A DNA stretch of 64,000 nucleotides from assembly GCF_900880625.1 (NCBI RefSeq), contig NZ_CAAHFB010000001.1:868001-932000 (forward strand). Direction: 5' to 3'. A model generated the notes under the pieces. It had not been told where the DNA came from. It was given only the letters and a program-made list of their open reading frames with translations, and did not search any database. Positions 1 to 64,000 of the stretch are shown here, in pieces. The position numbers were made by a program, and so were the translations under genes. This DNA is from Halorhabdus rudnickae (GTDB lineage Archaea > Halobacteriota > Halobacteria > Halobacteriales > Haloarculaceae). Each line of letters opens with the position of its first letter. The stretch's first letter is position 1.

Positions 1-109
1 TCGTCGATCGCGTGGTCATCCCCGACCGTTCGGTACATCCGGCGACGCCAGCACCGAGCGCCGTCACTCCGGAAGCGAGGAAGCCCCGTCGCGTCAGGCG
101 TGAACGCAT
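1..109 (-). CDS. Tat-exported lipoprotein, N-terminal part only
   Basis: Only the first 36 codons are in the window; the gene continues beyond base 1. The start codon ATG lies at 109-107. The N-terminus carries a twin-arginine signal (TRRGFLAS, residues 6-13), a short hydrophobic stretch and a lipobox ending in Cys25 (AGVAGC). This predicts export by Tat and lipid anchoring on the outer face of the membrane, as is usual for haloarchaeal substrate-binding proteins and halocyanins. The mature part visible is too short to name. It is divergent from the TRASH-domain regulator, so a metal-related role is possible, but that is inference from position only. Confidence 0.75.
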   Translation of the reverse strand, partial: MRSRLTRRGFLASGVTALGAGVAGCTERSGMTTRST

Positions 110-133
110 GTCAAAGTACTGGGCTGCGTTCGG

Positions 134-141
134 GGTTAACC
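134..141. promoter_or_regulatory. GGTTAACC palindrome at the lipoprotein promoter
   Basis: A perfect 8-bp palindrome is centred 28-29 bases upstream of the lipoprotein start codon. That is the usual TATA-box distance for a leaderless haloarchaeal transcript, so it may be the promoter element itself or an operator over it. It lies in the divergent gap shared with the Lrp/TRASH regulator. Confidence 0.35.
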
Positions 142-239
142 TTTGGTCAGTCGGCAGAACGGGGCGATCGTGCCTGAGCGTCGCCGAGCAGGGTGCGAAC
201 GGCCAAAGAAGTAAACGCCGGGGGAACGAGGCTCGAATC

Positions 240-833
240 ATGCGCGGACTCGACGACACCGATCGGGAGATCCTGCGACTGCTGCTCGAAGACGCCAGAC
301 GTCCCTACAGCGACATCGCCGACACGGTCGACCTTTCGGCACCGGCCGTCTCGGATCGCGTCGAACGACTCGAAGAGATCGGCTTGATCGAACGGTTCAC
401 GCTCGAGGTCGATCGCTCGATGCTACGAGACGGCGTCCCGGTGCTGATCGAATTGCAGACGCGACCCGACGCGGGAACAGTCACAGACAGGGTCGAAGAG
501 GTAGATGCGGTCGAGCACGTCTTCCGGACTGCCGAGGGCCACGTTCTCGTGATTGCCCACATCGATCAGCGAAACGTCAAGGCGTTCCTCGCCGAGCACG
601 TCGACCTGGCGACGGTCGAAGAGATCGACGTCCGGTTGCTGGCCGACAGCGAGTGGACGCCACGCCTCGGGACGGGCGAACTCGCACCGGAGTGTGCAGA
701 GTGTGGCAACACCGTGACGACCGAAGGAGAGACCACGACGCTCGACGGCGACGTCTATCACTTCTGCTGTCCCTCCTGTCGGTCGAAGTTCGTCGATCGC
801 TACGAGGAACTGGCTGCGGGCGTCGACAGCTGA
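240..833 (+). CDS. Lrp/AsnC-family regulator with C-terminal TRASH metal-binding domain
   Basis: 197 residues from the ATG at 240, where the typical Lrp start (MRGLDDTDREILRLL) begins; the open frame runs further upstream but without family features. Residues 1-60 form an AsnC-type winged helix-turn-helix, followed by a middle ligand/oligomerisation region. The C-terminus has the TRASH cysteine pattern CAECG, then FCCPSC, about 30 residues apart. In haloarchaea, Lrp-TRASH proteins are known regulators of copper export ATPases, so copper or a similar soft metal is the likely signal. Its targets are not visible, but the divergent lipoprotein is a natural candidate. Cytoplasmic DNA-binding protein. 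Confidence 0.85.
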   Translation: MRGLDDTDREILRLLLEDARRPYSDIADTVDLSAPAVSDRVERLEEIGLIERFTLEVDRSMLRDGVPVLIELQTRPDAGTVTDRVEEVDAVEHVFRTAEGHVLVIAHIDQRNVKAFLAEHVDLATVEEIDVRLLADSEWTPRLGTGELAPECAECGNTVTTEGETTTLDGDVYHFCCPSCRSKFVDRYEELAAGVDS

Positions 834-1234
834 GACCGAACTCACCCACAGGCCGGTACTCTCCCGAGTGGTGTCTAGACCGTATCGGTCCGAAGGCAAC
901 GGACAATGCCCGGGCCGAATGACCGCCGCCGTCGACGATTCACGTCTATCGAGAACCGGAATCGAAGAGGGAGATGGCAAAAGTCCCACCATGACGATCT
1001 CCTGGAAGACTGTTATTGCATATAACTTGCAAGACTAACTTTCGAACCTGTGTAGTGTGCATCTGGCATCTGCCTAAATATACCCAAATATAGAGGTATT
1101 AGAATATCTTATACGTATCTATCGACGGACTGGCCGGAACGACAACCCATCTAGATTGCGGATAAAATTGTGTGTTTTTTCCAAGACTATGAGAACGCTT
1201 ATATGTAAGCGGGCAGTACGACCGGGTGACATCA
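834..1234. promoter_or_regulatory. 400-bp intergenic region upstream of the sulfur locus
   Basis: I see no gene here. The downstream half is AT-rich and carries several symmetric elements: GTTAT/ATAAC arms at 1012-1026, an overlapping TTGCA/TGCAA inverted repeat at 1016-1032, two AAATATA direct repeats at 1076-1082 and 1086-1092 (10-base period, one helical turn), and the TATA-enclosing dyad at 1196-1211. This is more regulatory structure than the other gaps in the window show. Confidence 0.5.
1196..1211 (+). promoter_or_regulatory. TATA box enclosed in a perfect inverted repeat
   Basis: The sequence CGCTTATATGTAAGCG has perfect 6-bp arms (CGCTTA/TAAGCG) around TATG. The TATA-like TTATATG sits inside it, about 32 bases before the ATG at 1235, so a bound protein would block TBP. 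This arrangement fits a repressor operator controlling the persulfide dioxygenase/YeeE genes. The regulator is not identified. Confidence 0.6.
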
Positions 1235-2428
1235 ATGACTGACGTTGACTTCCCCGAACCGGACGTTTCCGCAGCGACAATCGAACCAACGACGCTTAAA
1301 TCCCGGATCGAGGCCGGGGAGGCGGTCACGATCCTCGACGTTCGCATGAGTGGCGAGTACGAGGAGTGGCACATCGAAGGCGAGTCAGTTGAGACGATCA
1401 ACGTGCCCTACTACGAGTTCCTGGACGACGACATCGGCGAGGGCGTCTTCGAGCAATTCCCCGAGAGCGAGGAGATAACGGTCGTCTGTGCAAAGGGCGA
1501 AGCCAGCGACTACGTCGCGGGTCTGTTGAAAGAGAAGGGCTACGACGCCGTCAACGTCGCCAAGGGGATGAACGGCTGGGCGGAGATCTACGAGGCCGTC
1601 GAAGTCACGAGCTACGAAGGACAGGGAACCGTCTACCAGTACCAGCGACCCTCCAGTGGCTGTTTGGGCTATCTCGTCGTCGACGGTGGCGAGGCCGCAG
1701 TAATCGATCCCCTCCGAGCGTTCACCGACCGCTATCTGGAGGACGCCACGGAACACGACGCGGATCTCGTCTACGCGCTGGACACGCACGTCCACGCCGA
1801 CCACGTCTCCGGGATCCGTGATCTAGCTGAGGAGGGTGTCCAAGCCGTCCTGCCGGCAGCGGCGATCGACCGGGGCGTCGAAGACGCTGGGGACCTGACC
1901 GCCGCCGAAGACGGCGACGTCTTCACCGTCGGCGATGTCGAGATCGAAGCGATCCACACCCCCGGTCACACGACCGGGATGACCTCCTACCTCGTGGGAG
2001 ACAGCCTCCTTGCGACCGGTGACGGGCTGTTCGTCGAGAGCGTCGCCCGACCGGACCTGGAAGACGGTGACGAAGGGGCCGAAGACGCCGCCAGGCAACT
2101 CTACGAGACGCTGCAGGAGCGCATTCTCACACTGCCCGACGACGTGTTGATCGCCGGTGGCCACACCAGCGACGTCGCCGAACCCGCCACCGACGGGACC
2201 TATACCGCAACGCTGGGCGACCTCCAGGCTAAAATGGACGCCCTCTCGATGAACGAAGACGAGTTCGTCGAGTTGATCCTGTCCGATATGCCACCCCGCC
2301 CGGCCAACTACGAGGACATCATCGCGACCAACCTCGGCCAAAAGCAGATCGACGACGACGAGGCCTTCAGCCTCGAACTCGGCCCGAACAACTGCGCGGC
2401 AAGTCAGGACTCACTCGCCGGAGACTGA
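1235..2428 (+). CDS. Rhodanese-persulfide dioxygenase (ETHE1-like) fusion
   Basis: 397 residues from ATG 1235; a GTG at 1226 in the same frame is the alternative. Residues about 15-120 are a rhodanese domain with catalytic Cys85 in the loop CAKGEAS. Residues about 130-370 are a metallo-beta-lactamase-fold domain with His185, His187, Asp189 and His190 (HVHADH), His245 (HTPGH), Asp263 and His310. The ARPDL stretch is typical of persulfide dioxygenases of the ETHE1/CstB group. Expected role: the rhodanese moves sulfane sulfur and the MBL domain oxidises a low-molecular-weight persulfide to sulfite in the cytoplasm. The order is rhodanese first, the reverse of staphylococcal CstB. It heads an operon with two YeeE halves, so it probably handles imported or internally formed sulfane sulfur. 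Confidence 0.85.
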   Translation: MTDVDFPEPDVSAATIEPTTLKSRIEAGEAVTILDVRMSGEYEEWHIEGESVETINVPYYEFLDDDIGEGVFEQFPESEEITVVCAKGEASDYVAGLLKEKGYDAVNVAKGMNGWAEIYEAVEVTSYEGQGTVYQYQRPSSGCLGYLVVDGGEAAVIDPLRAFTDRYLEDATEHDADLVYALDTHVHADHVSGIRDLAEEGVQAVLPAAAIDRGVEDAGDLTAAEDGDVFTVGDVEIEAIHTPGHTTGMTSYLVGDSLLATGDGLFVESVARPDLEDGDEGAEDAARQLYETLQERILTLPDDVLIAGGHTSDVAEPATDGTYTATLGDLQAKMDALSMNEDEFVELILSDMPPRPANYEDIIATNLGQKQIDDDEAFSLELGPNNCAASQDSLAGD

Positions 2429-2437
2429 TCGAAGCGC

Positions 2438-2929
2438 ATGTTCCCGGATCTGATCGTCCTGTCGCTGTTCGAGACGCTGTTCCCGGAAGGGATCGCCCGC
2501 TACGCGATCGGTGGGCTGTTTGTCGGCCTCGGGACGGCCGTCATCTACGCCGCGACGGCCATCGCCCCCGGCGCGAGTTCGTTCCTCGAGTCGACGCTGA
2601 CTTACGTTTCCGACCGCCCGCGCTTCCAGCAGTATCGCGCTTCCCGTGACTGGCGGATCGTCTTCACCGTCGGGATCGTCCTCGGGGCGGCCGTTTATGC
2701 CGTCATCTGGCAAGGCGAGGTCTGGACGACCGACGTCCAGTGGTGGCGGCTCCTGGCCGGCGGGATCCTCGTTGGAATCGGCACTCGAATCGGGAAGGGC
2801 TGTACCTCCGGGCACGGCGTCTGTGGGATCGGCTCGCGCTCGAAAACGTCACTGGTTGGCGTGATCACCTTCTTGGCGGTCGCCATCGCGACGGCTCAAC
2901 TCGTCATGGCCGTGGGGGTGAGCCCCTAA
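2438..2929 (+). CDS. YeeE/YedE family sulfur transporter, N-terminal half
   Basis: 163 residues, mostly membrane helices, with the family signature GKGCTSGHGVCG near residues 123-134. The conserved cysteines of YeeE/TsuA proteins are known to bind thiosulfate during passage through the membrane. The family is often one chain of about 350 residues; here it is split into two genes, this being the half with the first cysteine motif. It starts 9 bases after the rhodanese-dioxygenase stop, and its stop overlaps the next start by one base (TAATG), so the three genes are almost certainly one transcript. Substrate is probably thiosulfate or another sulfane-sulfur compound (inference). Confidence 0.85.
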   Translation: MFPDLIVLSLFETLFPEGIARYAIGGLFVGLGTAVIYAATAIAPGASSFLESTLTYVSDRPRFQQYRASRDWRIVFTVGIVLGAAVYAVIWQGEVWTTDVQWWRLLAGGILVGIGTRIGKGCTSGHGVCGIGSRSKTSLVGVITFLAVAIATAQLVMAVGVSP

Positions 2930-3378
2930 TGGCGGGCGCAAATGGACCCGACGGTGGTCGGCATCCACTGTTCATGCCGGTGATCCTGCTCGGCGGACTC
3001 GTCTTTGGCTTTGGACTGGCCGTCAGTCACATGGCACGGCCGGAGGTCGTGCTGGACTTTCTGCAACTCACGGACCTCGGCTTGCTGTTCGTGATGTTCG
3101 GCGCGGCGATCGTCTCGGGGATCGCCTTCGCGGTGATTCCACAGCTCCGCGAGCGTGCGCCCCTGACGGGGGACACCTACGGTCGTCGACTGAAGTCCTT
3201 CGATCGGAACGTTCTGATCGGCGGGGCCATCTTCGGCCTCGGTTGGGGCATCTCCGGGGTCTGCCCGGGATCGGGGTACGCCAGTCTCGGAATCGGCAAC
3301 TGGCCGATCCTGATCGCGATCGGCGGCATGTTCATGGGCGCGTATCTCCAGGGCGTCTGGCGCGAACTGATTAGCTGA
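2929..3378 (+). CDS. YeeE/YedE family sulfur transporter, C-terminal half (DUF6691 type)
   Basis: 149 residues from the ATG overlapping the previous stop. The protein has about four membrane helices and the second family signature, GWGISGVCPGSGY, near residues 106-118, supplying the second conserved cysteine of the YeeE pore. It presumably assembles with the preceding half into one transporter. The short polar N-terminus (MAGANGPDGG) precedes the first helix. Translational coupling suggests equimolar synthesis of the halves. The split form is common in bacteria and archaea with sulfur-oxidation genes. Confidence 0.85.
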   Translation: MAGANGPDGGRHPLFMPVILLGGLVFGFGLAVSHMARPEVVLDFLQLTDLGLLFVMFGAAIVSGIAFAVIPQLRERAPLTGDTYGRRLKSFDRNVLIGGAIFGLGWGISGVCPGSGYASLGIGNWPILIAIGGMFMGAYLQGVWRELIS

Positions 3379-3401
3379 TCGTCTTTTCTCTCTATCACGT
3401 T

Positions 3402-4574
3402 ATGGATCCAGCCACGATCGGACTGTTTGTCGTCGCGAGCCTCGCAAGCCTGTTCATGGCGTGGGTCATCGGCGCCGGGTCCAGCGGCGCGACACCCTTT
3501 GCCCCCGCCGTGGGTGCCAACGCCATCTCGACGCTCCGGGCGGCGCTGGTCGTCGGTATACTTGGATTTCTCGGCGCAGTGACCCAGGGTGGAACCGTCT
3601 CGAAAGCCGTCGGGAGCGGGCTCGTCGAGGGAGTCACGCTCCCGCCGACGGGCGTCATCGCCGTCCTGTTGATCGGTGCCGGATTGATGGCGATCGGCAT
3701 AAAGACGGGCTACCCGATCGCGACTGCGTTCACCGTTACCGGCGCGGTGATCGGTGTCGGGCTGGCACTGGGAGGGGATCCCGCGTGGGCGAAATACCGG
3801 GAAGTCGGTGCACTGTGGATCCTGACGCCGCTCGGCGGCGGCGCGGTCGCGTTCGCTATCGCCCGGACGCTCCCGCGGCCGGACATCCCCGAAGACGTGA
3901 GCGTCCCGATGCTCGCCGCGCTCGTTGGAGCCGTCGTCGTGAACCTGGAGTTCGCGTTTCTGGCGAGCGTGGGCGGGACGATGGCTGCCGCTGGCGGGCG
4001 CGTGATACCCGTCGGTCGCGGTCTGGCAATGGCGCTCGTCACTGCGTTCACTGCCGTCGCGAGCGCGTTCGTCGTCCGGTGGGACATTCGCCGTGATCTG
4101 ACCGGTGGACTCCGGCGGTTCCTGCTCGCACTCGGCTCGCTCGTCGCGTTCTCGGCGGGCGCAAGTCAGGTCGGCCTCGCCGTCGGGCCGTTGGTTCCCC
4201 TGTTCGAGGGGCAGTCGGTCGTTCCGACGGTCGCCATCCTGTTGGGTGGGGGCGTCGGGATGCTCGTCGGGTCCTGGACCGGCGCGCCGCGAATGATCAC
4301 CGCCCTCTCCCAGGAGTACGCCTCGCTGGGGCCGCGCCGGTCGATCGCGACGCTCGTCCCCTCGTTTCTGATCGCCCAACTCGCGGTGCTACTGGGCGTG
4401 CCGGTCTCGTTCAACGAGATCATCGTCAGCGGGATCGTCGGCAGTGGCCTGGCCGTCGGCGGAGCCGACGTCAGCCGCCGGAAACTGGGCGTGACCGTTC
4501 TCGCCTGGATCGGCTCACTCGCACTGTCGCTGGGACTTGGCTATGGAACAGCGACGCTGTTCGTTGCGGGATGA
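3402..4574 (+). CDS. PiT-family inorganic anion permease
   Basis: 390 residues with about ten membrane helices and the two inverted family repeats. The first signature is GANAIST near residue 38 and the second is GAPRMITALSQEY near residues 295-307, followed by FNEIIVSGIVGSGLAVG. PiT proteins move phosphate with Na+ or H+, but members such as Bacillus CysP carry sulfate. Because this gene follows 23 bases after the YeeE pair and a persulfide dioxygenase, sulfate or a related sulfur oxyanion is a reasonable alternative to phosphate. Sequence alone does not separate the two. It converges with the histidine kinase downstream. Confidence 0.8.
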   Translation: MDPATIGLFVVASLASLFMAWVIGAGSSGATPFAPAVGANAISTLRAALVVGILGFLGAVTQGGTVSKAVGSGLVEGVTLPPTGVIAVLLIGAGLMAIGIKTGYPIATAFTVTGAVIGVGLALGGDPAWAKYREVGALWILTPLGGGAVAFAIARTLPRPDIPEDVSVPMLAALVGAVVVNLEFAFLASVGGTMAAAGGRVIPVGRGLAMALVTAFTAVASAFVVRWDIRRDLTGGLRRFLLALGSLVAFSAGASQVGLAVGPLVPLFEGQSVVPTVAILLGGGVGMLVGSWTGAPRMITALSQEYASLGPRRSIATLVPSFLIAQLAVLLGVPVSFNEIIVSGIVGSGLAVGGADVSRRKLGVTVLAWIGSLALSLGLGYGTATLFVAG

Positions 4575-4584
4575 CGAAGTGTGC

Positions 4585-6567
4585 TCAGGACCCGGTCATG
4601 ATCTCGAAGCGAGCGCCGCCGTCGTCGCCCTCGGTGACGGAGACCGTCCAGTCGTGTGCCTGGGCGATCTCCCGGACGATCGCCAGCCCGAAGCCGGTCC
4701 CGTCCTCGGCGGTCGTATAGCCACTCTCGAAGACCTGACCCCGCTGCTCGGATGGTATTCCCGGCCCGTCGTCCGCGACGAAGAAGCCGTTCTCGAGCGC
4801 GCCGACAGTGACCGTGACGTCCTCGCCGACGTGGTCGATCGCATTGCGAAACAGGTTCTCCAGCAGTTGTCGAAAGCGGCTTCTGTCTGCCTGCAGCGTC
4901 ACGTTCCCCTCCGTCTGGAGTGTCGCCCGGTCGGTCTCGACGGTCTCCCAGGATTCGGCGGCGATAACCGATAGCTCGACGGCTGTGGTGTCGGTAACCG
5001 TCCGGCCGCCCTCGGCGAGCGTCAGGACGTCGTCGATGAGCGTGTCCATCCGATCGAGCGCGTCGGAGACCGTTTCGAGGTGTTCGTTCTCGGATTCGTC
5101 CCGGAGTATCTCGACGCGACCCGTCGCCACGTTCAGCGGGTTCCGGAGGTCGTGGGCGAGGACGCTGGCGAACTCATCAAGGCGTTCGTTCTGGCGTTCG
5201 AGTTCGGTCGTGACCAGGCCGGTTTCGAGTTCGTAGCTCACCCACTCGCTCATCAACCGGACGAGCGTCTGCTCGGCGTCCGTGATCGGCGTCTCGCGTG
5301 GTTCGCTCGACGCAAAACAGAACGTGCCGTACAGTTCGCCGTTGGCACGGACTTTGCCCCCGACGTAACTCCCCAGTTCGAACGTCTCGTAGGCGGGATC
5401 GCTCTCCCATCCAGCCTCGACGGCGTCGGCGACCACCAGCAGATCTTCAACCTGAATCGTCTTTCGACAGTACGCTTCCGAGAGTGGGCACGTCTCGCCC
5501 GGCTGGAGCAACGGGTGCGTGCCGTGTGCATAGACGATCCGTTGAGTGCCGGACCCCTCGCCACCGTCCGGTCCCGGCTCGATCCGAGAGAGAAAGCCGT
5601 ACTCGAAGTCGAACCGCTCACAGCCAAACTCGAGCAGGCGGGTGACTTTCTCCTCGAACGAGCGGTCTGTGTCGGCCGTGATCTCGTACAACTGCTGGAG
5701 GGCCTGGAGGGTCTCCGTGCGCTGGCGTTGCTGTCGCTTGCGTTCGGAGATGTCACGGACGATCCCGGTAAACCGGCGTTCGCCGTCGATCGTCGTCTCG
5801 CCGAAGGAAATCCCCAGCGGAATTTCCGTGCCGTCGCGGTGGCGACCCGGGAGTTCGATCCACTCCCAGTCGAGCTGTCGGTCCCCACTGTCGAGATAGC
5901 GAGCGATCGCGGCACGATGATCGTCGTGGAATCGCTCGGGTATGATCGTCAGTAACGACTCGCCGACCATCTCCTCGGGCGGATAGCCGAACAGTTCCGT
6001 GATGCCGTCGTTTGCGTACTGGACGACGCTCTCGGCGTCGATGGTCAGGACGCCGAGCGTCGTCTGCTGGGCAAGCGCCTCGAAGCGCGCCTCGGTGCGT
6101 TCGAGTTCCCGCAGGCGCGTCGCCCGCTCGTCGGTGGACGCTGACGTCTCGGCGTTTCCGGACGACGGCCCCGGCACAGCAGTGTCACTACCTCGAACGG
6201 CATCGACGATCCGCGCCGCGAGTCTGTCGTATGCGTCTTGTTCGTCCCGGCGGACGTACTCGGTCACGCCGGCCGAAATCGCCTCGCTGGCAACGGCTTC
6301 TGATCCATCAGCACTGAAAAGCACGAACGGGATCTCCGGGTAGTCCTCGCGAACAGCCTTGAGAAGAGCCACGCCGGTCGTTTCCGGGAGCGTGTACTCG
6401 GCGACGACACAATCGACGACTCCAGTAGCAATCGAATCCACTCCGGCGTCGGCGTTCGGCACGCTCTCGACGGTGAGTCGGTCGTCCGCGTATTCGAGGT
6501 GCATCTCCGGCGGTGTGTCCGCATCCCGATCGCTGCCGACGTAGAGGACGCGGATCGTCTCGACCAT
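4585..6567 (-). CDS. Hybrid-type histidine kinase (receiver-PAS-GAF-HisKA-HATPase)
   Basis: 660 residues from ATG at 6567. Domains in order: receiver-like domain (about 1-120), PAS (about 155-275, with the C-terminal PAC stretch GIVRDISERKR), GAF (about 295-435), HisKA with H-box FASVLAHDLRNPLN, and HATPase with the N-box FRNAIDH and glycine boxes near the end. There are no membrane segments, so it is a cytoplasmic sensor. At the usual phospho-acceptor position of the receiver the chain reads VVAEYTLP, with Glu in place of Asp, so that domain may be a pseudo-receiver. No response regulator is adjacent; orphan kinases of this build are common in haloarchaea. Confidence 0.85.
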   Translation of the reverse strand: MVETIRVLYVGSDRDADTPPEMHLEYADDRLTVESVPNADAGVDSIATGVVDCVVAEYTLPETTGVALLKAVREDYPEIPFVLFSADGSEAVASEAISAGVTEYVRRDEQDAYDRLAARIVDAVRGSDTAVPGPSSGNAETSASTDERATRLRELERTEARFEALAQQTTLGVLTIDAESVVQYANDGITELFGYPPEEMVGESLLTIIPERFHDDHRAAIARYLDSGDRQLDWEWIELPGRHRDGTEIPLGISFGETTIDGERRFTGIVRDISERKRQQRQRTETLQALQQLYEITADTDRSFEEKVTRLLEFGCERFDFEYGFLSRIEPGPDGGEGSGTQRIVYAHGTHPLLQPGETCPLSEAYCRKTIQVEDLLVVADAVEAGWESDPAYETFELGSYVGGKVRANGELYGTFCFASSEPRETPITDAEQTLVRLMSEWVSYELETGLVTTELERQNERLDEFASVLAHDLRNPLNVATGRVEILRDESENEHLETVSDALDRMDTLIDDVLTLAEGGRTVTDTTAVELSVIAAESWETVETDRATLQTEGNVTLQADRSRFRQLLENLFRNAIDHVGEDVTVTVGALENGFFVADDGPGIPSEQRGQVFESGYTTAEDGTGFGLAIVREIAQAHDWTVSVTEGDDGGARFEIMTGS

Positions 6568-6720
6568 AGACAGCCCACCCACCGACCGAAGTTAAACAGT
6601 TCGGCGTCCGGTACGCGGGTGACTGGTCTCCGACGATCTACGCCACACGCTTTGGATCGTTTGGCCGAAACAACCCGGATTCGATATTTTCAATCGCCTG
6701 GACGCAAAAGCGAGAAGATA

Positions 6721-7716
6721 ATGATTGACGATGCCGTCAAAGGAGGACGTCAAGAGCCAGACATCGACGTCCCGACGCTCCTCGGTGAGGATCACGAGGC
6801 GTTCACGGCAGTCCTCTCGGGCGAGGAAGCCGGACCGGTTGCCGTCGTCGGCGAACCGTTCTCCGGACGCGGGGCAGTCTTAGACCGTGCTGTTCAGGAA
6901 CTAGACGCAGAACGGGTCAGCCTTGCCCCCGGCGACGGGATCGACGAAATCCGGGCGAAAATCAACGGGGGACCTATCGTGATCGAAGACTGCCAGCACC
7001 TCTACGAACGTCGAATTGGGGGGTTCGAGGAGCTGTCTGCGTTTCTCGAGGACCTGGTGAGCATCGATACGAGAGTGGTGACCGGCTGGAACCAGTACGC
7101 GTGGGCGTACCTCGCGGCGGTGCAAGAGCTCGACCGGGAGTTTCCCGTCGTCGCTGAGGCCCAGCCCCTTTCCGCAGAACGGATCGCTGAGCTCGTGCTA
7201 GATCGATACGACGAGATGCCGACGTTCGTCCCAGAGGATCCGGATGGAGGGAGCCTGATCGTCACGACGCGACACCAGTTTGGCTGGCGGGACTGGTCGG
7301 TATCGGTTCCGATTCCGAAGCTAGACCCAGTCGCAGTCAAGAGCCAGTTTTCGGATGGGGAGTTGGATCCAAAGGATGTCACGTTCGGCCGACTCGCTGC
7401 GGTCTCGAACGGGAACCTCGGTGTCGCCACGGCGATCTGGGAGACCAATCACGGGCTGGAGGTGCGGCCGAGCGATGCCGCGGCCCCCACATCCGATCGG
7501 GACCTGGATCGCGAGGAGGCATTCTGTCTGCGGATCGTCCTCGCGAAAGAGCGGGTCACCCGGACACAGCTCACGGGAATGGTTGACCGACTCGACCGGG
7601 TCCTCGGGCGGCTTTCGCGCGATGGCCTCGTCACGGTCGAGGATGGCCTCGTGGAACTAATACCGGCGGCGGTGCCGGCTGCCACCAAGAAGACTGAACG
7701 GGGCCAGATACTATGA
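6721..7716 (+). CDS. NTPase-like protein with degenerate P-loop and C-terminal winged helix
   Basis: 331 residues from ATG 6721. Near residue 42 lies VVGEPFSGRGAVL, a P-loop-like turn in which the usual Lys-Ser/Thr is replaced by Arg-Gly. PIVIEDCQHLY about 55 residues later looks like a Walker B strand, followed by a sensor-like VVTGWNQYAW. The middle resembles the STAND/Orc lid, and residues about 265-320 look like a winged helix (RVTRTQLTGMVDRLDRVLGRLSRDGLV). ATP hydrolysis is doubtful given the missing lysine. It overlaps the MscS channel gene by four bases (ATGA), so the two are co-translated. I know of no assigned function; a regulatory partner of the channel is inferred only from context. 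Confidence 0.6.
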   Translation: MIDDAVKGGRQEPDIDVPTLLGEDHEAFTAVLSGEEAGPVAVVGEPFSGRGAVLDRAVQELDAERVSLAPGDGIDEIRAKINGGPIVIEDCQHLYERRIGGFEELSAFLEDLVSIDTRVVTGWNQYAWAYLAAVQELDREFPVVAEAQPLSAERIAELVLDRYDEMPTFVPEDPDGGSLIVTTRHQFGWRDWSVSVPIPKLDPVAVKSQFSDGELDPKDVTFGRLAAVSNGNLGVATAIWETNHGLEVRPSDAAAPTSDRDLDREEAFCLRIVLAKERVTRTQLTGMVDRLDRVLGRLSRDGLVTVEDGLVELIPAAVPAATKKTERGQIL

Positions 7717-8522
7717 TTCCACTGCAGGTGCTGGTGGAACTGGGGATCGACCAGGGGACGATCGTGGGGATCGTGGGTGTGGTCGTGGCCGCGTATCTGG
7801 CCAGTCGCCTCGTCGGGTATGGGCTTATCGCTATCGCCGAGCGGAGCCCCACCCGGCGGATCAGTATCAAGATGGTGGTTCCCATCGCGCGGTTTCTCAT
7901 CTACGGGATCGCAGCGTTTCTCGTTCTGGGGCCGTTGCTCCAACTGTCAACGTCACAGTTGCTCGCGGTATCGGGACTGCTCGGGGCGGCCCTGGGGTTC
8001 GGCCTCAAGGACCTCTTTGCTGGGATGATCGGCGGGCTGGTACTCATCACCGAGCGTCCGTACCAGGTCGGGGACAAAGTCACCATCGACGGGGACTACG
8101 GCGAAGTGACCGACATCGGTCTCCGGGCGACGACGGTGGTGACGCCCGACGACACCGCCGTCAGGGTGCCAAACGCCACGCTGTTCACCGCAAACGTCTC
8201 GAATGCCAACACCGGCAGCCCCGAAATGATGGTCGTTATCGAGCTTTCGGTCACATCCAAGGCCGACGTCCAGCGAGCGAGTGCGATCGTCGAGGAGGCC
8301 ATGGTGACCTCGAAGTACGTCTACGTCGACGATGACCATCCGTTCGCGGTGATCATCGAAGACGAGTCCTACTATCGGACAATCCGCGGCAAGGCCTACG
8401 TGGCCGACCTGCGAGACGAGTTCGCGTTCGCTTCGGACGTGACAGAGCGTTCGATGGCCGCCTTCGCCAGCGAAGGGATCGAAATGCCCGAGACGTCCGT
8501 TCGCATTTCCGAGCACCGCTGA
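7713..8522 (+). CDS. MscS-family mechanosensitive ion channel
   Basis: 269 residues. Three membrane helices lie in residues 1-110, the third containing the glycine/alanine-rich pore stretch LLGAALGFGLKDLFAGMIGG. A cytosolic beta domain follows (YQVGDKVTIDGDYGEVTDIGLRATTV, then the family marker VPNATLF) and an alpha/beta C-terminal cage. It matches small MscS proteins in length. Expected function: opening under membrane tension to release solutes in hypo-osmotic shock, relevant for a halophile. It is translationally coupled to the preceding NTPase-like gene, an unusual partner for a channel. Confidence 0.9.
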   Translation: MIPLQVLVELGIDQGTIVGIVGVVVAAYLASRLVGYGLIAIAERSPTRRISIKMVVPIARFLIYGIAAFLVLGPLLQLSTSQLLAVSGLLGAALGFGLKDLFAGMIGGLVLITERPYQVGDKVTIDGDYGEVTDIGLRATTVVTPDDTAVRVPNATLFTANVSNANTGSPEMMVVIELSVTSKADVQRASAIVEEAMVTSKYVYVDDDHPFAVIIEDESYYRTIRGKAYVADLRDEFAFASDVTERSMAAFASEGIEMPETSVRISEHR

Positions 8523-8826
8523 CTCTGCATGTCGCCTATCAGTCTCATCTGATCGAAACGAATGTCCCGATGGACAATGCTGGAGGCAATTGTCTACACC
8601 CGGTGAATACCAGCTCATTGTGACGGATTGGCCCACTTCCAACTCCCTGAAATGAACGTGTGATTTTGCGGAATAGATAGGTTATATCTGGCACATCTTT
8701 GGTGATGAGTATCGGATAGGCAACGCCTTCCACTTCAGATCGTATACCACATCTTTCAAGAAATGTGTGATGGAATACAAAACGCCCTCAATCCGTTCTC
8801 TACAGATCCACCAAGAGCAGGAAACA
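8523..8826. other. Intergenic gap between convergent genes
   Basis: This stretch separates the ends of the MscS gene and the Usp gene. Base composition is lower in GC than its surroundings and the reading frames across it are short, with no recognisable protein. I see no convincing promoter, RNA or repeat. Confidence 0.5.
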
Positions 8827-9666
8827 TCAGGCCACCCGCTTCGGCGGAACGAGCATCACGTTACCGTCGGCCTTCGCAACGATGTCCTCGGAAACGCTCC
8901 CCAGCAGCAGCCGTCGCAGCCGGCTGTGGCCCCGCGAACCGACCAGCGTCGTGCTCGGGTTGTGATCGGACTCGGCGGCGAGGATTTCCTCGACGGGATC
9001 ACCCTCTCGCACGTCGATCCGTGTTTCGATGTCCCACCCCGCGAGTCGGCCAGCCAGCTCGTCGAGCTGATCGTGAGGGTCCTCGTCCGTGTCCGGATCG
9101 GCGGGTGTCCGAACGTGGACCAGCGTCGCTTCTTCGGTCGCGTGCCGGAGGTACGAAAACGCCTTGAAGGCCTCCCCGGCGTTATCAGAGAAGTCCGTCG
9201 CGTAGAGCATCCGCTGGAAAAGGTGTTCCTCCAGTACGTCAGGATCGTCAGTCGCTCGCTGGATCCGGTTGACCAGCAGCGGCGTCACGGACGTACGCGC
9301 GAGGTTCCGGGCCGTCGAGCCGATAAAGCGGTTCTCCAGCGGACTCGACCCCCGTGATCCGACGATCGAGAGGTTCGCGCCGATCGACTCGGCGATCCCG
9401 TTGATGCGACGATGCGGTGTCCCGCGCACGACGTGGGTTTCGACCCCGAATCCGGCGTCCTCGAAGGCCCTTCGATAGCGATCTAACGCTGTCTTGCGGC
9501 GCTTCTCGAAGTCCATCCCTGGCATCCCGGAGTGGACGTTCGACGGGACGACTGTCACGAGGTGAAACTCCTCGACGCCGATCCTGTCCAGACACTCGAG
9601 ACACGTCTCGTTGGCGATCGTCGCTTCGCTCGCTGCCGAGAGATCTGTCGCGTAGACGGCCTTCAT
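8827..9666 (-). CDS. Tandem-domain universal stress protein
   Basis: 279 residues with two complete UspA domains. Domain one (1-140) starts MKAVYATDLSAASEA and ends with the nucleotide-loop-like GSRGSSPLENRFIGSTARNL. Domain two (about 150-279) starts MLYATDFSDNAGEAF and ends with VGSRGHSRLRRLLLGSV. Both G-2x-G-9x-G(S/T)-like loops suggest ATP binding. Double Usp proteins are common in haloarchaea and are soluble cytoplasmic stress proteins of uncertain mechanism. The gene stands alone, transcribed away from the TauE locus, with the shared AT-rich gap upstream. Confidence 0.9.
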   Translation of the reverse strand: MKAVYATDLSAASEATIANETCLECLDRIGVEEFHLVTVVPSNVHSGMPGMDFEKRRKTALDRYRRAFEDAGFGVETHVVRGTPHRRINGIAESIGANLSIVGSRGSSPLENRFIGSTARNLARTSVTPLLVNRIQRATDDPDVLEEHLFQRMLYATDFSDNAGEAFKAFSYLRHATEEATLVHVRTPADPDTDEDPHDQLDELAGRLAGWDIETRIDVREGDPVEEILAAESDHNPSTTLVGSRGHSRLRRLLLGSVSEDIVAKADGNVMLVPPKRVA

Positions 9667-10005
9667 ACGACACCCTTGACGCTGGCCCCATAATATTGCT
9701 TCGATTAGACAATACTATATCCATCACCGGCCGACCCACCATCGGGACCCTGTGCTTGCACTGCAGCGTAGATAGTGATACCGCGAGAACTGAAGGATCG
9801 TGAACCAGGGCGGAATAGCCGGCAAATATCTCCTATCGCGGTTTTTGACAGGCAGTATCAGACGGCTCCTGCCGCATATTCTATATCCATATAACTTAAG
9901 AAAATATTTTCGTCGGTTATGTGGCAGATACGCGTTTGTAATATTGTGTGGTATGTTCAAAAGCATTTTACGCACCCGTGGAATAGGAGTATTGAAGGGT
10001 CAACC
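9667..10005. promoter_or_regulatory. Divergent promoter region between usp and the TauE locus
   Basis: No gene is supported here. The region is AT-rich from about 9860 to 9975 and contains the nested dyad at 9887-9924 and a TATA-like ATTTTA near 9966 that would serve the plus-strand genes. A GGCAG/CTGCC inverted repeat lies just upstream, near 9851-9874. Confidence 0.5.
9887..9924. promoter_or_regulatory. 38-bp nested dyad, candidate operator of the TauE locus
   Basis: The outer arms are CCATATAAC (9887-9895) and GTTATGTGG (9916-9924), which pair with one mismatch. Each is separated by five bases from a central perfect 10-bp palindrome, AAAATATTTT (9901-9910), and the whole is symmetric about 9905/9906. 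It lies about 40 bases upstream of the likely TATA element. The half-site CATATAAC recurs at 1019-1026 upstream of the persulfide dioxygenase operon. Confidence 0.5.
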
Positions 10006-10050
10006 ATGAGCCGCACACAACCGCTGGCACTGGAGAGGGGAAACGCATGA
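10006..10050 (+). CDS. Possible 14-residue leader peptide
   Basis: A short frame, MSRTQPLALERGNA, begins at the first ATG after the promoter and ends in a TGA that overlaps the next start codon (ATGA at 10047-10050). It could be a leader peptide translated before the 49-residue membrane protein, or chance. There is no homology evidence; the overlap geometry is the only support. Confidence 0.25.
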   Translation: MSRTQPLALERGNA

Positions 10051-10196
10051 TCGGACTCGGATCGCAGGCCCAGATTCTCGGGGCGGCCGCACCCGTGGGC
10101 GCGGTGTTGCTCGAGGCGGTCGTCCTCTATCTGGGATACGGTGCACTCTCGAACGTACTCGCCGAACCACTCGTCGAACGCATTCGCACTCTCTGA
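10047..10196 (+). CDS. Small membrane protein upstream of TauE
   Basis: 49 residues: a glycine/alanine-rich N-terminus, one hydrophobic helix (APVGAVLLEAVVLYLGYGAL) and a short amphipathic tail (EPLVERIRTL). A purine-rich GGAGAGGGG lies about 8 bases before ATG 10047 and would serve as a Shine-Dalgarno site, which is uncommon in this window. The stop is three bases before the TauE start, so the genes are one operon. Small one-helix proteins next to TauE/SafE genes recur in haloarchaea; a stabilising subunit of the transporter is a reasonable inference. No function is established. Confidence 0.65.
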   Translation: MIGLGSQAQILGAAAPVGAVLLEAVVLYLGYGALSNVLAEPLVERIRTL

Positions 10197-10199
10197 CCC

Positions 10200-11237
10200 A
10201 TGGAACTGTTCGGACTCGCCGCGAGCATGCTACTGCTGTTCGTCGGTTTCGGCTTCATGGTCGGTGTGCTGTTCGGGTTCTTCGGGATGGGCGGGTCGTT
10301 CCTTGTGACGCCCGCGCTGATGATCATGGGCTTTGAGACGACCACAGCCGTCGGGAGCGGGATGGCGTTTGTCTTCGGGACGGCGGTGATCGCGACGCTG
10401 AAGCACCGTGATCTCGGCCAGGTCGACTACAAGCTGGGGGGGCTGATGATCGTCGGGACGACCGCTGGCATCGAAGTCGGACGGATCGGACTCTATTTCC
10501 TCCAGGACCGGGGGTTGGCCGGCCTGATCGTCGGCGTCACGTACGTCGTTTTGCTCGGCGGCGTCGGCCTGTTCGTCACCCGGAACGCGCTCACGGACGA
10601 CCGCGAGGAGAGCGATGTCGACCACCACGATGCCAACGCAGAGATCGACCCCGACGATATCCCGGACATCGCGAAGAAGATCCAATCCTACACGATTCCG
10701 CCGATGATGACGATCGGCGGCGGCATCAAGGTCTCATTGTGGATGGTGCTCGGCGTCGCCTTCGCGACGGGACTGCTCTCCGGGTTTCTCGGCGTCGGCG
10801 GCGGGTTCATCCGGATGCCCGCGATGTTCTATCTGATCGGCGTGCCCGTCCCGATCGCCGTGGGGACCGACCTCTTCGAGATCGTTTTCTCGGGCGGTCT
10901 CGGCTCGTTCCTCTACGGATTGGAAGGGGCTGTCGACCTCTCGATCGTCGTGCCTTTGCTCGCCGGGAGCGCACTCGGCGCCCGGATCGGCTCGACGGCG
11001 ACCAGTCTGGTCGAGGAAAGCGAGATCAAGATCTACTTCGGGCTGATGTTGCTTGGAGGATCGATAGCAGTCGCACTGCGACAACTCGGCAACGCATACG
11101 GAATCAACGAACTCAAGCTCATCAGCTTCGTCCTGATCATGCTCTCGGCCCTGGCTGTCGGAAGCGCCGTCATCTACAGTGCCGTCAGCGCGATCCGTGA
11201 AGAGGGGGAGTCGACTGACGTCGTCCCGGCGGACTGA
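10200..11237 (+). CDS. TauE/SafE family sulfite/anion exporter
   Basis: 345 residues with eight or more membrane helices in two repeats of four. Each repeat opens with the family pattern: FGFFGMGGSFLVTPAL near residue 24 and SGFLGVGGGFIRMPAM near residue 198. A hydrophilic, Asp/His-rich loop (about 135-160) joins them. TauE/SafE proteins export sulfite, sulfoacetate or related anions. Persulfide dioxygenases make sulfite, so export of sulfite from the pathway encoded at 1235-4574 is a plausible link, although the loci are 5.6 kb apart. Starts 3 bases after the small membrane protein. Confidence 0.85.
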   Translation: MELFGLAASMLLLFVGFGFMVGVLFGFFGMGGSFLVTPALMIMGFETTTAVGSGMAFVFGTAVIATLKHRDLGQVDYKLGGLMIVGTTAGIEVGRIGLYFLQDRGLAGLIVGVTYVVLLGGVGLFVTRNALTDDREESDVDHHDANAEIDPDDIPDIAKKIQSYTIPPMMTIGGGIKVSLWMVLGVAFATGLLSGFLGVGGGFIRMPAMFYLIGVPVPIAVGTDLFEIVFSGGLGSFLYGLEGAVDLSIVVPLLAGSALGARIGSTATSLVEESEIKIYFGLMLLGGSIAVALRQLGNAYGINELKLISFVLIMLSALAVGSAVIYSAVSAIREEGESTDVVPAD

Positions 11238-11256
11238 TCAGCCGGTCGCCGACCGG

Positions 11257-12789
11257 TCACAGTTCGCCGTCGCGCGCCGCCTGTCGAATCGCCGCCGCTC
11301 GATCGGTGATCGCCTCTCGCTCTGTTTCGTCTTTGTCGTCCCAGTGGCTGTAAACCAGTCCCATCCGGTGGTTCGACCGGAGTCGATCCTCGTTGCGCCC
11401 CAGAAAGTCCCAGTACAGTGCGTTCAACGGACAGGCGTTCTCGCCGGTCGTCTTCGTCTTGTAGTACGGGCAGGACCCACAGTAGTCGCTCATCCGATCG
11501 ACGTAGTTACTCGAAGCCGCGTAGGGTTTCGTCGAGAGGGCATCGCTGGCAAACGTTCCCATCCCGACGACGTTCGGCGTCGTCACCCAGTGGAACGCGT
11601 CGACGTAGGCGGCGTGGAACCAGCGGTTGATAGCTTGCGGATCGATCCCGAACGTGGTTGCGAAGTTCGAGAGCACCATCAGCCGCTCGATGTGATGGGA
11701 GTAACCCCGTCGTCGAACGCCGTCGATCACGCCCGCGAGACACGCCATGTCGGTCTCGCCGGTCCAGAATAACTCGGGGAGCGGTTCGGTCGCGTCCAGC
11801 TGGTTTGCCCCGGCGAAGGTGTCCTGCTCTCGACGATAGACGTGACGCATGAATTCCCGCCAGCCCAACACTTGCCGGACGAACCCCTCGACGCTGTTGA
11901 GCGGCGCCTCGCCCCGCTCGTAGCGCTCGATCGCCTGCTCGATGACCTCGTGGGGATGGAGCAACCCGAGATTCAGGCTGCTCGACAGCAGTGAGTGACT
12001 CATCGCCCATGAATCACGCCCCATTGCATCCTGATACGGACCGAACTCCGCGAGGCGGTTCTGACAGAAGTCCTCGAGTCCCACAAGTGCCTGATCGCGG
12101 GTGACGGGCCACCGAAACGGTTCCGGATCGGCCCAGGACCCGCCGTAGGGCGCGTCGTGGTAGCTGCCGTCGAACCGATCGGTCACCCACTGGCGTACTT
12201 CGCGAGTGGTCGCGTCGGGATCGAATTCGGGTGTATCGGGCGGCGTCCAGTCGTCGGGTGGCGTCTCGCGGTTCTGGTCGTCGTAATTCCACTCGCCGCC
12301 GACCGGTTCGTCGCCGTCCATCAGATAGCCCGTCTCTCGACGCATGAACCGGTAGAAATCCTCGTGGCGGTAGCCATCGCCGGTCCTGTCGGCTGCCCAG
12401 TCGTCGAACTGCTCGTTCGAACAGCAAAAGAGCGTGTTTTCGACGACGTTCAGCGAGCCTCCACGATCTTCGACCATCCCTTCGAGACGATCGGTTCCAC
12501 CCCCGGCTGGACGCATGAGAGTCAATTCGTCGTCGGGATACTCTTCGAAGTGCATGTCAAGCCCGTCACCGAAGGTCTCTGCCTGGTAATACCGTACTTC
12601 GCGACCGCTCTCGCGGAGTTTGTCTCGGAAGTGACGCATGGCGCTGAACACCAAAACGAGCTTCTGGGGATGGTAGGGCAAGCGCTTGGCGAACGAGTGG
12701 GCCTCGATCAGCAGAATCGACTCTTCCGGACGATCCTCAACAGGCCCGTGGTGGGTCGTGAGCTGGTCACCCAGCACCCAGACCGTCAC
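11257..12789 (-). CDS. Fe-S-type cryptochrome/photolyase (PhrB/FeS-BCP family)
   Basis: 510 residues from a GTG at 12789, which gives the usual start TVWVLGDQL; GTGs at 12795 and 12843 are alternatives and no ATG is available. The N-terminal half is the Rossmann-like antenna domain, the C-terminal half the FAD-binding helical domain (GWREFMRHVYRRE, HHIERLMVLSNF). Cysteines for a 4Fe-4S cluster match the PhrB group: DMACLAG, then CGSC and NACPLN near the C-terminus. Enzymes of this family repair (6-4) photoproducts with light, which suits a sun-exposed halophile. It converges on the TauE gene with a 19-base gap. Confidence 0.88.
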   Translation of the reverse strand: MTVWVLGDQLTTHHGPVEDRPEESILLIEAHSFAKRLPYHPQKLVLVFSAMRHFRDKLRESGREVRYYQAETFGDGLDMHFEEYPDDELTLMRPAGGGTDRLEGMVEDRGGSLNVVENTLFCCSNEQFDDWAADRTGDGYRHEDFYRFMRRETGYLMDGDEPVGGEWNYDDQNRETPPDDWTPPDTPEFDPDATTREVRQWVTDRFDGSYHDAPYGGSWADPEPFRWPVTRDQALVGLEDFCQNRLAEFGPYQDAMGRDSWAMSHSLLSSSLNLGLLHPHEVIEQAIERYERGEAPLNSVEGFVRQVLGWREFMRHVYRREQDTFAGANQLDATEPLPELFWTGETDMACLAGVIDGVRRRGYSHHIERLMVLSNFATTFGIDPQAINRWFHAAYVDAFHWVTTPNVVGMGTFASDALSTKPYAASSNYVDRMSDYCGSCPYYKTKTTGENACPLNALYWDFLGRNEDRLRSNHRMGLVYSHWDDKDETEREAITDRAAAIRQAARDGEL

Positions 12790-12850
12790 TGGGGACACCT
12801 CACTGGCATAGGCCGAATTCTCGCTCCCGCTCCCTAAATGCACGCCTGGG

Positions 12851-13216
12851 ACGAGTGGACGCGAGGAACCGCGACGGACGTGGCGGGAGTTCGCTGAGTG
12901 AAACGAAGCGAACGTCGATAGACGAGCGTATGCGAGTCTATCGGAGATTCGAACCCGATGGCGAGACTTGCTGTGTTCGTCTCGCGTGATTCGAATTCCT
13001 TGGTCCTCCGCTCCTCACTTTGTTCGTTGCTACGGACGCGGCGGGAGTGAGCAAACGCGAAGCGTTTGCGATCTACGCCGCGACCGCTTTGTTCCTCACT
13101 GCGTTCGTCACTCAGCGGTCGCGGCGGGACTGAGCGAACGCGGGGCGTTCGCGAAGGTCGCCGCGTCCGTCGTGTGTGACGAGCGGACGCGAGGAACCTT
13201 GACGGACGCGGCGGGA
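12851..13216. repeat. Repeat cluster derived from the tRNA-Arg 3' end
   Basis: No gene is seen here. Copies of the tRNA 3' tail (consensus ACGGACGCGGCGGGA on this strand) occur at 12873-12888, 13032-13046 and 13115-13129, the fourth being the end of tRNA-Arg itself (13202-13216). Three are followed by a hairpin: 12889-12913 (arms GTTCGCT/AGCGAAC), 13051-13069 (GCAAACGC/GCGTTTGC) and 13134-13152 (GCGAACGC/GCGTTCGC). A 38-base block at 12851-12888 matches 13179-13216 with four mismatches. A T-arm look-alike (GATTCGAACCC, 12946-12956) and a further hairpin (CGATAGAC/GTCTATCG, 12916-12943) lie between. Confidence 0.75.
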
Positions 13217-13275
13217 TTCGAACCCGCGATCGAGGGGTTAGGAACCCCTCGCCCTGTCCCCTAGGCCACGCGTCC
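13203..13275 (-). tRNA. tRNA-Arg (anticodon CCT)
   Basis: Read on the minus strand, the 73 bases fold as a cloverleaf: acceptor GGACGCG/CGCGTCC, D stem GCCT/GGGC, anticodon stem AGGGG/CCCCT with loop TTCCTAA, a five-base variable loop, and T stem GCGGG/CCCGC with loop TTCGAAT. The anticodon CCT reads AGG, so it inserts arginine. The discriminator base is G and CCA is not encoded. No intron is present. Downstream (to the left on this map) lie repeated copies of its 3' tail. Confidence 0.93.
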
Positions 13276-13338
13276 TGCCCCATGGTATACCTGGCCAGAG
13301 AAAAACGGTTGTGATACGCCGCGAAAAAACGATAGGAC

Positions 13339-13638
13339 TTATTCCGAGGTCGTGTTCGTTTCGGTGGACTCACTGGAAGAGTCCGCGGTTCTCGTCGTGG
13401 TCGTCCCCTCGCTCGCCGTGTTGGGCTCTGCCGGAGAGTCGTCTCCACCTTGCATCTCTTCGAGTTCCTCCTCGACCTGCTGGCGTCCTTTCTGGAACTC
13501 GCCCATCGCCTGACCCGTCGATCGGGCGAGTTTGGGGATCTTGTTCGCGCCGAACAGGAGCACTGCCAACAGTAGGATCAGCAGTACTTCGGGCCCGCCC
13601 GGGATGCCACCGAGTTGCAGGATCAATCCATCGATCAT
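13339..13638 (-). CDS. tatA: Sec-independent translocase subunit TatA
   Basis: 99 residues. A short polar/glycine stretch is followed by one membrane helix (EVLLILLLAVLLFGANKIP) with the family FGANKIPKLAR hinge and an amphipathic helix (ARSTGQAMGEFQKG). The tail is acidic and Ser/Thr-rich, as usual in halophiles. TatA builds the pore for folded proteins carrying twin-arginine signals; haloarchaea send most secreted proteins this way, such as the lipoprotein at the left edge of this window. It is divergent from the peroxiredoxin gene. Confidence 0.93.
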   Translation of the reverse strand: MIDGLILQLGGIPGGPEVLLILLLAVLLFGANKIPKLARSTGQAMGEFQKGRQQVEEELEEMQGGDDSPAEPNTASEGTTTTRTADSSSESTETNTTSE

Positions 13639-13783
13639 CGCTACTTGGGATTTACCTACTGTCTATTATAGTCTTTTTGCTCCGCTCAGTCCCAACGGAG
13701 TCCACTGACAGTTCCGAGCGGCCGCTTCGCCTATTGTCGCGAGCGGCACATCTTTTGGGTCGCCAGTCATACTCGGCAGTGCA

Positions 13784-14260
13784 ATGGTTACCGAAGGCGA
13801 CACAGCCCCCGATTTCACCGCACCGCTCGCGAACGGCGACGTCGATTCGTTCACACTCACGGAAAATCTCGACGATGCACCGCTCGTGCTGGCGTTCTTC
13901 CCGGGCGCGTTTACCAGTGTCTGCAGCCACGAGATGACTGCGTTCCGCGACCGGATCGAAGAGGTCGAGGACACCGGCGCGACGCTATACGGGATCAGCG
14001 TCGACTCGCCGTTCGCACTCAACGAGTTCCGCGACAAGCTCGAACTCCCGTTCGGCCTGATCAGTGACGCCGAGAAGGAGATCGTCGAGAAGTACGATCT
14101 GACGATGGACTTCGGCGAACTCGGCGTCTACGACGTCGCCAAGCGCTCGGTGTTCGTCGTCGACGAGGACGGCGAGGTCACGTACGCGTGGGTTAGCGAC
14201 GATCCCGGCGTCGAACCGGACTACGACGAAGTAATCGAGGCCGCCACCGACGCAGCCTGA
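13784..14260 (+). CDS. Peroxiredoxin (AhpE/Bcp-like, single cysteine)
   Basis: 158 residues in a thioredoxin fold. The peroxidatic Cys47 lies in PGAFTSVC, matching the P-x3-T-x2-C motif. No other cysteine is present, so it is a 1-Cys enzyme needing an external thiol reductant. The N-terminal GDTAPDFTAPLANGD is typical of AhpC/TSA redoxins. Expected role: reduction of hydrogen peroxide and organic peroxides in the cytoplasm. It is divergent from tatA with a 145-base gap and has a T-rich TATA-like stretch about 30 bases upstream. Confidence 0.9.
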   Translation: MVTEGDTAPDFTAPLANGDVDSFTLTENLDDAPLVLAFFPGAFTSVCSHEMTAFRDRIEEVEDTGATLYGISVDSPFALNEFRDKLELPFGLISDAEKEIVEKYDLTMDFGELGVYDVAKRSVFVVDEDGEVTYAWVSDDPGVEPDYDEVIEAATDAA

Positions 14261-14311
14261 TCGGCTCGCCGACCCGACCGACTTTTCTCGATACGACTGT
14301 TGGGTGTTCGT

Positions 14312-15151
14312 ATGAGTGATACGACAGACGTGGGCACGGGTGACGAAGGCAAAACCGAAGGACGGATTTACGATCCCGACGCCGAACACGCGTTCCCGGA
14401 CGAACGACTCAACGAAGTCTTGGAGTACCTCGAGGACGACCCGGAGATCCAGGCGTACCTCACTGCCCAGAACGTCAACCCGGTGACGCGCAAACAGTAC
14501 AACGACCACGGCACGAAACACGTCGAGATCGTCCGCAATCGGGCGCTGTGTCTGTACGACCTGCTGAAACAGGGTAGTGTCACATTCAACGGTGCGCGAG
14601 AACAGGATCTCGGGGAAGCTGACGAACCCGTCATTATCGCGTTAGCAGCCACGTTACACGATATCGGCCATGTCGTCCACCGTGACAACCACCCCTATTA
14701 CTCGATCCCACTGGCCGCGGATCTGCTCGATCGGATCCTCCCCGAATTGTCTTTCTACGACGTGGCCGAGACAGTCCGCCTCAAAGCCGAAGTTCTCCAC
14801 GCAATCCTCTGTCACCACACCGAGGAGGAACCCCTGACGCTGGAGGCCGGTGTCGTTCGCGTTGCCGACGCCCTCGACATGGAGAGTGGCCGATCGCGGT
14901 TCCCATACGAACAGGGCGGGCGCGGGATCAACACTGTGTCAAGTCAGTCTATCGAGGCAGTGAACCTCCGGCCAGGCGAGGATGTTCCGGTCCTCGTCGA
15001 GATCGGAATGACCAACGCGGCCGGCGTCTACCAGGTTGACAACCTCTTGAAGGCGAAGCTTCACGACTCGGGACTGGAAGCGTATCTTCGGATCGTCGCG
15101 ATAAACACTCGCGAGGATGCGGATCGAATCGTCGAGCGAATCGAACTGTGA
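14312..15151 (+). CDS. HD-domain phosphohydrolase
   Basis: 279 residues from ATG 14312. The HD metal motif is visible as His66/His70, then His116-Asp117 (LAATLHDIGH), later HHTEEE and the distal Asp in VADALDME. After the HD domain a beta-rich C-terminal region follows (about 210-279). HD proteins with this build act on nucleotides or phosphoesters; the exact substrate cannot be read from sequence. Many haloarchaea carry this protein annotated only as HD family. It has its own spacing from the peroxiredoxin gene, 51 bases, so cotranscription is possible. Confidence 0.8.
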   Translation: MSDTTDVGTGDEGKTEGRIYDPDAEHAFPDERLNEVLEYLEDDPEIQAYLTAQNVNPVTRKQYNDHGTKHVEIVRNRALCLYDLLKQGSVTFNGAREQDLGEADEPVIIALAATLHDIGHVVHRDNHPYYSIPLAADLLDRILPELSFYDVAETVRLKAEVLHAILCHHTEEEPLTLEAGVVRVADALDMESGRSRFPYEQGGRGINTVSSQSIEAVNLRPGEDVPVLVEIGMTNAAGVYQVDNLLKAKLHDSGLEAYLRIVAINTREDADRIVERIEL

Positions 15152-15216
15152 ACCGACCAGCCCCTGGAACGGACACCGGACGGTTTTAGGGCGTCCGGGT
15201 TGTCTATTACATTGTT

Positions 15217-15390
15217 ATGGGCTTTGGTAGCTACGATGAATCCGAACAGGGGAACCAGGCCAACGGGGCAGACATCGACGACAGCGAGAGCGTCGATGTA
15301 GACGCGACCGACCACGACGGCGAGGTCAACTTCGAGTCCAACGCGTCCCAAGACGAACTTCTGGACAAACTCCAGGACATGAAGGACTGA
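15217..15390 (+). CDS. Small acidic haloarchaeal protein (DUF5786)
   Basis: 57 residues, MGFGSYDESEQ at the start, a strongly acidic middle, and a predicted helix at the end (SQDELLDKLQDMKD). Start and ends match the short conserved haloarchaeal family I know as DUF5786. No catalytic residues are present; a protein- or nucleic acid-binding role is possible but not established. It has 65 bases of upstream sequence and sits between the HD gene and the convergent surE. Confidence 0.75.
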   Translation: MGFGSYDESEQGNQANGADIDDSESVDVDATDHDGEVNFESNASQDELLDKLQDMKD

Positions 15391-15417
15391 CGCAGCCGAG
15401 AACTCTCTTTCCGCTCT

Positions 15418-16215
15418 CTACTCTGTTTCGTATTTGTCCGCGAGTACATCGAGCGTTTCGTGGTGTTCGGTCGTGTGCGGTGCAGTCAGCGGCGAGACGC
15501 TTACCCGCCCCTCGAAGACGGCTCGCCGGTCTGTTCCATCCGGGTCGGGAATGGTCCCGTCGGCCATCCACTCCCAGATACGATCGTGGAGTTCGATCTC
15601 TTCGCCCTCGCGGATAGCGCCCATCTCGTAGACGTCAGACGGTTCTGTGATCTCCACAGGGGCCGTCGCCACGCCGTTTTCGGCGAGTGGCGCGTTGACG
15701 TTGAGGTAGTCGGCTTGTTCGAAGACGCCGGCATCAGGAGCGTGCTCGACCAGATAGCGGGCCACGCGAGTCGCGTTGGCGTAGGAGGCCGGATCCTCGG
15801 TCAGTGGCTCCCACTTCTCGTCGTCCCGAACAGGGACGTACATCGAGACGGCGATGGCAGGGACGTCGAAGAATGTTGCCTCGACTGCCGCACTGACTGT
15901 GCCAGACCGCCCGAGGACGTACGCCCCGAGATTGGCGCCGTCGTTGCAACCTGCCACGACGATGTCTGTCTCGGGGACGAGTACCTCCAGGCCGGCGACG
16001 ACGCAGTCGGCCGGTGTCCCGTCGATTGCATACCCCAGTTCGTGTTCGCTCACCTCGACGTTGGTTGAGATCGATCGTCCGACTGCACTCCGATCGTCGG
16101 CCGGCGCGACAGCCGTCACTTCGCCGACGGCCGAGAGTGCCTCATAGAGCGCACCCAGGCCGACGCTGTCGATCCCGTCGTCGTTGGTCAACAGAATCCT
16201 CGGCTCCTCGTCCAT
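15418..16215 (-). CDS. surE: 5'/3'-nucleotidase SurE
   Basis: 265 residues from ATG at 16215; the frame extends 21 codons upstream, but the family N-terminus RILLTNDDGIDSVG starts here. The metal-binding Asp pair of LTNDDG, the Ser of GTPADCV and the Asn of GCNDGANLG are all present. SurE dephosphorylates nucleoside 5'- and 3'-monophosphates using a divalent metal. Length fits the family. Downstream of the Rsm22-like gene on the same strand with an 80-base gap; the relation is unclear. Confidence 0.93.
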   Translation of the reverse strand: MDEEPRILLTNDDGIDSVGLGALYEALSAVGEVTAVAPADDRSAVGRSISTNVEVSEHELGYAIDGTPADCVVAGLEVLVPETDIVVAGCNDGANLGAYVLGRSGTVSAAVEATFFDVPAIAVSMYVPVRDDEKWEPLTEDPASYANATRVARYLVEHAPDAGVFEQADYLNVNAPLAENGVATAPVEITEPSDVYEMGAIREGEEIELHDRIWEWMADGTIPDPDGTDRRAVFEGRVSVSPLTAPHTTEHHETLDVLADKYETE

Positions 16216-16296
16216 GGGTGGGTTCCGATCCAATCGGGCAAAAGCCTGTCCTCGCTCGACCGTGGGCAGCGTGACCATCCAGCGTCCGAGTCGGCC

Positions 16297-17712
16297 TCAC
16301 ACCGGGATCCGTTCGACGACCGTCTCGGCCTCGACGACCAGATTGTAGGCGCCCTCGTCGTCGTTCCACAGCGCAAGGACGTTCTCGAAGGAGAGGAGAT
16401 CGCCGTACTCGCTCGTCCGCAGCTCCTCGTTGAGGACCGACTCGCGAGTCAATACGGCGAAGTGATCGATCCGCTCGCTACCGTCGCCGACGAGAAAAAC
16501 CGGGTTGGCGTCGGGATCCTCGCGCAGGTCCGGGCTGAGTTTGATCCCCACGACGTTGATCCGGTCGGTAACGTATCCCTCCGCGTCGGCCATCCTGGCG
16601 ACGCGTGACTGATCGGGCACGTAGTCGATGGCCCGCTCGTCGTCCCTTCGGAGGATCGAGTAGGCGTACTGGACATCGACGTTGACGAACTCGCCGGGAT
16701 CGTGGTCGTGGTCGTCGCAAGCCTCGTCGAGTCGCCGCTGGAACGGGGGGATCGCCAGATCGCCCTCGCGGGTGAACGACCAGCACTCGCCGCCGGGCGT
16801 CTCCCCGGGCCAGAGGCGGACCGTCGGCTCGTAGACCGAGTAGGTGTCCTCGACAGCCCGTTCCGTCTCCCGGAGGCCGGTAGCGGTCCGCCTGTCCGCC
16901 GGGGAGAGCGCCAGGATCGAGCCGTCCCCTGCCAGCGCGTCCGCGTAGCGACGGAGGACGCTCGACGGCTCGTCCAGTTCGTCGAGGACGTTTGCGAAGA
17001 CGATCAAATCGAACTCGCCATCGGCTTCGAACGTCTCGGCACGGTCTCGATGGATCGTCGTGTGGACGTTCGGTCCCGTCTCCGCGAGGACCGATTCGAG
17101 GACCGTCGCGGCCCCGTCGCCCGGTTCGACGGCGTGGTACTCGACGATCCCGCCGGCATCGGTCAGGAGATCGAGTAGTCCGAGCGCGGGGCCGCCCACG
17201 CCGGCACCCACGTCGAGGACGCGAACCCGAGACGGAAGCCGATCGTCTTCCACCAACGAATCGAGTGCGTACTGCCCGACGGCGTAGTAGTCCGGCAGAT
17301 GATAAACCGCGTAGGCCAGAGCGGTGAGCCGGTCGTACTCGACGGCCGCATCCTCGAGGTAGGCCGCCTTGACCTCGCGGATCCGCTCGCGGAGTCGATC
17401 GCCCGACTCGCCCTCGGGCCACCCGGCACCGAATTCCGCAACGAGCAGGTCTTCGAGGACGCGTGCGTACCGTTCGGGGAACGCTTGGACGTGTTCGACC
17501 GACGCATCGAGCGGCCCCGTCGGCGCCGGAACGAACGTCCCGTCCTCGCGCTCGCGCAGTCCCAACTCGAAGGCCTCCTCGCGGAGCGTCCGCTTGATCA
17601 CGCCCGGGTGGGGCTGTTCCTCGACGTAGTCCTGGATCTCCTCGGGATCGATCGGCCGGACGTTCTGGAGGTACTTCGCCGTGTCGACGATCGCCTGTCG
17701 CTGGTCACTCAT
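16297..17712 (-). CDS. Rsm22/METTL17-like methyltransferase
   Basis: 471 residues. A helical N-terminal region (about 1-165) precedes a Rossmann-type SAM domain with motif I VLDVGAGVGGPALGLLDLL near residue 165, an acidic VEP at the end of strand 2, and FANVLDELD after motif IV. The C-terminal 180 residues are beta-rich. It fits the small-ribosomal-subunit Rsm22 family; mitochondrial members act in assembly of the small subunit. The CxxC-type Fe-S cysteines of METTL17 are not evident. It starts 8 bases inside the end of the prephenate dehydrogenase gene, so the two are coupled. Confidence 0.82.
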   Translation of the reverse strand: MSDQRQAIVDTAKYLQNVRPIDPEEIQDYVEEQPHPGVIKRTLREEAFELGLREREDGTFVPAPTGPLDASVEHVQAFPERYARVLEDLLVAEFGAGWPEGESGDRLRERIREVKAAYLEDAAVEYDRLTALAYAVYHLPDYYAVGQYALDSLVEDDRLPSRVRVLDVGAGVGGPALGLLDLLTDAGGIVEYHAVEPGDGAATVLESVLAETGPNVHTTIHRDRAETFEADGEFDLIVFANVLDELDEPSSVLRRYADALAGDGSILALSPADRRTATGLRETERAVEDTYSVYEPTVRLWPGETPGGECWSFTREGDLAIPPFQRRLDEACDDHDHDPGEFVNVDVQYAYSILRRDDERAIDYVPDQSRVARMADAEGYVTDRINVVGIKLSPDLREDPDANPVFLVGDGSERIDHFAVLTRESVLNEELRTSEYGDLLSFENVLALWNDDEGAYNLVVEAETVVERIPV

Positions 17713-18469
17713 CGTCGGGATGGCTCCGGCGTGTGGCCTGTTCGTACAGTTGCTCGAAGGTCTCCTCGTCGGCTGCGGCCAACTCCTGAGCGGCCTCGGC
17801 CACGTCAGCGCCCCCCTCGAAGGCGGTCTGGATGTCGGCGTAGACGCGGGCCTCCCCGCCAGTCACTCCCTCCAGAAGATCGAAGAGGCCGGCCGAAATC
17901 GGTGTCTGGAAGCGCTCGGGGATCGGCTCGGCGGCCAGGCCGAAGGCGAGAATCGCAGCGTGAACGCGAGCCTGGACGGTCTCCATCGCTGCGTCGTGTT
18001 CGGCTGGCGTCGTCTCGAAGAGGTCGTTGCCAGCCGCCGCGAGCGCCGCGCGGACGCGGTCGGTGACCGGTCCCGCTTGGTCGGCCACCAGCGGGACGTT
18101 ACCTGGCGCGTTCGCCGGCGCAAACAGCGGATGAAAGCTCACACGCTCGCAATCGGGAGCGTGTTCGGCCATCGCTGCAACGGGCTGGGCCATGACGCCC
18201 GCGAGGTCGCAGATCGCCACACTGGCCTTGGATGCGTGGGTCTCGATCGTATCGGCCGTCACCGGGATCGGGACGGCCACACAGACGAGATCGAAGCGCT
18301 CGTCGGTGTCCGGGGCGACCGCGCGGCCGTTGAGTTCCTCGGCCGCAGCACGAGCCACAGCGGAGTCGACGTCAGTGAAGGCGACGGCTGGCGGATCGTC
18401 GAGGTGATCGTCGAGCGTGCGGGCAAACCACCGGCCCATCTCCCCCGCGCCGACGACGAGTAGGTCCAT
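17705..18469 (-). CDS. Prephenate dehydrogenase
   Basis: 254 residues from ATG at 18469. The start MDLLVVGAGEMGRWFA is an NAD(P)-binding glycine loop. The middle has CVAVPIPVTADTI and SFHPLFAPAN, the HPLFGP-like catalytic region of TyrA enzymes, and a helical C-terminal dimerisation domain follows. It converts prephenate to 4-hydroxyphenylpyruvate for tyrosine synthesis. There is no fused chorismate mutase or ACT domain. It overlaps the Rsm22-like gene and is divergent from the FAH hydrolase. Confidence 0.85.
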   Translation of the reverse strand: MDLLVVGAGEMGRWFARTLDDHLDDPPAVAFTDVDSAVARAAAEELNGRAVAPDTDERFDLVCVAVPIPVTADTIETHASKASVAICDLAGVMAQPVAAMAEHAPDCERVSFHPLFAPANAPGNVPLVADQAGPVTDRVRAALAAAGNDLFETTPAEHDAAMETVQARVHAAILAFGLAAEPIPERFQTPISAGLFDLLEGVTGGEARVYADIQTAFEGGADVAEAAQELAAADEETFEQLYEQATRRSHPDDE

Positions 18470-18572
18470 GTCCTGGCGTACCGCTGGATGAGTCAAAAGC
18501 CGTTCGTCTGCCGGGCCAGCGGCGTCGGTCCGGGTCGAAAACGCTAACAGGCCCGACGCGATAGCGAAAGAC

Positions 18573-19346
18573 ATGAAACGCGTCCGCTTTCGCGACCCGA
18601 CGGGTACCATCCGCGGCGGTCGATGGCTCGTCGAGGACGGCCAAGAATACGTGACGACGGCACTGGGTGAACCGGAGACGGTCGCGACGGACGAACACAC
18701 GTATCCGGCCGAGTCGGTCGACGTACTCCCGCCCGCCGAACCGACGAAAATCGTCGCGATCGGTCGCAACTACGCCGACCACGCCGACGAACAGGACGCC
18801 GATGTCCCCGATCGGCCGCTACTCTTTCTCAAACCCCCCAACACCGTCGCCAGCCACGGCTCGACGGTCTCGTTGCTGCCCGACAAGGAACGGCTGGACT
18901 ACGAAGCCGAACTCGCAGTGATCATCAGCGAGACGTGTCACAACGTCGACGCCGACGACGCCGAGGACGTCATCGCGGGCTACACTTGCTTCAACGACAT
19001 CTCCAACCGCGACGACCAGCGCGTCGAAACCAACTGGGTCCGCGGGAAGGCCTTCGACAACGCCGCGCCGATGGGACCGGTGCTCGCGACCCCCGATGAG
19101 GTCCCGGCAGATGCGACCATCGAGTGCCGCGTCAACGACGAGACGCGTCAGTCGGGCAGCCGCGAAGACATGGTCTTTGCCGTGCCCGAACTGATCGAAG
19201 AGATCACCGCCTACATGACCCTTGAACCCGGGGACGTGGTCGCAACGGGGACGCCCGAAGGTGTGGGTCCGCTCGCCGACGGCGACACCGTCGAGATCGA
19301 GATCGAGGGCATCGGGACGCTCGAACACGGCGTTCACATCCCGTGA
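18573..19346 (+). CDS. Fumarylacetoacetate hydrolase (FAH) family protein
   Basis: 257 residues. The FAH fold is shown by IVAIGRNYADHA, the metal ligands in LDYEAELAVII (two Glu) and the Asp of CFNDISNRDDQ, then GKAFDNAAPMGPVL and VVATGTPEGVGPL. Family members hydrolyse or decarboxylate beta-keto acids such as acylpyruvates and oxaloacetate; this short single-domain form most resembles acylpyruvase/oxaloacetate decarboxylase types. The specific substrate is not decidable here. Monocistronic by position, divergent from the tyrosine biosynthesis gene. Confidence 0.88.
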   Translation: MKRVRFRDPTGTIRGGRWLVEDGQEYVTTALGEPETVATDEHTYPAESVDVLPPAEPTKIVAIGRNYADHADEQDADVPDRPLLFLKPPNTVASHGSTVSLLPDKERLDYEAELAVIISETCHNVDADDAEDVIAGYTCFNDISNRDDQRVETNWVRGKAFDNAAPMGPVLATPDEVPADATIECRVNDETRQSGSREDMVFAVPELIEEITAYMTLEPGDVVATGTPEGVGPLADGDTVEIEIEGIGTLEHGVHIP

Positions 19347-19443
19347 TCGCAGCTCTCGCCCAATCGAAACCGCACACGACGTGTTGATGGGGCGATAACG
19401 ACGTTTCGTGGCTATTTTTTGCTCGAGGAACGCACCACCGCTC

Positions 19444-19905
19444 ATGGCATCCCGACACTGGCTGTACTTCGGAGGGTTTGTCCTCACGGGACTGGCACTC
19501 GTCGTAGTCGTTCTGATGGGGGTGCTCGACGCGCTGGCAGTGCTCTCCAGCGGCGCGGTTGTCTATGGCGAGGAGTTCGTATTGCTGGCGATGCTCGGAC
19601 GGGCTGGCGAGTGGGTCGTCGCGGCCGTAGTCGTTGGTCTCATTGCCGTCCTGTTCCTCGTTGCGACGATCGTCTCTGTGCTCCGGAACACCTCGTTACA
19701 TCGCGATGACCGACTCGCCGCGATCGTCGAGCGACTCGAACACGAGTATCCCCTCTTGAGACAGTTCGATGTCTCAAAACGGGTCGAACCGACAGTCGAG
19801 GACAGACAGCAACAACTCAAATCGCAGTACGTAGACGGCAAGATCAGCGACGAAGAGTTCGAGCGCGAGATGGAGCACCTGATGGACGAGGAACGCTCGA
19901 CGTGA
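19444..19905 (+). CDS. Two-helix membrane protein with C-terminal SHOCT-like motif
   Basis: 153 residues from ATG 19444. Two long hydrophobic helices (about 7-35 and 55-82) are followed by a charged cytoplasmic tail. The end, LKSQYVDGKISDEEFEREME, is the SHOCT-type short C-terminal helix pair. SHOCT motifs occur on many unrelated small membrane proteins and probably mediate oligomerisation. No function is assigned. The gene stands alone, about 100 bases after the FAH gene. Confidence 0.65.
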   Translation: MASRHWLYFGGFVLTGLALVVVVLMGVLDALAVLSSGAVVYGEEFVLLAMLGRAGEWVVAAVVVGLIAVLFLVATIVSVLRNTSLHRDDRLAAIVERLEHEYPLLRQFDVSKRVEPTVEDRQQQLKSQYVDGKISDEEFEREMEHLMDEERST

Positions 19906-20142
19906 CGAACTCCAGTGGAGTACCATCACCACTCGTTTCCGGGCACCCGCCTGTGAGGTTCACAACGTGTCGACGATGGGCCGACGGCGTTCAGTCCGTC
20001 CGCAGTATGGTCGGTCAACGAGCCGATCGCCCCGGCAATGTGGCTCCGTCGCCGTAATCGGATTTGCATCCAGGCAGCCGGCCGGTAGGAAACGTTACCA
20101 CTGTCCGAACGGCTATCAGGCTCGCGAACGTTTCTCGACCAC

Positions 20143-21072
20143 ATGCGCGACATCCCCGGTATCCACCACGTGACAGCGATCGGGAGCGATCCCGGTGAGA
20201 ACCTGGCGTTCTACACCGAGACACTCGGCCTCCGGCTAATCAAACGGAGCGTCAACCAGGACGACACCTCGGTCTATCACCTCTTCTACGGCGACCACTC
20301 GGGATCGCCGGGCACCAGCATGACCTTCTTCCCGTACCCCGGCGCACGGCCGGGGCGGGTCGGCACCGGGCAGGTCAGCACGACGCAGTTCCTGATCCCT
20401 GCCGAAGCCATCGATTACTGGGTCGATCGCCTCGCCGAGGCAGGCGTCGACGCGGGAGACCCCCACGAGCGCTTCGGCGACACTGTCCTCTCATTCGAGG
20501 ATCCCGACGGCCTCCCCCTGGAACTGATCGGCGTCGAGAACGCTCCTGCCGGCGATCCGCCGGAGGGGCCGGTCCCCGCCGAGCACGCGATCCGCGGGTT
20601 CTACGGCGTGACGCTCGCGCTGTCGGAGACCGACGCCACGGAACGGGTCCTCGAGACGATGGGCTACGAACGGACGGGAAACGAGGGGAACCGGCTCCGC
20701 TACGAAACCGACGGGGACCTCGGATACGTCGTCGAGTTGCTCGACGATCCCGACGTGGCCGACGGGCGACCTGGTGCGGGGACGATCCACCACGTCGCGT
20801 TCCGCGTCACCAGCGACGATCAGGCCGATTGGCGCGAGAAGTTACAGCACCTGGGACTGCGCCCGACGGAGATTATCGACCGCAAGTGGTTCGAGTCGGT
20901 CTACACCCGGACACCGGGCGGTGTCCTCTTCGAGTACGCCACGGAGGGGCCGGGGTATACAGTCGACGAAGACCTCGAAGGGCTGGGCGAACGGCTCGTC
21001 CTGCCCGAGTGGCTCGAGGACCGCCGCGGGCAAATCGAGAGCGGACTGCCGTCGCTGTCGACTGACGGTTGA
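20143..21072 (+). CDS. Ring-cleaving dioxygenase (VOC family, MhqO-like)
   Basis: 309 residues with two vicinal-oxygen-chelate modules. The first starts IPGIHHVTAIGSDPGENLAFYTETLGLRLIKRSVNQDD, typical of MhqO/PcpA-like extradiol enzymes. Metal ligands would be His8 or His9, His in IHHVAF of module two, and Glu in GGVLFEYATEGPGYTVDE. Bacillus MhqO-type enzymes act on hydroquinones and catechols. Here it sits beside DoxX and an HxlR regulator, the same trio of functions found in the Bacillus catDE/mhq electrophile responses, suggesting quinone or catechol detoxification. It converges on doxX. Confidence 0.83.
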   Translation: MRDIPGIHHVTAIGSDPGENLAFYTETLGLRLIKRSVNQDDTSVYHLFYGDHSGSPGTSMTFFPYPGARPGRVGTGQVSTTQFLIPAEAIDYWVDRLAEAGVDAGDPHERFGDTVLSFEDPDGLPLELIGVENAPAGDPPEGPVPAEHAIRGFYGVTLALSETDATERVLETMGYERTGNEGNRLRYETDGDLGYVVELLDDPDVADGRPGAGTIHHVAFRVTSDDQADWREKLQHLGLRPTEIIDRKWFESVYTRTPGGVLFEYATEGPGYTVDEDLEGLGERLVLPEWLEDRRGQIESGLPSLSTDG

Positions 21073-21132
21073 AACGTCGTCTACTCGGTGCTGTCGGACT
21101 ATTCGCAACTATCGGGATGGTCTCAATCCGGA

Positions 21133-21549
21133 TTAGAAGAGACCGACGCCGACGCTATACGTCCAGGACTGGCTGGCGACCGCGGCGACGATAAGCGCCC
21201 CGCCAGCCATCACGACGTTCTTCAGGAACTGTGTCATCTCGTCTTGCTGCTGGTCCTCGGGAACTGCCCAGAAGTCGTGCATCGTCGCCGCGGCGACCAG
21301 CAGGAACCCGGCGATGGCCATCGCACCGACGACGGGATAGAACCCGACGACGATACTGAGTCCCCCCGCGATGAGGACAACAGCCGACGCGATTACCGAG
21401 AAGCCGGGGGCGGGCAAACCTTTGTGCTCGGCGTAGCCGGTCATCGCCTCGCGCTGCTGGAAGTGATTCAGCCCCATGAACGCCAGGACGACTCCAAACA
21501 GCACGCGACCAGCGAGGAGGATTGCCCCCTCGGTTCCAGTGAACGCCAT
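21133..21549 (-). CDS. DoxX-family membrane protein
   Basis: 138 residues with four membrane helices and the DoxX-type pattern GRVLFGVVLAFMGLNHFQQ near the N-terminus, then GLPAPGFSVIASAVVLIAGGLSIVVG. In Bacillus, CatD and MhqP of this family work with ring-cleaving dioxygenases in quinone stress; in other settings DoxX subunits belong to thiosulfate:quinone oxidoreductase. The neighbouring dioxygenase and regulator favour the first role. Divergently transcribed from the HxlR regulator with a shared 139-base promoter gap. Confidence 0.82.
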   Translation of the reverse strand: MAFTGTEGAILLAGRVLFGVVLAFMGLNHFQQREAMTGYAEHKGLPAPGFSVIASAVVLIAGGLSIVVGFYPVVGAMAIAGFLLVAAATMHDFWAVPEDQQQDEMTQFLKNVVMAGGALIVAAVASQSWTYSVGVGLF

Positions 21550-21626
21550 CAGACGACCACCCCTCGTCCCGGTGTGTCGATATCAATCCAGTCTCTCGTG
21601 GCTCCCATAGTCAGTGTCATTGCGTT

Positions 21627-21650
21627 AGTTGGTTCGTTTCCGAACCTACT
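21627..21650. promoter_or_regulatory. Inverted repeat, candidate HxlR operator
   Basis: AGTTGGTTCG (21627-21636) and CGAACCTACT (21641-21650) pair over ten bases with one mismatch around a four-base centre. The inner six bases pair perfectly. It lies in the divergent gap between doxX and the HxlR-type gene, close to a TATA-like CTTATGA, so it could control both directions, including autoregulation. Confidence 0.6.
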
Positions 21651-21688
21651 TATGATCTCGGCGACAATATCGTGACCAGATAACACCG

Positions 21689-22042
21689 ATGTCACCCGAG
21701 ACAGTCACCGGGACAGAGACGATTGACGAACAGAACGCCGAGGCCTGCCCAGTCGTCGAGGCGGTCGAACAGATCGGCTCGGAGTGGCGCCTGATCGTAC
21801 TACAGAATCTGACCGACGGCGAACAGCGGTTCAACGAACTCAAGCGCTCGACGGGCGCGAGCTCGCGGACACTCTCGCGAGTCCTCGACGACCTCGAGGA
21901 TACCGGGTTAGTCGACCGTCGTGTCGAGGATCGACCGATCGCGACGTACTACTCACTGACCGAGAAGGGCGAAGCGTTGTGTCCGGTTTTCGCGGAACTG
22001 GAATCCTGGGCGGGAGAGTGGATCGAGAGCGTCGAGGGGTGA
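21689..22042 (+). CDS. HxlR/DUF24-family transcriptional regulator
   Basis: 117 residues, a single winged helix-turn-helix of the HxlR type: ACPVVEAVEQIGSEWRLIVLQNLTDG, then RFNELKRSTGASSRTLSRVLDDLEDTGLVDR and a wing. A conserved N-terminal cysteine, Cys20, sits at the start of the first helix, where Bacillus YodB and HypR carry the redox cysteine that reacts with quinones or disulfides. A second cysteine is in ALCPVF. Probable repressor of doxX and the dioxygenase, released by electrophiles. It faces doxX across the inverted repeat at 21627-21650. Confidence 0.87.
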   Translation: MSPETVTGTETIDEQNAEACPVVEAVEQIGSEWRLIVLQNLTDGEQRFNELKRSTGASSRTLSRVLDDLEDTGLVDRRVEDRPIATYYSLTEKGEALCPVFAELESWAGEWIESVEG

Positions 22043-22185
22043 AGCGTGGTCCGGGGTGGGACGGTCGGACGGAATGGAGCCGGTTGATCCACTGGACACC
22101 AGCGACCACTGATCGGCTGCGGAACGTCCCGCCGGACAGTGTCACGAGGCCAAAACCTTTGAGCAAGCGACGTGGACAATCGATT

Positions 22186-22554
22186 ATGGAAGTCCTGGTG
22201 GGTGTCGGCGGCACGGGGCGGTCCTTCGAGGCGCTTGAGAGTACCGTCGAGCGGGCAAAGCAGGCGGACGATGAACTTACAGTGGCGGTCTTCGACGACC
22301 CATCGGCGGGCCTGACCAGGGCACAGGTACGGGATCGAGTGCGGGAGATCGTGACCGAGCGCGGGGTTGATCCACCCCTCATGGAGGTCGACGGCGATCC
22401 CGGATCACAGCTCGTACAGATCGCCGAGACCGGCGGGTTCAACCAGTTGGTGATCGGAAACGGGGCGCGGACGCCGATGGGGAAGATCCAGCTGGACAGT
22501 ATCGCACAATTCGTCCTCTTTAACTCCCACGTCACCGTAAAGCTCGTTCGATGA
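22186..22554 (+). CDS. Universal stress protein-like, single domain
   Basis: 122 residues. MEVLVGVGGTGRSFEALESTV opens a UspA-like fold and GNGARTPMGKIQLDSIAQFVL near the end corresponds to the nucleotide-loop region, although its sequence is not the canonical G-2x-G-9x-GS. Cytoplasmic, role unknown. Its last four bases overlap the start of the GNAT gene (ATGA), so the two are translated together. This is one of four Usp-domain genes in the window. Confidence 0.75.
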   Translation: MEVLVGVGGTGRSFEALESTVERAKQADDELTVAVFDDPSAGLTRAQVRDRVREIVTERGVDPPLMEVDGDPGSQLVQIAETGGFNQLVIGNGARTPMGKIQLDSIAQFVLFNSHVTVKLVR

Positions 22555-23051
22555 ACGAGTCTCCCCCGCTGGAGCCACCGCCGGTGACGTTCGTCGACGA
22601 GGAGGGGCGACCGATTCGGATCGAACGGAGCGAGGGGGACCGGGACGCCCTGGTCACCATGTACGACAGCTTCGCACCGCACCAACGCGCCCAGGGACTC
22701 CCACCGGCCGGTCGCCAGCGCATCGAAGAGTGGCTGACGACGATCGAGGCAGGGCTGCACGTGATCGCCTGGCACGACGATCGAGCAGTGGGTCACGCCG
22801 CATTGCTGGCTGGCCCGGAGGATCACGAACTGATGATCTTCGTCCACCAGGACTATCAGCTCGCAGGTATCGGTTCCCGGCTGATCCGTGCGTTACTCGC
22901 GTGTGGACGCGAGGCCGACGTCGAGGATGTCTGGTTGTGTGTCAGGCCGAGCAATTCGGTCGCGGTTTCGCTGTACCGCTCGGTCGGGTTCGAACCGGTC
23001 GAGTCCGGTGAAACTGAACTCGAGATGAGCCTGACCTTCGAGGAGAGCTAG
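22551..23051 (+). CDS. GNAT-family N-acetyltransferase
   Basis: 166 residues. The acetyl-CoA-binding motif A is recognisable as ELMIFVHQDYQLAGIGSRLIRALLACGR (Q/R-x2-G-x-G/A type: QLAGIG), and the C-terminal region VWLCVRPSNSVAVSLYRSVGFEPV is the standard motif B. The acceptor, whether protein, amine or antibiotic, cannot be inferred. Translationally coupled to the Usp-like gene upstream; such GNAT-Usp pairs suggest stress-linked acetylation, which is inference only. Confidence 0.85.
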   Translation: MNESPPLEPPPVTFVDEEGRPIRIERSEGDRDALVTMYDSFAPHQRAQGLPPAGRQRIEEWLTTIEAGLHVIAWHDDRAVGHAALLAGPEDHELMIFVHQDYQLAGIGSRLIRALLACGREADVEDVWLCVRPSNSVAVSLYRSVGFEPVESGETELEMSLTFEES

Positions 23052-23062
23052 AAGGAGGAGTC

Positions 23063-23491
23063 TCAGCCGTGTTCTGAACGCGTTCGCGCCCCGACGCGGG
23101 CGTTTGATGTGGACTGCCTGCCGTCGGCAGCGCGCTCGGGAACACCCGTCAACCGTCTGGCCGTCTCCCGGAGGGAACGACCGTCCCCGAGCAGCGTCGC
23201 CGCCTCCGCCACGGACGCCTCGACGTCGAGGTGGACGCCGTAACACGCCGCGTAGAGTTCGATCCACTCCTCGAAGACGCAGTCCAGTCGCCGCGATTCG
23301 GGAGGCGAGAGCGTCTCGGCCCCATCGATCGACGCTTCCTGGTAGAGCGCCACGGCCGGGCCGACGCCGTCCCGGAGATACTCCAGCGCCCGGTCGCGAG
23401 CCGGCGGCTCCTCGGGCGGAAGGAAACCGCTTCGTGCGCGCCCGGCCCGCTCGGCGAGGGCCGCAATGCGGATGCGATACGTGCGACACAT
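23063..23491 (-). CDS. Hypothetical helical protein
   Basis: 142 residues from ATG at 23491 (MCRTYRIRIAALAERAGRARSG). The body is predominantly helical with two cysteines near the middle (LDCVFEEW, YAACYG). The last 30 residues are Arg/Ser/Thr-rich and look disordered. I do not recognise a family. Codon use is in keeping with the neighbours. It lies between the GNAT gene and the ferredoxin, convergent with GNAT. Confidence 0.5.
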   Translation of the reverse strand: MCRTYRIRIAALAERAGRARSGFLPPEEPPARDRALEYLRDGVGPAVALYQEASIDGAETLSPPESRRLDCVFEEWIELYAACYGVHLDVEASVAEAATLLGDGRSLRETARRLTGVPERAADGRQSTSNARVGARTRSEHG

Positions 23492-23591
23492 ATCGGTATC
23501 CCCCTGATCGAGACACGCATTCTTCACATTATTTGCTGACGGATACCCCACGAGATTACCGGATCCGCCGTAGTGGGACCCGACGGCGAGG

Positions 23592-23957
<366 letters not shown>

Positions 23958-24078
23958 TCAGCGGGAAGATTCGACCGGGGAACCACTCGTCACGTCGTCG
24001 GACTCGGGCGCGTACAGGGACGATCCCGGATCGCACTCGTCCCAACAGACGGATAAGTCCGGTCCGCGAACGAGGCCC

Positions 24079-24387
24079 ATGGCAACAGACGAACTCGAAA
24101 CGACGACGGTAACCGTGGAAACAGACGATGCAACCGATACGCTCGAGATCCCGATCGCGCTGATCGACCTACTGACCGACGAGGACAGCGAAGATGTCCC
24201 GACGGTGGTCGGTGACATCGCGATGTTTGGACTTGCCCAGCGGGTCCACACGGCAGTCCACCACAGCGACGGCGACCCGAGTGCGGGCCTCGACGCTGAC
24301 CTCGAAGCCATCGAGGCCGCGACCGACGAGGAGTTCCAGAAACGGTTCGGCTCAAGCTTCGAAGACCTCCTCGACCACAGCCACTGA
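24079..24387 (+). CDS. Hypothetical acidic protein
   Basis: 102 residues, strongly acidic. A beta-rich N-terminus (TTTVTVETDDATDTLEIPIALIDLL) is followed by helices ending in FGSSFEDLLDHSH. No cysteine or membrane segment is present. I recognise it only as a haloarchaeal conserved-type small protein. The ATG lies about 30 bases after the short TATA-like region. The direct-repeat array begins right after its stop. Confidence 0.6.
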   Translation: MATDELETTTVTVETDDATDTLEIPIALIDLLTDEDSEDVPTVVGDIAMFGLAQRVHTAVHHSDGDPSAGLDADLEAIEAATDEEFQKRFGSSFEDLLDHSH

Positions 24388-24524
24388 CGACGCCCGGATA
24401 GTCACTGACCGCGCCTGCAAGCACGGATCACGACCGGTCAGTTTTCGTCGACCCCGGACAGTACGGACCACGCCCGGACAATCTTCGACGACCCCGGACA
24501 GTACGGACCACGCCCTATCAGTCA
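24388..24524. repeat. Degenerate direct-repeat array after the hypothetical gene
   Basis: A 27-base unit (CGACCCCGGACAGTACGGAC plus CACGCCC) is repeated perfectly at 24449-24475 and 24489-24515, a 40-base period. Weaker copies of its core can be traced back to 24390 (CGCCCGGATAGTCACTGACC). The sequence is not in frame with either neighbour and fills the gap between two convergent genes. It may help terminate transcription or be slippage-generated. Confidence 0.7.
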
Positions 24525-26066
24525 CTACCGGTGATGCCTGCCAGCCGAGAGGAAACTCACGACCAGAGCAACGAACGCAACGAGTGTCGACGCAACGTCG
24601 AACCCGGGTCCGTTCGTCGTCGTGGTGGCAGTCGCAGTAGTGTCACGCTGTGGTGTCTCTCCCGGATCGACTTCGAACCGGTCCGATAGCTCGGCCAGCG
24701 CCGACCGGTCGGGAGCGTTGGCGATCGTCACGCGCGTCCCGTCGTGTCGAATGTCGAACGCGTCCGCGAAGGGACCGTCCGTAATGACGTACTGCGAGTC
24801 GCCGACCCCGAGGGGCTCGTAGCTATCGAGTACAGCACGGTAGGCGGCCGCAAACTCCGCGGCATCCGTCCGCGAGTCCCACTCAGTCACCCAGACGTAG
24901 CCCTCGTGGCTGCCGTTCGTGTACGTGTACAACGAGTCGTTTTCCCACCCGTCGGCCAGCGACGTGACGACCGTGCGAAGACTGGCTGTCCCGTTCGGGC
25001 GCGGGAGCGCCACACGTCGAGTCGCGTTCTGCCGGGCGAACAGCGTCCGGATTCCCGCCTCGCCGAGGCGTTGGGCGCCGTCGGTTCGAGACCACTCCGA
25101 ACCGGAGCGATCCGTGTATTCGATCGGTTCTGAGAGGACCGCGTCGCGACCGGGATGCAACACCGGTTTCACGGTCGACGGTGGTGACTCGTGGGCGGCG
25201 ACGACGCTCTCCCAGCCGCGACGGTCCCGGAGTGCAGCAACGTAGCTCGCCCCTTGCCGGTAAGGCATACTCAGGAGGCTAGCGACTGCCGGTGTGACCG
25301 AAGCACTCGACGACGGCGCTATCCCACCGGAGAGACACGACCACTCGCCGCTCGCACACTGGCGCCGATAGAGGCCGTCGATCAACGAGGCCTCGCCTTC
25401 GACGAGGCCGTCCTTTCCGAGTTCCCCGTCGAGCGTCGAGCGTCGGTAGCGGGGCCCAGAGAGGTCGAAGTGCTGGTCCTGGAGGACGTGCACGAGTTCG
25501 TGGGCGAGGACGTATCCCGAGACCTGGGGCCGTTCGGAGTCATCAGTCACGAGAACGACGTGATCGACCCCTTCCTCGGCGGCCATGCCACCGACGCTCG
25601 CGAGGATCGTCTCCCGTACCGCCAGACGAGCGTCGGTATCTTCACCGAAGACGAACAGCGCTTCCCACGTCTGGTTCCCCCCGGGTAACTGCGTGACGTT
25701 GCGGTCGACGTAGGTTTCGACACCCTCGCGGGAGACGAACTTGATCCGGGGAGTCTCTTCGAACTCCAGTCTGCGAAGGTGCTCGACTCGCGCCATCGTC
25801 CGGGCGAGAAGCCGCTCGCGCTCGGGCGCTGTGAGACCGTCGGACTGCTCTACATCGATCGACTCGTTGTGCCAGTACCGGTTCTCCCACCCGAGTACGT
25901 CCGTCTCGGGATCAGCCGGGGCGGTGGCGTTGTCCACCTGTGCGGCCCCTCCCATCGGAATGGCAACGAGAGTTAGAGCCCCGAAAACGATCAAGACAAC
26001 AACTCCGAGGAAAGCACGTCGAACGTCTGCCTGTGGCCGAAACTCACCGACTGACAGCCGTCTCAT
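24525..26066 (-). CDS. Surface metallopeptidase-like protein with PGF-CTERM anchor (Hvo_1808 type)
   Basis: 513 residues from ATG at 26066, which overlaps the upstream stop (ATGA); ATG 26078 is possible. A signal-type helix (FLGVVVLIVFGALTLVAI) is near residue 25. The middle has a zinc-protease HExxH motif, LAHELVHVLQDQHFD, with EGEASLIDG downstream as a possible third ligand. The C-terminus is a threonine-rich stalk, then GPGF, a hydrophobic helix and a basic end (GRHHR), i.e. a PGF-CTERM signal processed by archaeosortase for lipid attachment. Likely a cell-surface peptidase; substrate unknown. Coupled oddly to a riboflavin/F420 biosynthesis gene. Confidence 0.82.
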   Translation of the reverse strand: MRRLSVGEFRPQADVRRAFLGVVVLIVFGALTLVAIPMGGAAQVDNATAPADPETDVLGWENRYWHNESIDVEQSDGLTAPERERLLARTMARVEHLRRLEFEETPRIKFVSREGVETYVDRNVTQLPGGNQTWEALFVFGEDTDARLAVRETILASVGGMAAEEGVDHVVLVTDDSERPQVSGYVLAHELVHVLQDQHFDLSGPRYRRSTLDGELGKDGLVEGEASLIDGLYRRQCASGEWSCLSGGIAPSSSASVTPAVASLLSMPYRQGASYVAALRDRRGWESVVAAHESPPSTVKPVLHPGRDAVLSEPIEYTDRSGSEWSRTDGAQRLGEAGIRTLFARQNATRRVALPRPNGTASLRTVVTSLADGWENDSLYTYTNGSHEGYVWVTEWDSRTDAAEFAAAYRAVLDSYEPLGVGDSQYVITDGPFADAFDIRHDGTRVTIANAPDRSALAELSDRFEVDPGETPQRDTTATATTTTNGPGFDVASTLVAFVALVVSFLSAGRHHR

Positions 26067-26722
26067 CGAACCCGCCACCGCATCAAGACGCCCCCGTCCA
26101 GGCGCTCGACGTCGTGCAGGTCGAGGTCAGGGAAGTCACCCACGAACCCTTCACCGTCGGCCAGGGTCGGGGCCTCACGGCCGCCGAGAACCGTCGGGCC
26201 GACAAACGTCGACAACTCGTCGACGAGACCAGCCTCGAACAGCGAGAAAATGAGTTCGCCACCGCCCTCAACCATGAGTCGGTCGACGCCGTGTGCGTCG
26301 AGTTCGTCCAGAGCACCATCTAGGTCTACCCGCTCTTCGCCGGCCACGATCACAGTCGCGTCGCTGGCCAGCCGCTCGCGTTCGTCTTCGGGGGCCGCCT
26401 CGCTCACGAGGACGTACGTCTCGGCGTCGCCGTTCAACACGCGGGCACCAGCGGGGGTGCGGCCCCGCGAGTCGGCCACGACGCGGGCCGGCTGTGGCGC
26501 GTCGCCACGGTCGCGCCGGTCAGCCACACGCTCCTCGGCGTCGACCGTCAGGGATGGGTCGTCAGCGAGGACGGTCCCGATCCCGACCATTACGGCGTCG
26601 CTCGCGGCTCGCATCCGATCGACGCGCTCGAAGTCCGCCGGGCCGCTGATGGCGATTTGCTCGCGGTCGCGCGTCGAGAGCTTGCCGTCGGCGCTCATCG
26701 CAGCATTGACGACGACGTGCAT
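26063..26722 (-). CDS. 2,5-diamino-6-ribosylamino-pyrimidinone 5'-phosphate reductase (RibD C-terminal type)
   Basis: 219 residues from ATG at 26722 (MHVVVNAAMSADGKLSTRD). This is the RibD_C/DHFR-like fold: NAAMSADGKLS, VMVGIGTVLADDPSLTV, then LMVEGGGELIFSLFEAGLVDEL. In archaea the free-standing reductase (ArfC type) uses NAD(P)H to reduce the ribosyl side chain in riboflavin and F420 synthesis, before deamination. Length fits the archaeal enzyme. Upstream of and overlapping the surface peptidase gene by four bases. Confidence 0.88.
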   Translation of the reverse strand: MHVVVNAAMSADGKLSTRDREQIAISGPADFERVDRMRAASDAVMVGIGTVLADDPSLTVDAEERVADRRDRGDAPQPARVVADSRGRTPAGARVLNGDAETYVLVSEAAPEDERERLASDATVIVAGEERVDLDGALDELDAHGVDRLMVEGGGELIFSLFEAGLVDELSTFVGPTVLGGREAPTLADGEGFVGDFPDLDLHDVERLDGGVLMRWRVR

Positions 26723-26838
26723 CGGTGCCACGTCGGGGCGGGGGCCGAAAACCACTTTCGACGGCGAGCAGTGAGCGCGTCTCCGGGACGCTGGCTGCGA
26801 GGACGGCCTTTTTATTCACTCCGGTCGAACGGTTCTGC

Positions 26839-28113
26839 ATGGATGTCGAAGACAAAGCCGAGGAACTCGCCTCCGACCTCGGCGTCGACAAAGAGGAGGT
26901 CAAAGAAGACTTGGAGAATCTCGTCTCCTACAGCGTACCGCTGGAGGAGGCCGTCGGGAGTCTCCGACGTAAGTACGGCGAGGGCGGAAGCGGCGGAAAC
27001 GACGCACCGCCGGAGCGTGACGTCGCCGAGATCACGACAGCGGACGACGGCGTCACCGTGGGCGGGGTCGTCCTGACCGTCGGCAAGCGCTCGATCCAGT
27101 ATCAGGGCACAGAGGAGGTCATATTCGAGGGGGAGTTCGCCGACGAAACGGGGAAGATCTCTTATACGGCCTGGAACGACTTTGGAATCGAGCCCGGCGA
27201 CATCGTACGGATAGAGAACGCTGGCATCCGCGAGTGGGAGGGCGATCCGGAACTCAACCTGGGCGAGCGTACGACGATAGCCGTAAGCGACGAGGACCTC
27301 GATATCCCCTACGAGATCGGTGGCGACCGGGCGCTTGCTGAACTAGCAGCCGGTGATCGCGGCGTCAACGTCACGGTACAGGTGCTTGAGTGCGAACGTA
27401 AACTTATCGAGGGCCGTGACGGTGAGACCGAGATATTGAGCGGGGTGGTCGGCGACGAGTCGACCCGATTGCCCTTCACCGACTGGGAGCCTCACGACGC
27501 GATCGAAGAGCGTGCGTCAGTCCGGATCGAGGACGCCTTCGTCCGGGAGTTCCGGGGCGCGCCGTCGATCAACGTCTCGGAGTTCTCGACGGTGACGGCC
27601 CTGGACCGAGCAGTCGGCGTGACCGAGGAGGCACCGCGAATGACGATCCAGGAGGCCGTCGAGAGCGGCGGGCTCTTCGACGTGGCGGTAGTGGGGTCGG
27701 CGATCGCCGTCCGGGACGGCTCGGGACTCATCGAGCGCTGTCCCGAGTGTGGCCGGGTCGTCCAGAACGGCCAGTGTCGCAGCCACGGTGCGGTCGAGGG
27801 CGAGGACGACCTCCGGACGAAGGTGATCATCGACGACGGGACGGCAACGGTAACGGCGGTTCTCGACGAGGACCTGACCGCAGACGTCTACGGCGGCGGT
27901 CTCGAGGACGCCCGGGAACACGCACGCGACGCGATGGATCGAGAAGTCGTGACCGACGCGATCCGTGAAGCGATCGTCGGCAAAGAGTTCCAGATCCGGG
28001 GATCGCTGAGCGTCGACGACTACGGCGCGACACTGAACGCCACCGCCTTCGACGCCTGCGAGGACGATCCGGCGGATCGCGCCCGCGAGTTGCTCGCAGA
28101 GGTGGGCCGATGA
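26839..28113 (+). CDS. rpa1: Replication protein A, RPA1-type with zinc finger
   Basis: 424 residues from ATG 26839. A short helical N-terminus (MDVEDKAEELASDLGVDKEEVKEDL) precedes three OB-fold segments (about 70-165, 180-275 and 290-400). Within the third lies a zinc finger, CPECGRVVQNGQCRSHG (C-x2-C-x8-C-x2-H). RPA coats single-stranded DNA in replication, repair and recombination. Length and order match Haloferax RPA1, encoded in an rpa1-rpap1-rpe operon, the same gene order seen here. The next start overlaps this stop by four bases. Confidence 0.9.
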   Translation: MDVEDKAEELASDLGVDKEEVKEDLENLVSYSVPLEEAVGSLRRKYGEGGSGGNDAPPERDVAEITTADDGVTVGGVVLTVGKRSIQYQGTEEVIFEGEFADETGKISYTAWNDFGIEPGDIVRIENAGIREWEGDPELNLGERTTIAVSDEDLDIPYEIGGDRALAELAAGDRGVNVTVQVLECERKLIEGRDGETEILSGVVGDESTRLPFTDWEPHDAIEERASVRIEDAFVREFRGAPSINVSEFSTVTALDRAVGVTEEAPRMTIQEAVESGGLFDVAVVGSAIAVRDGSGLIERCPECGRVVQNGQCRSHGAVEGEDDLRTKVIIDDGTATVTAVLDEDLTADVYGGGLEDAREHARDAMDREVVTDAIREAIVGKEFQIRGSLSVDDYGATLNATAFDACEDDPADRARELLAEVGR

Positions 28114-29804
28114 GCACCGACGACAGCGAGGGCAGTGGCACAAGCCCGGGCCGTCGCGAGGTCGCTTATCGGCTGTTCGCCGCCGAATTCGACGACGCCG
28201 ACTATGGGTACTCAGAGAGCGACGAGGAACGGGCACCGAACTACGTGATCACGCCCACCGGCGGGAGAGTCAATCGCGTCTTCGCCGTGGGCGTGCTGAC
28301 GGAGGTCCAGCCCGCCGGCGAGGAGGTTCTACGCGCCCGGATCGCCGATCCGACGGGGACGTTCGTCGTCTACGCGGGCCAGTACCAACCGGACGCCCAG
28401 ACGTTCCTCGAACGCGCCGAGCCACCGACATACGTGGCCGTCACCGGGAAAGCGCGAACCTTCCAGCCGGAGGACAGCAGCGTGGTCTACACCTCGATCC
28501 GACCGGAGAGCCTCAACGAAGTCGACGCGGCCACGCGCGACCGCTGGACCGTCGGGGCAGCCCGACAGACCATAGAACGCATCGGGACGATGGCAACCGC
28601 GATGGAGCTCGACGCGGACGGCGAGGAATTGACCGCCGCACTCAGCGAACGCGGCGTCCCCCAGGGATTGGCGGCCGGTATTCCGCTCGCCCTGGAACAC
28701 TACGGAACGACGTCCGGGTACCTCGCTGCAGTGCGGGAACTGGCCCGTTCCGCGGCAGAGATCGTCGCCGATGAGCGAGAAGAAGTCGAACCACTTGCGC
28801 TATCCCCCGACGAGGGCGGCGAAGCTGCTCTCGATGCCCTGGTGGCGGCTGCCGACCTCGGAGCGACAACGGAGTCGGCAACAGACACTGCTGGGTCGGA
28901 AGACACGACGACGCCTGCGGGAACTGCCACGGAGTCAGACCTAACCACGGAGGCCGAATCAGCGACGGGTACCGAGACCGGGGCGGAAGCCGGGAGCGAA
29001 GACGCCACCGCTACGTCCAAAGCGGAGAGCAAGACCGCCGAGTCAACGCAGCAAGCGGAGAGCAAGACCGCCGAGTCAACACAGCAAGCGGAGAGCGGAG
29101 CGGCCGAAGCGACATCGGAACCCGAGACGGGAACGGAAACCGAAGGCACGCCTGAACCCGGGTCGACCGAGACGGATACCGCCACCGAAGCCGATCCCAC
29201 GACGGCGGCCGAAAGCGGCGAGGACGGCGGTGACGAATCCGCCGACAGTGCCACCGACGCCTCAAGGAGTACAGGCCGCGAAGCCGACGCATCGAGCACC
29301 GTCGAGACGGCGGACGATGGGGCGGCGGTCGGCGAGGGGGCCGAGCTCGGCGAGTTCGACGGCGAGTTCGAACTCGACGACGAGGAGCGCGAGGAGATCA
29401 AATCGGAGTTCGGTACCGAGTTCACGTCCGGAACGGAGGTCGAGGAACCCGGCGAGGCCGGCATCGACACGCCCGATCCGGAGCCGGAAACCACCGACGA
29501 GGAGACGATAGAACCAGAGACGACCACGGAACCGACGACCGAATCCAACGCGCCGACCGATACGTCCGTCGAGCAGGACGAGACGCAGGGAGACGACGAA
29601 GACACAGCGGTCGACCTCGAGGACGCGGTGATGGACGCGATGGCGGCCCTCGACGAGGGCGACGGTGCCGACCGGGAGGCCGTGATCGAACAGGTGAGCA
29701 ACGACCACGGCGTACCGATCGGGGATGTCGAGGACGCCATCCAAGAAGCGCTGATGAACGGCCGGTGTTACGAACCGGGTGAACGGACGCTGAAGCCGAT
29801 CTGA
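28110..29804 (+). CDS. rpap1: RPA-associated protein with long acidic linker
   Basis: 564 residues. The N-terminal 250 residues contain an OB fold (GRVNRVFAVGVLTEVQPAGEEVLRARIADPTGTFVVYAGQYQP) and helices. Residues about 250-500 are a low-complexity linker of Glu, Thr, Ser and Ala, with short repeats of KTAESTQQAES. The last 65 residues (LEDAVMDAMAALDEGDGADREAVIEQV) form a small helical domain. In Haloferax, RPAP proteins bind their cognate RPA and are needed for its function. Coupled to rpa1 by ATGA overlap. Confidence 0.85.
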   Translation: MSTDDSEGSGTSPGRREVAYRLFAAEFDDADYGYSESDEERAPNYVITPTGGRVNRVFAVGVLTEVQPAGEEVLRARIADPTGTFVVYAGQYQPDAQTFLERAEPPTYVAVTGKARTFQPEDSSVVYTSIRPESLNEVDAATRDRWTVGAARQTIERIGTMATAMELDADGEELTAALSERGVPQGLAAGIPLALEHYGTTSGYLAAVRELARSAAEIVADEREEVEPLALSPDEGGEAALDALVAAADLGATTESATDTAGSEDTTTPAGTATESDLTTEAESATGTETGAEAGSEDATATSKAESKTAESTQQAESKTAESTQQAESGAAEATSEPETGTETEGTPEPGSTETDTATEADPTTAAESGEDGGDESADSATDASRSTGREADASSTVETADDGAAVGEGAELGEFDGEFELDDEEREEIKSEFGTEFTSGTEVEEPGEAGIDTPDPEPETTDEETIEPETTTEPTTESNAPTDTSVEQDETQGDDEDTAVDLEDAVMDAMAALDEGDGADREAVIEQVSNDHGVPIGDVEDAIQEALMNGRCYEPGERTLKPI

Positions 29805-30559
29805 TGGTCGTCGAACCGGTCCCCGACACCCCCGCCGCGCTGGTTGAGCTCCCGGATGGACGCGGACTGTTGCTCGCGGACATCCACGCCGGCATCGAGG
29901 CTGGACTCCGCCGAAACGGTGTCGAACTCCCGTCGGAAGCTGGAAAACGTCGCGAGACGATCTTGAACCTGCTCGCGCGGACGGACGCCGACCGCCTGAT
30001 CGTCCTCGGAGACGTCGGCCACGCGATCGGGAGTCATTCGCGCGAGGAACGCAAGGAACTCGAGACGCTGGTCTCGGCCGTCACCGAGCGCGTGCCGCTG
30101 ACGATAGTGAAGGGCAACCACGACGGCGAGATCGAGTCGTTACTGGCCGATCGCGACGGGGTGACGATCACCGGCGGCGAAGGCATCCGATTCGGCGGCC
30201 TCGGCCTGGCACACGGCCATACCTGGCCCGCCCGGGCTGTTCTCGGTGCGGAGACAGTGTGTGTCGGCCACGAACACCCTGTGGTCCGGCTGGAGGACGA
30301 AGTGGGAGGGGGCCGCAAAGAGCGAGTGTGGCTACGGGGACCGATCGATCCGGCGCCGTTCGAGGCGCACTACGGCGAGGACTGCCCGGAAATCGACGGC
30401 GAACTGGTCGTTTGCCCGGCGTTCAACGACCTCTCCGGCGGGACGTGGGTCAACGTCGAGGGGCAATCCTTCCTCTCGCCGTTCCTACCGGACGCCCTCG
30501 AAGCGGGCGACGCCTACCTGCTCGACGGGACGCGTCTGGGTCCGTACGACCAGATCTAA
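29804..30559 (+). CDS. rpe: Calcineurin-like metallophosphoesterase of the RPA operon
   Basis: 251 residues, start overlapping the rpap stop (TGATG). Metal-binding motifs of the family: LADIHAG (near residue 24), VLGDVGHA (GDxxH-like, near 67), VKGNHDGE (near 104) and GLAHGHTWP followed by VGHEHP. This is the archaeal YkuE/MJ0037-like type. It is the third gene of the conserved rpa1-rpap1-rpe operon, so a DNA or nucleotide phosphodiester substrate is likely, but the precise activity is unknown. Confidence 0.88.
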   Translation: MVVEPVPDTPAALVELPDGRGLLLADIHAGIEAGLRRNGVELPSEAGKRRETILNLLARTDADRLIVLGDVGHAIGSHSREERKELETLVSAVTERVPLTIVKGNHDGEIESLLADRDGVTITGGEGIRFGGLGLAHGHTWPARAVLGAETVCVGHEHPVVRLEDEVGGGRKERVWLRGPIDPAPFEAHYGEDCPEIDGELVVCPAFNDLSGGTWVNVEGQSFLSPFLPDALEAGDAYLLDGTRLGPYDQI

Positions 30560-30608
30560 ATCATGCGAAGAGCCGAGTGTGAACGCAGACACCGAGACGG
30601 GCCTGAAC

Positions 30609-31862
30609 TCAGAGTGCGAGAAAGACGAGGCCGCTCACGATGACGACGCCCAGCACGGCCGAGACGAGGGTGCCCAGACGACGGGTGCCGAGGATCCACA
30701 CCAGAGCCACCTTGACCAGCGTGTTCGCGATCGCCGCGATCACGATCGCCGTCGTCGCAACCGGCGTCGAGACGGCCCCCTGGGAGGCGAGTTGACTCAC
30801 CGTGATCGTCATCGCGTCGACATCGGCAAGCCCCGAGAAGAACGCGGTCGCGTACAGCCCCGAGGATCCGAACCATTCGGTGGCATACTCAGAGACGAGC
30901 AACACGACGGCGAAGACGGCCCCGAACAGCAACGCCGGCCTGAGACGGAACGGATTCTTGAGGCGATCGGGTTCGACCGTCTGCTCGGCGGTCGTCCACC
31001 AGTAGAGTGCGGCGGCGGCGATCGCGCCGACGACGGTCATTCCGCCGAGCGGGAGCGCGACACTGGGGGCCAGCCTCGGATTGACGACGGCGACCTCGAC
31101 GAGTGCGCGCGGGAACATGACGATCGAGGCCGTGACGACCGCGAAGCCACAGACGTGATACAGCGTCTCGTTTCCGATCGTCTTCCCGGCCATCGAGACG
31201 GTCGTCGCGGTCGAAGAGACGAACCCGCCGAGGATCCCCGTAAGGGCGATGCCACGCTCCGGCCCGACGATCCGGCCGAGCACGTAGGCGACAAAACCCA
31301 GTCCGGTCACGAAGACGACCATCAGCCAGACGAAACGAGGGTTGAGTCCGTGGAGCATATCGACCGAACGATCCGGCAGTGCCGGCAAGACGACGAGAGC
31401 GACGAGGATGAACTTCGCCGAGGCCCGGCGCTCGCGCTCCTCGATCCGGTCTGCGAACTCGTGGATCGGGTCCTTGACCGAGAGCAGGATCGTCACGGAA
31501 CCGCCGACGACGATCGCGACGATCGCCCCCCGATCGGAATGCATCGACAACGCACCCAACAGAACAGTCACTAGCGCGGCCAGCAACGTGGTCAGACCGA
31601 TATCACCCTCGGAGACGACTTTCCCGACGTAGGCGACAGTGAGTGGCACGACGAGTGCGGCGATCGCGATGGCCAGTGCGTCCGGGAAGAACGCCTGGAC
31701 GAGTGCTCCGTACAGCGCGAGCAGCGGGAACGTTCGACTCCCGGCGAAGGTCCCGCCCGACTTGCTCTGCTCGCGTTCAAGCCCGATCAGTGCACCGAGG
31801 CCGAACGCGAGTGCGAGATGAAGGACCACCCCGAACAGTGGGGCCGTTGTCGGATCGACCAT
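30609..31862 (-). CDS. MgtC/SapB family membrane protein with DUF4010 domain
   Basis: 417 residues, about 11-13 membrane helices. The N-terminal 150 residues are MgtC-like (LAFGLGALIGLEREQSK, the family R/E motif, then FPLLALYGAL). The rest is the DUF4010 membrane domain (GFVSSTATTVSMAGK, YATAFFSGLADVDAMTITVS). MgtC proteins influence Mg2+ and phosphate homeostasis; a transport role of the DUF4010 part is possible but undefined. Convergent with rpe; divergent from the usp gene. Confidence 0.85.
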   Translation of the reverse strand: MVDPTTAPLFGVVLHLALAFGLGALIGLEREQSKSGGTFAGSRTFPLLALYGALVQAFFPDALAIAIAALVVPLTVAYVGKVVSEGDIGLTTLLAALVTVLLGALSMHSDRGAIVAIVVGGSVTILLSVKDPIHEFADRIEERERRASAKFILVALVVLPALPDRSVDMLHGLNPRFVWLMVVFVTGLGFVAYVLGRIVGPERGIALTGILGGFVSSTATTVSMAGKTIGNETLYHVCGFAVVTASIVMFPRALVEVAVVNPRLAPSVALPLGGMTVVGAIAAAALYWWTTAEQTVEPDRLKNPFRLRPALLFGAVFAVVLLVSEYATEWFGSSGLYATAFFSGLADVDAMTITVSQLASQGAVSTPVATTAIVIAAIANTLVKVALVWILGTRRLGTLVSAVLGVVIVSGLVFLAL

Positions 31863-31929
31863 CGTCTAGACGTCTCGGGGGAACGCTTGTCAAGATACCC
31901 CATGCGGATCGACCTCATTGGAGGTCGAG

Positions 31930-31937
31930 TTTTATTG
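31930..31937 (+). promoter_or_regulatory. TATA box of the usp gene
   Basis: TTTTATTG is centred about 26 bases upstream of the start at 31960. That spacing predicts a leaderless transcript, the common haloarchaeal arrangement, and supports the chosen start codon. Confidence 0.5.
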
Positions 31938-31959
31938 TCGCCGCGGTCCGAGCGGTCGT

Positions 31960-32379
31960 ATGGCAGTACTGGTCCCATACGACGGGTCACAGCCGGCCCG
32001 CAAGGCAATCGAGGAAGCAGTCACAGAATACGGCGAGGAGACGATCGTCCTCCTGCGTGTGATCGAGGTCGCGGACGGATCTCTTGGGGCGGGGTTCAAT
32101 CTCATCCGGGAGAGTCTCGAAGACGAACCCGAGGAACTGGCCGAGGGTATCGCCGACGAGGTGCTCGAGACTCTCGAAGCGACGGACGGCAACTACGAAG
32201 TCGAGACGGTGATCGGCAACGCCGCCAGAGAGATCGTCGAATACGCCGAAGAAAACGACGAGATCGAGCGGATACTCATCGGCAGTCACGGCCGCGAGGG
32301 GGTCTCCCGAATCCTGCTCGGCAGTGTCGCCGAGAAAGTCGTTCGACGGTCCCCGGTGAGCGTCACCGTCGTTCGGTAG
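31960..32379 (+). CDS. Universal stress protein, single domain
   Basis: 139 residues from ATG 31960 (MAVLVPYDGSQPARKAIEEAV). The C-terminal nucleotide loop IGSHGREGVSRILLGSVAEKVVRRSPVSV matches the ATP-binding type (G-2x-G-9x-GS). Soluble cytoplasmic stress protein. The last 25 bases including the stop codon belong to a 35-base unit that is then repeated twice more downstream. Divergent from the MgtC-like gene. Confidence 0.9.
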   Translation: MAVLVPYDGSQPARKAIEEAVTEYGEETIVLLRVIEVADGSLGAGFNLIRESLEDEPEELAEGIADEVLETLEATDGNYEVETVIGNAAREIVEYAEENDEIERILIGSHGREGVSRILLGSVAEKVVRRSPVSVTVVR

Positions 32380-32459
32380 ACGGACCACCGGTGAGCGTCA
32401 CCGTCGTTCGGTAGACGGACCACCGGTGAGCGCCACCGTGGTCCAGTAGACGGAGCAGC
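32355..32459. repeat. 35-bp tandem triplication of the usp 3' end
   Basis: Three units start at 32355, 32390 and 32425. The first covers the usp stop codon (TAG at 32377-32379); the second is nearly identical; the third has several substitutions. The period is not a multiple of three. Each unit carries GGTGAGCG, CACCG and AGTAGACGGA-like blocks, and inverted GGTGAGCGTCACC-like symmetry could form small hairpins, perhaps terminators. Confidence 0.85.
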
Positions 32460-32470
32460 GACTTACGCGT

Positions 32471-33241
32471 TCAAACGTGCTCTTTCGGCATGAGATCGCG
32501 GAAATCTTGGTCGGCCAGCCACTCCGCCAGCGCCGCGAGTTCGTCGCTTGCGGCCGCGAACAACTCGGCCCCGATCTCGGCGCTGGCGTCGGTCTGGTCC
32601 CCGAAGACGCCGTTCTCGCTGTTGTCGATCGAGTCGTAGAACGTCCGTGAGCCGTGTGTTCGACCGATTCGGTCGTCGACCTCGGCGAGTCCCCCGTCGC
32701 GTGCCTCTTCGAGACGGTCATCGTGGACGAGGTCCGGGTGGAGGTGCTGGATGAGTGCCGTCTCCTTGGGCCCGCCGTGAGGGCCGTTGTGTTCGAAGGC
32801 CTCGTCGACGGTGTCGGGGATACTCTCGTCCCACATCCACTCGACAGCGTAGGCAGCCTCGTCGTTGCGGAGGCGACGACCGACCTCCCGCAGGTGAGTC
32901 ACGTTCCCGCCGTGGGCGTTGACGTAGATCACCCGGTCGATCCCGTGGGCTGTCAGACTCCGGGTAATGCTTTCGACGTAGTCCCTGAACGCGCTCGGAT
33001 CGGCCGATGCCGTCCCGGGGAACTGCAAGTGATGATCGGAGACACCGATTGTGACCGTCGGCGTACAAAGAAACCCAGTCCGGTCGGCCACCTCGCGGGC
33101 GAACGCTTCGGCGATGAGGTGGTCAGTTCCCTCTGGGAGATGTGGACCATGTTGCTCAGTCGATCCCAGCGGCACCAACGCTAACGATTCTGACTCGAAA
33201 TACGATGCGAGGTCAGGCCAAGCCTCGTCCGGAAGATACAT
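32471..33241 (-). CDS. Creatininase-family amidohydrolase
   Basis: 256 residues from ATG at 33241 (MYLPDEAWPDLASYF); ATGs at 33268 and 33364 would extend it without family sequence. Metal-binding residues are visible: Glu and His in GSTEQHGPHLP, Asp in EGTDHLI, His in VNAHGGN and a later Glu in GGPKETA. The family includes creatinine amidohydrolase, the mycofactocin peptidase MftE and the archaeal ArfB deformylase of riboflavin/F420 synthesis. ArfB-like function is possible because ArfC is also in this window, but they are not adjacent. Confidence 0.82.
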   Translation of the reverse strand: MYLPDEAWPDLASYFESESLALVPLGSTEQHGPHLPEGTDHLIAEAFAREVADRTGFLCTPTVTIGVSDHHLQFPGTASADPSAFRDYVESITRSLTAHGIDRVIYVNAHGGNVTHLREVGRRLRNDEAAYAVEWMWDESIPDTVDEAFEHNGPHGGPKETALIQHLHPDLVHDDRLEEARDGGLAEVDDRIGRTHGSRTFYDSIDNSENGVFGDQTDASAEIGAELFAAASDELAALAEWLADQDFRDLMPKEHV

Positions 33242-33521
33242 ACTCCACTTTCGGGGATGCGTGCCCATGAACGTGTCCCACGCTGTCGAGCGACCGTTGG
33301 GTCGTTCAGGTGAAGAAATGATCGAGACCACTCCTCCCTCAAGCTGGTCGAGAAACGACCGCACACTCGGTGACCACCGGCGATAGAAACACGCGACGCA
33401 GGCTCACCGAACCGTCAAAGCCGAGAGTGGCGGGCATTGTGGCTCCGGTCTAGGATGTCCACCCCAAAGATAGCCTGCTGATCGGCGGTAGTCACATAAG
33501 CGCCCAAAACAATATATAACG

Positions 33522-34742
33522 ATGTCAGACTCAGCGACGGTACTCGTCATCGGAGGCGGAGCGACTGGCACGGGCATCGCACGGGACCTCTCACTTCGCG
33601 GGATCGATGTGACGCTCGTTGAGCGAGGCGGACTCTCCAGTGGCACTTCGGGGCGCTCGCACGGACTGCTCCACAGCGGCGGACGCTACGCCGAGTCCGA
33701 TCGGGTCGGTGCCGAGGAGTGTATTGAAGAGAACGAAGTCCTCCGTTCGATCGCCGGTGAGTGTATCAGAGACACCGGAGGGCTGTTCGTCCAACTCGAC
33801 GAGGACGACCCAGAATACTTCGAAGAGAAGCGCGCGGCCTGTGAGGATATCGGGATCGAAACGGAATTGCTCGATGCCGATGAAGCCAGGGAACGCGTCC
33901 CCGATCTGACGCCGGACGTAGAGCGGGCAATGTGGGTCCCCGATGGCGCAATCTATCCCTCGCGACTCGGGGCGGCCAACGCTGCGGCTGCCGAGGAACA
34001 CGGTGGGACAATCCACCCGCACGCACCTCTCGAAGCGGTGACCGTCACCGACGGTCGAATAACCGAGGCCACGCTCGGCGGAACGGTCGAGAAGACGATC
34101 GAACCGGAACACGTCGTCAACGCAGCTGGCGCGTGGGCCGGACAGGTAGCTGATCTCGCGGGTGTCGATGTCAATATGGCGCCTTCCCGTGGCGTGATGG
34201 TGGCCGTGGAGTACGACGAGTTGGCCCCCGTATTGAACCGCTGTCGGGACCCCGACGACGGCGACATCGTCGTCCCTCACGTCGGGGAAGCAGTCCTCGG
34301 GACGACAAGTGTCCCGGTCTCGGACCCCGACGACTACGAGACAGCCGCCTGGGAAGTCGAGAAGTCAATCGAGGAGTGTGCGGATATGCTGCCGCCGGTC
34401 GCCGACGCCCCAGTCGTCCGGGAGTGGTGGGGCGTCAGGCCGCTGTATGCCCCCGACGAAGGCGAGGGAGACCGGCGCGGCATCTCTCGGGGCTATTTCG
34501 TGTTGGATCACACTGGGGAGGGTGTCGAGAATTTCACTAGCATTGTGGGCGGGAAGCTGACGACCTACCGACAGATGGCCGAGACAACTGCCGACCACGT
34601 TTGTGGGAAACTCGGTGTCAACGCTGACTGCGAGACCGCAAGACGCCAACTGCCAGGCGCAGAAGATGCCGACCGGCTGGACGAGTTGGTCGAGCACTAC
34701 GATGGACAGGGGCCGACCGACAAGGACGTCGTCGCGCGGTGA
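33522..34742 (+). CDS. glpA: FAD-dependent glycerol-3-phosphate dehydrogenase GlpA-like, short form
   Basis: 406 residues. The FAD-binding GGGATGTGIARDLSLRG is at residues 11-27, followed by the GlpA/GlpD signature GRSHGLLHSGGRY and, near the end, IVGGKLTTYRQMAE. It oxidises glycerol 3-phosphate to dihydroxyacetone phosphate. Typical GlpA proteins (about 540-580 residues) carry a C-terminal BFD-type [2Fe-2S] domain; this chain stops right after the dehydrogenase part (PTDKDVVAR). glpB and glpC do not follow. It may be a truncated, possibly inactive copy or a minimal variant. AT-rich AATATATAA is directly upstream. Confidence 0.8.
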   Translation: MSDSATVLVIGGGATGTGIARDLSLRGIDVTLVERGGLSSGTSGRSHGLLHSGGRYAESDRVGAEECIEENEVLRSIAGECIRDTGGLFVQLDEDDPEYFEEKRAACEDIGIETELLDADEARERVPDLTPDVERAMWVPDGAIYPSRLGAANAAAAEEHGGTIHPHAPLEAVTVTDGRITEATLGGTVEKTIEPEHVVNAAGAWAGQVADLAGVDVNMAPSRGVMVAVEYDELAPVLNRCRDPDDGDIVVPHVGEAVLGTTSVPVSDPDDYETAAWEVEKSIEECADMLPPVADAPVVREWWGVRPLYAPDEGEGDRRGISRGYFVLDHTGEGVENFTSIVGGKLTTYRQMAETTADHVCGKLGVNADCETARRQLPGAEDADRLDELVEHYDGQGPTDKDVVAR

Positions 34743-35125
34743 AAGTGGCTATCCTCGGCGGTGCCCAAAGAAAGTCCTGGAGTTCGTGTGTCTGGTGACG
34801 TTCCTGTCAGTCCCCTCGGGTCGTTCCATGACGCCGAGCACACCAAGGTGTACTGCCTGGTCCCGTCTCGCTGGCCGAGGAAAGAGGCGTCGTGTCACGC
34901 CAACGATTGTGGGCTATCGGGGCTATGTAGCTACTTTCCATGCGTACAGCTACATTGGATGTCGGCTCTAGGGAGGACCGTCGTGAATCGGCTAGATATG
35001 ACGCTCTATCGCACCCTATACAAATGCGTCCGACTGTGATTCTGTCCGCACTCCACTGAGTAGCCGTGGTATCTGTTGCCACTACCCCGACGCGTTTAAT
35101 CGGCTGAATCCGCTAGAAACAATCG
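34743..35125. other. Gene-poor gap after glpA
   Basis: This is where the C-terminal part of GlpA and glpB would be expected. Reading frames are short and lack recognisable domains; no BFD-type cysteines in C-x-C arrangement are seen in frame. The stretch may contain decayed glpA sequence or simply unrelated spacer plus the helicase promoter near its end (TTTAATC at about 35096). Confidence 0.4.
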
Positions 35126-37957
35126 ATGAGTGAGGCGACGCGTGACGGGGATGCCGCGTTCACCCACCTCGGGGAGGCCGTCCGTGCGGCCCTGTCCGAA
35201 CGTGGCTTTTCCACGCCGACGGAGCCACAACGCCGTGCGATCCCGCCGCTGGCTGACGGCGAGAACGCCCTCGTGATCGCACCCACGGGCAGCGGCAAGA
35301 CCGAAACCGCCATGCTGCCCGTCTTCGACGCGCTTGCCGCCGATCCGCCCGAGGGGTTCGGAGCGCTGTACGTCACGCCCCTGCGCGCCCTCAACCGGGA
35401 CATGCGCGACCGTCTGGAGTGGTGGGGCGAGACCCTGGACCTCGAGGTGGACGTTCGCCACGGCGACACCTCCGATTACCACCGCCAGCAACAGGCCGAG
35501 AATCCGCCGGACGTTCTCGTCACGACACCTGAGACGCTCCAGGCGATCCTGACCGGCGAGAAGCTGCGTGGCGCTCTCGAGAGTGTCGAACACGTCGTCG
35601 TTGACGAAGTACACGAACTCGCCGCGGCCAAGCGTGGCGCCCAGTTGACCGTCGGCCTCGAACGCCTCCGCGAAGTCGCGGGCCCATTCCAGCGGATCGG
35701 TCTCTCGGCGACGGTCGGCGACCCCGGCGAAGTCGGGAAGTTCCTTACCGGCGACCGCGGCTGTGCGCTCGTCGAGATCGACGCCGGGAGTTCCCTGGAA
35801 ATAGACGTGGTCCGTCCGTCACTCCGGGACAGCGACGAGGAACTGGCTGGTCAGCTAGTTACCGACCCCGATGTCGCCAGTCACGTCCGGAAGATCGACG
35901 AGCTGATCGACGAGAACGAGTCGACACTGGTTTTTGTCAACACTCGACAAACTGCCGAGGCACTGGGCTCCCGACTCAAGGAGTACGGGACGGACGTGGG
36001 CATCCACCACGGGTCGCTGGCGTCCGACTCCCGCGTCGAGGTCGAGGACGCGTTCAAAGCCGGCGATCTGGACGCTCTGCTGTGTACCTCTTCGATGGAA
36101 CTCGGCATCGATGTCGGCCGAGTCGATCACGTCGTCCAGTACAACAGTCCCCGGGAAGTCGCCCGACTCCTCCAGCGCGTCGGCCGCGCCGGCCACCGCC
36201 GAGACCTGACTTCCCGTGGGACGATCGTCACCACGAGTCCCGACGAGACCTTCGAGGCGGTGGCGATCGCCCGTCAGGCGCAAGCGGGCGACGTCGAACC
36301 CGCGGAGATCCACCACGGCAGCCGCGACACCGTCGCCAACCAGATCGCGGGGATCGTCATGGATTTCGGCGAGATCGACGCCCGACAGGCCTACGAGATC
36401 GTCACGCAGGCCTATCCCTTTGGCGACCTCTCGGAAGCGGCCTTCCGGGAGATCGTCCGCGAACTCGCCGAGAATCGCGTGATCTGGCTCGAGGAGGACG
36501 AGGACGAACTCAGCAAGCGACGGGGGACCTGGCAGTACTTCTATCACAACCTCTCGATGATCCCCGACGAGGCGACCTACGACGTGAAAGACGGCGCGAG
36601 CGGCCGGCAAGTCGGGACCTTAGACGAGCGGTTCGTCGTCAACTTCGCCGCGCCGGGGGAAGTGTTCATCCAGCGCGGGGACATGTGGCGGATCACTGAG
36701 ATCGACGAGGACGACGAGACGGTCCACGTGACGCCAATCGAAGATCCTGCCGGCGAGGTACCCTCCTGGACCGGCCAGGAAATCCCTGTCCCCGAAGCTG
36801 TCGCACAGGAAGTCGCGGAGATCCGAGAAGTCGCCGCCGAACAGATGCGTTCCGGGGGCGATCGTGAATCCGTCGCCAGTCATCTCGCCGGACGATACGA
36901 CGCCGACGTGGCGACGCTGGAGTCGGCACTCGAGCAGATAGCCTACCACGAGGGACCCATTCCCGGTCCCGACCGCATCGTCGTCGAATTCGAGGGCCGG
37001 GACGTGGTCGTCAACGCCGCCTTCGGCCACAAGGTCAACGAGACGCTCGGCCGATTGTTGTCCTCGCTTTTGGGCCAGCGGACGGGATCGTCAGTCGGTC
37101 TGGAGGTCGACCCCTATCGGATCTCTCTGGAAGTACCCCGGACGGTGACCGCCGGCGACGCCGTCGAGGTGTTAGAGACGACCGATCCGGCCCACGTCGA
37201 GGGGCTGATCGAGTTGAGCCTGAAGAACGCCGACGCCCTGAAGTTCCGACTCGCACAGATCGCGACGAAGTTCGGGGCGTTGAAAGGCTGGCGCGGCCGG
37301 GGAAGCAATCGCTTCGGCCGCGATCGCTTGCTGGAGGCCCTCGAAGACACGCCGATCTACGACGAGGCCCTCCGAGAATTACTCCACGAGAAACTCGCCA
37401 TCGGGGCGACGGCCGACCTGCTCGGGGATGTCCAGTCGGGAGATCTCGCAATCGAGACTGTCGGTGGCCGGACGGCCATCGGTCGCGGCGGTCGATCGGG
37501 GAGCAAAGAGTTGCTCGCGCCCGAGAACGCCGACGCGAGCGTGATCCAGACGCTGAAGGAGCGACTCCAGGAAGACCGCGTTATCCTTTTGTGTGTTCAC
37601 TGTACATCCTTCGAGCGAACGAAGCCGATCAAGCGGGTGCGCGAGCAACCCCGCTGTCCCGAATGCGATTCGACGCGGATCGCTGCGTTAAACCCCTGGG
37701 ACGAGGAGACGGTCAAAGCGGTCCGGGCAGCGGACAAGGACGACGAGCAACGGCGCCGGACCAAGCGCGCCCACCAGGCGGCCGATCTGGTCCAGAGCCA
37801 CGGCAAGCAGGCGGTGATCGCGCTGGCTGGCCGGGGCGTCGGGCCAACGAACGCGGCCCGGATCATCAACAAACTCCGGGAGGACGAAGCCGACTTCTAC
37901 CGAGACATCCTCGAGCGCGAGCGGGAGTACGCCCGAACGCGTTCGTTCTGGGAGTGA
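35126..37957 (+). CDS. Lhr-type DEAD/DEAH-box helicase (aLhr2)
   Basis: 943 residues. Motifs in order: Q motif (TPTEPQRRAI), I APTGSGKTE (near residue 54), Ia TPLRALNRD, II VDEVHELA (DEVH), III LSATVG, IV LVFVNTRQTAEALG, V ELGIDVGRVDHV and VI QRVGRAGHR. Then come the winged-helix and Lhr core domains and, near residue 835, a zinc-like C-x2-C pair (CVHC, then CPEC). Lhr helicases unwind DNA:RNA and branched DNA with 3'-5' polarity in repair. Complete length for the archaeal form. Monocistronic. Confidence 0.93.
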   Translation: MSEATRDGDAAFTHLGEAVRAALSERGFSTPTEPQRRAIPPLADGENALVIAPTGSGKTETAMLPVFDALAADPPEGFGALYVTPLRALNRDMRDRLEWWGETLDLEVDVRHGDTSDYHRQQQAENPPDVLVTTPETLQAILTGEKLRGALESVEHVVVDEVHELAAAKRGAQLTVGLERLREVAGPFQRIGLSATVGDPGEVGKFLTGDRGCALVEIDAGSSLEIDVVRPSLRDSDEELAGQLVTDPDVASHVRKIDELIDENESTLVFVNTRQTAEALGSRLKEYGTDVGIHHGSLASDSRVEVEDAFKAGDLDALLCTSSMELGIDVGRVDHVVQYNSPREVARLLQRVGRAGHRRDLTSRGTIVTTSPDETFEAVAIARQAQAGDVEPAEIHHGSRDTVANQIAGIVMDFGEIDARQAYEIVTQAYPFGDLSEAAFREIVRELAENRVIWLEEDEDELSKRRGTWQYFYHNLSMIPDEATYDVKDGASGRQVGTLDERFVVNFAAPGEVFIQRGDMWRITEIDEDDETVHVTPIEDPAGEVPSWTGQEIPVPEAVAQEVAEIREVAAEQMRSGGDRESVASHLAGRYDADVATLESALEQIAYHEGPIPGPDRIVVEFEGRDVVVNAAFGHKVNETLGRLLSSLLGQRTGSSVGLEVDPYRISLEVPRTVTAGDAVEVLETTDPAHVEGLIELSLKNADALKFRLAQIATKFGALKGWRGRGSNRFGRDRLLEALEDTPIYDEALRELLHEKLAIGATADLLGDVQSGDLAIETVGGRTAIGRGGRSGSKELLAPENADASVIQTLKERLQEDRVILLCVHCTSFERTKPIKRVREQPRCPECDSTRIAALNPWDEETVKAVRAADKDDEQRRRTKRAHQAADLVQSHGKQAVIALAGRGVGPTNAARIINKLREDEADFYRDILEREREYARTRSFWE

Positions 37958-37985
37958 GTCGGCCGACTCGGCCGGTACCGGCCAG

Positions 37986-38606
37986 TCACCGACGATCGAG
38001 CGACTCGGTCGTGGCGTCGGCCTCGCGCCAGTTCCCGCGTTTCCGAACTGCGACTCTGGAGACGACGATTCCCAGCGCGAGCACGACGACGCCGAACAGG
38101 AGGAACGACCCGATCAACGTCCCCGATCCGTGAATAAGCGGGTCGGTGGCCGCCGTCTCCCCAACCAGCCAGCGGCTCCCGACGACGACCAACGGTGATA
38201 CGGTCACGACAACCCCGAGAACGACGAGTCCGCGGCCCACGATCAACGATGGGACCGTCGCCCGGGCCAGGACACCAGCAGGTGCCATCCACCCAACGAT
38301 GCCGACGAGCACGACCGCGATCGGGTGTGCTGAGACGATGCTCACGAGCACGAACGCCGACAAGGGTGCGAACGGGACTGATATCGCCAGCGCGATGCCC
38401 AATCGCAGTGAGTACGGAACGGCGTGGCCGGCCGGCGATCGGATGTCGTCGGCGCCGGCCAGTGCGTCGTCGACGACCGCGCTGATGGCGTCGTCGGTCA
38501 ACTCGTCGTCTGCCGTCCGGATCCGGAGCCCGCAGTCCGGACAGCTCCGGGCACCGTCCAGGGCTGCCCCACACTCGGGACAGGTCGCGTCGCCTGCATC
38601 GGCCAT
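37986..38606 (-). CDS. Zinc-ribbon membrane protein
   Basis: 206 residues. An N-terminal double zinc ribbon-like motif, CPECGAALDGARSCPDCG (C-x2-C-x10-C-x2-C), is followed by an acidic helix and four to five membrane helices (residues about 65-190). The C-terminus is short and basic/acidic mixed. Proteins of this build are common haloarchaeal membrane proteins of unknown role. Convergent with the helicase, 29 bases apart, and divergent from the MutS-like gene. Confidence 0.65.
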   Translation of the reverse strand: MADAGDATCPECGAALDGARSCPDCGLRIRTADDELTDDAISAVVDDALAGADDIRSPAGHAVPYSLRLGIALAISVPFAPLSAFVLVSIVSAHPIAVVLVGIVGWMAPAGVLARATVPSLIVGRGLVVLGVVVTVSPLVVVGSRWLVGETAATDPLIHGSGTLIGSFLLFGVVVLALGIVVSRVAVRKRGNWREADATTESLDRR

Positions 38607-38760
38607 TGGACGCCCTTCTCAACGGAGGCATTTGACCTTTCCCCGTTGTCTTTGCAAAACACGGTGATCAACCTCGGAAAGGGGCCCGTGGGCTCCGGAA
38701 GACACACTGACGCGCCCCGGCAGGGATAAGCTCTTAACGGCCGCCGGAACACGTCCAGAC

Positions 38761-40515
38761 ATGGATCTTTCGGACTACTGGGGCGTCGGGCCGAAGACCC
38801 GCGATCTCCTGGCTGACTCGCTGGGCGTCGAGGCGGCCGTGGCGGCGATCGAATCGGGTGATCTGCGAACGCTGACCGCCGCCGGCCTCTCCCGGGGCCG
38901 GGGGACTCGCATTCTCCGGCGAGCCCAGGGGGGCGCGATGGACGTGCTGGCGACCCGGGACGCACGCGACGTCTACAAGACGGTACTGGACCTGGCGAGT
39001 TCGTTCGCCGTCACCCAACACGCCGCCGACAGTATCAGGCTGCTCACGCCGAAGGCCTCGCTGTCGGAGATGGAAGACCACCTCGCTACTGTCGTAGACG
39101 CCACGGCCGCCTGGGAGGAACTCGACGGGGACATCCGCGAGACAGTCCTCGAAGCCTTCGAAGGGTACGACAGCGTCGAAGGCGGGGATCTGGCGGGCGT
39201 TCGAGCGGCGCTGGCGCTGAAGGACGCTGGCGTGACCGATGGGGTGTTCGCCCCTCTCGCCAACCTCGACGGGGACCGCCTCGAAGTCGGCGCGGAGGCC
39301 CTGGAGGCTCTCGCTGGCGAGGGCGTCGCCGAGGGAGCCGACGAGCGGCTCGATGCGCTCCGGGCACAGCGCGGAGCCGTCGAAGACATGGCGGCCGACC
39401 CCGAGTCCGTGATCGCCAGCGTCCGTGGAGAGGGCATCCGGGGCGGCGACGCGTTTCAGGAGGCGTTCGTCCGATACGTCGTCGAGGAGGCCGACGTCGA
39501 CGTCGAGGCCGTCCGGGAGTCGGCACCGACCGACGCGGCCGACGTCACCGACTTCGTCGCGGCGGCGTTGCGCGAACTCGCCGCCGACCGCCGCGAGACC
39601 GAGCGCGAACGGGAGGTCGAGGTCCGTGACCAGTTCGAGTCGACGCTGTCGGCAGCCGACGAAGAGATCACGCGTGCGGTCGAGACCGTCGACGAAATCG
39701 CGCTGTACGTCTCGCTGGCACGGTTCGCAATCGAGTACGATCTCCAGGCCCCCACCTACGTCGAGGATCGGGACGTTCTGGCAGTCGAAGGGGCCCGCAA
39801 TCTGGCGCTCACGGCCGCAAGCGAGGACGTCCAGCCGATCACCTACGCGGTGGGCGAGCACACACTGTCGACACCGGAGGCGACTACCCCGCCGTCGGGG
39901 GATCGCGTGACCGTCCTGACCGGCGCCAACAGCGGCGGGAAGACGACGCTGCTGGAGACGCTCTGTCAGATCCAGTTGCTCGCACAGATGGGACTACCCG
40001 TTCCGGCCGAGCGTGCGGAGGTAGGTATCGTCGACACCGTCGTCTTCCACCGCCGGCACGCGAGTTTCAACGCCGGTGTCCTCGAATCGACGCTTCGATC
40101 GGTGGTCCCGCCACTGACCGAAGCGGGTCGGACGCTGATGCTCGTCGACGAGTTCGAGGCGATCACCGAACCCGGAAGCGCCGCCGACTTGCTCCATGGC
40201 CTCGTGACGCTGACCGTCGAACGCGCCGCACTGGGCGTGTTCGTCACCCACCTCGCCGACGACTTAGAGCCACTACCGCCGACCGCCCGGACCGACGGCA
40301 TCTTCGCCGAGGGACTGACGACGGATCTCGAACTCGAGGTGGACTACCAGCCCCGCTTCGAGACGGTCGGACGTTCGACCCCGGAGTTCATCGTCTCGCG
40401 GCTCGTCGCCGACGCCGAAGAGCGAGCCGAGCGCTCGGGTTTCCGGACGCTCGCGCAAGCGGTCGGCGAGCAGGCAGTCCAGCGGACGCTCTCGGACGCC
40501 GAGTGGTCGGCCTGA
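38761..40515 (+). CDS. MutS-like ATPase with N-terminal helix-hairpin-helix
   Basis: 584 residues. The N-terminus (DYWGVGPKTRDLLADSLGVEAAVAAIESGD) is a helix-hairpin-helix; a helical core/lever region follows. The C-terminal ATPase has Walker A TGANSGGKTTLLETL near residue 385, Walker B TLMLVDEFEAITEP and the signature STLRSV region between them. The mismatch-recognition domains I-II of MutS1 and the Smr domain of bacterial MutS2 are absent, so it belongs with archaeal MutS5/MutS2-like proteins. Role in recombination or repair is likely; mismatch binding is not. Confidence 0.85.
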   Translation: MDLSDYWGVGPKTRDLLADSLGVEAAVAAIESGDLRTLTAAGLSRGRGTRILRRAQGGAMDVLATRDARDVYKTVLDLASSFAVTQHAADSIRLLTPKASLSEMEDHLATVVDATAAWEELDGDIRETVLEAFEGYDSVEGGDLAGVRAALALKDAGVTDGVFAPLANLDGDRLEVGAEALEALAGEGVAEGADERLDALRAQRGAVEDMAADPESVIASVRGEGIRGGDAFQEAFVRYVVEEADVDVEAVRESAPTDAADVTDFVAAALRELAADRRETEREREVEVRDQFESTLSAADEEITRAVETVDEIALYVSLARFAIEYDLQAPTYVEDRDVLAVEGARNLALTAASEDVQPITYAVGEHTLSTPEATTPPSGDRVTVLTGANSGGKTTLLETLCQIQLLAQMGLPVPAERAEVGIVDTVVFHRRHASFNAGVLESTLRSVVPPLTEAGRTLMLVDEFEAITEPGSAADLLHGLVTLTVERAALGVFVTHLADDLEPLPPTARTDGIFAEGLTTDLELEVDYQPRFETVGRSTPEFIVSRLVADAEERAERSGFRTLAQAVGEQAVQRTLSDAEWSA

Positions 40516-40598
40516 GAGTGCCGCCCGAAGGCGACTCTCTAAAAGCCCACGATGTTGGGGGTCGACGGGTACGTGCGTCGAGAGCATAGAGACGACCG

Positions 40599-41234
40599 AT
40601 GCCCACCGGCGAGGAAACCGGTCGCCTCGACCGCCAAACCGGGAAGCGACTGCTCGAACACACCCGATCGATCGTCGGGGCCGCCGCCCGCGACGACCAA
40701 CCACCCGACCCCCCGGTGTTGCCGGTGCTCGATGAGGAACGCGGCGTCTTCGTCACGCTGAAACAGGACGGCGAGTTGCGGGGCTGTATCGGGCGTCCCC
40801 AGCCCGAAAGGGTGCTCACGGAGGCACTCGAGGCGGCGGCGACAGGCGCGGCAACATCGGATCCTCGCTTTTCGCCCCTCTTGCCCGACGAGATCGAGGA
40901 CGTGACGATCTCGGTGAGCGTGCTGACGCCGCCTGAATTCTGTTCTCACCTCGATCCGGACGCGATCGAGGTCGGCCGCGACGGGCTGATCGTCTCGGAT
41001 GGTCGACGGAGCGGTCTCTTGCTCCCGCAGGTGGCCGTCGAGCAAAACTGGACAGCCGAGGGGTTCCTCCGTGGCACGACCCGGAAAGCCGGGCTTCCGC
41101 CGGACGCCTGGCGGACCGAAGAGGTCATCGTCAAACGTTTCTCGGCGCAGGTGTTCGCGGAGAAATCTTCGGGCGGTCCTATGACTGTCGAGGACTACAC
41201 CCGGGGGCCTCCGAACGGACAGCCGACAGACTGA
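40599..41234 (+). CDS. AMMECR1 family protein
   Basis: 211 residues. The conserved core is visible: GVFVTLKQDGELRGCIGRPQP (LRGCIG motif), AATSDPRFSPLLPDEI, ISVSVLTPPE, GLIVSDGRRSGLLLPQVAVEQNW. The invariant cysteine of LRGCIG is present. The family is conserved in archaea and eukaryotes; some relatives work with radical SAM (MEMO1) partners, but the molecular function is unknown. Follows the MutS-like gene and precedes DUF357 by 26 bases. Confidence 0.92.
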   Translation: MPTGEETGRLDRQTGKRLLEHTRSIVGAAARDDQPPDPPVLPVLDEERGVFVTLKQDGELRGCIGRPQPERVLTEALEAAATGAATSDPRFSPLLPDEIEDVTISVSVLTPPEFCSHLDPDAIEVGRDGLIVSDGRRSGLLLPQVAVEQNWTAEGFLRGTTRKAGLPPDAWRTEEVIVKRFSAQVFAEKSSGGPMTVEDYTRGPPNGQPTD

Positions 41235-41260
41235 GGGGGAGACCCCGAGAATCCCAATCC

Positions 41261-41545
41261 ATGCCAGCCGAACTCGCAGAGAAGACCGACCGTTATGAAC
41301 AACTACTCGCCGAAGCCCTCGAAGCGGCGACCGTCCAGCCACCCGCCGACACGCCACTGGGAGAGGCAGCAGGGGAGTTCCGGGAGATGGCACGTTCGTA
41401 TCTCGAAGACGGCCGCCACTTCAAGACCGAGGACGACCCAGTCAACGCCCTGGCGGCGTTCTCCTACGGCCACGCCTGGCTGGACGCCGGCGCCCGGATC
41501 GGCCTTTTCGACGTTCCCGAAGAGGGCCATCTCTTCACCGTCTGA
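41261..41545 (+). CDS. DUF357-domain protein
   Basis: 94 residues, all helical: two helices resembling a tetratricopeptide-like hairpin (LAEKTDRYEQLLAEALEAA; FREMARSYLEDGRHFKTEDDPVNALAAFSYGHAWLDAGARIGLF). The segment EDDPVNALAAFSYGHAWLD is typical of archaeal DUF357. Function unknown; likely protein binding. Its start is 26 bases after the AMMECR1 stop, so they probably share a transcript. Confidence 0.82.
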   Translation: MPAELAEKTDRYEQLLAEALEAATVQPPADTPLGEAAGEFREMARSYLEDGRHFKTEDDPVNALAAFSYGHAWLDAGARIGLFDVPEEGHLFTV

Positions 41546-41574
41546 GCGGGACGGCTCTACGACCGAAACGCTAC

Positions 41575-41700
41575 GCTAGATAATATTTCCCGTGATATAA
41601 AGGCCGTGAGCCTATAAGGGTTGGGGAAAGGCTTAAATACACACCTCCCTTACTACACGTCAGGAAGGGTAGCTCGACGGTATTAATATTTTCTCCGTTG
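41575..41700 (+). promoter_or_regulatory. TFB promoter region with several TATA-like elements
   Basis: Four AT-rich candidates lie in order: GATATAAAGG (near 41596), CCTATAAGGG (near 41611), GCTTAAATAC (near 41632) and TATTAATATTTT (41681-41692). Two follow a CCGTGA direct repeat. A CCCTT/AAGGG inverted repeat lies at 41647-41669. The array suggests alternative starts for this general transcription factor gene. Confidence 0.5.
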
Positions 41701-41721
41701 GGCGCCCACGTCCCCCCCATC

Positions 41722-42732
41722 ATGAGTGAAACGACGACTCCCCTGTACACCCGAGAAGGAACGAACGAAACATCAAACGACGAGCGCGAGCGAACCGAAC
41801 CCGAAGCGGAGAGCGAGAACGAACAGACCGAGACCCACGTCTGTCCGGAGTGTGGCGGAACATTGCAATCGGACTCCGAGCGGGGCGAGACGGTCTGTAG
41901 CGAGTGTGGCCTGGTCGTCGAAGAAGACGAAATCGACCCCGGCCCGGAGTGGCGCGCTTTCGACGCCAAAGAGAAAGACCAGAAGAGCCGCGTCGGTGCC
42001 CCCACTACCAACATGATGCACGACAAGGGGCTCTCGACCAATATCGGCTGGCAGGACAAAGACGCCTACGGCAACTCGCTGTCCTCGCGACAGCGCGAGA
42101 AAATGCAACGATTGCGTACCTGGAACGAACGCTTCCGCACACGTGACTCCAAAGAACGCAATCTCAAACAGGCCCTCGGCGAAATCGACCGCATGGCCTC
42201 CGCCCTTGGCCTCCCCGAAAACGTCCGCGAGACCGCGAGCGTCATCTATCGCCGCGCCCTCGACGAAGACCTCCTGCCCGGTCGCTCCATCGAAGGCGTC
42301 TCGACGGCCTCCCTCTATGCGGCCGCCCGACAGGCTGGCGTCCCGCGGAGTCTCGATGAGTTCACGCGGGTCTCCCGCGTCGAGCGCATGGAACTGACGC
42401 GAACCTACCGGTACATCGTCCGTGAGTTGAATCTGGAGATCAAACCCGCCGATCCCGGGAGTTACGTCCCCCGCTTTGCATCGGACCTCGACCTGCCCGA
42501 GGAGGTAACCAACCGGGCCCGGGAGTTGCTGTCGGGAGCCCGCGAGAACGGAATCCTGAGCGGGAAGAGTCCGGTCGGCCTGGCGGCGGCCGCGATCTAC
42601 GCGGCAGCGCTTTTGTGCAACGAGCGAGTCACCCAAAGCGACATCTCCAACGTCGCGAACATCTCCGAGGTCACCATCCGTAACCGATACAAGGAGTTGC
42701 TGGAGGCCGACACCGACGACGAGCAGCCGTAG
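41722..42732 (+). CDS. tfb: Transcription initiation factor IIB (TFB)
   Basis: 336 residues from ATG 41722. The N-terminal zinc ribbon CPECGGTLQSDSERGETVCSECG (C-x2-C-x15-C-x2-C split over residues 42-64) is preceded by an unusually long, acidic extension of about 40 residues. The B-reader/linker region (PGPEWRAFDAKEKDQKSRVGAP) and two cyclin repeats follow, with a helix-turn-helix near the end (VTQSDISNVANISEVTIRNRYKELL). It recruits RNA polymerase to TBP-bound promoters. Haloarchaea have many TFBs; this copy has complete domains. Confidence 0.95.
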   Translation: MSETTTPLYTREGTNETSNDERERTEPEAESENEQTETHVCPECGGTLQSDSERGETVCSECGLVVEEDEIDPGPEWRAFDAKEKDQKSRVGAPTTNMMHDKGLSTNIGWQDKDAYGNSLSSRQREKMQRLRTWNERFRTRDSKERNLKQALGEIDRMASALGLPENVRETASVIYRRALDEDLLPGRSIEGVSTASLYAAARQAGVPRSLDEFTRVSRVERMELTRTYRYIVRELNLEIKPADPGSYVPRFASDLDLPEEVTNRARELLSGARENGILSGKSPVGLAAAAIYAAALLCNERVTQSDISNVANISEVTIRNRYKELLEADTDDEQP

Positions 42733-42821
42733 TCGTCGGCGACGCAACGTACCGACAACGAACAGCGATAATCTCCAACGACGCCACAAAAGCCTTAACC
42801 GCCGGTCGTGACGGATCCGGT

Positions 42822-43145
42822 ATGGTGGAATTTAGCCTGCCACAGATCGGTCTCGAACTGGGGGGCGGTGCGCTCATCGGTGCCGTGATCGGCTTCGCGG
42901 CCAAGAAGCTCGCAAAACTCATCGCGATCATCATCGGTCTCGAACTTGCGCTGTTCAAGTTCCTCGAAACCCGCGGCATCCTGAGCGTCAACTGGGACGC
43001 TATCGGCGGCGCAGCCGGCAACGCGACGGCGGCGGCCGGAGACGGTGGATCCCAGGTCAACGGTTACCTGATGAGCCTGCTCGCGACGCTTCCGCTCGGG
43101 GCCGGCTTCACCGGCGGCTTTCTGTTAGCCTTTAAGAAAGCCTGA
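42822..43145 (+). CDS. FUN14-family membrane protein
   Basis: 107 residues. A glycine-rich first helix (LGGGALIGAVIGFAAKKLAKL), a second membrane helix with LIAIIIGLELALFKFLE, and a C-terminal glycine-rich helix (LPLGAGFTGGFLLAFKKA) match the FUN14 family. The eukaryotic FUNDC1 relative is a mitophagy receptor; archaeal function is unknown. The promoter element CCTTAACC lies about 30 bases upstream of the ATG, giving a leaderless transcript. Confidence 0.85.
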   Translation: MVEFSLPQIGLELGGGALIGAVIGFAAKKLAKLIAIIIGLELALFKFLETRGILSVNWDAIGGAAGNATAAAGDGGSQVNGYLMSLLATLPLGAGFTGGFLLAFKKA

Positions 43146-43552
43146 GCGGACACAGGCCGAGATAAAGAAAGTCAACAAATAGGAATCACAGCGCCAATGA
43201 ATTTTATTAATAGTTTGAACTAGATTAGAATCCAATAATATACAATGGAGAGATTGCATTTAATATTGGAGATACTACGAATCCGCACTCAGAGGTCTGG
43301 AAACCAGTCCATTTGGGGTTTTAGCGGGTATCGGCGGATATTCATCACGATATAGTACAAGTAGATCCCGCGCGGACGGCGCGAGGACGGTTCCAATCAG
43401 AACGGCTGTGACGACGATCCCGTAGGTCGCCAGGGATTACCCCGTCGCACCTTGTGTCAGTTGACATGCTAGCAACACTGGCTGGCAGTCTGACGAACAA
43501 AGAATGGATTCATTTCGGAGATTCTGAACGAAAGACGGGGTCGAAAAACCCT
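43146..43552. other. AT-rich gap with a possible gene remnant
   Basis: The left part (43150-43270) is unusually AT-rich with several TATA-like stretches. The middle holds the membrane-protein-like fragment described at 43275-43436. The rest shows nothing recognisable. No RNA gene or clear repeat is seen. Confidence 0.45.
43275..43436 (-). pseudogene. Possible C-terminal remnant of a membrane protein
   Basis: A 53-codon stretch between two stops reads SLATYGIVVTAVLIGTVLAP and ends YPPIPAKTPNGLVSRPLSADS. It has one hydrophobic helix followed by a Pro-rich polar tail, as at the end of a membrane protein, but lacks a start codon and is preceded by an in-frame stop. The likely meaning is a decayed gene; chance is not excluded. 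Confidence 0.25.
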
Positions 43553-44473
43553 TTAGACCGTGCCGTCGGTCTCAGAGACGGCGTCGACCGGGAGTTCGAA
43601 CAGCCGTGTGCCACAGTCCACACAGGAAACTGTGGCGACCTCGTACTCGTGACAGCACGATGTCGTCGTCTCGGTGTCGAAAGCGGTCCGGCCCGCACAG
43701 GCCGGACAGCGATCGAGGTACAGTCGCAGTCCCCCGGCAAGTTGACTCCGTTCGGCAGCCGAGAGACGTGCCCACGCGTCGGCGCGTTCGGCCAGGACGC
43801 GACAGGCCGCCAGATCGGCGACCAATGCCGGCCGGGACTCCCACTGGGCGAGCAGCCGATCGTCCCGATAGACCCGCACCGCCCCGGACGTTTCCTGTAC
43901 CGAAACGTCACCCTCGACGGCGAAGACCGAAGTGATCACCGCCGAGAGTGGTTTCTCACCGATAGACTCGATCTCGCGATGCCAATCTTTTCCGAAGGTC
44001 TCGGCGAGTTCGAAATCCTCGCGAGACTCCGCCGGACGGAGCGCACCAAGTTCGCGGAGAAGGCCCTCGACATCCAGCTCCGAGTCGGTCCCGGCAGGTG
44101 CCCCGCTCTCAGGGTCCGCTTCGCCTACCCGCCGATCACGCCGAGATACCTCGACAGCTGCCTCCGCGGCTCCCGGCGTAGGATCCTTGCCGAACCAGCG
44201 GAGGACCCGTCCCGGCAGGTACCGCTTCGTGAGCGTCGGGGTTCGGGGAAGCAGGTACCCACGGAGCCAGATCTGGACGCCACAGACGACGAGGATGGCG
44301 ACCTCGACGGCGAAAGCGAGCCACAACGATCGATCGAGGGTGAGCAGTCCCACGAAGGCGATCATCCCGATCAGCAGGGCAAACATAGCGTTGACCACAG
44401 TACACGCCAGACATCGGTTCTCGCCTGTGTATTCCGGCTTGCGATACCGGTCGACGATCGACAGGGGAACCAT
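43553..44473 (-). CDS. Membrane protein with C-terminal zinc ribbon, vitamin K epoxide reductase-like N-terminus uncertain
   Basis: 306 residues. Two membrane helices (about 27-45 and 50-70) follow a short N-terminus with CLAC near residue 22. A long acidic cytoplasmic region follows, and the C-terminus carries CPAC and CVDC pairs (DRCPACAGR and VSCVDCGTRLFEL) plus a CC pair, a likely zinc ribbon. I do not recognise a named family and assign no function. The N-terminal cysteine pair next to the membrane could also be a redox or metal site. It stands alone, upstream of the SBDS-proteasome cluster. Confidence 0.65.
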   Translation of the reverse strand: MVPLSIVDRYRKPEYTGENRCLACTVVNAMFALLIGMIAFVGLLTLDRSLWLAFAVEVAILVVCGVQIWLRGYLLPRTPTLTKRYLPGRVLRWFGKDPTPGAAEAAVEVSRRDRRVGEADPESGAPAGTDSELDVEGLLRELGALRPAESREDFELAETFGKDWHREIESIGEKPLSAVITSVFAVEGDVSVQETSGAVRVYRDDRLLAQWESRPALVADLAACRVLAERADAWARLSAAERSQLAGGLRLYLDRCPACAGRTAFDTETTTSCCHEYEVATVSCVDCGTRLFELPVDAVSETDGTV

Positions 44474-44667
44474 TTTGGCGGGATAGACAGCAGCTACCTA
44501 ATTAATCCTCCGGACCGTTCATCGGGTCCAGAGGGCAAGTGCCGTCGCAAACGAGTCATTACGCGTCTGAACGAGCGCCACAGATTCGGCCGGAAAGAGC
44601 AGCGCAGGCCAAGCGGAAGCGAATCCACAGCGCACCCACACTCGACATAGCGGGGTCGTAACCGTCC

Positions 44668-45393
44668 TCAGCGCGTTTTGATGTCGTCTTCGTCTTTGAT
44701 GATGCGAGTCTCGGCCTCGCCGCCGGAGACCTCGTTGGCGAGTTCGTAGAAGTCGTTCTGTAAGCCCGCCGGGAACGTCACCACGCCGACCCAGGAGCCG
44801 TCAGCCTGCCACTCCTCGCGTTCGAGATCGCCGAACTCGCGGATCTTTGCTTGCCCACTGCCCGCGTTCTCCGCCGGGAGTTGCACCGCCACGGTCACTT
44901 CGTCGAAGCGAATCGGGATCACGGGCCGCAGGGCTTCCAGGGCGTCCTCGACCTGGTTCTCGACGGGTTCCATCGGATCGACCTGGAAGCCGGCCTCTTC
45001 GAGGGCGTTCTCGATCCGGTCGGGCGGATGCGGGGCGTCGTCCATCTGCGGGTTGACAGCGTTGCGTGTGATCCGCTGGACGAGTTCGCGGTGCTTGCGT
45101 TCCTGCATCTCGCGGCGCTGCTCGGCGGTGATCTGGATCTCGCCCTCGCGGACGACCTCGGGGATGATCTCGAGTGGATCGGTTGTGTCGAAAACCTCCT
45201 CCAGTGCGTTCTCCGGCGGTCGGTCCCCCCGAGAGGCGTTCTCGAAGACGTCCTCAGCAGCGATGACGTCCTCGAGTTCGCCCTCGAAATCGCCGCGTTT
45301 GATCGCTAAAGCCGCGTCGGGATCGAGCAGTACCTCGAAACGCTCGCCGTGAGATTCCAGGCGAGCCGTCACAGCCTCGTCAAGCGATATCAT
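44668..45393 (-). CDS. Ribosome maturation factor SBDS/Sdo1
   Basis: 241 residues from ATG at 45393 (MISLDEAVTARLESHGERFEVLLDPDAA). Three domains of SBDS are seen: the FYSH domain (1-90), the helical middle (about 105-165, TAEQRREMQERKHRELVQRITRNAVNPQ) and the ferredoxin-like C-terminus. The segment TRNAVNPQMDDAPHPPDRIENALEEAG is the family hallmark. It helps release the anti-association factor aIF6 from the large ribosomal subunit. It follows psmA, the order usual in archaea (proteasome, SBDS, exosome-region genes). Confidence 0.93.
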   Translation of the reverse strand: MISLDEAVTARLESHGERFEVLLDPDAALAIKRGDFEGELEDVIAAEDVFENASRGDRPPENALEEVFDTTDPLEIIPEVVREGEIQITAEQRREMQERKHRELVQRITRNAVNPQMDDAPHPPDRIENALEEAGFQVDPMEPVENQVEDALEALRPVIPIRFDEVTVAVQLPAENAGSGQAKIREFGDLEREEWQADGSWVGVVTFPAGLQNDFYELANEVSGGEAETRIIKDEDDIKTR

Positions 45394-45472
45394 GCCGAAA
45401 GCTACAGGATCCCAGGACAAAGGTGTTTCCGAATACTATGAACGGACGCCAAAACCGATGGCACGCGCGTCC

Positions 45473-45550
45473 TCAGAAGCGTCCCGGCGTGTTGTTTGAC
45501 TCGGGCCATTCGTCCGCTGACTCGTCACTCTCCGCGTCGTCCGACCCGGG
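45473..45550 (-). other. In-frame coding-like extension after the psmA stop
   Basis: Directly after the psmA stop (45551-45553) the same frame stays open for 25 codons (PGSDDAESDESADEW, then PESNNTPGRF) to a TGA at 45473-45475. DDAESDESADE repeats the tail inside psmA (NDAESDESADE). The DNA repeat is 45509-45540 against 45578-45609, 31 of 32 bases identical, period 69 bases, i.e. 23 codons. It looks like a duplicated acidic tail cut off by a stop. Confidence 0.6.
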
Positions 45551-46399
45551 TCACTCGTCGTCCGACTCGTCGGTCTCTTCGTCCGCTGACTCGTCACTCT
45601 CTGCGTCGTTCTCGTCGCCGTCCGCACCTTCCGACTCATTACCCTCCGCGTCGTCCGACTCGTTTTCCTCGGCGAGTATATCGAGGTCCTCGAGATAGGA
45701 CTCTTTCTCGTCGTCAGTGAGTTCGTGGAACTGAGCGTCCTCGACGCCGATGGTGGCGACGCCGATGCCGACCGGCGCGAGTTCGTCGTCGTTGACCGAG
45801 GCCAGCGCCGAGAGAGCCACCTTGACGCCTTCCTCAAGGCTCATTCCCTCGTCGTAATGGTTCTCGAGATACTCCCGGATATCACCCCGGTCGGCACCGA
45901 CAGCCAGGGCCTTCCACTCGTAGGGCGTCCCCGACGGGTCGGTCTCGTAGAGGCGGGGCTCGCCGTCGCTGACGCCCGCGATGATGAGCGCGACGCCGAA
46001 CGGTCGGGCACCGCCGATCTGGGTGTACTGCTGGATGTGGTCGGTGACCTCCTTGGTGAGCGTTTCGACGCCGATTGCCTCGCCGTACCGGAGCTGGTTG
46101 ATCTGGGCCTGTCGGCGCGCGAAGTCGATGAGCTGGCGGGCGTCAGCGACGTGGCCGGCGCTGGCGATGCCGATGTGATCGTCGGCCTTGTGAATCTTCT
46201 CGACGCTCGATCGTTCCATCAGCGGCGAACGGATCCGTTTGTCGACCGCCAGGACGACGCCGCCCTCCGTCCGGACGCCGATGCTTGCGGTCCCGCGCTT
46301 GACGGCCTCTCTCGCGTACTCGACCTGATAGAGTCGGCCGTCGGGAGAGAAGATGGTGATGCCGCGGTCGTAGGCCTGCTGTTGGGTTTGCCCTTGCAT
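45551..46399 (-). CDS. psmA: Proteasome alpha subunit
   Basis: 282 residues. The alpha-subunit N-terminus AYDRGITIFSPDGRLYQVEYAREAVKRG is complete, with the gate region YDR, followed by the Ntn-type sandwich and GVALIIAGVSDGEPRLYETDPSG. No catalytic N-terminal threonine, as expected for alpha. The last 40 residues are almost all Asp/Glu/Ser. The alpha ring gates the 20S proteasome and docks PAN ATPases. Start is 3 bases after the rnp2 stop; operon with methyltransferase and rnp2, then SBDS. Confidence 0.95.
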   Translation of the reverse strand: MQGQTQQQAYDRGITIFSPDGRLYQVEYAREAVKRGTASIGVRTEGGVVLAVDKRIRSPLMERSSVEKIHKADDHIGIASAGHVADARQLIDFARRQAQINQLRYGEAIGVETLTKEVTDHIQQYTQIGGARPFGVALIIAGVSDGEPRLYETDPSGTPYEWKALAVGADRGDIREYLENHYDEGMSLEEGVKVALSALASVNDDELAPVGIGVATIGVEDAQFHELTDDEKESYLEDLDILAEENESDDAEGNESEGADGDENDAESDESADEETDESDDE

Positions 46400-46401
46400 A
46401 G

Positions 46402-46881
46402 TTACGAGATATCACGTTGCGTCGCCCCGACGAACCCCTCGCCGACTCGCACGTCGACGCGGCCGTCTCGACTGTCCGCAGGCCGCTTGGCGCCCTCGAA
46501 GGCGACGTCGCCGTGCTCGATGGCTTCCCCCGGCCCTCCTAAATACTTTTCCTCACAGGCGCGTACGGTGCCGCTGACGCCCCGAACGCGCAGTCCGATC
46601 GGATTCCCATCGATCGCGTCAAGACACGTCAGCACGGCACGGGCATCGCTCTCCGCCCCTCGGCGCGTCCGGACGACCGCCGAGGCGGTCCCATCGGTGT
46701 AATCGAACCGCACGACCGAGAGATCGGTTTCGGCGGAGCCGACATCGCCAAGCAGGTTCTGGGCGGCGAACCAGAGGTGACGCTGGAAGTCCCGACGGTC
46801 GATCGCGGCACCCGGCCATGTTTCGATACCGACCGCGAGGTATCGCCAGCGCTGGCGGACGTGCTTGGGCAGCGGGTTCAT
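46402..46881 (-). CDS. rnp2: RNase P protein component 2 (Rpp14/Pop5)
   Basis: 159 residues. The start MNPLPKHVRQRWRYLAVGIETWP and the later YTDGTASAVVRTRRGAESDARAVLTCLDAIDG, GVSGTVRACEEKYL match archaeal Rpp14/Pop5 (RRM-like fold). It pairs with Rpp30 to activate the RNase P catalytic RNA for tRNA 5' maturation. The chain has a 30-residue acidic/basic extension after the core. It overlaps the methyltransferase stop by four bases (ATGA) and precedes psmA, a conserved archaeal arrangement. Confidence 0.92.
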   Translation of the reverse strand: MNPLPKHVRQRWRYLAVGIETWPGAAIDRRDFQRHLWFAAQNLLGDVGSAETDLSVVRFDYTDGTASAVVRTRRGAESDARAVLTCLDAIDGNPIGLRVRGVSGTVRACEEKYLGGPGEAIEHGDVAFEGAKRPADSRDGRVDVRVGEGFVGATQRDIS

Positions 46882-47510
46882 GCGCTCTCGCTCTCCGGGG
46901 GTTCCGAGCGCTCGGCGACGAGGACGCCCACCTGCTCGTGAACGGGTTCGACGGCCGTCAGGGCGAAGCCCGCGTCGGTCAGCGCGTCGGCGAGGATCCC
47001 GACGGTCGCCGGGTCGTCCACTTCCGGCGAGTAGAACGGTTCGTCGGGATCGGCCTCCCCGAACAGCATCACGTCCCCGAGGACGAACCGGCGGGGTTCG
47101 AGCCCGGCGATCGTCTCGATGGCTTCGCGCTTGGCGTCGTCGTCGAGGTGATGCATCGCGAAGTTCGAGACCACCACGTCCACGGACCGATCGTCGGGGA
47201 CGTTCGGCTCGCGGAACCGCCCCTCACCGAACGTGACGGACTCGATCCCGCGTTCTGTGGCCTTCTCTCTGGCCTGTTCGAGCATCCCCTCGCTGATGTC
47301 CCGGCCGATCACGTCCCCATCCTCGTCGGCCAGCGCGAGCGCGATCGCCCCCGTTCCGGTTCCGAGGTCGAGCACGACGTCACCCGGTTCCGGCGCGGCG
47401 TGCTCGATCACGAGGTCGGCGGCCGCGCGATACTCCGGCGTCCCGTTCTCGTCGTAGGAGTCGGCCGCCCGATCGAAGCGGGCAGCGTGATCTTCCACCG
47501 ATCGTTTCAT
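46878..47510 (-). CDS. SAM-dependent methyltransferase
   Basis: 210 residues from ATG at 47510 (MKRSVEDHAARFDRAADSYDE). Class I Rossmann fold: motif I VVLDLGTGTGAIALAL, GRDISEGMLEQAREKA, VVVSNFAMHHLDDDAKREAI. It lies between rnp3 and rnp2 in the RNase P region, as in other haloarchaea, so a tRNA or rRNA target is conceivable, but small-molecule methylation is equally compatible. Coupled to rnp2 by ATGA. Confidence 0.85.
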   Translation of the reverse strand: MKRSVEDHAARFDRAADSYDENGTPEYRAAADLVIEHAAPEPGDVVLDLGTGTGAIALALADEDGDVIGRDISEGMLEQAREKATERGIESVTFGEGRFREPNVPDDRSVDVVVSNFAMHHLDDDAKREAIETIAGLEPRRFVLGDVMLFGEADPDEPFYSPEVDDPATVGILADALTDAGFALTAVEPVHEQVGVLVAERSEPPESESA

Positions 47511-47627
47511 ACCGGACCGTTGCGGACCGAGCAGTATCAAGGCCTCGGGACGACTTGGGTCTGTGCCACCCTACACTGACCCGCGACCACCGGAACGCTG
47601 AATGGGCCGGTCTCCATTGGCCAACGC

Positions 47628-48521
47628 ATGGAGTCACGCCACTTCTACGGGACGACGTTCGGACTCGTCGGCGCGGTGCTTGCGGTCGTGCAGGTGAGCC
47701 ACGCCGTCGAGCAGACCGACGTAGCGATCGCGATCGCCGTGGACGGCGTCCCGTTTGCCCTGCTCGGACTCTCGCTTTCGTTCGTGGGCTACTGGCTGGC
47801 GACCCACCCGGCGTTCGAACCCGACTTGCCCCGGATCGCCACCTGGGCACTCGGCGGCACCGTCCTGTTGGCGGCGGTGGCGGCACTGATACTGTTCAGT
47901 CAGCGCGTCGCAACGGGATCGCCCGGCCGGATCGCTTACGTCACCATCGATAGTGTAACCGTCGGGGCCGTCGCTGGAACGGTCGTCGGTCTCTACGACG
48001 CACAGGGCCAGCGCCACCTGCGGGAGCTAGAACGCGAACGCGACCGGACGGCGGCGTTCGCACGCAAGGCCGCAGATCTCAACAACTACGGCCGGGCGCT
48101 GGCCCAGGCCACCACCGTCGAGGAAGTGGGCGCTTACTGCATCGAAGGGCTCTCGGCGTTGCTCGATCACGACGAAACGGCGTTCGTCGAGGTGGACGCC
48201 GACACCGAACACGTCACGAGCAGTACTGTCACGACCGTCGAGGACGGGACGCTTCGATCGCTCGCCAGGACGGCTGCCGAAGACGACACTGTCGTTTCCC
48301 ACCGGGAAGATGAACTCCCGGAACCGACGGCGTCGGTGCTCACTGTCCGTCTGGAGAGCACGGCGTCGACGACCGGCATGCTGATCGCTGTCGGCGAGGG
48401 GACGGAACCGCTATCGACGGAGGACGAACAGTTGCTCGAACTGCTGGCGTCGCACGCCAGCATGGTGCTCGATCGGATCTACCGGGAGGAATCCGGCGGA
48501 GTCCTCGAGGAGCAGCACTGA
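47628..48521 (+). CDS. Membrane sensor with GAF domain, no kinase domain
   Basis: 297 residues. Four membrane helices in residues 1-130 (starting GTTFGLVGAVLAVVQVSHAV) are followed by a coiled helix (HLRELERERDRTAAFARKAADL) and a GAF domain (about 150-285). The architecture equals the sensor half of common haloarchaeal 4TM-GAF histidine kinases, but the chain ends after GAF with no HisKA or HATPase. It lies opposite in direction between rnp3 and the methyltransferase gene, breaking the RNase P operon. Either a truncated kinase or a stand-alone signal modulator. Confidence 0.75.
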   Translation: MESRHFYGTTFGLVGAVLAVVQVSHAVEQTDVAIAIAVDGVPFALLGLSLSFVGYWLATHPAFEPDLPRIATWALGGTVLLAAVAALILFSQRVATGSPGRIAYVTIDSVTVGAVAGTVVGLYDAQGQRHLRELERERDRTAAFARKAADLNNYGRALAQATTVEEVGAYCIEGLSALLDHDETAFVEVDADTEHVTSSTVTTVEDGTLRSLARTAAEDDTVVSHREDELPEPTASVLTVRLESTASTTGMLIAVGEGTEPLSTEDEQLLELLASHASMVLDRIYREESGGVLEEQH

Positions 48522-48527
48522 TCGGCC

Positions 48528-49235
48528 TTACTCGGAATCGTCATCTCGACCACGTCTGACGCCGGGTTCGACGAAGGCATCGCTCGCCCGGTCGCGGTTC
48601 CGCGTCGCAATATCTCCCCACGCCGAGAGTCCGGTTTCGACCCACGCCGCCGTGTAGCCCAGCGCCTCGCCGACGGCCACCAAATCCCGCGGCGCCCGCA
48701 ACTGGAGGTGACTGCTCGGATCGCCGCTGACGACGTAGGGGGCGTCGTACTCCACCAGCAGATCGTGCAGTTTTCCCAGATCCCGAAGCGCTTCGACACG
48801 TCGCCCGCCGTCGCTTCGCAGAACGTCCCGGAGGGACCACTCCAGATGGACGCCATTCTCGGCGGCTGTCTTCACCGTGACGTGATCGACGTCACCATCA
48901 CCGGCCAGCGGGTGAGCGAGAACGTCGACGGCCGGTTGTTCGACGGCGAATCGGTTCATGTCGGGATCGCCACCGTGGACCGCGACCAGCGTCCGGCGGT
49001 CCCGGTGGTTGCCGACGAACCCGCTCGCCCGAGAAGGATCCTCAGCCCGGATCTCTACGCCGTCGACGACATCGATCCCGTAGGTGTCCGCGATCCCCTC
49101 CCGATCGTCGTCAGGGAGGGCATCGCCGTGGTTGCGGATCACCAGGCCGTCGAAACCGTACTCGGCGGCCGTCAGGGCGAGTCTGGCGACGGTGCTGTCG
49201 CCGTCCGGTCGCGCGTGGACGGCAGCGTACATCAC
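48528..49235 (-). CDS. rnp3: RNase P protein component 3 (Rpp30)
   Basis: 235 residues. PHP-type TIM barrel of the Rpp30 family: YAAVHARPDGDSTVARLALTAAEYGFDGLVIRNHG, VDVLAHPLAGDGDVDHVTVKTAAENGVHLEWSL, YVVSGDPSSHLQLRAPRDLVAVGEALG. The metal sites of true PHP enzymes are incomplete, as usual in Rpp30, a structural subunit of RNase P. Two successive ATGs (49235, 49232) can start it. The stop is 7 bases from the convergent GAF gene. Confidence 0.92.
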   Translation of the reverse strand: MMYAAVHARPDGDSTVARLALTAAEYGFDGLVIRNHGDALPDDDREGIADTYGIDVVDGVEIRAEDPSRASGFVGNHRDRRTLVAVHGGDPDMNRFAVEQPAVDVLAHPLAGDGDVDHVTVKTAAENGVHLEWSLRDVLRSDGGRRVEALRDLGKLHDLLVEYDAPYVVSGDPSSHLQLRAPRDLVAVGEALGYTAAWVETGLSAWGDIATRNRDRASDAFVEPGVRRGRDDDSE

Positions 49236-49318
49236 AGTCTCCCGTGCTCGTCCATTAGAGACCCTCGCGTTCGTGTATCATGATTCCACGATCCCGTCCA
49301 TCACAGTCCTCACCGCCG

Positions 49319-49750
49319 TCACAGTTCTTCGAGCGTCTCCCGGACGTGTTCGATCGCCCGGTCCTTCTCGGCGGGATAGGCTTCGACCTTTCCCCGGAGC
49401 GTGATCCCGTCGCCGCGTTCGACGCGCCCCTCGAAAGCGGCCTGTTTCGAGAGCGTCAAGAAGAACGAACAGTTCTCGTCGACCCGCTCGTCGAGTTCGC
49501 CGAGCAGTCGTTCTCGCTCGTCTGCTTCGAGCGACGCTACTTTCGAAAGGACGTGTCTCACCTCGTCGGCCCGTTCCAGCCGCGTCGACAGCACCAGGAT
49601 CCGATCACCGTGATGGCCCTCGGTCTCGACGCGCTCGACGGGCGCGTCTTCGGGGAGGAACGTCCGGAGTGCGTCCTCGACGCGGGCCTCGTCCTCGGTG
49701 GCGTAACAGAACGTCCGCAGGTCGACGTAGTGGAACGGTACGGAAGCCAT
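49319..49750 (-). CDS. RNA-binding protein (COG1325 type, exosome-region protein)
   Basis: 143 residues from ATG at 49750 (MASVPFHYVDLRTFCYATEDEARVEDALRTFLP). The pattern matches the archaeal RNA-binding family often called a predicted exosome subunit, with EGHHGDRILVLSTRLERADEVRHVL in the middle and RGKVEAYPAEK near the end. Related to RPL5/L5-type RNA-binding folds. It lies upstream of rnp3 with an 83-base gap, which is the normal archaeal neighbourhood (often with rpl15e, not seen here). Four bases after the KOW-like gene. Confidence 0.8.
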   Translation of the reverse strand: MASVPFHYVDLRTFCYATEDEARVEDALRTFLPEDAPVERVETEGHHGDRILVLSTRLERADEVRHVLSKVASLEADERERLLGELDERVDENCSFFLTLSKQAAFEGRVERGDGITLRGKVEAYPAEKDRAIEHVRETLEEL

Positions 49751-49754
49751 CCGG

Positions 49755-49982
49755 TCAGGCGTCGGCCTCTTCGTCCTCGTCCGCCTGTTCGTCCGCCAGA
49801 TCCTCCTCGGCGGCCTCCAGGGAGTCCTCGGGAACGCCCTGTTCGCGGCCGTCCTCGAACTCGACGGTGTAGGTCGCGTCGCCAAACATCGTCTCCATGA
49901 TCTGGGTGACCCTGCCCGTCTCGCCGTCGTACTCACTGTGCTCGTCGTGAAGCGTGACCGCATCGTCTTCTTCGAATGCCAT
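49755..49982 (-). CDS. Small SH3/KOW-like acidic protein
   Basis: 75 residues. The first 50 (DDAVTLHDEHSEYDGETGRVTQIMETMFGDATYTVEFEDGREQGVPEDSL) read as a small beta barrel of the KOW/SH3 sort, with G-x-V-T-Q-I turn; the rest is acidic and helical. Such barrels bind RNA or protein. No family is assigned. Its stop is 4 bases before the COG1325 gene, so it probably heads the RNase P/proteasome transcript. Confidence 0.65.
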   Translation of the reverse strand: MAFEEDDAVTLHDEHSEYDGETGRVTQIMETMFGDATYTVEFEDGREQGVPEDSLEAAEEDLADEQADEDEEADA

Positions 49983-50136
49983 GTGGCCTGCTACTGGACT
50001 GGCGACTAAAAAACGACTGATTCGGGTGTCGAAGACTTATGCCGGAGACAACCGAAGGGGAACGTATGATTCCCCCGACCAGCGACACCGGACCCGCGGA
50101 TCGCGTCGGAACGCTTGCCCGGCCGAACCTGGACGG

Positions 50137-50697
50137 ATGACCGTCGTCGACAACCTGTGGTATCGCGCAGAGGAGGCCCAGCAAGCGGCCGAACAGACCC
50201 ATCACCGCCTCCTTGAGGATGCCGAGAGTCCGACGGCGTTTACCCGGACGCGGTATATCTCTCGCCCCCGCTTCGAGACGATCACCGATCGGATCTGTGA
50301 GAACGGCCTCCCCTACGGTGCCCACACTGTCGTCCACGACGGGGAGCGACTGCTGTTGGTCCGCCACGAGGCGGTCGGCAAGTGGGTTCTCCCGGGCGGT
50401 GAGGTGAACAACGGGGAAACGTTCCGGGAGGCCGCCGAGCGCGAACTGCGAGAAGAAGCGGGCATCGAAGGGACCTATCGCGGGGTGGCGCTGCTCGGCC
50501 GAGTGGAGTTCTACTGTGACGAGTACGAGACGTGGGGCGTGCTCCCGATCTACGAGGCCGAAGCAGCGGAGACGACGCTGACCGTCGAAGACCCCGACGC
50601 CGAGATCACCGACGCCGACTGGTTCGAGTCGCTCCCGGAGGATACACGTGATCGAGACGTACTGACGCAGTGGCGTGATCGCAATCTGGCGGAGTGA
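50137..50697 (+). CDS. Nudix hydrolase
   Basis: 186 residues from ATG 50137. An N-terminal helix (WYRAEEAQQAAEQTHHRLLEDA) precedes the Nudix domain. The Nudix box is GGEVNNGETFREAAERELREEAGI, matching G-x5-E-x7-REUxEExGU with all catalytic glutamates. These enzymes hydrolyse nucleoside diphosphate derivatives; the substrate is open. The last 36 coding bases before the stop are repeated just downstream. Divergent from the KOW-like gene. Confidence 0.9.
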   Translation: MTVVDNLWYRAEEAQQAAEQTHHRLLEDAESPTAFTRTRYISRPRFETITDRICENGLPYGAHTVVHDGERLLLVRHEAVGKWVLPGGEVNNGETFREAAERELREEAGIEGTYRGVALLGRVEFYCDEYETWGVLPIYEAEAAETTLTVEDPDAEITDADWFESLPEDTRDRDVLTQWRDRNLAE

Positions 50698-50735
50698 ATG
50701 TACTGACGCAGTGGCGTGATCGAAATCTGGCGGAG
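50659..50735. repeat. Tandem repeat of the Nudix gene 3' end
   Basis: A 36-base block starting GTACTGACGCAGTGGCGTGA occurs at 50659-50694 inside the gene and again at 50700-50735 after the stop, with one mismatch and a five-base spacer containing the stop (period 41). The second copy reads through into the intergenic sequence. It does not code in frame. Confidence 0.88.
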
Positions 50736-50865
50736 CGAGCAGCCGAGAAACGGGATAGCGCTCGCTACCAGACAACAACGAAAACGGGGATAGATCCCCA
50801 ACCGACCCCCACCAGCGGGCCGTTCGCGCGCCGAAACGCGGATACTGTACGATAGATTGCGGGGA

Positions 50866-50943
50866 CTACCTCTGGACCTTCTTGGCAGCCGCCACGGCGA
50901 GGGCGGCGACCAGCAGGACGACCAGAACTTTCTTCTTGGACAT
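50866..50943 (-). CDS. 25-residue membrane peptide
   Basis: ATG at 50943 opens MSKKKVLVVLLVAALAVAAA, ending KKVQR. It has a lysine-rich start, one hydrophobic helix and a basic end, like a minimal membrane protein. It lies about 75 bases downstream of pyrI on the same strand, so it could be the last gene of the pyrBI transcript. Because it is so short, support is composition and position; no family is known to me. Confidence 0.5.
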   Translation of the reverse strand: MSKKKVLVVLLVAALAVAAAKKVQR

Positions 50944-51017
50944 CAAGTGGTCGTTCAATCTAAACGGACAAAAACTTTCTTCCTCCCGTCCCGGACAGGA
51001 CCGAAACCCGCGGCAGG

Positions 51018-51476
51018 TCACTCGATCAGTTCGGCGATGTCGTCCCGGACGATCGTCTCGCAGTACCGACAGCGAACGCCGTCCTCGAGGACGTCAAAGC
51101 GTGAATCGACGGGTTCGTTCGCAGTCGTGATACAGTTGCGGTTCGGACACGAGAGGACACCAACGACCTCCTCGGGACGATTGACTCGATGCTTCTCGAC
51201 GACTTCGAACTCCCGGATGATGTTGATCGTCGCCGCCGGGGCGATCAACGAGAGCACGTCCAGTTCGGCCTGGCTCAACTCCCGGTCCTCGACCTTGACG
51301 ATGTCCTTGGTTCCGAGGCGATCGCTCGGGGCGTTCATGACGATTGAGACGGTGTCACCATCTCCGCCCTCGATACCCAGAATCGAAAGGACGTGCATCG
51401 CCTGGCCGCCAGTGATGTGATCGATGACCGTGCCCTCGGGGATCTTGCTGACGCGGAGTTGCTCGTCTGAACTCAT
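51018..51476 (-). CDS. pyrI: Aspartate carbamoyltransferase regulatory subunit
   Basis: 152 residues. N-terminal allosteric domain ([29 protein letters not shown]) and C-terminal zinc domain with C-x5-C...C-x2-C: CPNRNC and later CRYC. It binds nucleotides and holds the catalytic trimers of PyrB together for feedback control of pyrimidine synthesis. Complete length. Starts by overlapping the pyrB stop (ATGA at 51473-51476). Confidence 0.96.
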
Positions 51477-52390
51477 GCCGTCTCACCTGCAAGCAAGAGA
51501 TCGAGCAGCGCCATTCGAACCGGCACGCCGTTGTGAGCCTGTTCGAAGAATGTCGCGTGACTCGTCTCGTCGATGTCGTGACCGATTTCGTCGACGCGGG
51601 GGAGCGGATGCAGCACGGTCAGATCGTCGTCGGCCCGTTCGAGCGTACCAGCGTCGATCTGATACTCGCCGGCCACCTCGCGGTACTCACTCTCGTCCGG
51701 GAACCGTTCCTTCTGGATGCGTGTGACGTACAGCACGTCGAGGCTGTCGAGGATCGGTTCGAGGTCGGTGTGTTCCTGAATCGTCGCGCCCTCCTCGTGG
51801 AGGTCATACCGGACGTTCCGCGGGATTTTGAGGCTCTCCGGGCTGATGAAGTGCTGGCGGGCGTCGAAGTTGGTGAGGGCGTGAGCCAGCGAGTGGACGG
51901 TCCGCCCGTACTTCAGATCCCCCATGATGCCGATCGTGAGATCGTCTAGCCCCGCGTTCTCCCGGATGGTGTAGAGGTCAAGGAGCGTCTGGGTTGGATG
52001 CTGTCCGGCCCCGTCCCCGCCATTGAGCAGTGGCACGTCGACGAACTCGCTGGCCATCGTCGCCGAACCCTCGCTCGGATGCCGTAAGACGAGCGCATCG
52101 GCATACCCCTCGACGACACGAATGGTATCGGCGAGACTTTCGCCCTTCTCGACGCTTGAGTATTCGACGGGCCCCATGTCGACCACGTCCCCGCCGAGGC
52201 GCTTGATCGCGGCCGTGAAACTCATCTTCGTGCGCGTGCTCGGCTCGAAGAACAGCAACCCAAGTAACGCTCCAGGGTGTCGATCCCTGAATGCCGCCTG
52301 GTCTTCGTCGATCTCGGCGGCGCGGTCCAGCACCTCCTCGATATCGTCCCGGGAGAGCTGTTTGGCGCTGATGATGTGATCGTGACGCAT
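51473..52390 (-). CDS. pyrB: Aspartate carbamoyltransferase catalytic subunit
   Basis: 305 residues from ATG at 52390 ([21 protein letters not shown]). Carbamoyl-phosphate motif [12 protein letters not shown] (near residue 47) and the aspartate-binding loops ([46 protein letters not shown]) are all present. It catalyses the committed step of pyrimidine synthesis. Overlaps pyrI by four bases; its promoter lies in the gap shared with the KaiC-like gene. Confidence 0.97.
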
Positions 52391-52467
52391 CGATCCCAAC
52401 CCCGCTCTCGGGACTCTTGAATCTCTCGGGATGGCAATCACATTCGAGTGAATTTTTCTCCCGCTGT

Positions 52468-52479
52468 CATTCCGGAATG
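52468..52479. promoter_or_regulatory. 12-bp palindrome before the KaiC-like gene
   Basis: CATTCCGGAATG is a perfect palindrome in the divergent gap between pyrB and the KaiC-like gene. A TATA-like TTTAATC follows directly at about 52480-52486, 30-36 bases before the ATG at 52516. It is suited to act as an operator beside the TATA box, for one or both directions. Confidence 0.45.
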
Positions 52480-52515
52480 TTTAATCTGGTGGACTCCAAT
52501 GTAGTAAGATGACAC

Positions 52516-53145
52516 ATGGCCGATCGGCTCCGGACTGGGATCGACGTTCTCGATCGGAAACTGGATGGGGGGATACCGGCCGGGAGTATCGTCGTGTTGA
52601 ACGCGACGCCCGCCAGCCAGGCAGAGCTATTCCTCTATGAGTTGACCGCGACGCGCGGGACGCTATATCTTTCGCTGGACCGTTCAGAGCAGGCCATCAA
52701 GGACAGTCTCGACCAGTCACCGACAGCGACTGGGCAACCGACGGTCCGGCACGTCTCGGGGGAGGCCCCGCTGGACAACGCGGGTAAACTCGTGAGCGCA
52801 CTGCCGGAAACGTCGAACCTCATCATCGACCCCCTCGATGTCCTCGAAGAACAGGAACCGCCTTCGCGATTTCGCAGCTTCATGAACGACCTCCAGAACC
52901 ACATCTTCAACACCGGGAGCCTGGCCGTCCTCCACTGTCTGGACGGGCGTGGAGTTCCCCCGCTTCGGGACACGACTGAACACTTCGCGGACGTGGTCTT
53001 CGAACTCCACACGACGATCAGCGGCGACGAGGTGGAGAACCGCATGGCCATCCCCAAGTTCCGCGGCGGCCGTGCGCCCACCGACGTTATCAAACTCGAT
53101 TTGGCCGAAGAGGTCAGCATCGATACCAGCCGCGACATTGCCTGA
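52516..53145 (+). CDS. KaiC/RadA-superfamily protein lacking the Walker A lysine
   Basis: 209 residues in the RecA/KaiC fold: LRTGIDVLDRKLDGGIPAGSIVVLNATPASQAELFLYEL at the start, where the Walker A loop should be G-x4-GKT but reads NATPASQAE. TLYLSLDRSEQAI and LIIDPLDVLEE (Walker B) follow. ATP binding is therefore doubtful. Haloarchaea have several such small RAD55-like proteins, often annotated HTR-like, next to signalling genes. Role unknown. Divergent from pyrB, followed by a 91-residue hypothetical. Confidence 0.72.
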   Translation: MADRLRTGIDVLDRKLDGGIPAGSIVVLNATPASQAELFLYELTATRGTLYLSLDRSEQAIKDSLDQSPTATGQPTVRHVSGEAPLDNAGKLVSALPETSNLIIDPLDVLEEQEPPSRFRSFMNDLQNHIFNTGSLAVLHCLDGRGVPPLRDTTEHFADVVFELHTTISGDEVENRMAIPKFRGGRAPTDVIKLDLAEEVSIDTSRDIA

Positions 53146-53257
53146 CGCCAGTCAGGTGGCGTAGTACCGTTTATCAGATGGTGGGGCGCTGGTATCTCAG
53201 ACACGAGACCACTGCCACGGGCACAGAGACTAACTTTTCAGCTCACCGAGAGACCGT

Positions 53258-53533
53258 ATGGAAGTCGACAGCGACGCGATACTCGAACGAGCCTGGATCG
53301 AGCACCGCGATCCGACGACGGCGAACGTCGACGAGCCGATTTGGGTTGCCCAAGACCCGGAAAGCGACTGTCTCGCAGTGGGGAGTGTCCGTCCGGAGGC
53401 CGAAGGGAACCTGATCGCGGTCGTGGCCGAATATCGACAGGGCGAGGAAGGAACGCCGCTGATGAAACTCAAAGGGGAAACAATGCCACGCCCGACCGCT
53501 GCTACCGGGTCCTCGTTGTTCGATCTGTTCTGA
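53258..53533 (+). CDS. Hypothetical protein
   Basis: 91 residues, acidic, probably mainly beta: ILERAWIEHRDPTTANVDEPIWVAQDPESDCLAVGSVRPEAEGNLIAVVAEY, then a Ser-rich end TGSSLFDLF. No domain or motif is recognised. The start ATG lies 27 bases after a TATA-like ACTTTTC, consistent with a leaderless transcript. Convergent with the FKBP gene. Confidence 0.55.
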   Translation: MEVDSDAILERAWIEHRDPTTANVDEPIWVAQDPESDCLAVGSVRPEAEGNLIAVVAEYRQGEEGTPLMKLKGETMPRPTAATGSSLFDLF

Positions 53534-53663
53534 TCGTCTGTTGATCGAACAGAGAACGCTGTCGGAAGGCCGAACGGCTGTCTGAATGAGTAGCGCGACA
53601 GAGTAGGTACGAACCAAAGAGCTTTCGGGTCCGACAGAAACGTCGGCCCAATCCTGGCAGTCG

Positions 53664-54635
53664 TCAGGCCCCGTCCTCGACGTCGAGTTCCTCGGCGAGT
53701 TCGTCGGCGTCGACGTCGGCGTCTTCGAGCGCGGCTTCGAGGTCGCCGCCGCCGGCACCGCCCATACCGCCCATCATACCGCCCATGCCACCCATCATGC
53801 CGGCGCCCTCGCCCAGCGTCTCCTGGACGATGACGCGATCGACGCCGAGCAGCTCGACGAACTGCTGGGCGATCTGCTGTTTCTGGAACATCCACTGCTG
53901 GTTCATCGACAGCTGCGGGGTGGCCTCGATGTACAGCGTGTCCTTCTCGACCTCGACGGTCTCGGTGACCGGCCCGTCCTCGTCTTCGTCTGTCTCGTCC
54001 GCTGCGTCTTCGAGATCGTCGGCGTCCTCGACGATCTGCTCTTCTTCCTCGACGTCGGTCTCGAAGAAGACCTCAAGCTCCATGCCGAGCATTGTCTCCA
54101 GCAGGTTCTGGGCTTTGGCCTCTCGATCGTCGACGACATCGATAATTTCGTACTCGTACTCGACATCTTCGCCCGCAAGCGGGTGGTTGAAGTCGACACG
54201 AGCGCGCCCGCCGATGATCGTCTCGACGTGGCCGTGCTCACCGTCGACATCGACGTGCGCGCCGGGATAGCGGTCGTCCTCGGGGATCTTCTCGGCGCTG
54301 ATAGTCTGGACCTCTTCGTCGTCGTACTCGCCGAAGGCTTCAGTGGCGGAAACGACAACCGAACCCTCGTCGCCGACCTCCTTGCCGATGATGTCTTCCT
54401 CGACGGGGTCGAAAATGTGGCCCTCACCGATGACGATCGTCCGCGGTTCGAACTCTTGATCCTCGCCGACTCCTTCTTCGTCGGCGATCTCCTGGCTGGT
54501 CGTGTCCACGAGGTCGTCGCCTTCGACTGTTCGGGCGGTGTATTCGAGCGTGACGAACTCCCCGTCCTGGAGGCCCGTCGCGTCGTCCTGACTCGCTTCC
54601 TCGTCGGCCGTCTCGGCCTCGGAATCGTCGCTCAT
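53664..54635 (-). CDS. FKBP-type peptidyl-prolyl isomerase, SlyD-like long form
   Basis: 323 residues from ATG at 54635 (MSDDSEAETADEEAS). Acidic head, then FKBP domain (GEFVTLEYTARTVEGDDLVDTTSQE, FDPVEEDIIGKEVGDEGSVVVSATEAFGEYDDE) with the SlyD-like insert-in-flap (about 135-200; DFNHPLAGEDVEYEYEIIDV). A C-terminal domain (about 245-323) includes a Met-Gly-rich run (GMMGGMGGMMGGMGGAGGG) and helices. Long SlyD/FKBP proteins of archaea act as folding catalysts and chaperones; the Met-rich stretch could bind substrates or metals (inference). Confidence 0.9.
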   Translation of the reverse strand: MSDDSEAETADEEASQDDATGLQDGEFVTLEYTARTVEGDDLVDTTSQEIADEEGVGEDQEFEPRTIVIGEGHIFDPVEEDIIGKEVGDEGSVVVSATEAFGEYDDEEVQTISAEKIPEDDRYPGAHVDVDGEHGHVETIIGGRARVDFNHPLAGEDVEYEYEIIDVVDDREAKAQNLLETMLGMELEVFFETDVEEEEQIVEDADDLEDAADETDEDEDGPVTETVEVEKDTLYIEATPQLSMNQQWMFQKQQIAQQFVELLGVDRVIVQETLGEGAGMMGGMGGMMGGMGGAGGGDLEAALEDADVDADELAEELDVEDGA

Positions 54636-54825
54636 ACCGGAAGGGAGTCCCGTTTCACTCTTAAGGACAACGTTTCGGTCCCACCGGAACACAGAGTCGA
54701 GCCGTGTACGGACTCTATTTAAATATTAGAAGATTGGTATTTTCTGGCCCGTCCGCAGTCACTGCAGGTGATAGACCTATCGTTCAATTCACCCTCTCTG
54801 TGGACTGGTTTGAGAACCGTCTATG

Positions 54826-55098
54826 TTACAGTGTATCGGCACGAGCGTGGCCGGAATCGGTGATCGACGGATGGGAATTCGACTCCCCTTGGACGATCCG
54901 GTACGTCTGCGCCATCGCATGGACCGGACCGACGGCTACTGTCTCGACGATCGGGTTCACCCACAGACCGACGGTCGTCACCAGCGCTGTAAGAATGACT
55001 GGCGGCACGAGCACAGGAATGTCACATTGTGTGCTAGTCCGAATACCAACATCACAGCCTCGCCTAGTCGTCCCGTCAGTCGGTATGCCAAGAGACAC
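54826..55098 (-). pseudogene. Possible remnant of an antiporter or NuoL/M-type membrane subunit
   Basis: 90 codons; the central part VPPVILTALVTTVGLWVNPI reads like the final helices of Mrp/NuoL-M-type proton-conducting subunits, and the end is polar (QGESNSHPSITDSGHARADTL). No upstream part of such a protein is present. It is either a small orphan protein or, more likely, a decayed fragment. Resemblance is by eye only. Confidence 0.28.
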
Positions 55099-55132
55099 GA
55101 GGTATAGGAGTTGTCAGATTCACTCCCGTTCG

Positions 55133-55229
55133 CCAGACTGCGTCTGGTGGGCAACCAGAATCGGACGGATTCTGGTGACATCCTCAAAACGCGAAGCCTG
55201 TTGTAGGAACGAGACGCAAAGCGTCTCGT
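55133..55229. repeat. Block of three consecutive hairpins
   Basis: The hairpins are CCAGAC-TGC-GTCTGG (55133-55147), ACCAGAATC-GGACG-GATTCTGGT (55154-55176) and ACGAGACGC-AAA-GCGTCTCGT (55209-55229), the last with nine perfect pairs around three bases. An alternative TCTGGT/ACCAGA pairing (55143-55159) links the first two. It lies between the permease stop and the antiporter-like remnant. It could be an end of an IS200/IS605-like or PATE-type element, a terminator set, or a structured RNA. Confidence 0.6.
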
Positions 55230-55346
55230 CAATACCATAACCGGTAGATTCTCCCCTTGGAGCAAGATATCCCCCTGCAAGCGCCCACCTAACGATCGGT
55301 TCGGCGTACCAAACTCGTCAGGCCTGGACGGTCGAGGCTTAACCAC

Positions 55347-57770
55347 TTACTCTCCAAGGTGAGTTGCTTTGGCGCCTTTGCCTACCCATTTTCTGACGAG
55401 CTGCTTCAGGGCTGACTTGACCGGCCGGCGCTTGCGGACCATCACGACTTCACCCTCGAACTCTTCACCCACGGTCTCAGGAACTTCTCCGAACAGCACA
55501 CGACGGAGGATGCCTTCACCCGCTGCACCGACGATGATCGATTCGAATGCTCGGTCGCGAGCGTACGTAAGAATCGTCCCTGCAATGTCGTCGCCTTCTT
55601 CGACGGCGATATCGACGTCGATGTCCGATTCGGCCAACGCGTCCTGTCTGTCGGAGAGGGTCGACCGAGCAACATCAGCATCACCATCGCTGACGACATT
55701 AAATAGCGTCACGTCGGCACCGGCTGCCGCGTATGCGGCTGCAAACTGTTCTGCGAGGACCGAGTTGAGACCGCCGGCAGTCGGCACGAGTACGTGCCCC
55801 GGTTGCGGAGATCCGTCGGTCTTCAATACTGCAACGTCACATTCGGCGTTTTGAACGACCGTATCAATATTCGAGCCCAGTGCGTAATCGGAGACGCGCT
55901 TGCGCTGGCCCCGCCATCCCAGTAACACGAGATCGCTCTCTCGTTGGTATGCGACGTTATTGATACTCTTTGCAATGTCGTGGCCGATCGTCACGGTTCG
56001 ATGCACGGGGATGTCATCGGGTGCGTACTGCATCGCCTCGTCGAGGAGTTCACGCTGCTCTTCTGCGTATCGACGGCCTTCGGAAAGCGGCGTCTGGTCG
56101 GGAACCGTGGCGACGCTCGTGAGGAGGACCTCGCCGTCGTTGTGCCGAGCCACGGCACTGCCAGCGCGGATGAGCTGCTCGGCGTGGTTCGGATTCGCAA
56201 TCGGAATCAACACCTGGTAGCCTCGATCCTCGGGTGCCCGCTCTTCCGTGATAAGCCGTGTTTCTTCCTCCGCCTCAGTCTCCCGTACCCGGCCCCGTGA
56301 ATAGAGGAAGAAGATACCGACACCGACGAGAATCCAAGCGATGGCGCCGTACCACGCGAGCGGACTGTAGTTGAACAGATAGACTGCGAGGGCGAGCTTC
56401 GTGAGAATGCCGATGATGGGGACGTACGGGAAATACGGCATCACGTAGCCGTAGTCGATCTGGTCGCCCCACTTCCGCCGAATGACAATGGCCGCGTAGT
56501 TCACTTGGAGGAACAACAGGAGGAACATCACGTCGGTTGCGGCCGCGACAGCCTCAATCGGAAGTGCGACAGCCATGAAGATGATGAGTGCGCCAGAAAG
56601 CGCTGTTGCAATGTGGGGCGTCTGTTTCTCTGGATGGACCTCGCTGAATGCGTCAGGGAGAACGTGATCACGACCCATCGCGAACGAGACGCGAGTAGAG
56701 GAGTACGTCGTCGCATTGAGTGCCGAGAGCGTCGAGAAGACACCAGCGACCAAAATTACGAGTGTCCCGTACGGCATTATCTGACCGGCCGCACGCGCAA
56801 GTCCGAGTTCACCGAGGTGACCGAGGATCTCCCAGACTGCGGCGGCTTCGGCGCTACCCGGAATTGGCGGGAGGTTCGTCGCACCGTGGGCGCCCGACGC
56901 CGCTCCCTCTTGGGCGAGCGAAAACAGACCGGGCGTGACCTGGACGGCCCCAATGAGAACGATAGCCACCAGCATATAGATAGTGACCACCACGGACATG
57001 GAGTAGAAGACCGCCTTCGGCACCGACTTCTTCGGATTGACGACCTCCTCGCCGGATTGGACGATAATCTCGTACCCTTCGAAGGCGATGAAAGTCAGAC
57101 CCATGGCGATGAAGACGCCACCAAAGTCACGAGGAAGGAACGGCTTGAAACGGTCGGTCGCTTCGGCGGGATTGCCGAAGATATAGCCGAAACCGAACGC
57201 GATGAGGACGATAATGACCGTGATCTTGACCATGGTCACGATATTTCCAGCGAGGCCGGTCTCCTTGGCGCCGCGGAAATTAATGTACGCGAACAGTGCT
57301 CCCGCGAATACGGCGAAGAGCTTCTCCGGGCCGAAGGAGATAAACAGGAGATCAACGGGCTGGAACAACTGAATGCCGAAATAGTCAGTTAACAGCAGGT
57401 GGACGAACGCACCGAACCCGAGCGTATACAGCGAGCCAGCGACTGCGTGAGCGAACCACGACATCCACCCGGCGAGAAAGGCCTGTGAGCGACCGAGTGC
57501 TTCTCGAACCCAGAGGTATCCCCCACCGGCTTCTGGAATCGCGGAACCGAGTTCCGCATAGACCATGCCCGTGAAGATAGTGATGAAACCGTTGAACGCG
57601 AAGGCCATCACAAGTCCGGGACCCGCCTGCCCTGCTGCCAGTCCCGTCAGCACGAAGATCCCGGCACCGATCATCGCACCGATGCCGATCATCGTAATAT
57701 CGAATAGGGAAAGGTCCCGAGCAAGTTCCTCGTCGTGGCTGTGGCCCGGGAGTCCGCCGTCGTCACTCAC
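55347..57770 (-). CDS. APC-family amino acid permease with two C-terminal Usp domains
   Basis: 807 residues from GTG at 57770 (MSDDGGLPGHSHDEELARDLSLFD); an ATG at 57842 in frame would lie inside the upstream small gene. About 12-13 membrane helices (to residue about 510) start with ITMIGIGAMIGAGIFVLTG, the APC signature. Two Usp domains follow (about 530-660 and 665-780), with GWRGQRKRVSDYALGSN and GAAGEGILRRVLFGEV. A basic tail (RKRRPVKSALKQLVRKW) ends it. Such permease-Usp fusions are common in haloarchaea and thought to move cationic or other amino acids with nucleotide-linked regulation. It overlaps the preceding small gene by eight bases. Confidence 0.9.
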   Translation of the reverse strand: MSDDGGLPGHSHDEELARDLSLFDITMIGIGAMIGAGIFVLTGLAAGQAGPGLVMAFAFNGFITIFTGMVYAELGSAIPEAGGGYLWVREALGRSQAFLAGWMSWFAHAVAGSLYTLGFGAFVHLLLTDYFGIQLFQPVDLLFISFGPEKLFAVFAGALFAYINFRGAKETGLAGNIVTMVKITVIIVLIAFGFGYIFGNPAEATDRFKPFLPRDFGGVFIAMGLTFIAFEGYEIIVQSGEEVVNPKKSVPKAVFYSMSVVVTIYMLVAIVLIGAVQVTPGLFSLAQEGAASGAHGATNLPPIPGSAEAAAVWEILGHLGELGLARAAGQIMPYGTLVILVAGVFSTLSALNATTYSSTRVSFAMGRDHVLPDAFSEVHPEKQTPHIATALSGALIIFMAVALPIEAVAAATDVMFLLLFLQVNYAAIVIRRKWGDQIDYGYVMPYFPYVPIIGILTKLALAVYLFNYSPLAWYGAIAWILVGVGIFFLYSRGRVRETEAEEETRLITEERAPEDRGYQVLIPIANPNHAEQLIRAGSAVARHNDGEVLLTSVATVPDQTPLSEGRRYAEEQRELLDEAMQYAPDDIPVHRTVTIGHDIAKSINNVAYQRESDLVLLGWRGQRKRVSDYALGSNIDTVVQNAECDVAVLKTDGSPQPGHVLVPTAGGLNSVLAEQFAAAYAAAGADVTLFNVVSDGDADVARSTLSDRQDALAESDIDVDIAVEEGDDIAGTILTYARDRAFESIIVGAAGEGILRRVLFGEVPETVGEEFEGEVVMVRKRRPVKSALKQLVRKWVGKGAKATHLGE

Positions 57771-57954
57771 GGGAATCACCACTGTTTTCCTTTGTGAACG
57801 GACCTTTATCGTACTCCCCGTCAGCGATTTTGTCCACGACATATTTGCCGTGCACTACGGTACCTTGAAGTCCTATCCATGCAAGTAGCGTGAGGACGGC
57901 CCCGATAGTCAGCACCGATACCATAATTGCCTGCCTGCCACTATTTTTGTCCAT
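57763..57954 (-). CDS. Small one-helix membrane protein in the permease operon
   Basis: 63 residues: MDKNSGRQ, one long helix (AIMVSVLTIGAVLTLLAWIGLQ), then a polar tail (VVHGKYVVDKIADGEYDKGPFTKENSGDSRE). Its stop (TGA) overlaps the permease GTG start in the string GTGAGTGA, indicating coupled translation. A role as accessory subunit of the permease is likely but inferred. A+T is higher than in the neighbours, as is the upstream region. Confidence 0.65.
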   Translation of the reverse strand: MDKNSGRQAIMVSVLTIGAVLTLLAWIGLQGTVVHGKYVVDKIADGEYDKGPFTKENSGDSRE

Positions 57955-57962
57955 AGCATAAA

Positions 57963-57988
57963 TTTTGGCACCCAGTTTTTGCTACCCA
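57963..57988. promoter_or_regulatory. Direct repeats upstream of the permease operon
   Basis: TTTTGGCACCCA (57963-57974) and TTTTGCTACCCA (57977-57988) agree at ten of twelve bases with a 14-base period. They lie just upstream of the small gene's start (57954) and beside AT-rich promoter-like sequence. A regulator such as an Lrp-type protein could bind, but none is identified. Confidence 0.35.
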
Positions 57989-58573
57989 AATAAAATAGCA
58001 ATATATTTTTCTAAACGAATTGCAGGGATACTAGTCTCAGATGAGAGTGAACAGATGACCGCGGTGATTCCCCGAGATAGCGAGTGTTAATGTTGGGTGT
58101 CGGCCGTACTTCCGGTATGGACCACCGTGTGGGTGAGGTCGATAAGCGCATTCTTATTACCTAACACAGGATGCGCGGAATACACAGGCGCCGCCGATCG
58201 TAGAAATGGGGGTATTACTGCGACGATCGAAATCGGATCGACCAACTCGAAAAACAGGGTATCCTCTGAAGAGTATGGTCGAATGGCATTGTGATCGGCA
58301 TACAGTGCGGTGGCTATTCCACCTGCCCCTGACCCGGTCTCTATGACATCTGATATGTAATCTTAATCCATGGGTACGTACTCGACGATGGGTCAAATCA
58401 CCACCAAGCCGATCCGACCCTGGAGACAAGTGGACTCCCCTTTTCGCCACGATCACCGATTTTGTCATCGACAAACAGGTGGTATGTGTAGTGGCAAGGA
58501 GGCCTATCAACTATATATCTGAAAATAGGGCTTCAACAGAGCCTTTTTGTCGTACACTGCGCTCGTCTCGGGC
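57989..58573. other. Gap before the CYTH gene
   Basis: About 580 bases without a supported gene. The left part is AT-rich (TATA-like stretches near 57990-58015) and serves the permease operon. The remainder has short reading frames on both strands but no recognisable domain, RNA or strong repeat. Confidence 0.45.
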
Positions 58574-59119
58574 ATGTTCGAGGTAGAGATCAAGGTCCGG
58601 GCCGACCACGCGACCGTCCGAGAGGCACTCGTCGATGCGGGAGCGAACCCCCTCGGGACGATCCGACAGGTGGACACCTACTACGAGGCCCCGCACCGGG
58701 ATTTCGCCGCGACCGACGAGGCGCTACGGATTCGCCGGGAGCATCGCCACGGCGAGACGACGGTGAAACTTACTTACAAGGGCCCAAAGATCGACACCGA
58801 ATCCAAGACCCGCGAGGAAGCGGAGACGACGGTCGGCGACGGCGAGACGGCCGACGCGATCCTCCGGGGACTCGGATTCGAACCCGCCGCGACAGTCGAA
58901 AAGGAACGCCATCGGTACAGACTGGATGAATACACCGTCACGCTCGACGACGTGACCGATCTCGGAGAGTTCGTCGAGATCGAGACGGACGTCAAAAGCG
59001 AGGACGCCGTCGAAGACGCCCGGGAAAAACTACAGTCGCGGCTTTCGAACGTCGGACTCGATCCCGCTGAAAGCATCCGGACCTCCTATCTCGGCCTCCT
59101 GCTTGATGCTTCTGAGTAA
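58574..59119 (+). CDS. CYTH-domain protein (class IV adenylate cyclase-like)
   Basis: 181 residues from ATG 58574 (MFEVEIKVRADHATVREALVDAG). The ExExK motif (EVEIK) opens the CYTH triphosphate-tunnel fold; RQVDTYYEAPHRDFAATDEALRIRRE, LTYKGPKIDTESKTREEAE and LGEFVEIETD supply the other charged tunnel residues. Archaeal members are known as CyaB-like; they may act on ATP or on thiamine triphosphate or polyphosphate, and cyclase activity is not assured. Precedes methionine adenosyltransferase by 59 bases. Confidence 0.88.
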   Translation: MFEVEIKVRADHATVREALVDAGANPLGTIRQVDTYYEAPHRDFAATDEALRIRREHRHGETTVKLTYKGPKIDTESKTREEAETTVGDGETADAILRGLGFEPAATVEKERHRYRLDEYTVTLDDVTDLGEFVEIETDVKSEDAVEDAREKLQSRLSNVGLDPAESIRTSYLGLLLDASE

Positions 59120-59178
59120 TCGTTTGACTCTCGAAGGTTTCCGTAAGTTATAGACTCCGTGGCGGGCAAGGACTGGTA

Positions 59179-60384
59179 ATGACCGATCGGAACATTCGCG
59201 TCTCGCGGGCGAGCGGACGGGCAGTCGAGGACCAGCGGGTCGAAATCGTCGAACGCAAGGGATTGGGCCATCCGGACTCGATCTGTGATGGGGTAGCTGA
59301 ACGCGTTTCACAAGCGCTCGCCCAGGCGTATCTGGATCGGGTCGGTCGGGTCTTACACTACAACACCGACGAGACGCAACTCGTCGCGGGGACGTCCGCG
59401 CCGGCTTTCGGCGGCGGCGAGGTGATCGAACCGATCTACCTGCTGCTCGTCGGCCGCGCGACCAAAGAGTTCCAGGGCCAGCGCATCCCGACGGACACCA
59501 TCGCCCTCCGGGCCGCCCGCGAGTACCTCGACGAAACGTTCCCGCACCTCGATGTCGGCTCGGACGTGATCGTCGACGTTCGACTGGGCGAGGGTAGCGG
59601 CGACCTGCAGGAAGTCTTCGGCGAGGATGGCGCGGCCGTACCGATGGCCAACGACACTTCCTACGGGGTCGGCCACGCGCCGCTGACCGAGACCGAGCAG
59701 ATCGTCTTGAACACCGAACGGCGACTCAACGGCGAATACACGGACTCGCATCCGGAGATCGGTCAGGACATCAAGGTCATGGGCAAGCGCGAGGGCGAGC
59801 AGATCGACGTGACCGTCGCCGCGGCGACCGTCGACGCCCACGTCAACGACATCCACGAGTACCGGGATGCCGTCGAAGGCGTCCGGGAGTACGTGGCCGA
59901 CCTCGCCGCCGAGTACACTGATCGCGAGGTCAGCGTCCACGTGAACACGGCAGACGACTACGAGGAGGGAGCGATTTACCTCACGACGACCGGCACCAGC
60001 GCCGAACAGGGGGACGACGGGTCGGTCGGTCGGGGCAATCGGGCAAACGGCCTCATCACGCCGAACCGTCCGATGAGCATGGAGGCCACCAGCGGGAAGA
60101 ACCCGGTCAACCACATCGGGAAGATCTATAATCTACTCAGCACGGAGATCGCTCACTCGGTCGTCGAGGAGGTCGAGGGCATCAAGCAACTCCAGGTTCG
60201 GCTGCTCAGCCAGATCGGCTCGCCGATCGACGATCCCCACGTCGCCGACGCGACGATCATCACCGAGGACGGAGTGGACGTAGCCGATGTCGAAGACGAT
60301 GTGACGGCCATCATCGATGAGGAACTCGCAGACATCACCGGGATCACCGAGCGCGTCATCGACGGCGAACTCTCGACGTTCTGA
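59179..60384 (+). CDS. S-adenosylmethionine synthase, archaeal type
   Basis: 401 residues. The archaeal MAT family is clear: [93 protein letters not shown]. It makes SAM from ATP and methionine, feeding the many methyltransferases here (Rsm22-like, 46878-47510). TTATAG about 30 bases before the ATG indicates a leaderless transcript. Complete length; separate promoter from CYTH. Confidence 0.97.
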
Positions 60385-60459
60385 CGCGCCGGGGAGACCC
60401 CTTCTTGTCCATCGGTCGCTGTCGAAGGCTGTTTACTCGCCCATCGAATACGGAAGGCT

Positions 60460-61662
60460 ATGCATCCCCCGGGAGCCGACGTGGTCGTTGTCCGACACGG
60501 CGAAGTCGGCGTCAAGAGCGACCAGGTGCGGATGAAAATGGAGTTCCAGCTACAGGAGAACCTCAACGCGCTCCTCGCCGATCGCGATCTCACGGGGGAC
60601 ACCGGTTGTGAGCGCAATCGGCTGTACGTGCGGACGACAGAGGACAATGTTGAGGCGGCCACAGACGCCGCGACGGACGCTCCCGGCGTCGTCTCGGCCA
60701 GTCCCGCACGGTCGGTCGAACCATCAATGGAAGCGATCACCGAGACGCTCGAAGCGACCACCAGAGAATGCTACGACGGCGGCCCCTTCGCCGTTCGAGC
60801 CAGACGGGCCGGCGGCGACGAGATCCACGAGTTCACCAGCCGAGACATCGAGGAGCGAGGGGGATCGGCGATCTGGAACGCGATCGAAGCTATGGGGGAG
60901 ACGCCGACGGTCGATCTCGACGATCCGGCGTTCACGGTCTATGTCGAGGCGCGTCCCGACGAGGCGTTCGTCTTCCTCGAGAAGCGCTCGGGACCGGGTG
61001 GTCTCCCGCTGGGCACCCAGGAGCCACTTGTGGCGCTGATCAGCGGCGGGATCGACTCGCCGGTGGCGGCCTGGCAGGCGATGACTCGGGGGGCACCGAT
61101 CCTGCCAGTGTACGTCGATCTCGGCCCGTACGGCGGACCGGACCATCGCGCCCGGGCGGAAGCGGCCGTCCGCCAGCTGGCCCGGCACGCACCGAACTTC
61201 GACCTCGATCTGCGGGTGATCGACGGGAGCGAGGCTGTCGAACGACTCGTGACGGAGACAGCGGACACCCGGATGCTCTCCCTGCGCCGGTTCATGTACC
61301 GGGCCGCCGAGACAGTCGCCCGCGAGGAGGGGGCGGTCGGAATCGTCACCGGCGAGGCGATCGGCCAGAAGTCAAGCCAGACGACGGCCAACCTTGCGGC
61401 GACGGACGCCGTCACGGATCTGCCGATCCACCGGCCGCTGGTGACGATGGACAAGACCGCTGTCACCGAGCAGGCGCGGACCCTCGAGACGTACGACGAC
61501 GCGACTGTCCCCGCCGGGTGCAACCGGATCGCACCCGACAACCCCGAGACACGGGGCGATCCAGCGGCCGTCCGGGCCGCCGAGCCGGACGAGTTGCTCG
61601 AACTGGCCGAGCGGGTGGCCGCCGAGCCCGAACGCGTCGAGCCGCCACGGGTCGACCACTGA
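60460..61662 (+). CDS. thiI: tRNA 4-thiouridine synthetase ThiI
   Basis: 400 residues. The N-terminal ferredoxin-like and THUMP domains (about 1-170; VRHGEVGVKSDQVRMKMEFQLQENL) precede the PP-loop ATPase with ISGGIDSPVAAWQAMTRG (near residue 192). The rhodanese domain of bacterial ThiI is absent, as usual in archaea. It activates uridine 8 of tRNA with ATP and inserts sulfur. The cysteine of VPAGCNRIAPDNP near the end may carry the persulfide. 75 bases after the MAT gene; may share a transcript. Confidence 0.93.
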   Translation: MHPPGADVVVVRHGEVGVKSDQVRMKMEFQLQENLNALLADRDLTGDTGCERNRLYVRTTEDNVEAATDAATDAPGVVSASPARSVEPSMEAITETLEATTRECYDGGPFAVRARRAGGDEIHEFTSRDIEERGGSAIWNAIEAMGETPTVDLDDPAFTVYVEARPDEAFVFLEKRSGPGGLPLGTQEPLVALISGGIDSPVAAWQAMTRGAPILPVYVDLGPYGGPDHRARAEAAVRQLARHAPNFDLDLRVIDGSEAVERLVTETADTRMLSLRRFMYRAAETVAREEGAVGIVTGEAIGQKSSQTTANLAATDAVTDLPIHRPLVTMDKTAVTEQARTLETYDDATVPAGCNRIAPDNPETRGDPAAVRAAEPDELLELAERVAAEPERVEPPRVDH

Positions 61663-61714
61663 GAGGAGGCGTGGACGGAACGGTTTTTGTCCCGGGCGTC
61701 CCGAGTCGAACTCG

Positions 61715-62344
61715 ATGACTCGCGTCTGTCTACTGGGATCGGAGAACGTACGGCTCAGACAGACGCTTCTCTCCCACGAGACCGCCCGCGAGGCGTTGCG
61801 GACGTACGACCTCTCGGAACCGTTTCACAACGCGGTCGGCCTCGAGACGGTGAGCCTCGGCGCGGCGGTCGCGCTGCTGAACGATCTCAATTGGTATCTC
61901 GTCCGGTACGCCGATGCCGCGCTGGTCCGGGAACCCAGCGTCAGCGAGTCCGAGTGGCTCTCCCGAGACCTCGCCACCGCGATCCGGGACGACCGCGTGG
62001 CGCCCGCCGAGTCCGACCGCTATCTGAAAGTCTACGGCGTCCAACCGGCCGGGGATAGTTCGGACGAGGCCGGCGACGACGACCCGTCCGCAGGGCCAAA
62101 GTCGGGGCCGCCGGACGAAAGCGAGAGGACCACGTCCGACGGAGGGGGTCCCGAATCGCCGGAGAGAGCGGGAAGCGAGCCGGGAGACGCAAAAAACCAA
62201 GCACTCGGGCGGAGTGTGGGCTTGCCGGAACTCGTCGAACCGATGTACGTCACGCGGACCGAGGGGTCGGTTCCGGCGTACGATCTCCGGGACGTCGAAG
62301 AGACGGTCGTCGTACGCGTCACCGAAGACGAGTTCTCCAGGTGA
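61715..62344 (+). CDS. Haloarchaeal DUF5804 protein
   Basis: 209 residues. Conserved N-terminal part (MTRVCLLGSENVRLRQTLLSHETAREALRTYDLSEPFHNAVGLETVSLGAAVALLNDLNWYLVRYADAALV is the family core, residues 1-72), a disordered acidic Ser/Gly/Pro-rich middle (about 115-165) and a short conserved end (VEPMYVTRTEGSVPAYDLRDVEETVVVRVTEDEF). I know it only as a haloarchaeal domain of unknown function. Follows thiI by 52 bases. Confidence 0.75.
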   Translation: MTRVCLLGSENVRLRQTLLSHETAREALRTYDLSEPFHNAVGLETVSLGAAVALLNDLNWYLVRYADAALVREPSVSESEWLSRDLATAIRDDRVAPAESDRYLKVYGVQPAGDSSDEAGDDDPSAGPKSGPPDESERTTSDGGGPESPERAGSEPGDAKNQALGRSVGLPELVEPMYVTRTEGSVPAYDLRDVEETVVVRVTEDEFSR

Positions 62345-62431
62345 CCGGTCTCTGTATCTCTCGATGGCCGGTCATCCGCAACTTCCGGTGATCGGTCGTC
62401 TGTGTCGTCAGAAGGGTAGTCGTCTGTCTCT

Positions 62432-63037
62432 TCAGTCGTCAAACGAGAGGAGGCGTCCGCCGATGGTGGTCTGTGCCGCGGCGTACAGCGACAGCCCCAC
62501 GACGACCGTGACGAGGACGGCGATGACGAGCCGGGCGGCGATTATCCACGTCTCGAAGAAGACGAGACCGAACGGAACCCGGCCGAGGCCGATCACGCTG
62601 TAACCCACAAGCATCGCCAGCATGGCGGGATAGCTCGCGCCGCGGTCGGCGACGCCGCGGACGATCGGGTAGACGGCGTAGGGACCGCCGGGGAGTGCCC
62701 CGCCGATCAGGCCCGCGAGGACGACGCCGCGAGCACCGGCGGCTTCGCCGAGCCAGTCGGCCAGCGCGTCGGGAGACAGAAGCGTCTCCAGGGCACTTGC
62801 GATCAGCAGCGACGCGAGGATGAGTGTGAACATATGGGTGAACGTCCCGAGCCCGGACGCGGCCGATTGGCGCGCCGCCTCGAGGTCGGTGAGCGCCAGC
62901 CAGCCGTACAGCGCAATCGCGCCCAGGACGACCACCCGCTGGTTCCACTGGCCCCCCAGGAGGACGTCAACGACGTCGCCGACCGTCGTCTGCCGGACGC
63001 GGCGTCGAACCCCGTCGACGATGTCTCCGGCAGTCAT
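62432..63037 (-). CDS. Half-size membrane permease, second of a tandem pair
   Basis: 201 residues with about five membrane helices after a basic, amphipathic N-terminus. The segment VVLAGLIGGALPGGPYAVYPIVRGVADRGASYPAMLAMLVGYSVIGLGRVPFGLVFF is shared almost word for word with the upstream neighbour. This pattern occurs in the DUF318/permease and nucleoside-recognition (gate) families, used for arsenical or other efflux. Its start overlaps the stop of the upstream half by four bases. The substrate is unknown. Confidence 0.7.
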   Translation of the reverse strand: MTAGDIVDGVRRRVRQTTVGDVVDVLLGGQWNQRVVVLGAIALYGWLALTDLEAARQSAASGLGTFTHMFTLILASLLIASALETLLSPDALADWLGEAAGARGVVLAGLIGGALPGGPYAVYPIVRGVADRGASYPAMLAMLVGYSVIGLGRVPFGLVFFETWIIAARLVIAVLVTVVVGLSLYAAAQTTIGGRLLSFDD

Positions 63038-63546
63038 AGCAGCAGATACACCCCCACCGACACTGCGACCGTCGTCGGGATCGCGATCCCAAGTCGGAGC
63101 GCGACCGTCTTCACATCGAAAAACACCAGGCCGTAGGGGACGCGCCCCAGCCCGATGGCCCCGTAGCCGACGAGCATCGCGATCGCGGCGGCCGCACCCG
63201 CACCGGCGGCCACGACACCGCTGACGATCGGGTAGACGGCGTAGGGGCCGCCGGGTAGCATCCCGCCGATCAAGCCCGCGAGAACACTCCCACCGACGCC
63301 GGCGGCCTCGCCAAGGGCGTGCCGGATCGCCGATGCGGACACGAGCGTCTGGATCGCCGCGGCGAGGGCGAGGGCGGCAAGGATGAGCGAGAACATCCGA
63401 CCGAACAACCGGAGCCCGTTGCCTACGGCTGCTTTGGCGTCGTCCGGCCGCGTGAGGAACAGATACGCGTACAGCACGACCGCACCCAGGACGACAACCC
63501 GCTGGCCGGGGCCGCTACCGATCAGGAGATCGAGTGTCGAAGGCAT
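63034..63546 (-). CDS. Half-size membrane permease, first of a tandem pair
   Basis: 170 residues from ATG at 63546 (MPSTLDLLIGSGPGQRVVVLGAVVLYAY). Same build as the next gene: SVLAGLIGGMLPGGPYAVYPIVSGVVAAGAGAAAAIAMLVGYGAIGLGRVPYGLVFFD. It shares the PGGPYAVYPI core and the GLGRVP(F/Y)GLVFF end. The two likely pair as one transporter, having arisen by gene duplication. ATGA overlap between them supports a shared transcript. Upstream lies the PAS protein on the same strand. Confidence 0.7.
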   Translation of the reverse strand: MPSTLDLLIGSGPGQRVVVLGAVVLYAYLFLTRPDDAKAAVGNGLRLFGRMFSLILAALALAAAIQTLVSASAIRHALGEAAGVGGSVLAGLIGGMLPGGPYAVYPIVSGVVAAGAGAAAAIAMLVGYGAIGLGRVPYGLVFFDVKTVALRLGIAIPTTVAVSVGVYLLL

Positions 63547-63594
63547 CGACAGCAATTCGTCGTGCGGACAGGAAAGCAGCACGAATTACCGCCT

Positions 63595-64000
63595 TCAGCG
63601 ATCTGTCCGGGGGTCGATCGGCGTCCGGCGTGCGCGTTGCTGGTCAGCCTGGGGAATCTCCTGAATCACACCGTCGAAGTACCGCTCGTCGCCATCCTCA
63701 GTCAGAAGTCCGGTCACGGATGCTCGGAACGAGTCGCCCGAGAGCGTCTCGAGTTCGAGTTCGATATCTTGGACGATTCCCTCGCGTTCGAGCGCCGTGA
63801 CGAACTGCTCTCGGTCGTCGGGATCGGCGTAAAGTTCGCGAAACGGGCGGCCCAAGAGGTCCTCGGCGTCCTCAGCGTCGAACAGATCGACGAGCGCTGG
63901 ATTGACTTCGAGTAGGGCCCCATCCGGCAAGGGGGAATTTCGATAGACGCCGACGGGGAGGTTCGCAATGATACGTTCGTTCCGGCGAAACCGATCGTGT
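63595..64000 (-). CDS. PAS-domain signalling protein, C-terminal part only
   Basis: The gene enters from beyond the right edge; the last 134 codons are visible. RNERIIANLPVGVYRNSPLPDGALLEVNPALVDLFDAEDAEDLLGRPFRELYADPDDREQF is a PAS core and RASVTGLLTEDGDERYFDGVIQEI a PAC end. It stops soon after (PIDPRTDR), with no kinase or output domain on the C-terminal side. Any receiver, GGDEF or kinase part must lie upstream, outside the window. Cytoplasmic. Confidence 0.8.
   Translation of the reverse strand, partial: HDRFRRNERIIANLPVGVYRNSPLPDGALLEVNPALVDLFDAEDAEDLLGRPFRELYADPDDREQFVTALEREGIVQDIELELETLSGDSFRASVTGLLTEDGDERYFDGVIQEIPQADQQRARRTPIDPRTDR

Follow-up and report, generated by a model that had tools for sequence, protein, structure and literature searches.

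The window analysed here is a 64,000-nucleotide stretch of the Halorhabdus rudnickae genome, to which all coordinates below refer. Three genes lie at the locus:

20143..21072, + strand: VOC ring-cleaving dioxygenase of the MhqO/PcpA type, 309 aa, with Pfam and PDB matches
21133..21549, - strand: DoxX family membrane protein (PF07681), 138 aa, the best-supported target of the HxlR regulator
21689..22042, + strand: HxlR/DUF24 regulator (PF01638), 117 aa, with YodB/HypR matches, a structural model and a fold search

The sequence-only reading had described a trio of VOC dioxygenase, DoxX protein and HxlR-type regulator, and all three are indeed open frames at these positions whose Pfam families agree with the names. 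The VOC protein matches Glyoxalase (PF00903) in two stretches (3e-21) and the DoxX protein matches PF07681 (E 4.2e-13), both above the curated cut-offs, while the regulator matches HxlR (PF01638, E 1.5e-20) with 73.2 bits versus a curated cut-off of 20.8. A search against solved structures found no solved structural relative of DoxX. The VOC gene and doxX face each other, and therefore the trio is not one operon. Behind hxlR (22188-23051) come a UspA-like frame and the gene of a GNAT acetyltransferase; the acetyltransferase is retained downstream of hxlR in H. amylolytica and H. salina.

Between doxX and hxlR lies a composite DNA element with the following parts:

21614..21628, no strand assigned: Box 1, here GTGTCATTGCGTTAG, consensus GTWWCAYYACGTTAC; candidate operator on the doxX side
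21631..21646, no strand assigned: Box 2, GGTTCG-N4-CGAACC; candidate operator that overlaps the hxlR promoter at its BRE-like part
21641..21655, + strand: putative BRE/TATA-like hxlR promoter, CGAACC followed by ACTTATGA, consensus CGAACC-TA-TATATA
21672..21688, + strand: third repeat at the hxlR start codon, consensus GTAACCAGGTAACACCG, recognised by eye

The 10-bp inverted repeat that had been proposed between the divergent hxlR and doxX genes is real: its arms (21627-21636 and 21641-21650) are 10 nt long, 90% complementary and 4 nt apart, and Box 2 is its core. The aligned consensus upstream of hxlR reads GTTTCATNACGTTACC (Box 1), TGGTTCGNNNCCGAACC (Box 2) and then TATATA; the third repeat, compared by eye, reads approximately as the junction of Box 1 and Box 2 in reverse complement. 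Box 1 is 15 bp long: GTAW and WTAC enclose a centre of 7 bp. The YodB operator is laid out as TACT-N7-AGTA (PMC8063818, in excerpt), and Box 1, a candidate operator only, shares this 15-bp layout although the letters differ.

The HxlR/DUF24 regulator and its N-terminal cysteine

Numbered from the ATG at 21689, the HxlR protein carries a cysteine at residue 20. Its best solved relatives by sequence are YodB (5hs7, E 6e-14) and then HypR (4a5m, E 9e-14), with QsrR lower (E 5e-09 to 2e-09). Foldseek with an AlphaFold2 model of the regulator (48 sequences, mean pLDDT 85) placed reduced YodB first (E 5.5e-07), followed by HxlR and HypR, and again QsrR lower. Sequence matches and fold search thus agree on a regulator of the YodB/HypR/QsrR (DUF24) kind. 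Cys20 aligns with the N-terminal sensing cysteine of YodB and HypR, and the modelled helix begins at this residue (pLDDT 59 for residues 11-20 and 79 for residues 21-30). According to the excerpted text of PMC8063818, YodB Cys6 likewise lies at a helix N-terminus, which raises its reactivity.

The ortholog comparison covers 154 rows, which come from 138 haloarchaeal genomes spread over 54 genera and 12 groups at family level. These rows are phylogenetically related, so the counts are not independent events, and one locus enters twice, as L009 and as L173. A cysteine occupies position 20 in 151/154 rows, which together with the YodB/HypR alignment bears out the sensing position suggested for it. 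Of the three remaining rows, L028 and L170 have a poor start or no N-terminus, and L171 is a divergent copy.

Cys20 is not proof of quinone sensing, because an N-terminal Cys is common among DUF24 proteins, including the formaldehyde-sensing HxlR (PMC7835342, in excerpt). B. subtilis HxlR resembles the haloarchaeal protein in Pfam family and fold (7bzd, a good match with TMq 0.77), and both likenesses would suit a sensor of formaldehyde or other aldehydes. However, Bacillus HxlR activates other genes and possesses the Lys of the formaldehyde cross-link, which joins Cys11 to Lys13 (same excerpt), whereas the Cys-x-Lys pair is missing from the haloarchaeal regulator (Lys at position 22 in 0/154 rows). 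No hps/phi-type or aldehyde genes occur among the partners of the hxlR rows either, and we regard aldehyde sensing as highly improbable.

Second cysteines of the bacterial proteins are not conserved. The counterpart of YodB Cys101 is absent, with Cys at position 112 in 0/154 rows. At position 55, which corresponds to the second cysteine of HypR (presumably Cys49, needed for its cross-subunit disulfide), Cys is found in 0/154 rows and Thr/Ser in 154/154. Cys98, a possible second cysteine of the regulator, is present in 87/154 rows, and 36/154 rows are without any other Cys in positions 21-117. This lowers the case for the name YodB or HypR but not for the mechanism, since a QsrR variant is described as sensing with one Cys (PMC12893000, in excerpt). 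The regulator passes as a DUF24 family member, not as a two-cysteine YodB or HypR.

The same residues bear on a HypR- or OxsR-like activator, in which oxidised Cys20 would stabilise the dimer on DNA and disulfide or hypochlorite stress would turn doxX on. HypR ranks second among the solved relatives, the CPVVE of the window resembles the CPVE of HypR, Box 1 sits where an upstream element of doxX would, and OxsR, a haloarchaeal redox regulator of another family, both activates and represses under hypochlorite via C24 (PMC9426492, in excerpt). We nevertheless consider an activator unlikely, as the Cys of the HypR cross-subunit disulfide is replaced by Thr/Ser in every row, and as Box 2 and the third repeat flank the hxlR promoter, which is a better fit to autorepression. 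Less likely still is that a small-molecule ligand (phenolic or metabolite) is sensed without thiol chemistry, Cys20 being structural: MhqR, which controls the same kinds of enzymes, has a quinone pocket without a conserved Cys (PMC12893000, in excerpt), but the near-invariance of Cys20 at the sensing position (151/154 rows) argues against such a role. The reading that we favour, and consider fairly probable, is that the hxlR product is an autoregulated thiol-switch repressor of doxX, of the YodB/QsrR kind, released by Cys20 modification.

Divergent partners of hxlR and the composite element

Partners were sought by phmmer within 2.6 kb, and the first divergent unit of each hxlR row was counted. 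The divergent position is taken by doxX in 61/154 rows (59 genomes, 24 genera, 10 of 12 families), the divergent doxX of L022, found by tblastn, having been missed by the phmmer neighbour count. A VOC gene without doxX is the partner in 19/154 rows, an Abhydrolase_2 phospholipase/carboxylesterase (MhqD-type) in 10/154 and a nitroreductase in 3/154. Dioxygenases, nitroreductases and the phospholipase/carboxylesterase MhqD are enzyme types of the YodB/QsrR/MhqR regulons (PMC6798810 and PMC12893000, both in excerpt). Altogether, 93/154 rows have doxX, an MhqO-type VOC, an MhqD-type hydrolase or a nitroreductase divergent from hxlR, and in these the targets are of the quinone-detoxification type that characterises YodB/QsrR-type sensors; none of the four families is divergent in 61/154 rows, the pHME505 copy of Haloferax mediterranei included. 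In 19 of the 61 doxX-divergent rows, from genera other than Halorhabdus, a VOC gene follows further on in the same direction, and Natrononativus amylolyticus has the order ring-cleaving dioxygenase, DoxX family membrane protein, helix-turn-helix (PGAP-style names).

A nitroreductase is the divergent partner in one genus of another family, f9 (L011, L045, L080). No doxX homologue appears among the matches listed for two or three of their genomes, and the nitroreductase possibly replaces DoxX as the effector in this genus.

Allowing at most one mismatch, Box 2 is present in 63/154 hxlR upstream regions, which are related rows, versus 1/628 control windows, and Box 1 reaches the 99% level in 59/61 doxX-divergent rows. 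The 18-base Box 2 site occurs once, at zero mismatch, in the whole genome of the window. A genus-wide regulon scan with these 18 bases found only the hxlR-doxX site to be shared, and other two-mismatch matches in the genus genomes were near the level of the reversed-pattern control.

The strongest evidence that doxX belongs to the HxlR regulator, beyond chance adjacency, is that the element also precedes doxX genes unlinked to hxlR. A 33-column profile was built from 121/154 hxlR upstreams (<=3 mismatches, spacer 4), and a full element was called at a score of >=25; scores on the hxlR rows are circular, and the doxX, VOC and random sets are the only tests. The doxX genes that are unlinked or only loosely linked (roughly at least 48% identity) make up at least about 45 rows, of which 37 were scored; G141, G109, G097, G137, G014, G086 and G110 were left unscored, and G029 (L061, score 48) was excluded from the unlinked set because hxlR lies 1.5 kb away.

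The full element stands at 17/37 scored unlinked doxX genes, in 8 genera and 5 families, and is absent at 20/37. It was found at 0/8 more distant DoxX paralogues (maximum 11.4) and in 0/173 random 600-base stretches (maximum 13.8). All 17 element-bearing genes are in genomes without an hxlR-linked doxX (17/29); where a genome does have a linked doxX, 0/5 second copies score >=25. Fisher tests on the unlinked doxX genes gave 0.004 versus paralogues and 0.04 versus second copies, values that shared descent among the genomes may inflate in significance. At the 99% threshold, Box 1 is found at 23/37 and Box 2 at 14/37 unlinked doxX genes, with 0/8 controls for each. Some unlinked units (G125, G098, G113, G047) have the order VOC, hydrolase, element, doxX. 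Co-occurrence in relatives, a test set in advance by the sequence-only reading, thus holds for doxX, both divergent from hxlR and through the element at unlinked copies, and computation identifies doxX as a target, whether it lies beside hxlR or elsewhere in the genome.

The left arm of Box 2 was also considered as a mere BRE of hxlR; this explanation is insufficient, as the element is kept at unlinked doxX with no hxlR opposite. A group of unlinked doxX genes (L271-L290, e.g. L272, L273, L277, L279) keep Box 1, Box 2, the right-hand TATA-like half and also TTCGGCGACA, with no hxlR and mostly no clear gene start on the right-hand side of the element, where there may be a small RNA or a short ORF. 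Some unlinked doxX genes (L282, L283, L284, L285) have Box 1 without Box 2 and then another TATA-like stretch, which suggests that Box 1 is the doxX-specific part of the element.

The ring-cleaving dioxygenase beside doxX

The VOC protein is matched over its length by MhqO of B. subtilis (PDB 3oaj, E 4.9e-76), and also by the PcpA 2,6-dichlorohydroquinone dioxygenase (4huz, E 1.9e-50). Its H9, H217 and E264, two His and one Glu, are putative Fe ligands, as they align with the PcpA residues which we take to be the iron ligands.

The VOC gene is convergent with doxX in the window and in 7/7 genomes of the genus Halorhabdus, and it has a BRE/TATA-like promoter of its own (CCGAACGGCTAT-like, kept in 5/6 aligned Halorhabdus upstreams). 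The profile search did not find the regulatory element upstream of the window VOC, and among its closest homologues elsewhere (~51-75% identity), which are unlinked, 0/26 carry it (maximum score 9.3). One operon or regulatory trio including the VOC gene was rejected on account of this convergence, the separate promoter and the missing element. A catDE-type operon, with doxX and the dioxygenase in one unit under the regulator, does not occur in Halorhabdus; the VOC gene adjoins doxX but is probably separately transcribed, and hxlR-doxX is the only supported regulatory pair there. The proposed likeness of the trio to the catDE/yodB and mhq systems therefore stands for the YodB-kind regulator, the MhqO-like VOC and the co-occurrence of doxX, but not for the VOC gene in a shared unit.

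Upstream of the VOC gene, positions 18573-19346 encode a fumarylacetoacetate hydrolase family protein (HpaG-like, 6e-56), which could handle the ring-cleavage product of the VOC enzyme. The hydrolase gene adjoins the VOC gene in the window, is directly beside it in Halorhabdus salina (L239) and was not detected in stretches from four other species, some of which are possibly too short. It was weighed as a fourth member of the module and was not adopted as one.

A proposed thiol switch on a haloarchaeal promoter

In the mechanism that we propose, HxlR would be a homodimeric winged-helix protein that represses rather than activates. In the reduced state it would bind the composite element, at Box 1 on the doxX side and at Box 2 and the third repeat round the hxlR promoter, blocking TFB/TBP or the polymerase and keeping both hxlR and doxX low. 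Cys20, where helix 1 begins, would be alkylated or drawn into a disulfide by an electrophile or oxidant (quinone, hypochlorite or disulfide stress); DNA binding would then be lost, and DoxX plus more repressor would be made. DoxX might help to dispose of the electrophile on the membrane side. The MhqO-type dioxygenase encoded beside doxX may open the hydroquinone or catechol ring, outside the supported switch in Halorhabdus. Quinone or catechol electrophiles are the most likely signal, because the partner enzymes are of YodB/QsrR/MhqR regulon types, and general disulfide or hypochlorite stress would be the next likely.

The system resembles YodB/CatR with catDE of B. subtilis in the DUF24 winged helix, the N-terminal Cys with which helix 1 begins, the 15-bp layout of the candidate operator Box 1, and the DoxX and ring-cleaving dioxygenase partners. 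The DoxX protein of catDE is CatD. Unlike YodB/CatR, the haloarchaeal system has a BRE/TATA promoter, an autoregulated divergent layout and no counterpart of Cys101, and unlike catDE, doxX and the VOC gene are not an operon in Halorhabdus. QsrR of Staphylococcus aureus is likewise a quinone-sensing repressor of the YodB family with dioxygenase and nitroreductase targets (PMC6798810, in excerpt), but the haloarchaeal regulator shows no equivalent of the second cysteines of QsrR (29, 32). The MhqR regulon (mhqED, mhqNOP) shares the MhqO dioxygenase and the MhqD-type phospholipase/carboxylesterase, whereas MhqR itself belongs to the MarR proteins and lacks a conserved Cys (PMC12893000, in excerpt), so that the link to MhqR is an analogy of target genes only. 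OxsR of Haloferax volcanii is also a haloarchaeal thiol-based regulator with one N-terminal Cys and an element near BRE/TATA, but it belongs to the TrmB family and has a CG-rich motif and a hypochlorite regulon (PMC9426492, in excerpt).

One-cysteine sensors of the quinone/oxidant type were called hard to find in archaea in the excerpted part of a 2022 paper, and neither an archaeal DUF24 redox regulator nor an hxlR-doxX module was described in the literature searched, whose coverage was partial. The presumed chemistry and the partners are known; the domain of life and the promoter architecture appear new. On a broader scale, we give about even chances that haloarchaea possess an electrophile regulon of the YodB kind, autoregulated and thiol-switched, whose conserved Box 1 and Box 2 operator, woven into BRE/TATA, follows doxX and to which lineages attach different quinone-disposal enzymes. 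With such a system, the action of a bacterial-type thiol repressor on an archaeal TFB/TBP promoter could be studied, and DoxX, a widespread protein, would gain a regulated physiological setting.

The regulator is nearly confined to haloarchaea: at 1e-18 it was found in 28/196 genomes across the phylum, all but one in the order, and within a sample of 146 genomes of that order, 124 have a YodB-kind protein. The Haloferax mediterranei pHME505 copy (L297) has an Rrf2-type neighbour and no doxX or VOC within 4 kb. Copies of the regulator are carried on 36 haloarchaeal plasmid records.
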